Virus record (IMG/VR): IMGVR_UViG_3300030329_001971
Coordinates: 1-29,250 of that record
Reading direction: 5' to 3' (one strand)
From: a virus
Length of the DNA stretch: 29,250 nucleotides
Of this stretch, positions 1 to 29,250 are shown one piece after another. Position numbers and translations under genes: made by a program. Every line of letters starts with the position of its first letter. The first letter of the stretch is position 1. A model generated the notes under the pieces. It was not told the origin of the DNA. It did no database searches and saw only the letters and a program-made list of their open reading frames with translations.

Positions 1-124
1 AAGCCAAGAACAAAGATAGTGGAAATGTATCACATTCCAGCACAATATATAAGAAGTGGAAAAACTGATGGATATGGTAAAGTAAATGAGTATTACTATT
101 CAGCAGATTGGACTAATACCAGAA
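1..124. repeat. Left copy of the 124-bp terminal direct repeat (contig ends overlap)
   Basis: These bases recur at 29127-29250 with 122 of 124 identical; the differences are at positions 78 (T here, A there) and 81 (A here, T there). The repeat lies inside the portal gene and the reading frame continues across the junction. It therefore reflects circularity or terminal redundancy of the assembled genome rather than a separate functional element. The two differences give a synonymous Gly codon and Lys versus Asn in the portal. Confidence 0.93.
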
Positions 125-1476
125 AGCACAAACCAAGAACTTATAAGGCGTTTGATGAAAAGGACAGAACAAGTGCAAGTCAAGTATTATGTATCAAAGA
201 TTATTCTCCTGGAAGCTATTATTACTCACTTCCTGACTATCAGGGTTCTACTTCTTACATCCAATTAGATATGGAGATTGCTCAATTTCATTTATCTAAT
301 ATAAAATCAGGTATGTTTCCGAGTATGGCTGTGAACTTTGCGAATGGAGTGCCGACAAGGGAAGAAAGAAGAACTATAGAAAGGCAAATAAACTCTAAAT
401 TTGGTGGTAGTGGTAACGCAGGAAAGATTTTAATTACTTTCAATGATGGTAAAGACACAGCTCCTGAAATAGTGCCTATAAACGCAAATGATAATTCTGA
501 TAGCTACCAATTCTTATCAACAGAAACTACAAGAAAAGTTCTCACAGGACATAGAGTTACAAGCCCATTATTATTTGGAGTAAAAGGAGATGGTTCAGGA
601 TTCGGTAATAATGCTGATGAGCTACGAGATTCTTATTCGCTATTTACCAACACAGTAATCAAGCCCTTTCAGAACACACTTTTAGGGGGTTTACAGGCTA
701 TTTTTAGTATTTGTGATATAAACCTTGATTTGTACTTTAAATCGCTTAAACCTGCTGATTTTATAGACATTGAAAATGTGGCTAAAGTTAGTGAAGATGA
801 GCAAGAAAAAGAGGGAATAGATACAGGGGATGAAATAAAGAAAGAGTTTACTGAATTATCTGATGACCAATTTGATATAATATTAAACAATTTAGAGGGA
901 GAGCAAATAAATGAGGATGAATGGGAAGTAGTTGATGAAAGAGAACAAGGTACAGGAGATGATTATGAAGATTGGGCAGATAGATTAATACAAAAAAGAG
1001 AAGATTTTGCAGTAAATGAGATAAAAAGTAATGAAGATAAATTCAGCTATTTAGATAAATCTTATTATAGAGTGAGATTCAAGTATGCAGTAGGCTCAAC
1101 AAAGCCAAAGAAAACAGGAAAGTCAAGACCATTTTGTGAAAATATGATGAGATTAAGTAGAGGGGGATTTGTGTATAGAATTGAAGATATTGATATTGCA
1201 AGTCAAAGGGGGGTTAATAAGCAATTAGGGCATAAGGGCAGACCATACGACTTATTTAAATTTAAAGGGGGTGTATATTGTCGGCATAAATGGAATGAGA
1301 TACTATACAGACTTAAAAAAGGAACGGAATTAAGAGATGGTCAAAGTTTAGATAATGATTATAATAGAGTGAGTAGCATACCGAAAAGCTACCAAAGAAA
1401 ACCAAAGGGATTAAAAGAAAGTAAAATAGCACCTGTAAATATGCCAAATCAAGGGCATTATCCAGGCGTAAAATAA
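1..1476 (+). CDS. Phage portal protein, C-terminal part (gene begins at 28770)
   Basis: The portal forms the dodecameric DNA channel at one capsid vertex. The frame is open from base 1. Joined to 28770-29126 it gives a single 610-residue protein, so the GTG at 19 is not a real start. An acidic stretch lies around 780-960. The last third carries a segment with an RPFC motif (near 1126) and a GGVYCRHKW motif (near 1268), which resembles the Cys/His-containing end of Mu gpF-like head morphogenesis domains. This suggests a portal fused to a MuF-like tail. The connector-like gene starts 7 bases downstream. The portal call rests on overall character, size and position beside a connector; the MuF-like part is inference. 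Confidence 0.75.
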   Translation, partial: KPRTKIVEMYHIPAQYIRSGKTDGYGKVNEYYYSADWTNTRKHKPRTYKAFDEKDRTSASQVLCIKDYSPGSYYYSLPDYQGSTSYIQLDMEIAQFHLSNIKSGMFPSMAVNFANGVPTREERRTIERQINSKFGGSGNAGKILITFNDGKDTAPEIVPINANDNSDSYQFLSTETTRKVLTGHRVTSPLLFGVKGDGSGFGNNADELRDSYSLFTNTVIKPFQNTLLGGLQAIFSICDINLDLYFKSLKPADFIDIENVAKVSEDEQEKEGIDTGDEIKKEFTELSDDQFDIILNNLEGEQINEDEWEVVDEREQGTGDDYEDWADRLIQKREDFAVNEIKSNEDKFSYLDKSYYRVRFKYAVGSTKPKKTGKSRPFCENMMRLSRGGFVYRIEDIDIASQRGVNKQLGHKGRPYDLFKFKGGVYCRHKWNEILYRLKKGTELRDGQSLDNDYNRVSSIPKSYQRKPKGLKESKIAPVNMPNQGHYPGVK

Positions 1477-1483
1477 TTAAAAT

Positions 1484-2056
1484 ATGGCAATACAACATAC
1501 ATTATTTATAAGTACGAACAGACTGAAAAAAGATTCAGCTTTGGGTGGGTCGGTAGATGACAACATTTTACTACCCTATATATTAATGGCTCAAGATAGG
1601 TATATATTGCCTATTCTTGGTACTGATTTAAATGATAAATTAATATCAGATATTCAAGGAAGTAGTTTATCAGGAGCATATCTAACGCTTTTACAAACAT
1701 ATATCCAACCTGCTTTAGTTCAGTTTGCATTTGCTACTGTACTTCCCTTCTTGCGTTTAAGGATGGTAAATAATTCCGTTGTTACAATGAATAGTGAGCA
1801 AGGCTCAAGCGTTTCTCATAGCGATTTAAAGCCTTTAATTAATGCGAGTATAGACCAAGCAGAGTTCTACAGAGAACGCTTGATAGACTACATAAGAAAT
1901 AACACAAGTAGTTTCCCTGAATATAGTTCAAACACAGGTGCTGACTTACAACCGACCTCGCAGAACTATTATGCAGGGCTAAATCTTGATGTTGCTCCAA
2001 TGAGTAATAAAACAAAGTCCTTTTTACAAGGAGCAGATATAACAATATGTTGCTAA
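1484..2056 (+). CDS. Putative head-tail connector protein
   Basis: This 190-residue protein starts with an N-terminal segment (LFISTNRLKK, then SVDDNILLPYILMAQDRYI, then LGTDLNDKL) typical of helical adaptor/connector proteins that follow the portal in Bacteroidetes phages. A long helical region with several Arg residues (FLRLRM, FYRERLIDYIR) follows. It begins 7 bases after the portal stop, as expected for a connector that docks under the portal. The C-terminal 40 residues are Ser/Asn-rich and probably flexible. No catalytic motif is visible. It could be another head-completion protein. Confidence 0.55.
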   Translation: MAIQHTLFISTNRLKKDSALGGSVDDNILLPYILMAQDRYILPILGTDLNDKLISDIQGSSLSGAYLTLLQTYIQPALVQFAFATVLPFLRLRMVNNSVVTMNSEQGSSVSHSDLKPLINASIDQAEFYRERLIDYIRNNTSSFPEYSSNTGADLQPTSQNYYAGLNLDVAPMSNKTKSFLQGADITICC

Positions 2057-2130
2057 AATTATGCTTACAAAACAAAAGGAAAAACAGAGGAAAAATAACG
2101 AACAAAAACTAAAAAAATATTTGAATAGTT

Positions 2131-2664
2131 ATGGCAAATCAAAAACTGACAGACAAAACCGAACTTGCCGAACAGGCAGGTAGTGGCGATTTATTAATGG
2201 TGGTGGATGTTTCTGATACTACAGGGAGTAGTGCAGGAACGAGCAAGAAGATGGATTTTAAATATGTAATCCAAACAGATAAATTCTCCCTATCTAATGC
2301 TGAAGTATTGGCGTTAGATAGCACCTCAAAAACTTTGGTAGGTGCTTTGAGTGGCTATATGGTAACTCCAATAAGTGCTACAGTTCTTGTTACTCACGCT
2401 GGTTCAAATGAAAGTTCTAATAAGAATTTGATTTTTGGGTGGGATGACACACAAGATGTTTTGTATTGGGACCATGGAAGCAGGTTTTTTGGTGCAGTAA
2501 GTGGCGATAGGAGTTATGTATTTGGTGGTAATCAAGCATCAGCAGGTGCAGAGGATGGTTCATTACTTAATAAATCTTTTAAGATGTGGGCTTCATCAAC
2601 AGGGTTTAATGGTGGTTGGAGCTGTGATGTTTATTTAACCTATGCTTATACCAAAGTGCTATAA
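2131..2664 (+). CDS. Possible tail fibre or virion surface protein
   Basis: A 177-residue protein. Its N-terminus (LTDKTELAEQAGSGDLLMVV, then DVSDTTGSSAGTSKKMDFKY) has the layout of virion-anchor segments at the start of phage fibre and appendage proteins: a 'what to show' loop followed by a Ser/Thr/Gly-rich stretch. The rest is rich in Gly, Ser and aromatic residues with predicted beta character and ends in an aromatic strand (WSCDVYLTYAYTKVL). It overlaps the next gene by one base (TAATG). A host-recognition role is inferred from composition and position only. Confidence 0.4.
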   Translation: MANQKLTDKTELAEQAGSGDLLMVVDVSDTTGSSAGTSKKMDFKYVIQTDKFSLSNAEVLALDSTSKTLVGALSGYMVTPISATVLVTHAGSNESSNKNLIFGWDDTQDVLYWDHGSRFFGAVSGDRSYVFGGNQASAGAEDGSLLNKSFKMWASSTGFNGGWSCDVYLTYAYTKVL

Positions 2665-3698
2665 TGAAGATAACAGAAAAACCTATATATTTCTTTTTAA
2701 TAGTTGCTATTTTAGCATTAAGCACCTGCAATGCTCAGGACTTTTTTAAATACGCTACTATATATTCTTCAGGTAGTATTAATACAAGTATGGTGGAGGC
2801 TCAAGACTATATAGCTATTAACAAAGGCTATGAAGAAACAACTCAAATAAATGCTTATGATTATAATTTTCAAATCGGAATCCGTAAGGTGGCTCGTTTC
2901 AATTATGAGCAGAAGCTCACGACTTGGTATTATGGCAATGAAAAGAGTGTTGGGGATAATACTACCATTGGTAATAATAATGGTTGGGAGTATTTGCTTA
3001 ATTATTCTTTTATCCGTAATCGTTCTGAAACATTTAATAATAGCGATTTTTGGTTACGCTACTTATCAACTAAATGTGTTACTAAAATACAAGTAAAAAA
3101 TGATGAGAGCAGGGATTTGGAATACATATATTTTGATACAAGATATAGAGTAAATAAAGGAGGCTTTGATTTTACTTTAGGAATGGTGGGCAGACATCAT
3201 CCTGTTTATGGGGTTACACCAATAGAGGATTTTTGGGTAAATGGGGAAAGTTCTTTCCAAGAATTAGCAGAAGATTTTGGTTATTCTACTCAATTTGTAC
3301 AAGGTCAATGGCATTGGTTTAATGATGGCGAATTATTAGCCACTTCAAATGATGAGTTTTTTAAGCATTATTTTGGCTCGGCTATAGCCCAATATAACCA
3401 AGACCAATTAAATGCGTTAGGAAGCGTTACAGAGCTTTCTATGGTAATTGGAACAGCGTATTATTACTATACTAAAGACTTTTGGGTACACGGATGGCTA
3501 AATGTAATGCCTTATCACTATGGATTGGATGATTATTCTTACGAGTATGAGGATGTGCCAACTGACATTGATTTAGGATTAGTAGCAGGATGGAGAATTA
3601 CAAAAAATTTAGGTGTATTTGTAGAGGGTACATATTTAGAGTATTGGGAGAAGCCTATCTATGAGTGCAAATTTGGGTTTAATTATTTAATATTTTAG
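2664..3698 (+). CDS. Secreted, outer-membrane beta-barrel-like protein
   Basis: A 344-residue protein with an N-terminal signal peptide: basic start, hydrophobic core about residues 9-20, and a likely cleavage site after CNA, before Gln-Asp, in flavobacterial style. The mature part is rich in Tyr, Trp and Phe in alternating polar/non-polar strands (for example FDFTLGMVGRHHP and TELSMVIGTAYYYY). It ends FGFNYLIF, with the terminal aromatic residue expected of a BAM-recognised barrel. This suggests delivery to the host outer membrane during infection rather than assembly into the virion. It overlaps the previous gene by one base and is followed after one base by another signal-peptide gene. Function unknown; receptor masking or envelope alteration is possible. 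A Cys in the signal region (LSTC) makes a lipoprotein a weaker alternative. Confidence 0.6.
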   Translation: MKITEKPIYFFLIVAILALSTCNAQDFFKYATIYSSGSINTSMVEAQDYIAINKGYEETTQINAYDYNFQIGIRKVARFNYEQKLTTWYYGNEKSVGDNTTIGNNNGWEYLLNYSFIRNRSETFNNSDFWLRYLSTKCVTKIQVKNDESRDLEYIYFDTRYRVNKGGFDFTLGMVGRHHPVYGVTPIEDFWVNGESSFQELAEDFGYSTQFVQGQWHWFNDGELLATSNDEFFKHYFGSAIAQYNQDQLNALGSVTELSMVIGTAYYYYTKDFWVHGWLNVMPYHYGLDDYSYEYEDVPTDIDLGLVAGWRITKNLGVFVEGTYLEYWEKPIYECKFGFNYLIF

Positions 3699-3699
3699 T

Positions 3700-4182
3700 A
3701 TGAAAAACTTTTTACTATTCTTTTTTATTGTGTGTTATGGTTTTAGTCAAACGAATTGTGAATTATGTGTGGAGCAGAATGGATTTTATTGTGGAGATGA
3801 TGAGAGTAATTGGACACAATATAGTCCTCTTGGTTGTGTACCTAATGGTCTTAATAATCTCTTTTATCTTAATGATGGTTGGTTAGATTGTGTGGATGGA
3901 AGTGATGAGGCAGAGGCTATACCCACTACTTTAGAAGATTGTGCGATATATGACTACAATCCTTGCGATACTATCTATATAGAAACCACAATTATTGATA
4001 CCCTTTATGTTACTGAATACCTTGATTGTAATACAGGATTGCCTTGTGGAAATACAGGCATTTTAGAGTTGCTCCAAAAAACGAAAAATGAAAATAAAAT
4101 ATATAATCTAAATGGAAAGGAGATATACAAGAGAGAAAATGTATATATAGAAGATGGGAAAATTAACTTTAAATTAAAATAA
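3700..4182 (+). CDS. Secreted Cys-rich protein with LDL-receptor class A-like motif and sorting-tail-like C-terminus
   Basis: A 160-residue protein. A signal peptide spans about residues 1-17, followed by Cys 20, 23, 31, 46, 64 and 79. Residues 58-70 read NDGWLDCVDGSDE, the calcium-binding signature of LDL-receptor class A repeats, preceded by the expected FYC and GCVPNG elements. A second Cys-containing strand region (about 86-117) follows. The last 27 residues (IYNLNGKEIYKREN, then VYIEDGKINFKLK) resemble the C-terminal beta-sandwich tail of Bacteroidetes type IX secretion substrates. It lies between the barrel-like gene and the lysis genes. A cell-surface or virion adhesin role is inference. 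Confidence 0.55.
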   Translation: MKNFLLFFFIVCYGFSQTNCELCVEQNGFYCGDDESNWTQYSPLGCVPNGLNNLFYLNDGWLDCVDGSDEAEAIPTTLEDCAIYDYNPCDTIYIETTIIDTLYVTEYLDCNTGLPCGNTGILELLQKTKNENKIYNLNGKEIYKRENVYIEDGKINFKLK

Positions 4183-4185
4183 AAA

Positions 4186-4371
4186 ATGAAAGAATTAATT
4201 TTAAAAATGATAAAATCAAGAAAGTTCTGGTATGGTTTTATAACCTTAATGATGGTACTTTTTTCAGAGAGCTTTGGAATTAGCGAAACAAAAATTAATA
4301 CGCTATCCATAATAGCTGTTGCATTAATAATTGGTCAGGGAATTGCTGACAGAGGATGTAATAAATGTTAA
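4186..4371 (+). CDS. Small two-helix membrane protein, candidate holin
   Basis: A 61-residue protein with a basic amphipathic start (residues 1-13, SRKFW), a hydrophobic segment at about 14-31, a short polar turn (SETKIN) and a second hydrophobic segment at about 39-54, ending in a short Cys-containing tail. Size and topology fit class II-like holins and the small membrane proteins often found in phage lysis cassettes. It starts 3 bases after the previous stop and 3 bases before the next gene. A second holin-like gene lies at 5503, so one of the two may be an antiholin. Confidence 0.5.
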   Translation: MKELILKMIKSRKFWYGFITLMMVLFSESFGISETKINTLSIIAVALIIGQGIADRGCNKC

Positions 4372-4374
4372 ACT

Positions 4375-4665
4375 ATGGCAACAGAGGTATCCGAAAATAG
4401 CAAGTTTGTACTCTCGTTAAAATCTATTGCAACAATTATAGCAATTGTAGCGAGTTTTATCGGTATGTATTATTCATTAAGTATGGAAATAGAAGCAGCA
4501 AAGGAACTACCTAAAGTAGTAATTCCAGACCCTGAAATAACAAGGCAGGAGTTGGATTTAAAATTGGAGCTTATCAGTACGACTGTAATGAGTAATGCAG
4601 AAAAATTAGAAAAAATAGAAACGCAGGTAGAGAAAATAGAGGAGAGAGTTTACGAGCTTAAATGA
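4375..4665 (+). CDS. Single-pass membrane protein with C-terminal coiled coil
   Basis: A 96-residue protein. One transmembrane segment lies at about residues 16-34, then a Pro-rich hinge (PKVVIPDPEI), then a charged heptad-like helix to the end (EKLEKIETQVEKIEERVYEL). A single N-terminal anchor with a long coiled coil, in a lysis cassette, resembles an inner-membrane spanin, but no partner outer-membrane lipoprotein was identified. It overlaps the following gene by 4 bases (ATGA). A small accessory holin or assembly factor is also possible. Confidence 0.4.
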   Translation: MATEVSENSKFVLSLKSIATIIAIVASFIGMYYSLSMEIEAAKELPKVVIPDPEITRQELDLKLELISTTVMSNAEKLEKIETQVEKIEERVYELK

Positions 4666-5039
4666 GATACCTTTTATATATATTATTGTGGGTAATACCA
4701 ATTTGTAGTCCGAGCCAACCGCTTATAACAGAATCTCAATTAACAGATGCTCAATTGTCCAACGAACCAATAGTTGTTGAATTCTGGGCAGATTGGAACG
4801 ACCAAAACAAATGCCATTTCCTTGGCAATCTTAATGATTGTAGGACATACAGAATCTGTATTGTGGACAATCCTGACTTGGCAGATTACTTTGAAATTAG
4901 TGTACTACCCACGATAATAGTTTTCAACAAAAAAGAAGAAATTGTGAGATATAAAGGTAATCTCCTCTTTCAGTTAGATGTTGATAAACAAGAAATTCAA
5001 GCTGTAGTGGACAGCATAATAATCTCTAAATTTAGATAA
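4662..5039 (+). CDS. Secreted thioredoxin-fold protein lacking the CXXC active site
   Basis: A 125-residue protein with a hydrophobic signal at about residues 1-18. Thioredoxin-fold landmarks are visible: the strand PIVVEFWADW (36-45), a middle strand ending in VD, and VLPTIIVF (81-88) holding the conserved cis-Pro 83. At the place of the WCGPC motif the sequence is W-N-D-Q-N (45-49), so both active-site cysteines are Asn. Cys 51, 60 and 66 remain. It is therefore unlikely to be a classical disulphide oxidoreductase. It overlaps the upstream membrane protein (ATGA) and the downstream endolysin (TAATG), which points to co-expression with lysis functions in the periplasm. Confidence 0.55.
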   Translation: MRYLLYILLWVIPICSPSQPLITESQLTDAQLSNEPIVVEFWADWNDQNKCHFLGNLNDCRTYRICIVDNPDLADYFEISVLPTIIVFNKKEEIVRYKGNLLFQLDVDKQEIQAVVDSIIISKFR

Positions 5040-5506
5040 TGGTCTTATCAAAGAATTTTACGCTAAATGAATTCACTAAAAGCGTATCAGCAATTAGAAA
5101 TGGAATAGGTAATGAGCCTACTAAAGAACATATAAGAAATATACAACTATTAGTTAAGTTCGTTCTACAGCCAATTAGAGAGGCTTTAGGGCTTCCAATT
5201 AAAATTACAAGTGGTTATAGGTCAGAAGCATTAAATAAGCTCATAGGAGGCTCTAAAAGAAGCCAACATTGTAAAGGACAAGCAGCAGACATACAATTTA
5301 GGGTGGATGGAGTAATGAACAATAAGGCTATTTGGGATAAAGTATTGGAGTTGGGTTTGCCTTTTGACCAAATGATAAATGAGTTTGATTTTACTTGGAT
5401 TCATATTAGCTATAATCACGAAAAAAACAGGAAGCATTTATTAGAAGCCTATAAAGAAGGTAGTAAAACAAAATACAAATACCATAAAATAGAAAAAGGA
5501 TTATGA
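5039..5506 (+). CDS. Peptidase M15A-type endolysin
   Basis: A 155-residue protein matching the M15A (zinc D-Ala-D-Ala carboxypeptidase-like) fold, which cuts peptide cross-links in peptidoglycan. Visible motifs: ITSGYRS (56-62), then SQHCKGQAADI with zinc ligands His 77 and Asp 84, and WIHISY with the third ligand His 122; Glu 115 is a candidate catalytic residue. The length is that of a stand-alone domain with no cell-wall-binding module and no signal peptide, so release would need a holin. A holin-like gene overlaps its end by 4 bases (ATGA). Confidence 0.85.
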   Translation: MVLSKNFTLNEFTKSVSAIRNGIGNEPTKEHIRNIQLLVKFVLQPIREALGLPIKITSGYRSEALNKLIGGSKRSQHCKGQAADIQFRVDGVMNNKAIWDKVLELGLPFDQMINEFDFTWIHISYNHEKNRKHLLEAYKEGSKTKYKYHKIEKGL

Positions 5507-5895
5507 AAGTATTAGAAAAAATATTCGGAGGTAGTGCTGATAAAGTAATTGATTCTATTGGTAACGCAATAGATGGTATTTCTACATCCAAAGAAGAAAA
5601 ATTAGAAGCTAAAAGGAAAATAAAAGAGCTTGTAGTTAATCATCAAATAGAAATAGAAAAGAATGTTAGCGAAAGATGGAAAGCCGATATGAATAGCGAT
5701 AGTTGGTTGTCTAAAAATGTGCGACCACTTGTATTGGTATTTACAATATCCTGCACAATGCTACTCGTATTTATAGATAGTGGCAGTATCAAATTTGAGG
5801 TAGAAGAAAAATGGACAGACCTGCTTCAACTTACTTTAATAACGATAATTGGTGCTTACTTTGGTGGGCGAAGTGTGGAAAAACTTAAAAAATAA
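5503..5895 (+). CDS. Holin-like protein with two C-terminal membrane segments
   Basis: A 130-residue protein. The N-terminal 60 residues are a charged, helical cytoplasmic part (EEKLEAKRKIKELVVNHQIE). Then comes the family-typical SWLSKNVRPLVLVF entering a membrane segment (about 73-92), a short loop, and a second segment (about 107-123, LTLITIIGAYFGGRS). The arrangement matches the '3TM holin' family common in phages and gene transfer agents. It directly follows the endolysin. The stop codon sits after an A6 run (5887-5892); the -1 frame beyond it leads into the phosphoesterase gene. Confidence 0.7.
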   Translation: MKVLEKIFGGSADKVIDSIGNAIDGISTSKEEKLEAKRKIKELVVNHQIEIEKNVSERWKADMNSDSWLSKNVRPLVLVFTISCTMLLVFIDSGSIKFEVEEKWTDLLQLTLITIIGAYFGGRSVEKLKK

Positions 5896-5978
5896 TCAAA
5901 AGAGAATATCGGCTTCGGCTAACAAAATCAGAACACGACCTTATTAAATCTAATAGGGAAAAATCAATTAATAACATT

Positions 5979-6635
5979 TTGGTAATTGGAGATTTACACG
6001 AGCCATTTTGTTTAGATGAATATTTAGATTTTTGTATAGAACAATACTATAGGTTTAATTGTAATCAAGTAATCTTTATAGGCGACATTATTGATTCTCA
6101 CGGATTCAGCTACCACGAGCAAGACCCTGATGGTTATTCAGCAGGTAATGAGTTAAAATTAGCTATTAAAAGAGTGGCGAGATGGTATAATGCTTTTAAT
6201 AATAAGTCAGTACCTAATGGGGTTGATGTTTGTATCGGAAATCACGATAGAATGGCTGCAAGGAAAAGTATGACAGGGGGAATACCAAGTGCTTGGATAA
6301 GGTCTTATAACGAGGTTTTAAATACTCCTGATTGGAATTGGGTAGAAAGCGTTGTGTATGACAATGTTTTATATGAACACGGAGAGGGAGGACAGGCTTT
6401 TACAAAAGCAAAAAACAATATGATGAGTAGCGTTTGTGGGCATACTCACACAGAAGCCTATGTAAGATGGTTGGTTGGTAAGAAGTTCCGAGTATTTGCC
6501 TGTCAATCAGGTGTTGGTGTAGATAATAAAAGCTATGCAGCAGCATATGCTAAAAATTTTAAAAAACAAGCTATCGGTTGTGCTGTAGTCTTAAACAATG
6601 GTAAATTACCCATTAATCTCCTTATGGAACTATGA
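5979..6635 (+). CDS. Calcineurin-like metallophosphoesterase (true N-terminus probably further upstream)
   Basis: The set of metal-binding motifs is complete: GDLHEPF (Asp 5, His 7), GDIID (Asp 36), GNHD (Asn 88, His 89) and GHTHTE (His 155, His 157), numbered from the TTG at 5979. The enzyme hydrolyses phosphomono- or diesters; its substrate here is unknown. The TTG lies only two codons before the first catalytic motif. The frame stays open back to 5889 and encodes a protein-like stretch (REYRLRLTKSEHDLI, then KSNREKSINNI) but holds no ATG or GTG. A non-AUG start, or a -1 shift at the end of the holin gene, would give a natural N-terminus. The early promoter follows the gene. Confidence 0.82.
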   Translation: MVIGDLHEPFCLDEYLDFCIEQYYRFNCNQVIFIGDIIDSHGFSYHEQDPDGYSAGNELKLAIKRVARWYNAFNNKSVPNGVDVCIGNHDRMAARKSMTGGIPSAWIRSYNEVLNTPDWNWVESVVYDNVLYEHGEGGQAFTKAKNNMMSSVCGHTHTEAYVRWLVGKKFRVFACQSGVGVDNKSYAAAYAKNFKKQAIGCAVVLNNGKLPINLLMEL

Positions 6636-6683
6636 TATTAACATTTTCTTGTTAATAAACTTTATTAATATTTATTAAATTAT

Positions 6684-6714
6684 TTTGTCATTTATAAAAA
6701 AAGTATTATATTTG
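6684..6714 (+). promoter_or_regulatory. Bacteroidetes-type promoter for the early/replication region
   Basis: TTTG at 6684-6687 and TATATTTG at 6707-6714 match the Bacteroidetes primary sigma consensus (-33 TTTG, -7 TAnnTTTG) with 19 nt between them, within the normal range. They lie in the roughly 150-bp gap between the phosphoesterase and the first small early gene, leaving a leader of about 65-70 nt. This is the best promoter seen in the window. Confidence 0.7.
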
Positions 6715-6786
6715 TTTCATACAACCTAAAAATGTAACAAGTAATTAAGGTTGGTTACTTAACTAAAAATTAAACTAAAAGAGAAA

Positions 6787-6975
6787 ATGATAAAAATTCA
6801 ACACCAAACAAAAATAGGATGCAGAGTGTTTTATATTAATAGATTAAAAGACAACACTTTAAATTATAATAGTGTAGGTAATTTAAAATTTCATTCATCT
6901 AAAACATACCATTATAAGAGTGCTGTATGTTATTATAAAGCACTAAAAAAAGCAAAGGAATTATTAAATAAATAA
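6787..6975 (+). CDS. Small basic protein of unknown function, first early gene
   Basis: A 62-residue, Lys/Tyr/His-rich protein (strongly basic) with no recognised domain; the C-terminal half looks helical (YKSAVCYYKALKKAKELLNK). The start is chosen at the ATG within the leader ACTAAAAGAGAAAATG, which recurs exactly before the minus-strand gene at 27691. A strong intrinsic terminator follows within 10 bases, so this gene may be made in much greater amount than the genes after it. First-expressed small phage proteins often act on host machinery; that is only a possibility here. Confidence 0.6.
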   Translation: MIKIQHQTKIGCRVFYINRLKDNTLNYNSVGNLKFHSSKTYHYKSAVCYYKALKKAKELLNK

Positions 6976-6982
6976 TAATAAC

Positions 6983-7010
6983 AAGGGGGTGAGATTCCCC
7001 CTTTTTTTTT
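6983..7010 (+). terminator. Rho-independent terminator after the first early gene
   Basis: The stem AAGGGGG (6983-6989) pairs with CCCCCTT (6997-7003) around a 7-nt loop, followed by an unbroken T run to 7010. Only 33 bases separate it from the next start codon at 7044, and no new promoter is visible there, so it probably works as a partial terminator or attenuator. Confidence 0.85.
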
Positions 7011-7043
7011 CAATAAATAATATTAACTTAAAACTAAAAGAAA

Positions 7044-7403
7044 ATGGAAAATTATACAGATTGGATAATGCAAATGAATAAAAAAATATTAAGAGAAAGG
7101 GAATTAAATGAGCCTGAAAACTATAACAAAATTATATGTAAATGGCAAATAAATTTCAAAGGTCAATTAGGTATTGAAGTAATACCTGACCACTTCACAG
7201 GAGATAACTTTTCTGATATTAAAATGGGTTATGGTAATATTGAATTTAAAGGAACTAAACAAAGTTTTGATAGGTTATTAAATTCATTAAGTTCTAAAGA
7301 CCATTCAGAGTATAAAATTATAGGCTCTTGTTTAGTAGAAGAATTGGATATAGACCACGACCAAGTATATCAAGATTATTTAAATTCTAAAAAACAATGG
7401 TAA
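7044..7403 (+). CDS. Hypothetical early protein
   Basis: A 119-residue acidic protein with no recognised motif. A likely beta-rich core (KIICKWQINFKGQLGIEVIP, then IKMGYGNIEFKG) is followed by a helical, Asp/Glu-rich C-terminus. The leader ACTAAAAGAAAATG is a near copy of the one before the 6787 gene, with two bases missing. It overlaps the next gene by 7 bases, which marks the start of a coupled run of small early genes. Confidence 0.6.
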   Translation: MENYTDWIMQMNKKILRERELNEPENYNKIICKWQINFKGQLGIEVIPDHFTGDNFSDIKMGYGNIEFKGTKQSFDRLLNSLSSKDHSEYKIIGSCLVEELDIDHDQVYQDYLNSKKQW

Positions 7404-7582
7404 GGTATATAGAAACATCAGACCTGACTACATTCGCTTGTGATGGCGAGGAAACGCATATAGGGGGGTATGATGAAAGTGGTAACGAAGTGATTATTAA
7501 GGTATCTACCTATCAGCTACTGCACACTTTAGACATTCCCTATATGAAAAAGCAGTTAAATAAATACATAAATAAGATATGA
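7397..7582 (+). CDS. Hypothetical small early protein
   Basis: A 61-residue protein. The first half looks like a small beta hairpin (RYIETSDLTTFACDG, then HIGGYDESGNEVIIKV); the second is a basic helix (YMKKQLNKYINKI). No family recognised. It overlaps its neighbours on both sides (7 bases upstream, 4 bases ATGA downstream), which supports it as a real translated gene. Confidence 0.5.
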   Translation: MVRYIETSDLTTFACDGEETHIGGYDESGNEVIIKVSTYQLLHTLDIPYMKKQLNKYINKI

Positions 7583-7845
7583 AGTTTTATAAGATAAAAA
7601 AACTAATTAAGGGTTATAGAGTTAATCCTAATTTAAAGCATTTAACATTAGTAGGTATTCCTTTTAAATATGGTGGTATAAGGATCAAGGTACAATATGA
7701 AAAAGAGATAATGGAAATATCAAGAGATACTCCTTTATTAGCAAGTAAAACTTTTCCTGATAAATTTGGTAGGGATAAAAACTATTCTTTGTACTACTAT
7801 GAATGGAAGCCAAGAGATAAGCAATACAATCTCTTTAATTGTTAA
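7579..7845 (+). CDS. Hypothetical small basic protein
   Basis: An 88-residue Lys/Tyr-rich protein without a recognised domain. It starts with an ATGA overlap with the upstream gene. A gap of about 50 bases of nearly pure A/T follows, containing TATATATTTA, which could be a weak -7 element for the next gene. Confidence 0.5.
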   Translation: MKFYKIKKLIKGYRVNPNLKHLTLVGIPFKYGGIRIKVQYEKEIMEISRDTPLLASKTFPDKFGRDKNYSLYYYEWKPRDKQYNLFNC

Positions 7846-7896
7846 AAAATAAACAATTTTATTAAATTTTATATATATTTATAAAAAGAAATTATT

Positions 7897-8115
7897 ATGG
7901 TAAATTTAAATTTAATAGAATTAGCTGAACATTTGGCTATGGAAGAATGTAAAAGAATATATGGAGATGAACACCAAACTCTATATAGAAATAACTATCA
8001 CGAGTTTAGGGGATATGTTATGCGACCTGCTGTAAGGATTACTTATACTAAAATGTATAATAAATATTATGATTTAATAAACTCATTAATTAAAAAGAAA
8101 GATGATGAAATATAA
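7897..8115 (+). CDS. Hypothetical small helical protein
   Basis: A 72-residue mostly helical protein (LIELAEHLAMEECKRIYG at the start, YYDLINSLIKKKDDEI at the end) with no recognised domain. Its end overlaps the start of the XRE-type regulator gene by 14 bases, so the two are probably translated together. A leader TTATTATGG resembles that before the 27835 gene. Confidence 0.5.
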   Translation: MVNLNLIELAEHLAMEECKRIYGDEHQTLYRNNYHEFRGYVMRPAVRITYTKMYNKYYDLINSLIKKKDDEI

Positions 8116-8329
8116 AGTATTAAACACAAGTCAGGATATTAGAGAATCTATATATCGCTTGATGATTAGGCAGAAAATCAGTAAAATCTATTTATCTGAT
8201 AAAATGGGATTGTCTTACCCAAGTATGTTAAATAAAATAGAATCTCCAGGAACTTTTAAGGTTTCGGAATTATTAGAATTATGCAACATACTAAATGTGG
8301 ATATTAACGAATTATTAATTAAATACTAA
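8102..8329 (+). CDS. XRE/Cro-type helix-turn-helix regulator
   Basis: A 75-residue protein consisting of essentially one Cro/C1-type HTH domain (about residues 14-72): helix 1 ESIYRLMIRQKIS, helices 2-3 YLSDKMGLSYPSMLNKIE, then SELLELCNILNVDINELL, the usual end of this fold. It probably binds operators in the early region and acts as a repressor or Cro-like switch. No integrase or second repressor was found, so it is not evidence for lysogeny. Two adjacent ATG codons (8102 and 8105) are possible starts. Confidence 0.75.
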   Translation: MMKYKVLNTSQDIRESIYRLMIRQKISKIYLSDKMGLSYPSMLNKIESPGTFKVSELLELCNILNVDINELLIKY

Positions 8330-8334
8330 ATAAA

Positions 8335-8763
8335 ATGACAAAAAGTAAATTAAAAAACATTCAAGCTAATGGAACTTGGAAAGAGTTTTACAAGTTTGAC
8401 CTTGAATTTGAGGATGGTACTATGGGTACTATATTCAAAAAAAGTTCTGAACACAAATTAGAAGTAGGTAAAGAATATAACTACTCTAAAAATGAGAAAG
8501 GCTCTATTAAAATCATCCCTGAAGGTGGTTTTACTACTAATTATAGTAATAATAATTATAGTAATAGAGTAGAAGATGTAGATAAAGCAAAAAGAATTGC
8601 AAGACAATCAAGTTTAACAAGAGCAGTAGAATTTCATTTAAAAAAATTAGAAAGTGGAATAACAATAAGCGAAACTGAAATATTAGAACAAGCTCAAAGG
8701 TTTACAGATTGGGTTATGGATGGTACTATTAAAAAGAAAAAAGATGAAGAAGTGCCTTTTTAA
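8335..8763 (+). CDS. Single-stranded DNA-binding (SSB-like) protein
   Basis: A 142-residue protein. The N-terminal half has an OB-fold-like strand pattern (NGTWKEFYKFDLEFEDG, MGTIFKKSS, LEVGKEYNYSKNEKGSIKII), then a Ser/Asn/Tyr-rich linker (about 64-76) and a helical segment. The final residues are DEEVPF, very close to the acidic D-D-D-I-P-F tail that bacterial SSB proteins use to recruit partners. Position just before the replication initiator fits. The assignment is from architecture, not sequence identity with classical SSB. Confidence 0.55.
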   Translation: MTKSKLKNIQANGTWKEFYKFDLEFEDGTMGTIFKKSSEHKLEVGKEYNYSKNEKGSIKIIPEGGFTTNYSNNNYSNRVEDVDKAKRIARQSSLTRAVEFHLKKLESGITISETEILEQAQRFTDWVMDGTIKKKKDEEVPF

Positions 8764-8835
8764 CAAGGGTATGTTAATAACTAATGTATAATATACTTAA
8801 TAATTATATAAAATATATTATATATTTAACAACCT

Positions 8836-9657
8836 ATGAAAAAATCAATATTAGCATCTACTCCGTTTCTTATCTTAAATAAATCTCTTTTAGTTACCTT
8901 TGGAATAGATGCTAATGTTGTTCTCTCTCACTTATATCAGCAACAGAATTACTTTAAAGAACAAGGGCAATTATTAGATGGTATGTTCTTTTGTACTACA
9001 GAAAATATTAGCTGTGTAACTACCCTTTCCTACTACCAAATTAAACAGGCGATAGCTACGCTTACAAAATGGGGTATAATTAAGGTGGAAAGAAAGGGCG
9101 TTCCAGCTAAATTATATTTTAAAATTAATGAAGCACAGATATTAAAAAACTTAAAATCAAGTTCTTTAAAAACTTCAACTCTTGATTGTGAAAATTTTAA
9201 TAACAAGACTTCAAAAAATTCAAGAACTATTAATAATAATAAAGAAATAATATTAAAGAATAATAAAGATAATATACTACCAGGTTCATTAACTGCTAAA
9301 GATTTTATGATGGCTAATGCCAAAACTTGTGGCATGAATTTAGGACATGAAGAATTAGTGGAGGATTTTATAGACTATTGGACAGAAGAAAATAAAGCAG
9401 GAAAGTGTAGGTTTCAGTTAGAAAAAACTTGGAACACAAAATTAAGGTTTAAAAGATGGTGTAGAAACAATGCAAGGTTTGATAAGGGAAATAAAACTAC
9501 AGAGCCTAAATTTCCAGACTATTACGATATACATTTTGCTAAAAGGTTAGAGCAAGACCAAACAGCCCTTACAAGCTATTACAAGCATTTACAAGGCTTG
9601 GGATATGAAAAGAAGGTAAATAGTTATGATGGTAAAATAAAGTGGATTAAAAGATGA
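8836..9657 (+). CDS. Replication initiation protein (replisome organizer-like)
   Basis: A 273-residue protein. The N-terminal winged-helix part (about residues 10-95) has the layout of phage replication initiators: TTENISCVTTLSYYQIKQAI as the helix-turn-helix, then TKWGIIKVERKG as the wing. An Asn/Lys low-complexity linker follows (about 120-148). The C-terminal part has DYWTEENKAGKCRFQLEKTW, a segment typical of Bacteroidetes phage initiators, which probably contacts a host helicase loader or helicase. No phage helicase or polymerase is encoded. The linker DNA is a candidate origin. The 72 bases upstream are AT-rich, with TATATTTA near 8817 as a possible weak -7 box. Confidence 0.7.
   Translation: MKKSILASTPFLILNKSLLVTFGIDANVVLSHLYQQQNYFKEQGQLLDGMFFCTTENISCVTTLSYYQIKQAIATLTKWGIIKVERKGVPAKLYFKINEAQILKNLKSSSLKTSTLDCENFNNKTSKNSRTINNNKEIILKNNKDNILPGSLTAKDFMMANAKTCGMNLGHEELVEDFIDYWTEENKAGKCRFQLEKTWNTKLRFKRWCRNNARFDKGNKTTEPKFPDYYDIHFAKRLEQDQTALTSYYKHLQGLGYEKKVNSYDGKIKWIKR
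9235..9269. repeat. Short direct repeats in the initiator gene, candidate origin element
   Basis: AATAATAAAGA occurs at 9235-9245 and again at 9259-9269 (24-base spacing), with a partial related unit between them, inside a nearly pure A/T stretch that encodes the Asn/Lys linker of the initiator. Phage origins often lie within the initiator gene. The repeats may instead be a by-product of Asn/Lys codons. Confidence 0.25.
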
Positions 9658-9797
9658 ATATAGTAGTTGGCTTTATTTGGAATGGATTGATGCTGGGGGT
9701 AAGGCATTTTGAAGCTGATAAAACTCATCCTTATTTTGAGTTAAGAATATATTTACTATTAATACAACTAACAATATTTATAGATAGAAGAAAATAA
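9654..9797 (+). CDS. Small 47-residue membrane-associated protein
   Basis: A short ORF exactly filling the gap between the initiator and the Dam-like gene. It begins in an ATGA overlap with the initiator stop and ends in a TAATG overlap with the next start. Two hydrophobic stretches (residues 3-16, IVVGFIWNGLMLGV; 32-43, IYLLLIQLTIFI) flank a polar, aromatic middle part. The perfect coupling on both sides argues that it is translated. No function known. Confidence 0.6.
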   Translation: MNIVVGFIWNGLMLGVRHFEADKTHPYFELRIYLLLIQLTIFIDRRK

Positions 9798-10279
9798 TGC
9801 TACAATTAATAAAAGGAAAAGATAAAAAGCAGTATGATATGAAATGGATAAGAACTCCAAAAGTAATTTGGGAAAAGTTATCTAAAGAATTTAAATTCAC
9901 TATTGATGCTTGTGCATCTGATAAAAATTATTTAGTAGATAGATATTGGACTAAAGAACAAGATGCTTTAAAGCAAGATTGGAATAATGAGCTTATATAT
10001 TGTCATCCAATGTATGATGCTCATATACCTAAATTTATAAAAAAAGCAATAGAAAGTAATTCACTTTGTGTTTTTTTACTACCTGCATCTGTAAATTCTA
10101 AATATTTTCACGACTATTTATGGTGTAGCTATAATCATAAGCCTAAAAAAAATATAGAAATAAGATTTTTGCAGAAGCCAAAAGGATATTATGGTTTTCA
10201 CTTTGCTAATGAATTAGGAGAAATTCCAAAGACAGGATATTTAAGACCTTTAATGATAGTAATAATTAATAAAAAATGA
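9797..10279 (+). CDS. Phage Dam-like DNA N6-adenine methyltransferase family protein with altered catalytic motif
   Basis: A 160-residue protein with the layout of the small phage Dam family: RTPKVIWEKLSKEFKFTIDA with the conserved D-A-C-A that follows (about 38-41), RYWTKEQDAL, then D-W-N-N ahead of the catalytic strand. Where the family has NPPY the sequence is YCHPMYD (68-74). The normally invariant Asn/Asp-Pro-Pro-Tyr is thus His-Pro-Met-Tyr, so methyl transfer to adenine is doubtful. The C-terminal strand pattern (CVFLLPASVNSKYFHDYLW, IEIRFLQKP) is kept. It overlaps the VRR-NUC gene by 4 bases. Confidence 0.65.
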   Translation: MLQLIKGKDKKQYDMKWIRTPKVIWEKLSKEFKFTIDACASDKNYLVDRYWTKEQDALKQDWNNELIYCHPMYDAHIPKFIKKAIESNSLCVFLLPASVNSKYFHDYLWCSYNHKPKKNIEIRFLQKPKGYYGFHFANELGEIPKTGYLRPLMIVIINKK

Positions 10280-10626
10280 AAGAAATAGATTTACAAAATA
10301 GCATAGTTACTTATTTAGAATATACAGGAATGTTGTTTACTTGTACGCTTGGTGGGGTGTTTTTAGGTAAGTCAAATTGGAAGCAAAAAAGAATGTTATC
10401 TAAACACTACTCAAAAGGAGTTCCTGATATACTTATTTTTGAGCCATCTAACAACGATAAATATAATGGCTTAATGATTGAGCTGAAAGTAAAGGGAAAC
10501 TATCCCACAAAAGAACAAAAAGAATGGATAGCCAAATTAAATGCAAGAAACTACAAGGCAATGGTCTGTAGGTCATTAGATGAATTTATAGAAATAATAA
10601 ACGCTTATAAAAATGAAACCATTTAG
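10276..10626 (+). CDS. VRR-NUC domain nuclease
   Basis: A 116-residue stand-alone VRR-NUC domain of the PD-(D/E)XK nuclease superfamily. Visible elements: the N-terminal E-x-x-L-Q-like helix (EIDLQNSIVTYLE), KGVPDILIF with Asp 51, LMIELKVKG with Glu 69 and Lys 71, and the TKEQKEWIAKL helix with Gln 81. Phage members are thought to act on branched or flap DNA structures during replication or recombination. It sits in the replication cluster and overlaps its neighbours on both sides. Confidence 0.8.
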   Translation: MKEIDLQNSIVTYLEYTGMLFTCTLGGVFLGKSNWKQKRMLSKHYSKGVPDILIFEPSNNDKYNGLMIELKVKGNYPTKEQKEWIAKLNARNYKAMVCRSLDEFIEIINAYKNETI

Positions 10627-10897
10627 ATTTTATAAAAACATAAGAAAACCAAGCCACACTATATTTACTCATTGTTTTATATTTTTTGTAAATAATGGGG
10701 TTAATGAAGAAACCTTTATTTTAAGGGATTTAGAAACAGACTTTGAGGGAGTGGATTATGATAAGTATATATACAAAAAAGAAAAAGAATTATATTCTAA
10801 ATATGATACCAATGTAAAAATTGAGGGCAGTAGGCTTGGATTGTGGGAGTATGAACAATTATTAGAACTTGGAATACCGAAATTGTGCTTAAACTAA
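10613..10897 (+). CDS. Hypothetical protein
   Basis: A 94-residue protein with no recognised domain. It has a basic N-terminus (KPFRFYKNIRKPSH), an aromatic stretch (FTHCFIFFV) and an acidic, Tyr-rich second half. It overlaps the VRR-NUC gene by 14 bases and the sigma-like gene by 13 bases, so it is part of one coupled translation unit. Confidence 0.5.
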   Translation: MKPFRFYKNIRKPSHTIFTHCFIFFVNNGVNEETFILRDLETDFEGVDYDKYIYKKEKELYSKYDTNVKIEGSRLGLWEYEQLLELGIPKLCLN

Positions 10898-11421
10898 ACG
10901 CTTATATAAACAAAAAGTATACCAAACTATTGGAAATTAGCAGGAAATTAACTTCAGAGAAATATCCTGATTATGAAGATTTGTTACACGAGGTTATTTT
11001 AGAACTTTATAAGAAAGATGAAGCATTTATAAATGGTTTAATATTTAGACAAGAGTGTTTGTATTATATAGTGAGGGTAATGATTAATCAATATCATTCA
11101 TCAACCTCTCCTTTTTATACTAAATACAAAAGACATTATACTATGAGGAAACAATATAAAGAATATTATATATTAAATAAAGGGTATAGTAATAATGATG
11201 GGGATAGTTGGCAGGAATTAAAAGAAATGGAAAGAAAGTTAAATTGGATAGATGAAAAGTGTAAGGATTTAAATTGGTTTGATGTGCAAATATTTAAAAT
11301 ATACTATCTAAATAGCTTTAGTTTAACCACTATGCAAATGGCTACAAAGATTAATAGAAATACTTTAGGAAAATCAATAAGAATCGTTAAAAATTATTTA
11401 AAAAATGAACGAGAAAAATGA
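10885..11421 (+). CDS. Sigma-70-like (ECF-type) transcription factor, putative
   Basis: A 178-residue protein with two helical blocks placed as in ECF sigma factors. Residues about 8-75 include KLTSEKYPDYEDLLHEVILE (region 2-like, with the D-L-x-x-E pattern). Residues about 125-175 (WFDVQIFKIYYLNSFSLTTM, then INRNTLGKSIRIVKNYLKN) form a region 4-like helix-turn-helix. It could redirect host RNA polymerase to late promoters. The start is the GTG at 10885; no in-frame ATG is available early on. A DNA-binding protein that shares only the sigma-like HTH remains possible. Confidence 0.5.
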   Translation: MLKLNAYINKKYTKLLEISRKLTSEKYPDYEDLLHEVILELYKKDEAFINGLIFRQECLYYIVRVMINQYHSSTSPFYTKYKRHYTMRKQYKEYYILNKGYSNNDGDSWQELKEMERKLNWIDEKCKDLNWFDVQIFKIYYLNSFSLTTMQMATKINRNTLGKSIRIVKNYLKNEREK

Positions 11422-11527
11422 TATAAAGAAATATGCTTTAATGGGAATACTTGTAGCCTTTAAAGAAAATGATATAACATTAAATGAAGTAATAAAATTT
11501 ATAGAAGATGAGTACAAAAAAGAGTAA
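11405..11527 (+). CDS. Small 40-residue acidic helical protein
   Basis: A short ORF that bridges the sigma-like gene and the Cys-rich gene, overlapping them by 17 and 20 bases. The product is charged and helical (KKYALMGILVAFKENDITLN, then VIKFIEDEY). Adjacency to a sigma-like gene makes an anti-sigma or cofactor role possible, but nothing in the sequence proves this. Confidence 0.45.
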   Translation: MNEKNDIKKYALMGILVAFKENDITLNEVIKFIEDEYKKE

Positions 11528-11879
11528 AGGTCTGGGCGATACTATCGCTAAAATCACAAAGGCTACAGGAATAGATAAAGTAGCCAAGAAAGTATTGGGA
11601 GATGATTGTGGATGTGAAGAACGAAGGAAAAAACTGAATCAGATGTTTCCAAACTTTAGAAATATAAGACAATTTACAGAAGATGAGATGAAGATATATG
11701 ATGAAGTAGTACCTGCTGTAGATAAAAAAGGTATGCTTACACCTGCTGAAAGGGGAATAGTATCAGCTTTATATAAAGGGGTATTTGGTGTAGACCCTCA
11801 ATGGAAAAGCTGTAGCCCTTGTAATAAACAAATAATGAATAATCTAAAAAAAGTATATGAAAAAAGTTGTAGAATATAA
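11508..11879 (+). CDS. Cys-containing protein of unknown function common to flavobacterial phages
   Basis: A 123-residue protein. The N-terminal GLGDTIAKITKATGIDKVAK (8-27) is followed by DDCGCEERRKKLNQMFPN (Cys 34, Cys 36) and later by SCSPCNKQIM (Cys 102, Cys 105) and Cys 121. The spaced Cys pairs suggest one bound zinc or a redox site. I recognise the N-terminal pattern from other Bacteroidetes phage proteins but know no function. It lies among small early/middle genes between the sigma-like protein and the HNH nuclease. Confidence 0.6.
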   Translation: MSTKKSKGLGDTIAKITKATGIDKVAKKVLGDDCGCEERRKKLNQMFPNFRNIRQFTEDEMKIYDEVVPAVDKKGMLTPAERGIVSALYKGVFGVDPQWKSCSPCNKQIMNNLKKVYEKSCRI

Positions 11880-12015
11880 AACTAACTTATCAAAAAAAGA
11901 ATTAAAAGACTTGATGAAAGAAGTAATATTAGAAAAATATAAAGAAGATTATAGTAAAATGATAGCTATAGCTCAAATGTATGAAGAAGAATTAGAAAAT
12001 GATAATAAAGAATGA
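11857..12015 (+). CDS. Small 52-residue helical protein
   Basis: A short ORF overlapping the previous gene by 23 bases and the next by 4 (ATGA). The product is highly charged with a basic first half and an acidic end (MYEEELENDNKE), almost certainly all helix. No family recognised. Coupling to both neighbours supports translation. Confidence 0.45.
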   Translation: MKKVVEYKTNLSKKELKDLMKEVILEKYKEDYSKMIAIAQMYEEELENDNKE

Positions 12016-12140
12016 AAAAGAAAGTATGGAGGTTTACTCCTAACAAAAAGAAGCATCACGGCAGACACAAGAAAAGTAAAACCTCTTTTAACAAGAGCAG
12101 TAAAAACTATGTGAAGAAATACAAAGGGCAAGGAAGATGA
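12012..12140 (+). CDS. Small 42-residue, extremely basic protein
   Basis: A short ORF between ATGA overlaps at 12012 and 12137. About half of the residues are Lys, Arg or His (WRFTPNKKKHHGRHKKSKTS at the start), with no acidic residue at all, so it probably binds nucleic acid or neutralises charge. Its base use is less AT-biased than the neighbours because of the Lys AAG and Gly/Arg codons. No function known. Confidence 0.5.
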   Translation: MKKKVWRFTPNKKKHHGRHKKSKTSFNKSSKNYVKKYKGQGR

Positions 12141-12427
12141 AAAACCATACTAAAGTATATATGACATTCTTTTGGTTAGATGAAAGCGATTTTATACCCT
12201 GTGAAATGTGTAATGCTGAAGGTAAAGACATCCACCATATTATTCCGAGGGGAATGGGTGGCAGTAAATGTGTGGATTATATAGAAAATTTGATATGCCT
12301 TTGTAGAGATTGCCACAATAGAGCAGAAGCAGATAAAGAGTTTAACACATACTGCCGAATAAAGCATTTAGAAAACATTAATAAATATTTATATGAAAAT
12401 TACATTAGTAAAAATAAGCAGTCTTAA
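12137..12427 (+). CDS. HNH endonuclease
   Basis: A 96-residue HNH-fold nuclease: Cys 22 and 25 pair with Cys 56 and 59 to form the structural zinc site. IHHIIPRG carries the catalytic His 34 (with His 33), Asn 51 is the central N, and His 60 in CRDCHNRA is the last H. It is a small free-standing form, as often found near terminase genes, where HNH proteins assist DNA packaging cleavage; here the terminase genes begin about 1.3 kb downstream. A homing-type role is less likely at this size. It overlaps the next gene by 35 bases. Confidence 0.82.
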   Translation: MKNHTKVYMTFFWLDESDFIPCEMCNAEGKDIHHIIPRGMGGSKCVDYIENLICLCRDCHNRAEADKEFNTYCRIKHLENINKYLYENYISKNKQS

Positions 12428-13541
12428 ACCTGCTGAATACAATCCACGACAAATAACTAATAAGCAATACGAGGATTTAAAAGCAAGTATGGAAAAATTT
12501 GGATGTGTAGACCCAATTATAATAAATATCAATCCTGAAAGACAAAATGTAGTAGTTGGAGGGCATCAGCGATTAAGGATATTAAGAGATTTAGGAGCAG
12601 AGAACGCACCTACAGTAAGTGTAAATTTATCAGAAGAAGATGAAAGAGAATTAAATGTAAGGCTTAATAAATCAGGTGGAGAATGGGATATGGATATATT
12701 AGCAAATGAGTTTGATGTAGTAGACTTAAAGGAATGGGGTTTTAAAGATATAGAGCTTGGCTTTAATATAGATAAAATAGTAGAGGGCAATACAGAAGAT
12801 GACCATATTCCAGAAGTAAAAGAAAGTAGAGTAAAACTTGGAGAGGTTTGGGAACTTGGAAAACATAGAATAATGTGTGGAGATAGCACAAAAGAAAGTG
12901 ATGTTGAAAAGTTAATGAATGGAAAGAAAGCAGATATGGTATTTACAGACCCCCCATATAATATAAACTTTAAACCTCAAAGAGGAACACACGACAAAAT
13001 ACTTAACGATTCAATGAGTGATAATGATTTTTCTATATTTTTAGATAAAACTTTTAATTGTTGTAAAAATAGTTTAAAAGATAATACATATATTTTTGTA
13101 TGGTCGGGGTGGTCAACAATAGGAGATTTTAAAAATTCATTAATAAAATTATTTGATGTTAAGGCTTTACATATTTGGGTTAAAAATAACTTTGGAATTG
13201 GTTACTATTCAAGACCAAAATATGAACCCTTTTTTCTATGTTTAAAAGGTAAACCAATTAAACCAAAAATTGCTCCTGCTGATGTTTGGGAATACGCAAA
13301 AGTTCATAAAACAAAACATTCTTGCGAAAAACCTGTAGGATTAATTTTAGAAATACTTAACTCTTATTTTAAAAAGGGATTAGTTTTAGATGTTTTTTTA
13401 GGTAGTGGCTCAACATTAATAGCGTGTGAAAAAACAAATAGAACTTGTTATGGAATGGAATTAGATACTAAATACTGTGATGTAATAATAGAAAGATGGG
13501 AGCAGTTTACAGGACAAAAAGCAAAGATATGTGGTCAATAA
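12393..13541 (+). CDS. ParB-like domain fused to a DNA methyltransferase (N6-adenine/N4-cytosine type)
   Basis: A 382-residue protein. Residues about 1-120 form a ParB/Srx-like domain (SLKPAEYNPRQITNKQYEDL, then VGGHQRLRIL). From about 135 comes a methyltransferase with the catalytic motif TDPPYN (DPPY at 186-189) followed by the SAM-binding motif DVFLGSGSTLIA (333-344). This is the beta-class order of N6-adenine/N4-cytosine enzymes. It probably modifies phage DNA against host restriction. No cognate restriction enzyme is next to it. The start lies inside the HNH gene. Confidence 0.88.
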   Translation: MKITLVKISSLKPAEYNPRQITNKQYEDLKASMEKFGCVDPIIININPERQNVVVGGHQRLRILRDLGAENAPTVSVNLSEEDERELNVRLNKSGGEWDMDILANEFDVVDLKEWGFKDIELGFNIDKIVEGNTEDDHIPEVKESRVKLGEVWELGKHRIMCGDSTKESDVEKLMNGKKADMVFTDPPYNINFKPQRGTHDKILNDSMSDNDFSIFLDKTFNCCKNSLKDNTYIFVWSGWSTIGDFKNSLIKLFDVKALHIWVKNNFGIGYYSRPKYEPFFLCLKGKPIKPKIAPADVWEYAKVHKTKHSCEKPVGLILEILNSYFKKGLVLDVFLGSGSTLIACEKTNRTCYGMELDTKYCDVIIERWEQFTGQKAKICGQ

Positions 13542-13663
13542 ATATAAACAGCAAAAAGAAAATAAAGGAATTAAGGGAAAAACTTAAACAATTAAAAAGT
13601 GAGAAAACAAAAGTTAATACTAAATGCAATAACAATAAAAATAATAATAGGAGCAATAATTGA
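13529..13663 (+). CDS. Small 44-residue Lys/Asn-rich protein
   Basis: A short ORF that starts 13 bases before the methyltransferase stop and encodes a basic helix (KKIKELREKLKQLKSEKTK) followed by an Asn-rich end. It fills most of the 150-base gap before the small terminase gene. It may be a real small gene or chance coding in AT-rich DNA. Confidence 0.35.
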   Translation: MWSININSKKKIKELREKLKQLKSEKTKVNTKCNNNKNNNRSNN

Positions 13664-13697
13664 TTATTTAAAATATAAATTAAATTTAATAAAATGA
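13599..13697 (+). CDS. Possible 32-residue hydrophobic peptide
   Basis: A GTG-start ORF with a single hydrophobic stretch (LILNAITIKIIIGAIIDY) flanked by Lys. It ends in an ATGA overlap with the small terminase start. The exact coupling is suggestive, but the size and the Ile-rich composition can arise by chance in A/T-rich DNA, and it overlaps the 13529 ORF. Confidence 0.2.
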   Translation: MRKQKLILNAITIKIIIGAIIDYLKYKLNLIK

Positions 13698-14074
13698 GCA
13701 AAAAAGAACACATAAAGAAAAAAATGTTAATAGAGAGTTTAGAGAAGTCGTTAGGAATAATATCTACAGCTTGTAGTAATGCAGGTATAAGTAGGTCAAG
13801 TTTCTATAAATGGTATAAAGAGGATGAGGATTTTAAAAACAAAGTAGATGAAATTGATAATGTAAAATTAGACTTTGTTGAAAGCCAATTATTTAAGAAT
13901 ATACAAAACCAAAAGGAAAGGAGTATTATATTTTACTTACAGCACAAAGGTCATAAAAGAGGTTATATACATAGACAAGACATAAACCTTACTTCTAACG
14001 AAGAGAAAATAAATAAGATAGAAATTGAAATCGTTAAACCTACAGGGAACAATAGTTCTACAGAAGAATCTTAA
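13694..14074 (+). CDS. terS: Terminase small subunit
   Basis: A 126-residue protein with an N-terminal helix-turn-helix (GIISTACSNAGISRSSFYKW, about residues 20-40) and a helical oligomerisation part (KLDFVESQLFKNIQ, then SIIFYLQHKGHKRGY), typical of small terminase subunits that recognise the packaging site. The C-terminal tail is Ser/Asn/Glu-rich. It lies directly upstream of the large subunit and overlaps it by 50 bases. The packaging site may lie in or just before this gene. Confidence 0.8.
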   Translation: MSKKEHIKKKMLIESLEKSLGIISTACSNAGISRSSFYKWYKEDEDFKNKVDEIDNVKLDFVESQLFKNIQNQKERSIIFYLQHKGHKRGYIHRQDINLTSNEEKINKIEIEIVKPTGNNSSTEES

Positions 14075-15194
14075 TGCGACCACCAGAATAGTAGTAAATC
14101 AAGGTGGAACAAGAAGCAGTAAGACTTATTCTTTAGCACAGCTAATAATCTTGAAAGCCTTACAGGAACAAGGTAAGGTATATACAATATGTAGGAAAAC
14201 ACTACCTGCCTTAAAAGGAACAGCATATAGAGATTTTTTTAGCATATTAGAGCATCACAACTTATACAACCCTAATAATCATAATAAGTCAGAGCTTACT
14301 TACAAGCTAAACAATAATGAAATAGAGTTCATTAGTGTGGATATGCCACAGAAAATCAGAGGTCGTAAAAGACATATACTATGGCTTAATGAGGCAAATG
14401 AGTTTAGCTTTGAGGATTGGGTGCAGTTAAGTTTAAGAACTACAGAAAACATCTATTTAGATTTTAACCCTTCAGACCCTTATTCTTGGATATATGATAA
14501 TGTAATGAATAGAGAAGATTGTACATTCATTAAATCTACTTATTTAGACAACCCCTTTTTGCCTGAAGAAACAATTAAGGAGATTGAAAGACTTAAACAA
14601 TTAGATAGTAACTATTGGAAGATATATGGATTAGGGGATATGGCTCAACCTACAGAAACTATATTCAGGCAATTTGAGATAGCTAATAGCGTACCTACTG
14701 AAGCAACCCTAATAGCTATTGGAATGGACTTTGGCTATAGTAATGACCCTACAGCAATAGCAGAAGTATTTAAATTAAATGATGATTTGTATATTAATGA
14801 ACTAATATATAGCAAGGGATTAACAAACCAAGATATAGCAGAAAAGTTAAGGGAATTAAACATCACAAGACAAACAGAAATAATAGCCGATTCAGCAGAG
14901 CCTAAATCAATAGAAGAACTGCACAGACAAAACTTTAATATTAAAGGTGCTAAAAAAGGCTCTGATTCTATTAATATGGGAATAGATGTTTTAAGGCGTT
15001 TTAAGCTACATATAACAAAGAATAGTATAAATACACTAAACGAGTTTAAATACTATAAATGGCTTACTGACAAGAACGGACACATAGTAAATAAACCTGC
15101 TACTAACCAACAAGACCATATTATTGATGCTGTTAGATATGTTGCCTTAAATAAGCTAATGACTAATCATAGTGGCAAATACTATATTTTATAA
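14025..15194 (+). CDS. terL: Terminase large subunit (ATPase/nuclease)
   Basis: A 389-residue DNA-packaging motor. The ATPase part has the Walker A motif GGTRSSKT (27-34) and the Walker B-like ILWLNEANE (118-126, with Asn-Glu in place of Asp-Glu, as in many members of the Terminase_3 group). The nuclease part has IGMDFGYSNDP (Asp 235), IIADSAEPKS (Asp 289) and DHIIDAVRY (Asp 368), the three metal-binding acids. The start is the TTG at 14025: a TAG lies two codons upstream and there is no ATG before the conserved N-terminus (GTIVLQKNLNATTRIVVNQG). The gene is therefore read from within the small-subunit gene. Confidence 0.93.
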   Translation: MKSLNLQGTIVLQKNLNATTRIVVNQGGTRSSKTYSLAQLIILKALQEQGKVYTICRKTLPALKGTAYRDFFSILEHHNLYNPNNHNKSELTYKLNNNEIEFISVDMPQKIRGRKRHILWLNEANEFSFEDWVQLSLRTTENIYLDFNPSDPYSWIYDNVMNREDCTFIKSTYLDNPFLPEETIKEIERLKQLDSNYWKIYGLGDMAQPTETIFRQFEIANSVPTEATLIAIGMDFGYSNDPTAIAEVFKLNDDLYINELIYSKGLTNQDIAEKLRELNITRQTEIIADSAEPKSIEELHRQNFNIKGAKKGSDSINMGIDVLRRFKLHITKNSINTLNEFKYYKWLTDKNGHIVNKPATNQQDHIIDAVRYVALNKLMTNHSGKYYIL

Positions 15195-15209
15195 ACGATT
15201 ATTAACAAA

Positions 15210-15220
15210 TTATATATACT
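15210..15220 (+). promoter_or_regulatory. TATATA-type element before the tail genes, possible late promoter
   Basis: TTATATATACT lies 6 bases before the start codon at 15227, preceded by AACAAA. Related elements are found before late genes at 24225-24236, 25071-25084 and 27806-27820. None has the TTTG of the Bacteroidetes -7 box. The element may be recognised by the phage sigma-like protein; chance occurrence in AT-rich gaps is a real alternative. Confidence 0.25.
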
Positions 15221-15226
15221 ATTAAA

Positions 15227-15817
15227 ATGGAAAGAAAAAAAAGGAGAGTAGCAATACCAAGCGATTGGAGTGGAATAACCATACGGATGTATCAGAAGTT
15301 CCAAGAAGCTAAAAAAAAGAAATTAAATGAAGAGGAGTTTAATTTAGAGGTATTGAGTGTTATTTGTGGATTGGAGAAAGAAATGATAGAGCAGTTAGAA
15401 GTCAAGAGTTTAAACGAGATAGTTAAAACACTTAATTTTTTAGAAACAAAAATCCCTGATGATAAAGAGCTTGTAAAAAAGGTGGATTGGAATGGGAAAA
15501 AATATGGCTTTATTCCTAATATTAGTGAGATAACAGCAGGAGAGTATATTGATATAGAGCAATATTGTAAGGAAGCAGAGAAGAACATACACAAGATAAT
15601 GAGCATACTATATAGACCAATAGTAAAAGAAACTAAAACAAGGTATAGTATAGAGGCTTATGAGCCAAGCGAAGAAATAGAAGAGGAGTTTTTAGACTTC
15701 CCAATACTTCCATCAGTTTCAGCTCTGAGTTTTTTTTTTCGTTTAGGGAAACTACTACCAAACGCTTTGGGCAAATATTTGAAAAGCGAGAGGATGAAGA
15801 GGAGGAAAACAGCCTGA
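15227..15817 (+). CDS. Tail assembly chaperone, short (G-like) form
   Basis: A 196-residue cytoplasmic protein, mostly helical and charged (KKKKLNEEEFNLEVLSVICG, then SEITAGEYIDIEQYCKEAEK and ILYRPIV). It is placed as the first gene of the tail module. Such chaperones keep the tape measure soluble and are usually made in two forms by ribosomal frameshifting. Near its end the frame crosses a run of ten T (15730-15739) and then continues for 26 codons to the zero-frame stop. The extended form is listed separately. Confidence 0.7.
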   Translation: MERKKRRVAIPSDWSGITIRMYQKFQEAKKKKLNEEEFNLEVLSVICGLEKEMIEQLEVKSLNEIVKTLNFLETKIPDDKELVKKVDWNGKKYGFIPNISEITAGEYIDIEQYCKEAEKNIHKIMSILYRPIVKETKTRYSIEAYEPSEEIEEEFLDFPILPSVSALSFFFRLGKLLPNALGKYLKSERMKRRKTA

Positions 15818-15993
15818 CAGGCAAATGGGGGTGGTATAATTTGATATTTTCATTAGCAAATGATAATATTTTAAACATTAAAAAGATAACGGAATTGGAG
15901 TTATATTTAGTATTAACCTATTTATGCTACCAACAAGACAGAAATAATATACAGAAAAATAACTATGGTAACATTCAAAAACATAATAGATGA
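15227..15993 (+). CDS. Tail assembly chaperone, -1 frameshift (GT-like) fusion form
   Basis: A -1 slip on the T10 run (TTT-TTT re-pairing, heptamer T TTT TTT) joins residue 171 of the short form to 84 further residues that run to 15993, 255 residues in total. The added part is protein-like, not random: SFRETTTKRFGQIFEKREDE, then TGKWGWYNLIFSLANDNILN and ELYLVLTYLCYQQDR. It resembles the T part of tail chaperones in related phages. The extension fills what would otherwise be a 150-base gap and overlaps the next gene by 29 bases. A homopolymer sequencing error joining one long gene is the alternative. Confidence 0.72.
15730..15739 (+). promoter_or_regulatory. Slippery T10 run for programmed -1 frameshifting
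   Basis: In the zero frame the codons are AGT TTT TTT TTT CGT, so T TTT TTT heptamers exist in the correct phase for a -1 slip. The -1 frame then stays open for 84 codons to 15993, whereas the +1 frame meets TAG within three codons. No strong downstream stem-loop was seen by eye. Confidence 0.7.
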
Positions 15994-16477
15994 TTTTAGC
16001 AATATAGCTACTAATCATTATTTAATAAACTCTTTTCATTCAGGCTTTTTAGATGAGGTAGATGTAAACAAACTTGACCAATCAGATTTTCCTATACTTT
16101 ATTGTGAGCCTGGAACAGCTACTATTGATATGGGTGTTCTAACCTACTCATTTACCATTTTTGTTTTAGATATGCTTAAAGAAGATTTAAGTAATAGAAA
16201 TATAGTATGGACAAACACGCTACAAACAACACAAGATATAATAGCAGAATTTAGGCAAAATTTATCTGTACAAACTTCAGGAGCAGATATTAATAAAAAG
16301 TTTAGCTATGTTCCTGATGAGGCAGTATTAGAATTACCAATAAGCACAGAGCCTTTTACTGCACGATTTGCTAATATTCTAACAGGATGGAGTGCAGGGA
16401 TGTCTATACAAGTAAATAATGCTAATAACCTTTGTAATGCTCCCATAGAGCCATCTGATAATGCACCTAATACATAA
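15965..16477 (+). CDS. Tail completion/terminator-like protein
   Basis: A 170-residue protein with an alpha/beta pattern seen in tail terminator-like proteins: an N-terminal helix (FKNIIDDFSNIATNHYLINS), strands FPILYCEPG and VLTYSFTIFVLDM, and a helix NTLQTTQDIIAEFRQNL, then an acidic loop and a last strand (FTARFANILTGWSAGMSIQV). It overlaps the gp10-like gene by one base and the chaperone extension by 29. The role is inferred from fold pattern, size and order. Confidence 0.45.
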   Translation: MVTFKNIIDDFSNIATNHYLINSFHSGFLDEVDVNKLDQSDFPILYCEPGTATIDMGVLTYSFTIFVLDMLKEDLSNRNIVWTNTLQTTQDIIAEFRQNLSVQTSGADINKKFSYVPDEAVLELPISTEPFTARFANILTGWSAGMSIQVNNANNLCNAPIEPSDNAPNT

Positions 16478-17118
16478 TGGCAGTAGTATTTAAATTAAGA
16501 GGTACAGATGGAAAATACATTAAAGGAGAAGCCAAAAATGTAGAAAAGGCTATGACTTCTTTTGGCTCTAATGTAATTAAAAAAGGTAGGGCAATACTAA
16601 ACAAAAAGAAAAAAAGAACAAGAGAGGGTACTTTATTTAATGATTATCATTATACTATGAAAACCGATAAAAGCTCAATTACTTTAGGTTTTGAGTTTGG
16701 TGGTGCAGAGGATTATTGGCAATTTGTAGACCAAGGTGTAAGGGGAACAGGTGGAGCTAAAAAAGGTAGAACAGCAAAAGGAGAGCAAAGTGTAAGAGGT
16801 GGTACAGGGGTAGCAAGAGGAGCAGGTAGTGATTTTAAATTTAAGTATGATAATCCAAAAGGAGATTTAGTAAATGCTATTAGAGGGTGGATTAAGAATA
16901 AGCCTATTAGCTTAGGGGATATGAATGAAATAGGATTAGCTTTTGCAATAGGGTATTCCATTAAAAGGCGTGGATTAGAAAGAACAATGTTTTATACAAA
17001 GCCTGTGACAGATGCTCTTAAAACGCTTCCTGATGAAGTTACAGAAGCATTTAGATTAGACTTTGGTAAACTGATAGACAAATTACCAAGCAAGGTATTA
17101 ATACAAACAAAGAAATAA
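16477..17118 (+). CDS. HK97 gp10-like minor tail/head-tail joining protein
   Basis: A 213-residue basic protein. It has an N-terminal helix, a strand pair TLFNDYHYTMKTDKSSITLG, the segment AEDYWQFVDQGVRGTGGAKK with a Gly/Lys-rich loop, and a later RRGLERTMFYTKPV segment. This combination (FVDQGVRG ... MFYTKP) marks the gp10-like family in Bacteroidetes phages. It lies between the terminator-like protein and the 484-residue structural protein. It probably helps to close the tail-head junction. Confidence 0.5.
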   Translation: MAVVFKLRGTDGKYIKGEAKNVEKAMTSFGSNVIKKGRAILNKKKKRTREGTLFNDYHYTMKTDKSSITLGFEFGGAEDYWQFVDQGVRGTGGAKKGRTAKGEQSVRGGTGVARGAGSDFKFKYDNPKGDLVNAIRGWIKNKPISLGDMNEIGLAFAIGYSIKRRGLERTMFYTKPVTDALKTLPDEVTEAFRLDFGKLIDKLPSKVLIQTKK

Positions 17119-17119
17119 A

Positions 17120-18574
17120 ATGGCATACTCAATAGAACAACAACCAAACCAAATAACAGCATCTAATGCACCTATGGTGTATGTAGTAAAGGAAAGTGAT
17201 GGAGCAATAACAGGTGCATCTAAATTTAGATATATAATACAAGTACAAATAAGTACATCAGACCCAAGTGATGCGAGTACATTTTCAACAATAGCAAAAA
17301 TAAAGTTATTTAAAAATTCAGCATCTGTAGCTATTGCAGATATATCTAAAATAATAAATAGTTATATAGAAACACAAGAGGCAAGTGTTATAGAAAATCC
17401 ATCAGGAACATTCACAACTCAAACAGGTGCTAATAGTTCTATACACGCAGTTGGAGTAAAAGATACAGCAAGACCATTCTCATCAAATCAAAGCCAAATA
17501 ATAGGGGTTAGAATTTCAGCAGGATATGAAAAGGCAACAAGTCAAACTACATCTCCTGTAGAAACTTTAGACCCAACAGGAACATATTTATCTAATGTTT
17601 CTTATGTTATAAATGCAACAACACCATTTGCAGCTAATGGAACTCAAGAGGGGGGATTAGATGTAGCTACTTCACAAAGAACTTTATATGCTTTTCTTCC
17701 AAGAACAAGTGCAAAAAAGTTTTTGACAAATGCACCTACAATACAATTTGTTAGGGGTGGAGATGCTTCAGCAGATAATGAGGATGAGCTAACATTGGCA
17801 TTTTTAAACAAGGGATTAATTACATCTGATATAGATTCTATAGTTAGGGTGTATGTATCTTACCATCAAGCAGATGGTACAACTATAGGAACACATTGGT
17901 TTGTAAATGAAATAGCAGGGGGTGGTATAGCAACTGCTGATGATGTTAAAAATAGCTTACTATATATTGGTTGTGGAACTAAAAACCTACAAACCCAAGC
18001 TGATGACACAGATGCAAGACCAAGTGCAAATGCAGGATGGGTGTATTATAGGGTATGGGGTGCAGCAGTAGATGGAACTCAAGAAACACAATATTATTAT
18101 TTTTATAAATATGGTGGTGGAACAAATGTAGATGATAGACACCAAAGCTGTACGAGATTTGACAATATTAGATTGGCTTGGTTAAATAGATTAGGTGCTT
18201 GGGATTATATGAACTTCAGAGGCAAATCAACAGAAAGCGTAGATATAGAAAAGCAATATAGAGAAGCAGTAGTGGGAACTTGGGATACATCTACTTTTAG
18301 CTATGAAAATTATGATGCAGGTAAAAAGGCATTATATACAGATGCTAAAAGAAAGCTGACTATAAATAGTGATTGGTTAAATGAAGATGAGGGTGCTTGG
18401 TTAGAAGAATTATTTACATCTACTAATGTTCAGATATTAGCAAGAGGCTCTATGGTGTACCCTGTTATAGTAACGGATAAAACATACACTAAAAAAACAA
18501 GCGTTAATAATAAAATTAAAATTCAATACACTATTAATTTAGAGTATTCAAACAAAATAAGAACAAATAACTAA
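17120..18574 (+). CDS. Tail/baseplate structural protein
   Basis: A 484-residue Thr/Ser/Asn-rich, beta-type protein. The most distinctive segment is FDNIRLAWLNRLGAWDYMNF (about 352-371), followed by a RKLTINSDWLNEDEGAWLEE part before a last strand region (ILARGSMVYPVIVTDKTY). This arrangement recurs in structural proteins ahead of the large baseplate protein in Bacteroidetes phages. A distal tail or baseplate wedge role is likely. It overlaps the 1168-residue gene by one base. Confidence 0.5.
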   Translation: MAYSIEQQPNQITASNAPMVYVVKESDGAITGASKFRYIIQVQISTSDPSDASTFSTIAKIKLFKNSASVAIADISKIINSYIETQEASVIENPSGTFTTQTGANSSIHAVGVKDTARPFSSNQSQIIGVRISAGYEKATSQTTSPVETLDPTGTYLSNVSYVINATTPFAANGTQEGGLDVATSQRTLYAFLPRTSAKKFLTNAPTIQFVRGGDASADNEDELTLAFLNKGLITSDIDSIVRVYVSYHQADGTTIGTHWFVNEIAGGGIATADDVKNSLLYIGCGTKNLQTQADDTDARPSANAGWVYYRVWGAAVDGTQETQYYYFYKYGGGTNVDDRHQSCTRFDNIRLAWLNRLGAWDYMNFRGKSTESVDIEKQYREAVVGTWDTSTFSYENYDAGKKALYTDAKRKLTINSDWLNEDEGAWLEELFTSTNVQILARGSMVYPVIVTDKTYTKKTSVNNKIKIQYTINLEYSNKIRTNN

Positions 18575-21500
18575 TGGATGTAAGATTAGTAGCTTATAAA
18601 AGGTCATCAATAGCAATAGCAGACCCTTATAATTTAACTCAATATGAGCTTGATTTAAAGGATAGCCCAAATGTTATTCTTAATTTTAATTGGTTAGATA
18701 TAAAAAACCCTGACCAAAGAAAAGGAAGTTATTCCCAGACAGTAAAATTGCCTTTTACGGATAGAAATAATAAATTTTTTGAGAATTGGTTTGATGTTAA
18801 TTTAGATACTTTGGTTTTTAATTCAAAGTATAAATTTAATATGGTGGTATATGTAGATAGTGTTCCACAAATGAAAGGCTACATACAATTAAAACAAATA
18901 TATTTAAATGCTCAATTATATGAAATAGTATTATTTGGTAATATAGGGAACTTTTTTTCTGATATTAAAGGAAAGAAATTAAAAAAGGCTTTTGAAAATA
19001 AGTTAGAAGTAGGTGCTGATGGAGAAGTTACCTATGTAATAGATGACCAATTAGACCACTATTTGAGTTGCAAAAACATTGTTGATAGTTGGACTACAGG
19101 CGTAACCACAATAAATAGTGTTGCAGATAAAGATGTAATGTACCCCATTATTGATTATGGACATACTACATTACCTTATTCAGATTCAATGTTTACTCCC
19201 CCATCTTATTTAGATAATATAGTGGGCTTTTCTTCTTGGACAGATATACTCAATGAGTATGGTATTTTGCAACCTGGTAATATGAAACCAGCAATTAGGC
19301 TTCGTAGATTGATTTATATTATAGCACAGAAAGCAGGATATACTATTACAAGTTCATTTCTTGGTATAAATCAAAATGGAACATTTATTGGAGAAGCCTG
19401 TACTCAAGGAGATGGTAGTGCAGGGTGTTACGATTCAAATGGGGATTGTGTAAGCTGTGGGGGTGTTACATATCCATACTTTGCCAGATTATTTATGACC
19501 CTTGCTGATGAACACCCAAAAACATATACGGAATATACAGGGTTAAATTTTAGCGTTTCATATAATTCTACAGTTACACAGAATTTTTATGGCAATTATC
19601 AAGATATAACTACTTATTGGGTTTATAATACATTTAGCTTTTTCTGTAATACAATAAACTATGATGAGGCGAGTTTATATAGCTATGTATTAGAGGATGT
19701 ATATGTGCCTCAAGTTCCTGCGACAGTATCTTTTTATCAAAATTATATTACCATACCAGCTCCAGCTCAAGCAGAATTAATGGGAATTACAAATGGAAAT
19801 GTTTTAAATATACAATCAGATTTTGAGTTTCAATTTAATGGAACTACATCAGATGGTCAGGCAGTAAACCAAGTAGAATTAACTATTAAATGGTATATTG
19901 ATTATCCAGGAGTATATACCAACACAGTAATAGACCAAACAGAACAAATAGTTGGTGCTAATGAATGGCACAATCTATCTTTTAATGCTCCTGATGTTAG
20001 TGGTATTTCAGGGTGTACTCTATCTTGGAAGATTAGCGTAATGTGTCCTGAAATAAGTCCAGGCGTTACAGGTAATGAAAATGTAGATGTCTATTTAAGT
20101 TGTTTATTAAAAAACTTTACTATTCAATCAATAAATGGTGGTCAAACCTTTTTTGGTAATGGTGTAGAAAATGGTACTGTAGTAATGGCTCAAAATATGC
20201 CTGATATTACACAAGCTGATTTTATAAAAGATTTGATAAACAGATTTAATTTAGTAATAGTAAATGATAATGATAATGAATATAATCTAATCATAGAGCC
20301 TTATCAAGACTATATATCAGGTGGAAGCACGAAATATTGGACAGATAAATTAGACTTATCTAAAGAGCAATTATTAAAACCTACTAATGAGCTTCAAAAT
20401 AAATTTTTAATTTTTCAAGACCAACAAAATGATGATTATTTAAATAAAGGTTATTTTGAAAAATACGACAAAGTATATGGTGCTAATATAAGAGAAAATC
20501 TAAATGACTTTGTAAGTGGAGATTTTAATAATTTTAGTGTATTCACACCCTTTATATCACAAATGCTACCTACAAGAAATGGAGATGGGGATATAGTTAC
20601 AACAAATTATAATCCTTATGTTATTGCGAGTAAATACGGAATTAATGATAATGGAGAAAGGTATGTATTAGACCAACAAAAACCAAGTTTATTCTATTAT
20701 GGGGGAACTCCCAAGACAGTAGATGGATATACTAATACTGAATTAGTACCTGGAGATGTTAATGTAGCATTAGATTTTAAAATATTATCTTCTGCCTTTG
20801 GTTTTCAGGATGAGGTTTGGACTTCTTACGCTACCGACCAAACAGGAGCTACAGATGGAAAATTCCCTATATGTAGTCAATATGACTTGGATGATGTTAC
20901 GGATTCAGCAGGAATCACTTCAACTACTAAACAGCTATTATGGGGATGGGTAAGCCCAAGATTTATAGCACCCTCTTGGTCTGCTAATGCTTTTGGAGAT
21001 AATACAACACAAAGGGGATATTTTAAGGAGTATTGGGCAAGTTTTATAAATGAGGTATATAGTGATGAAGCAAGGATAATGGAGTGTTATTTGTATTTAA
21101 CTCCTGATGACATAAGGGAGTTTGAGGCTAATGCTTTTAAAAACACATACTATATTAAAAACACTTTATGGAGAATATTAAGTATTGATGGGTATTTAAC
21201 AGGTGGAAATAAAAGTACAAAAGTAACACTATTAAAAGTAGTTGAAAAATTGTCCTATGATTGTGCAGCAGAGCCATCTACATTTAATTTAAATGGAACT
21301 ATTACTTTTGTAGACCCCTCTAATCCAAGTGGTGGTGCTGTTACTATTACAAATACTTGTTGTGAAGAGTTAAATCCTGATTGGACTTTTGTGCAAACCA
21401 ATGAAGCTACAGGAGTTGGTACTTGTTATTGGAATTTAACCATATCAATAACCAATCCAAGTGGAACAACTACTCCTGAAGATGTTTTTGGAGAGGTTGA

Positions 21501-22080
21501 AGATGTTCCATTTATGAGTATGTTACCTATGCCAAGCAATACGATTGCAAATAGGATAAATTTACCAGCATCTGAAAGAGGTTTATATGCAACAATATTT
21601 CTATCAGCTTTATCAGAGGACAATACAGCAGTAGAATTAAGAAATATGACACCTACTTCTCAAATGAAGCCACCTAATAATACTATGGCTTATATGAAAA
21701 TGGATTTAATAGGAACAATAGCAGGTGCAGATAATGATACTAATGTAGGAGATTCAGGACATTTTCAGTATGATACAATAATAAAAAATATTGATGGTGT
21801 AATAGATTATGTAGGAGCAAGTGGGGGTATTGTTTTAAAAGCAAATAGAGATACTAATTTCCCTGCACCAACAATAAACATTACAGGTGTAAATGCAGAC
21901 ACTAATCTTTTAAAATTAACTATTACATCATCATCTGCTGATTATAAAATTAAGTGGGTTGCGAAATTGGAGTTAATAATGCAAAGGATAGATAAATTTT
22001 CCTATATATCTGATTTTGCTATATTCCAAAATGATGACAGAATACTATTACAAAACGCAAATTTTTTAGAATGGAATTAA
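18574..22080 (+). CDS. Large baseplate hub/host-contact structural protein
   Basis: At 1168 residues this is the largest protein in the genome. The N-terminal region (about 1-130: LTQYELDLKDSPNVILNFNW, QTVKLPFTDRNNKFFENWF, then KGYIQLKQIYLNAQLYEIVL) resembles hub-type domains. The middle has Cys-rich loops (around 284-300) and many Asn/Thr/Tyr-rich strands; the C-terminal 300 residues are Thr/Asn-rich and may be carbohydrate-binding or receptor-facing. Position before the tape measure and size fit the central tail tip protein. No enzyme motif was found. Confidence 0.5.
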   Translation: MDVRLVAYKRSSIAIADPYNLTQYELDLKDSPNVILNFNWLDIKNPDQRKGSYSQTVKLPFTDRNNKFFENWFDVNLDTLVFNSKYKFNMVVYVDSVPQMKGYIQLKQIYLNAQLYEIVLFGNIGNFFSDIKGKKLKKAFENKLEVGADGEVTYVIDDQLDHYLSCKNIVDSWTTGVTTINSVADKDVMYPIIDYGHTTLPYSDSMFTPPSYLDNIVGFSSWTDILNEYGILQPGNMKPAIRLRRLIYIIAQKAGYTITSSFLGINQNGTFIGEACTQGDGSAGCYDSNGDCVSCGGVTYPYFARLFMTLADEHPKTYTEYTGLNFSVSYNSTVTQNFYGNYQDITTYWVYNTFSFFCNTINYDEASLYSYVLEDVYVPQVPATVSFYQNYITIPAPAQAELMGITNGNVLNIQSDFEFQFNGTTSDGQAVNQVELTIKWYIDYPGVYTNTVIDQTEQIVGANEWHNLSFNAPDVSGISGCTLSWKISVMCPEISPGVTGNENVDVYLSCLLKNFTIQSINGGQTFFGNGVENGTVVMAQNMPDITQADFIKDLINRFNLVIVNDNDNEYNLIIEPYQDYISGGSTKYWTDKLDLSKEQLLKPTNELQNKFLIFQDQQNDDYLNKGYFEKYDKVYGANIRENLNDFVSGDFNNFSVFTPFISQMLPTRNGDGDIVTTNYNPYVIASKYGINDNGERYVLDQQKPSLFYYGGTPKTVDGYTNTELVPGDVNVALDFKILSSAFGFQDEVWTSYATDQTGATDGKFPICSQYDLDDVTDSAGITSTTKQLLWGWVSPRFIAPSWSANAFGDNTTQRGYFKEYWASFINEVYSDEARIMECYLYLTPDDIREFEANAFKNTYYIKNTLWRILSIDGYLTGGNKSTKVTLLKVVEKLSYDCAAEPSTFNLNGTITFVDPSNPSGGAVTITNTCCEELNPDWTFVQTNEATGVGTCYWNLTISITNPSGTTTPEDVFGEVEDVPFMSMLPMPSNTIANRINLPASERGLYATIFLSALSEDNTAVELRNMTPTSQMKPPNNTMAYMKMDLIGTIAGADNDTNVGDSGHFQYDTIIKNIDGVIDYVGASGGIVLKANRDTNFPAPTINITGVNADTNLLKLTITSSSADYKIKWVAKLELIMQRIDKFSYISDFAIFQNDDRILLQNANFLEWN

Positions 22081-22241
22081 AAGAAATTAATATAGCAGTA
22101 AAGATGATTCCACTTATTTTAAAGATGATTAGCAAATTTGAATTAGAGGGAAAGGAATTTCATTTTGTTTATGGACAAGAAGAATACACAAAAGATTTTA
22201 AGAAAGTTAAAAAACAATTAAAAAGAGCATTAATATTATGA
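22071..22241 (+). CDS. Small 56-residue protein between hub and tape measure
   Basis: A short ORF that starts 10 bases before the hub stop and ends in an ATGA overlap with the tape measure start. The product is helical and basic (MELKEINIAVKMIPLILKMI, then EEYTKDFKKVKKQLKRALIL). Tight coupling to both neighbours supports a real gene, perhaps a small tail factor. Confidence 0.55.
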   Translation: MELKEINIAVKMIPLILKMISKFELEGKEFHFVYGQEEYTKDFKKVKKQLKRALIL

Positions 22242-24208
22242 TAGGTCAGAAATTTTTAGATTTAATATTTAGGGTAAAAGCTGAAAAAGCAAAGAAAGAT
22301 ATAGATGAGGTTGGTACAGGCTTAAAGAAAGTAGGTATAGGGGGTAAAGTTGCAGCAGGTGGATTAAAAATGGTTGGTAGAGGTTTTCAGTTTGTGGGCA
22401 GGTCTATAAAGGCTGCAGGGATTGGCTTAATTGTTGCTTTAATGGCAAGTCTTACGCAGGTATTTACACAGAATCAGCAAGTAATGGATAAGTTTTCCAA
22501 GATGATGATAAAACTACAACCTATATTTAAGGGGTTAGGTGAGGTTATATCTGGTTTATTATCATACTTCCAAACTCTAATAGACTATGCCATACAAGCT
22601 ATTAATTTTTTTGGAGATTTATTGGGATTGGGAACAATAAATATAAAGCAAAACAATGAATTTGCAGACACTTTGGTAAGGCTACGAAATGAAGTGAAAT
22701 TAATGAACGCAGAATTAGCCTTAACGCAATTAGAATACCAAAAAGAAGCAGAAATACAAAGACAATTAAGAGATGATACCTCACTAACAATAGATGAAAG
22801 AATAAAGGCAAATGAAAGATTAGGAGAAGTATTAAAAGAGCAGATGGAAGTAGAAACAGAGGCTGCTAAACAGGCATTGGAATTAGCCGAGAAAGAGCTT
22901 TGGTTAGATTCAGACAATATAGACAAGCAGGTTGCTTTAATAGATGCTAAAGTAAAACTTGCTGAAATTGATGAAAGGATAACAAGCCAGAGGTCAGAAC
23001 AATTAACAAACTTAAACTCTTTAGAGCAAGAACGGATAGATTTACAGAAAACAGCAGATGAAGAAAGAGTATCACAATTAGAAAAACTTTTAAAATTACA
23101 GAACAAAGATTTAGACATAAAAGAGGAGATAAAAGGGTCTATAAATGAACAGCTTGATGCTGCCAAAGATGCTCATTTGGAAATTATGTCAATGCTTAAA
23201 AAAGAACTTTCAGCAAAACTATTAATTATTGAACAAGAACAAAAGGCAAGACAAGAATCCCTAACGGATAGGATATGGAATTTACACAATGAGTTAGATG
23301 AATTATTTAAGAAAGGTAGACAAGAAATGTATCCTGATTATATTCAAGAACAAATAAATGTAACTATAGCAGAAATAGAGAGGCTGGAATCTGAATCCGA
23401 TGAAATAAGGTCAGATTATAAAAAACATAGGGCTGATACAATGAATGAATTTAATCGTTTAATGAATGACCAAACTAAAGGTTTTAACCAAACTCAAGAA
23501 GATTTAGTATTACAAGCAGAGAAAAAGTTGAATGAGCATTTTGAAACAGCTAAACAAAAAGAGATTAGAGAAACGAAAGAGAAGTATGATGAGCTATATG
23601 GATTGGCAGAAAATAGTTTTTTTGATACTATGCGATTAAGGATAGAAGAAGCAGTAACTTTAAAGGCAATAGATGAAAAGTATGAGAATGAAAGACTTGC
23701 AGGTGTAAGGAAGTTTTATGCTCTTATGGAGAAGTTTGGAAAGGAACAAGCAAAGAAAGAAATAAAAATAGAAAAGAATAAACAAAAGCTAATTGCTCAA
23801 GGTGCTTCAGATTCTATGCAAAAAGCTGTAGCACTAACAGAACAAGGAACAGCATCATATAAGGCTTTAGCAAGTGCTGAAACAATTATGTCCACTTATT
23901 CTGCAGCTACTGCTGCCTTAAATACATATAAAGGAACTCCATTTGGCTGGATACAAGCAGGATTAATTATAGCCACAGGTGCTAAAAATTTAGCAGAAAT
24001 AGCAAAAACAAAAGTACCTGGCTCAACAGAAACAATCTCTGATACAGGTGGAAGTTTAGGTGGAGATATGTCAGGGGATGTTCCAGGTGGAATAGTTGGA
24101 CAATTAGGCGATATTGATTCCCCACCAATACAAGCGTATGTAGTAGAATCAGATATTAGTACAGCTCAAACACTACAGGGAGAGATTAATACACAGGCGA
24201 CCCTGTAA
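22238..24208 (+). CDS. Tape measure protein
   Basis: A 656-residue protein. A Gly/Ala-rich N-terminal part (about 25-75) contains a hydrophobic stretch (AAGIGLIVALMASL). A long charged coiled-coil region follows (about 140-530, Glu/Lys/Gln/Leu-rich). The C-terminal block reads SAETIMSTYSAATAALNTYK, GWIQAGLIIATGAKNLAEIA, then KVPG and a Gly/Ser-rich end, as usual in tape measure proteins of Bacteroidetes phages. The coiled-coil length sets tail length; at about 0.15 nm per residue it suggests a siphovirus tail near 100 nm. It follows the hub, an inverted order against most siphoviruses. Confidence 0.85.
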   Translation: MIGQKFLDLIFRVKAEKAKKDIDEVGTGLKKVGIGGKVAAGGLKMVGRGFQFVGRSIKAAGIGLIVALMASLTQVFTQNQQVMDKFSKMMIKLQPIFKGLGEVISGLLSYFQTLIDYAIQAINFFGDLLGLGTINIKQNNEFADTLVRLRNEVKLMNAELALTQLEYQKEAEIQRQLRDDTSLTIDERIKANERLGEVLKEQMEVETEAAKQALELAEKELWLDSDNIDKQVALIDAKVKLAEIDERITSQRSEQLTNLNSLEQERIDLQKTADEERVSQLEKLLKLQNKDLDIKEEIKGSINEQLDAAKDAHLEIMSMLKKELSAKLLIIEQEQKARQESLTDRIWNLHNELDELFKKGRQEMYPDYIQEQINVTIAEIERLESESDEIRSDYKKHRADTMNEFNRLMNDQTKGFNQTQEDLVLQAEKKLNEHFETAKQKEIRETKEKYDELYGLAENSFFDTMRLRIEEAVTLKAIDEKYENERLAGVRKFYALMEKFGKEQAKKEIKIEKNKQKLIAQGASDSMQKAVALTEQGTASYKALASAETIMSTYSAATAALNTYKGTPFGWIQAGLIIATGAKNLAEIAKTKVPGSTETISDTGGSLGGDMSGDVPGGIVGQLGDIDSPPIQAYVVESDISTAQTLQGEINTQATL

Positions 24209-24241
24209 ACAAAATATTAACTTTTAATATATAATAATACA

Positions 24242-25048
24242 ATGGCAGAAAAAAAAGTAAAAAGATTAGTAGAATTAATCATAGATGAAGAATCAGAAAG
24301 GTTTGGAGTAGAGGCAATCAGCCTCGTTGAATTTCCAGCCATAGAAGAAAATTGGGTATTCTTCAATAAAGACAATTTCCTATCGTTAGCAAAATTAGAT
24401 GAAGAAAAGAAAACCCTCGTGGGTGCTGTTCTCATTCCTGAAAAAGAAATACCGAGATTTGACCAAGAAGAAAATGAAGAGTATGTAGTGTATTTTAGTA
24501 AAGAAACTATTAAACAAGCACAGGAGTTATTTATGAGCAGTTTAAGAAACAATAGTGCTACTTACGAGCATAAGCTACCTATTGATGGATTAAGCGTTGT
24601 AGAGAGCTGGATTAAGGAAGATGAAAAATATGACAAATCCTCACAATTTGGATTTGAGAAAATGCCTACAGGAACTTGGTTCGTAAAAATGAAAGTGAAT
24701 AATGATGAGGTTTGGGAAAAAGTAAAAAATAAAGAAGTAAGAGGATTTAGTATTGAGGGGTACTTTACAGACAAACTAATTGAGGCTTCTAAAAAGAAGA
24801 AATATAAAAAGAAAAAGAAATACACAAAAGAAGATGTACTATCTGATGAAGATTTATTAGATAGAATAAGAATGATTATAGCTCAAGATGAAAAAGACCA
24901 ATTTGAGCTAATGAAAGAATACATTACAAAAAGGGCGTTAGCTAAATATCCTTGGAAGCAATGTATCGCTGATATGAAAAAAAAGTATGGAGAAAAGTCT
25001 GCTGCTAAAATCTGTTCGGCAATAAAAAGGGGTACTATAAATAGGTAG
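24242..25048 (+). CDS. Prohead protease, XkdF-like, with a C-terminal Cys-containing helical domain
   Basis: A 268-residue protein. Residues about 55-175 form an XkdF-like prohead protease: VGAVLIPEKEIPRF, YFSKETIKQAQELFM, YEHKLPIDGLSVVESW with a candidate catalytic His 110, GTWFVKMKV, and EVRGFSIEGYF with candidate Ser 170. A Lys-rich linker (about 183-196) leads to a C-terminal domain, YPWKQCIADMKKKYGEKSAA followed by KICSAIKRG. The neighbours are the scaffold and capsid genes, as expected for capsid maturation. A TATATAATA-type element lies just upstream (24225-24236). Confidence 0.75.
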   Translation: MAEKKVKRLVELIIDEESERFGVEAISLVEFPAIEENWVFFNKDNFLSLAKLDEEKKTLVGAVLIPEKEIPRFDQEENEEYVVYFSKETIKQAQELFMSSLRNNSATYEHKLPIDGLSVVESWIKEDEKYDKSSQFGFEKMPTGTWFVKMKVNNDEVWEKVKNKEVRGFSIEGYFTDKLIEASKKKKYKKKKKYTKEDVLSDEDLLDRIRMIIAQDEKDQFELMKEYITKRALAKYPWKQCIADMKKKYGEKSAAKICSAIKRGTINR

Positions 25049-25100
25049 CCTGTAAACAAATATAAATTTAATTATATATAATTATAAAATCTCTTATACA

Positions 25101-25754
25101 ATGAAAGAAACATTAGAAAAAATCAAAACTTTATTGTCTATTGATAATAAAGAATCTAAAGAAGTTAAAATGTATGCCGAAATGATATTAGATGATGGCA
25201 GAGTTGTAGCTACTGAAGATGAACAATTTATGATTGGCTCTGAAGTCTTTGTAGTAAATGATGATGGCGATGCAAGTCCTTTGTCAGCAGGTTCATATAC
25301 TATGGAAGATGGAGCAAAATTAACCATTGATGATAATGGCAAAATCTTGGATATGGGCGAAGAAAAAGAAGCTGAAGATGTAGAAGCATCGGAAGAAAAA
25401 GAAGAAATGGCAGAAGAAGCAGATGTAGCAGATTGGAAAGGTATGGAAATAAGAATCAAAAACCTTGAAGATGCTGTAGCTGATTTAAAAGCAGATAAAG
25501 AAAATATGTCTGTGGAAACTGAAGAATCAGTTGAAGAAGAAGTTGCTGAAGATGAAAAAGTTGAAATGTCTAAAGATATGGTAACAAGTTTAGTGGAAGA
25601 AATAGAACACTTAAAAACGAAATTATCAGAAATGGAAGAAACACCAGGAGCAGAGGGCTTTGCTCACAATCCTGAAACAAACACTAAATCTAAAGTGGAT
25701 TTAGCAAAAATGTCAGTTAAAGAAAGAACTGCATATTACATTAATAATAAATAA
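25101..25754 (+). CDS. Capsid scaffold protein, putative
   Basis: A 217-residue strongly acidic protein. The N-terminal part has a small beta domain (YAEMILDDGRVVATEDEQFM, VFVVNDDGDASPLSAGSYTM). Glu-rich stretches and coiled coils follow (IKNLEDAVADLKADK; LVEEIEHLKTKLSEMEE), and a conserved end (SVKERTAYYINNK). Composition and its place between protease and major capsid gene fit a scaffold that is removed by the protease. A TATATAATTA element (25071-25084) lies 16 bases upstream. Confidence 0.65.
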   Translation: MKETLEKIKTLLSIDNKESKEVKMYAEMILDDGRVVATEDEQFMIGSEVFVVNDDGDASPLSAGSYTMEDGAKLTIDDNGKILDMGEEKEAEDVEASEEKEEMAEEADVADWKGMEIRIKNLEDAVADLKADKENMSVETEESVEEEVAEDEKVEMSKDMVTSLVEEIEHLKTKLSEMEETPGAEGFAHNPETNTKSKVDLAKMSVKERTAYYINNK

Positions 25755-25770
25755 TTTTAAAAATAAAAAA

Positions 25771-26748
25771 ATGGCAAATAAATATAATTTAAGCAAAGAA
25801 TATCAATTTGATATTGATGTTTCAGCGTACACTTCGTATGTTGGTAAATTAGCATTACCTTATGTAACTGCAGCAGTTAAGAGTCCTGACACTATTGCAA
25901 AGGGTTATGTTAGAACTATAGATGGACTAAATAAATCAGCAAGAATTACTAATCTTGGTATTGATGACCCTGTGGTTGCTGCAGCTTGTGCTTTTTCATC
26001 AAGTAATGACACATCTCTTACAGAGCAAGTTCTTACACTTACTGATTTAAAAGTAAATGAGGAAATTTGTAGGGGTACAGTTTTTCCTACTTGGGTTGGC
26101 GAAAATATGGATAGAAATGGAAACCTACCAGGAACTTTTCAAGACTTTTTATTGTCTTCAGTTGCTGCAAAAGCAGGGGAGCAAATAGAAAATATGATTT
26201 GGAAAGGCTCATCACCTTTTGGAATAGGCTTCCAATCAAATGATGGTACTTTAGATGAAACAGGAGCAGATGCTTCGGCTTGTGCAGGTTTTCACGAAGT
26301 TGATTTAGATGGAGCTATTTCTACTTCTGATATATTAGATGATTTAGGAGCAGTTTACAATTCTGTTGTAGCTAACGCTTCAGGTATGTTAAGCAAACCA
26401 GGTTTTGGATTTTATATGAATCAAAAAACTTACGCTATATATGCTCAAAAATTAGCTTCTGCAACTACATATCAACAAGTAGGTGCTGCAGGTACATTTA
26501 CAGGATTAACTTATATGGGCTTCCCTATCTATGTTTGTCCTGGAATGTTTAATGATACAATTATAGCTACTTATCCTGAAAATTTAGTTGTGGGTATGAA
26601 TGCTGCTACTGATTATACAGAAGTATCTATTATTCCAACTTATCAGTATGATGGTTCAGACAATATAAGAATTGTAATGAACTTTGCTATGGGTGTACAG
26701 ACTGCTGTGGCAGCAGATGGTGTGTATGCAACTTCAGTTTGGACATAG
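25771..26748 (+). CDS. Major capsid protein
   Basis: A 325-residue protein with the HK97-like pattern: an N-terminal arm, a conserved domain with many small residues, and a C-terminal DNIRIVMNFAMGVQTAVAAD strand pattern typical of the end of the capsid P domain. It directly follows the scaffold (16 bases) and is followed by an intrinsic terminator, as expected for an abundant virion protein. It is numbered from the ATG in an A-rich leader. No cross-link site could be judged by eye. Confidence 0.75.
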   Translation: MANKYNLSKEYQFDIDVSAYTSYVGKLALPYVTAAVKSPDTIAKGYVRTIDGLNKSARITNLGIDDPVVAAACAFSSSNDTSLTEQVLTLTDLKVNEEICRGTVFPTWVGENMDRNGNLPGTFQDFLLSSVAAKAGEQIENMIWKGSSPFGIGFQSNDGTLDETGADASACAGFHEVDLDGAISTSDILDDLGAVYNSVVANASGMLSKPGFGFYMNQKTYAIYAQKLASATTYQQVGAAGTFTGLTYMGFPIYVCPGMFNDTIIATYPENLVVGMNAATDYTEVSIIPTYQYDGSDNIRIVMNFAMGVQTAVAADGVYATSVWT

Positions 26749-26764
26749 TAGATAGATAATTAAT

Positions 26765-26788
26765 GGGGGTTGAAATATACCCCCTTTT
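26765..26788 (+). terminator. Rho-independent terminator after the major capsid gene
   Basis: GGGGGT (26765-26770) pairs with ACCCCC (26779-26784) across an 8-nt loop, followed by TTTT. The short T tract suggests partial termination; only 26 bases remain before the next gene, which is probably fed by readthrough. Confidence 0.7.
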
Positions 26789-26814
26789 ATTAACAATAAT
26801 AAAACTAAAATAAA

Positions 26815-27420
26815 ATGGCTTGTAATTTAACACGAGGTTTATTGGTGGACTGCAAGGACCAGATAGGTGGCTTGAAGAAAATATTCTTTACTCAATCTTA
26901 TTGTTCTGATATTAGAGCAAGTGCTACATTTAATGGCACTAATGTTCTACAAATGGACACAGCAGGGTTTGCGAATTGGGATATATATGGTGGTAGTACA
27001 GTAAATGTATATCAATATGACTTACGACCTAATCTATCTTCAGTAACAGTAAATATCAACAGCGACCCAGCAACAGGAACTACTTTCTTTGAGCAAACTT
27101 TATCTCTTACGCTACAGAAATTATCAGTAGCACAAACAAATGAGTTAAAGTTAATCTCTTACAATCGTTCTCAAATATTTGTACTTGATAATAATGATAA
27201 TGTATTCTTATTAGGTATGGACAATGGTTGTGATATATCAGGGGGTACAGTTGTAACAGGTGCTGCTAAAGGCGATATGTCAGGATATACTTTAGAAATA
27301 AGAGCAGAAGAAAAAGACCCATTAATTTGGTTGCCTGCAACAGCAGGAGGTGGAACTGCTAAATATCCATTTGATGGATTATCTGATGAGGCTGCACTTA
27401 ACATAGCAGTAGGAACATAA
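26815..27420 (+). CDS. Probable tail tube or other abundant structural protein
   Basis: A 201-residue protein. The start MACNLTRGLLVDCKDQIGGL, a middle part EQTLSLTLQKLSVAQTNELK, and IFVLDNNDNVFLLGMDNGCD followed by SGGTVVTGAAKGDMSGYTLE form a pattern I associate with a conserved beta-type virion protein in Bacteroidetes phages, probably the tail tube. The pattern of a strand-rich body with a late 'G-D-x-x-G-Y' turn fits. It is next to the capsid gene and ends before a strong terminator. Role is inferred, not proven. Confidence 0.5.
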   Translation: MACNLTRGLLVDCKDQIGGLKKIFFTQSYCSDIRASATFNGTNVLQMDTAGFANWDIYGGSTVNVYQYDLRPNLSSVTVNINSDPATGTTFFEQTLSLTLQKLSVAQTNELKLISYNRSQIFVLDNNDNVFLLGMDNGCDISGGTVVTGAAKGDMSGYTLEIRAEEKDPLIWLPATAGGGTAKYPFDGLSDEAALNIAVGT

Positions 27421-27443
27421 TTAATAAATCGTTACTCAAAAAG

Positions 27444-27469
27444 AAAGGGGCTTAATTGCCCCTTTTTTT
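27444..27469. terminator. Bidirectional intrinsic terminator between convergent genes
   Basis: AAAGGGGC (27444-27451) pairs perfectly with GCCCCTTT (27458-27465) around a 6-nt loop. The + strand has a T run to 27469 and the minus strand a T-rich run (complement of 27439-27446). It ends the + strand gene at 27420 and, on the other strand, the gene that stops at 27473. Confidence 0.88.
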
Positions 27470-27472
27470 GTT

Positions 27473-27691
27473 TTAATTAATTTCTATTACTTGATAAGGT
27501 TCTACACCTGTCCAACCTGTACCCGAACCTACTTTATTTACATTATAAATAGTTATACCGTTACATTGAACGTAAACTATTTGGACTTTTCTGGTAAATG
27601 TTTGTCCATTCAATTCAAAAACAATTTTTTGTCCTTGTTTAATATTTAACGAATTATATTTACCAAATGTATTATTATTTTGTGTTTCCAT
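27473..27691 (-). CDS. Only minus-strand gene: small beta-rich protein of unknown function
   Basis: A 72-residue protein, mostly beta by pattern (KIVFELNGQTFTRKVQIVYV, then ITIYNVNKVGSGTGW). No family recognised. It is the sole minus-strand gene and sits within the morphogenesis region. The start is the ATG within ACTAAAAGAGAAAATG, identical over 16 bases to the leader of the 6787 early gene. A TATATTTG -7 box lies about 29 bases upstream and a shared terminator lies just after the stop. These features fit an independently expressed 'moron' type gene, active early or in isolation. Confidence 0.6.
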   Translation of the reverse strand: METQNNNTFGKYNSLNIKQGQKIVFELNGQTFTRKVQIVYVQCNGITIYNVNKVGSGTGWTGVEPYQVIEIN

Positions 27692-27720
27692 TTTCTCTTT
27701 TAGTATTAGTTAATAATAAT

Positions 27721-27728
27721 CAAATATA
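27721..27728 (-). promoter_or_regulatory. -7 box (TATATTTG) for the minus-strand gene
   Basis: On the minus strand this reads TATATTTG, an exact match to TAnnTTTG and identical to the -7 box of the 6684-6714 promoter. No clear -33 TTTG was found at the expected distance, so strength is uncertain. Confidence 0.5.
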
Positions 27729-27778
27729 TAAAAAATATTTTATATTCTACTATATTTTATAAAGTTTTTTTTATAAAA
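27726..27778. repeat. Two A/T-only inverted repeats in the divergent gap
   Basis: ATATAAAA (27726-27733) is mirrored by TTTTATAT (27738-27745), and TTTTATAAA (27755-27763) by TTTATAAAA (27770-27778). They occupy the 143-base gap between the minus-strand gene and the 27835 gene and could be operators or weak hairpins. No gene was seen in this gap. Confidence 0.3.
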
Positions 27779-27834
27779 AGTGCAAGTAAAAACGAATTAC
27801 AACTATTTATATATAATATTAAATAACAAATATT

Positions 27835-28038
27835 ATGGCTTGGAAAGTAAAAGAACAATACAAAGACTATAAACCATTAAATATGAATTTGGCTTATGGT
27901 CAATTAAGACCTCATCAAATAGAAAATTTATCTGATGAAGTAAAAGAGCAGTATTTTGAACAAGATACTCCTAAACCAAAAAAGAAAAAAAAAGAAGTTA
28001 AAATAGAAACAGATTCCTATAATGACTACACAGACTAA
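27835..28038 (+). CDS. Small virion-region protein
   Basis: A 67-residue protein with an N-terminal part AWKVKEQYKDYKPLNMNLAY, then QIENLSDEVKEQYFEQ, and a Lys-rich end (PKPKKKKKEVK). The N-terminal pattern resembles small proteins next to portal and capsid genes in Bacteroidetes phages. It follows the TATATAATATT element at 27806-27820 and overlaps the next small gene by 17 bases. Confidence 0.5.
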   Translation: MAWKVKEQYKDYKPLNMNLAYGQLRPHQIENLSDEVKEQYFEQDTPKPKKKKKEVKIETDSYNDYTD

Positions 28039-28156
28039 AATAATTGATGAAGACATTTTTAAAGAGTTTGAAGATAAATTAAATCTTCTAACAGATGATA
28101 TGGAAAGAAGGATATTAGCAACTGAATATTTTAATAAAATTTGGATAGATAAATGA
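28022..28156 (+). CDS. Small 44-residue acidic helical protein
   Basis: A short ORF that overlaps the previous gene by 17 bases and ends in an ATGA overlap with the next. The product is helical and acidic (IIDEDIFKEFEDKLNLLTDD, then MERRILATEYFNKIWIDK). Coupling on both sides supports translation. Function unknown. Confidence 0.5.
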   Translation: MTTQTKIIDEDIFKEFEDKLNLLTDDMERRILATEYFNKIWIDK

Positions 28157-28770
28157 TTAATCAAGAGTGGACAACAGGAGCTTCTAATCCAAGCGTAATA
28201 AATTTACGCATAAATATATCTTCTTATATAGATGATAGCACTATTAGTGGCAAATTTATTATACTTAAATTTAGAGGTAGAAAAACTAACTTTCAAAGAA
28301 GTTGTGTGGCTATACCCAGCAATGGTTCTTATAGTTCTCCTACTTATGATAACAATAGTAGATATTGGACACTTACATTTAAAGACTATTATCCTGGAGC
28401 TGATTATACTCCAGGTGGTTCGTTTAATGTAGATACAAGCGTTAAAAGATTGTTAGGCATAATGGTATTGCCTTCAGATGAGATTTATGATATAACTTAT
28501 TGGTATAACTCCTCTTGGGCAACTAATTTAGGTACAGGCTCTGCAGCTGTGGAGATAACTGGAATATCCTCTATACTTAATGTGAGAACTGACCCAGCAG
28601 TATTTACAGCTAATCCAGGAGCAGCAGCGTTATCATATTATACTGAATACACAGAAAATGATTTATCAAGTGTGGATATGAGTGCAGATGGTTTACCTGC
28701 TTCAGCTTCAGTAGATAATAGAGATGTACAATATGGAGTACAAACTTGGACACCTAATTACAGCAATTAA
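28153..28770 (+). CDS. Structural protein of unknown role upstream of the portal
   Basis: A 205-residue Ser/Thr/Tyr/Asn-rich beta-type protein (VINLRINISSYIDD, FIILKFRGRKTNFQ, YWTLTFKDYYPGADY, LLGIMVLPSDEIYDITYW). No catalytic motif. It ends in a TAATG overlap with the portal start, so it is probably co-translated with it. A minor virion or appendage protein is the best guess. Confidence 0.4.
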   Translation: MINQEWTTGASNPSVINLRINISSYIDDSTISGKFIILKFRGRKTNFQRSCVAIPSNGSYSSPTYDNNSRYWTLTFKDYYPGADYTPGGSFNVDTSVKRLLGIMVLPSDEIYDITYWYNSSWATNLGTGSAAVEITGISSILNVRTDPAVFTANPGAAALSYYTEYTENDLSSVDMSADGLPASASVDNRDVQYGVQTWTPNYSN

Positions 28771-29250
28771 TGAAAAAGAAAAATAACACAGAAATATCAG
28801 TAATACATTTAGCAGAGTTTAATCTACCTGAAGTTACTGAAACAGCAAATAAAGATTGGATTCAATTTGGTACAGATAATATGTACCCACAATACCTACT
28901 TGAATTATATAATGGTAGTAGTATTAATAATGCTATTATAAAAGGGGTTTCAGCTATGATTTATGGCGAGGGATTAGAGGCTACTGATAGAGAGGATAGT
29001 GATGAGCATAAAGAACAATGGTTACGATTAACCTCACTACTTGGACATTCACAAAAAGACCTTTTAAAATGCTTGGCTTTTGATTTAAAGCTATTTGGGA
29101 TGTGTTATGTAAACACGATATGGAATAAGCCAAGAACAAAGATAGTGGAAATGTATCACATTCCAGCACAATATATAAGAAGTGGAAAAACTGATGGATA
29201 TGGAAATGTAAATGAGTATTACTATTCAGCAGATTGGACTAATACCAGAA
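28770..29250 (+). CDS. Phage portal protein, N-terminal part (continues at base 1)
   Basis: The frame starts at the ATG at 28770, coupled to the previous gene (TAATG), and runs open to the end of the window: TDNMYPQYLLELYNGSSINN, then AIIKGVSAMIYGEGLEA and LFGMCYVNTIW. This is the typical start of Bacteroidetes phage portals (N-M-Y-P-Q, then a helix with I-K-G). Residues from 120 on repeat the protein encoded at base 1, so 28770-29126 plus 1-1476 forms the full 610-residue portal. In this copy a Lys of the left copy is Asn. Confidence 0.8.
   Translation, partial: MKKKNNTEISVIHLAEFNLPEVTETANKDWIQFGTDNMYPQYLLELYNGSSINNAIIKGVSAMIYGEGLEATDREDSDEHKEQWLRLTSLLGHSQKDLLKCLAFDLKLFGMCYVNTIWNKPRTKIVEMYHIPAQYIRSGKTDGYGNVNEYYYSADWTNTR
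29127..29250. repeat. Right copy of the 124-bp terminal direct repeat
   Basis: Matches bases 1-124 at 122 positions. It joins the ends of a circular or terminally redundant genome within the portal gene. The two mismatches (GGAAATG here, GGTAAAG on the left) could equally be one T displaced by three bases. Confidence 0.93.

Follow-up and report, generated by a model that had tools for sequence, protein, structure and literature searches.

An LDLa-like, probably secreted protein and a conserved, endolysin-linked envelope gene module in phages assigned to marine Bacteroidota-type hosts

Spanins need lipobox ORFs, and the acidic ligands of an LDLa module follow the spacing 0, 4, 10, 11. How phages without recognisable spanins cross the outer membrane has been raised as a question (PMC6139136); Croceibacter and Bacteroides phages are among those listed there as spanin-less, and an outer-membrane protein acting as o-spanin is suggested as a possibility. 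According to a second paper, Bacteroidetes phages rely on unimolecular spanins alone (PMC12596118). We analysed a 29,250-base stretch of viral DNA (the window), which is a whole virus record. Its portal and terminase have relatives in Nonlabens, Flavobacterium and Bacteroides phages, and on these matches, together with a cellular relative of the head domain described below, we provisionally assign the host to marine Bacteroidota-type bacteria. The cultured Nonlabens phage P12024S (L189:6549-9194) has a related portal and a similar gene order; at the place where the module would be expected it carries a tail-fibre-like gene and a one-TM GAF-like protein.

The LDLa-like protein and its calcium-cage motif

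The ORF at 3700..4182 (+ strand) encodes a secreted-looking protein of 160 aa with a head-stalk-tail layout, as judged from the ORF, the family alignment and a codon comparison. Translation gives NDGWLDCVDGSDE at residues 58-70 and IYNLNGKEIYKREN...YIEDGKINFKLK at the C-terminus. The first-pass annotation had singled out these two stretches as the calcium-binding core of an LDLa module and a type IX secretion (T9SS) sorting domain, and both were present as quoted. The window has a single copy of the LDLa-type DNA pattern, and 100 shuffles gave none. Comparison of codons with six relatives gave dN/dS values of 0.08-0.15, and the ORF is therefore a constrained gene. A chance motif was ruled out by the shuffles, the invariant residues, the existence of relatives and dN/dS.

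Relatives (the LDLA family) were collected by an IMG/VR search, from which the best 80 of 91 were taken, and a motif search added further loci; each collection search covered the best 80 loci, and many contigs are fragments. The family comprises at least 126 distinct proteins in IMG/VR contigs, mostly of 157-264 residues, and all DGxxDCxxGxDE-bearing ORFs in these loci belong to it. A search of 50,697 phage records gave no relative, and a literature search for LDLa in phages found no paper with the terms tried. As judged from their sequences, the LDLA proteins are an undescribed viral family. Residues 1-16 (3700..3747, +) form a signal-peptide-like segment by hydropathy, with probable cleavage before the nearly invariant Q17. 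The N-terminus, MKNFLLFFFIVCYGFSQ, looks typical of such segments by inspection as well as hydropathy, a start of this kind is found throughout the family, and the product is probably exported by Sec.

The Cys-rich head (residues 17-81; 3748..3942, +) has six invariant cysteines, at positions 20, 23, 31, 46, 64 and 81. Within it lies a putative LDLa-type calcium cage, D59-E70 (3874..3909, +), and D59, G60, W61, D63, C64, D69 and E70 are invariant among 54 LDLA representatives. The acids D59, D63, D69 and E70 stand at exactly the LDLa spacing of 0, 4, 10, 11 and coincide with what we take to be the four acidic calcium ligands of LDLa modules. The cysteine that precedes DG in LDLa is N58 in the phage heads, and the LDLa cysteine pattern (1-3, 2-5, 4-6) was not found, the six head cysteines being arranged otherwise.

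The HMM search against PF00057 that had been proposed as a check gave 12.6 bits for the window protein, under the Pfam gathering cut-off of 24.1 bits. Of the 54 members, 39 matched at E up to 10, the best of them (E 0.0007, 20.1 bits) again under the cut-off. Only a cellular relative of the head exceeded it, at 34.5 bits and in two copies. This is a 1,138-residue protein of a Crocinitomicaceae MAG (L188:7956-11372) with two tandem LDLa-like heads, repeated domains and a C-terminus that is by eye of the full T9SS type. A search of 395 Bacteroidia genomes found the head domain in one genome only, this same one, and so gives no support to a common host origin. The AF2 model of the phage head has pLDDT below 55, and a Foldseek search with the model returned nothing usable, the confidence of the head being too low. 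Thus, the LDLa claim held for the acidic ligands, their spacing and a bacterial relative that passes PF00057, but the phage proteins themselves score under the cut-off and lack one cysteine. These findings support an LDLa resemblance at the level of the calcium cage, and the head would be expected to bind calcium.

The envelope module and its gene linkage

The gene upstream (2664..3698, +) stops 2 nt before the LDLa-like gene and encodes a 344-aa protein with a signal-peptide-like start. It is predicted to form a 12-strand outer-membrane beta-barrel (AF2 pLDDT 74, pTM 0.66), and its model matched Tsx (Z 15.0), KdgM/NanC (12.8) and OMPLA (about 11). The barrel was not found in 295 bacterial genomes, in a search that had no positive control. 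In five loci (L081:3908, L094:240, L102:10537, L124:1065 and L161:8973) the barrel has a lipobox-like start (LLISCATPKKCC) and may be lipidated.

Downstream lies a small holin-like membrane protein of 61 aa (4186..4371, +; phrog_9987 holin, E 0.0004), present in 53 of 117 loci. It is followed by a one-TM protein of 96 aa (4375..4665, +) whose single hydrophobic segment precedes a charged, coiled-coil-like C-terminal part; by inspection its topology is i-spanin-like, and its match to a spanin is weak (phrog_739, E 0.52). Neither the barrel nor the coiled-coil protein had a match in the 50,697 phage records.

The next gene (4662..5039, +) encodes a secreted-looking thioredoxin-family protein of 125 aa, which passes PF00085 (27 bits, cut-off 23.5) and matches a PDB profile (E 4e-10). 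Where thioredoxins have their active site, this protein has WNDQN (residues 45-49; 4794..4808, +), with NxxN for CxxC. N46, N49 and the cis-Pro P83 are invariant in 31 representatives taken from LDLA loci, a set free of the bias of the WNxxN search. NxxN was also found, and CxxC was not, in 160 of 160 distinct sequences; some of these were collected by the WNxxN pattern, and the larger set therefore cannot test the invariance. This viral family has more than 500 relatives in IMG/VR. Searched against the 50,697 phage records, the protein matched ordinary thioredoxins only, and a literature search gave, for the terms tried, no paper on such an NxxN thioredoxin. With the catalytic CxxC replaced throughout by NxxN, thiol redox chemistry would not be expected of this thioredoxin-like family.

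We counted linkage in eligible loci only, that is, where the contig was long enough. The barrel accompanied LDLA in 113 of 113 such loci, the thioredoxin-like gene in 79 of 79 and the coiled-coil gene in 93 of 103; relatives of the portal (49/76) and of the M15 endolysin (44/75) were less constant. A reciprocal search from the barrel found LDLA in 129 of 130 loci, and one from the thioredoxin-like family found the barrel in 45 of 45 and LDLA in 29 of 45. Barrel, LDLa-like protein, inner-membrane coiled coil and secreted thioredoxin-like protein thus make up a conserved module. This envelope module, overlooked in the first-pass annotation, is the larger finding. Fibre-like or LamG-like genes often precede it. 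In the sole LDLA-less locus among the 130 (L262:6001-7035) a small membrane protein comes directly after the barrel, and then the coiled-coil gene. Upstream of the module in locus L161 (L161:93-7343) lies a gene for a phage protein of 2,417 residues, which resembles a polynucleotide kinase/ATPase at about 1303-1500.

In the window the module runs directly into lysis genes. The start of an M15 peptidase endolysin (5039..5506, +; PF08291 E 7e-21, phrog_894 endolysin E 5e-41) overlaps the stop of the thioredoxin-like gene, and its end overlaps the start of a holin (5503..5895, +; phrog_3427 holin, E 3e-27). Of the 65 loci with sufficient flanking sequence, 63 have an endolysin-type gene on the strand of the module, upstream or downstream of it. 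These genes belong to three unrelated families: M15 (37), DUF5675 (6) and one (20) whose members are about 200 residues long and match an endolysin in PHROGs; the latter two are called endolysin-type from family names and an HxxxxxxSAGCQ-like motif seen by eye. We scanned for lipoboxes with a regular expression that had one positive control (E. coli Lpp). The scan found no lipobox ORF in the window, and thus no outer-membrane lipoprotein of the o-spanin or u-spanin kind; across the collection a lipobox ORF lay near the module in 13 of 175 loci, and in 5 of the 13 it was the barrel itself. If the scan is right, the module loci are at odds with the exclusive use of unimolecular spanins that PMC12596118 gives for Bacteroidetes phages.

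Stalk, tail and exchangeable heads

A DT-type stalk (residues about 90-107; 3967..4020, +), among the shortest in the family, connects head and tail. In 122 sequences the stalks span 21-123 residues by the script's boundaries, with 2-8 DT motifs and no K or R, and their length rises with the DT motif count (r 0.94). The tail (residues 108-160, about 50 long; 4021..4179, +) comprises DCxTGxPC, a helix, two hairpins (IYNLNGKEI and VYIEDGKINFKLK) and a T9SS-like motif. It is the sole confident region of the AF2 model (pLDDT 80-88), which has a helix and short strands there; the beta-sandwich sorting fold, whose absence was to count against the T9SS claim, is missing. The T9SS sorting-domain models of Pfam and NCBIfam, TIGR04183 included, matched neither the window protein nor any of 54 members. 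Neither these curated models nor the structure model supported a full T9SS sorting domain.

A profile built from the T9SS tails of eight host genomes was run against 3,678 non-redundant phage ORFs. The top 43 places all went to the LDLA family (best E 0.006); they are held by related sequences and therefore amount to one signal, not 43. Residues 122-147 of the window protein align with the profile through the 'iyd.nGk.v' motif. Profile-to-profile comparison of LDLA tails with host T9SS tails gave 31% over 16 columns, against 0.1-0.2% for controls, which points to a common short motif below the detection threshold. The tail was not found in 149 Bacteroidia genomes, and a search of 295 gave short marginal matches only.

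Sixteen loci have the barrel and the thioredoxin-like gene without LDLA. In eight of them (L366, L374, L375, L376, L378, L389, L396 and L397) another secreted-looking protein follows the thioredoxin-like gene; two (L377 and L379) end too soon to tell, and six show no such protein. This protein has a second head type (ALT), PDEITWEI...DSYGDGWNGA or a DFNGDAWGGA variant, which is unrelated to the LDLa-like head. A DSYGDGWNGA-like head was seen with an LDLA-type tail in LDLA-less modules of L360, L366, L372, L374-L376, L378, L389, L390, L396, L397 and L399. Comparison by hhalign showed the ALT and LDLA tails to be homologous (93.7%, E 2e-7), with controls at 0.4% or less. Thus, with homologous tails on two head types, the tail is the shared element and the head is exchangeable. 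The ALT tail is closer to the host T9SS motif than the LDLA tail is (81% over 14 columns). Of 119 host-class genomes, 14 encode proteins with ALT-related head domains, and two of the seven such host proteins with a closed C-terminus, a small sample, scored as T9SS tails.

The T9SS-like reading of the C-terminus therefore lost its curated match and its beta-sandwich, and kept a motif found by the T9SS profile and a homologous tail on an unrelated module protein. Whether the 160-aa protein reaches the cell surface through the host type IX system, by way of this tail, is a matter of route, compatible with either function considered below. We regard that route as possible but doubtful, and the phage barrel may serve in its place. 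Use of the type IX system would account for the top rank of the LDLA family among the phage ORFs, for the profile comparisons (ALT tails 81%, LDLA tails 31%, controls 0.1-0.4%) and for the full T9SS-type C-terminus, by eye, of the cellular head relative. Against this, the curated sorting-domain models had no hit, only a helix and short strands are predicted with the first half of the domain missing, and the motif alignment extends over just 14-26 residues.

Role of the module in infection

The module is found with the endolysin of the given phage, whatever its family, and few spanin-type lipoproteins occur nearby; an end-of-infection role is therefore the most likely. We favour, at a probability of about 0.42, the reading that the envelope module acts at release, with the exported LDLa-like protein as an exchangeable partner at the outer membrane. 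Such a module may give these phages a so far unrecognised means of rupturing or reshaping the outer membrane of the host. The 160-aa protein would be exported by Sec; its disulfide-rich, LDLa-like head would bind calcium and stand on an acidic stalk, and its short C-terminal tail would dock and hold it at the outer membrane as an exchangeable partner within the conserved module. The barrel and the inner-membrane coiled coil would jointly span the envelope, and late in infection this pair would carry out the outer-membrane step of release or make it possible. We counted in favour of such a role the invariant ligand acids and cysteines, the barrel fold, the reciprocal linkage, the common tail on two head types, the gene overlaps that involve endolysin and holin in the window, and the suggestion in PMC6139136 of an outer-membrane protein in the o-spanin role. 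Counted against it were that a spanin needs no surface head, that LDLA is absent from about one third of thioredoxin-family loci and that late genes often lie near lysis genes regardless. In three large-phage loci (L157, L099 and L268), furthermore, module and holin relative lie on opposite strands. The coiled coil was seen only by inspection and through the weak phrog_739 match, and the unimolecular spanins of PMC12596118 also weigh on this side.

The exchangeable heads on one common tail would also fit with a remodelling of the host surface, in which the barrel together with the displayed head would hide or change the receptors of the infected cell, either excluding other phages or sparing progeny adsorption to debris, with heads exchanged to match host or rival surfaces. 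Phage T5 Llp acts in such a manner. Such a function would also suit the occurrence of ALT-type head domains in host proteins, the fibre-like or LamG-like genes that often precede the module and the strong variation of stalk length. The endolysin linkage in 63 of 65 loci speaks against it, and masking offers no obvious part for an inner-membrane coiled coil and a thioredoxin-like protein; we consider it unlikely and prefer the release role. The stalked architecture and the nearby portal, connector and fibre-like genes could instead suggest a fibre or decoration protein of the virion. This is very improbable given the family-wide signal-peptide-like start, the disulfide-rich head and the fixed outer-membrane barrel partner.

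The release role could be extended to a lipoprotein-free breach of the outer membrane, in phages of marine Bacteroidota, by the 12-strand barrel and the inner-membrane coiled coil, with a thioredoxin-like protein as redox-dead adaptor and with exchangeable host-derived calcium-binding heads displayed via a minimal T9SS-like tail. In this full form the proposal is unlikely. The module provides named, conserved genes with which spanin-less outer-membrane exit in Bacteroidota can be probed, and it indicates that phages carry LDLa-like and other host-type surface heads on one short tail.

The head, the tail, the thioredoxin-like protein and the module as a whole each resemble a described system and depart from it. 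The phage head shares with LDLa (PF00057) a DG-x2-DC-x-DGSDE core, the four acidic ligands at LDLa spacing and six cysteines, but has N58 for one cysteine, an extra N-terminal cysteine, a last cysteine 11 residues past the core and a Pfam score under the cut-off; its NDG form is also found in glucosidase II beta (PRKCSH-like, PF12999). The phage tail is C-terminal like the T9SS type A sorting domain (TIGR04183), with the iyd.nGk.v motif and a basic end, but is about half as long, lacks the N-terminal NP strand motif and a predicted beta-sandwich, and falls below curated detection. The thioredoxin-like protein scores above the PF00085 cut-off and keeps the cis-proline, whereas its signal-peptide-like start and invariant NxxN, not CxxC, set it apart. 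Like the spanins (Rz/Rz1 and unimolecular), the module adjoins the endolysin and pairs an inner-membrane, coiled-coil-like protein with an outer-membrane partner. That partner, however, is a predicted beta-barrel and not a lipoprotein, save for the five barrels with a lipobox-like start, and the phage module adds two further secreted proteins.
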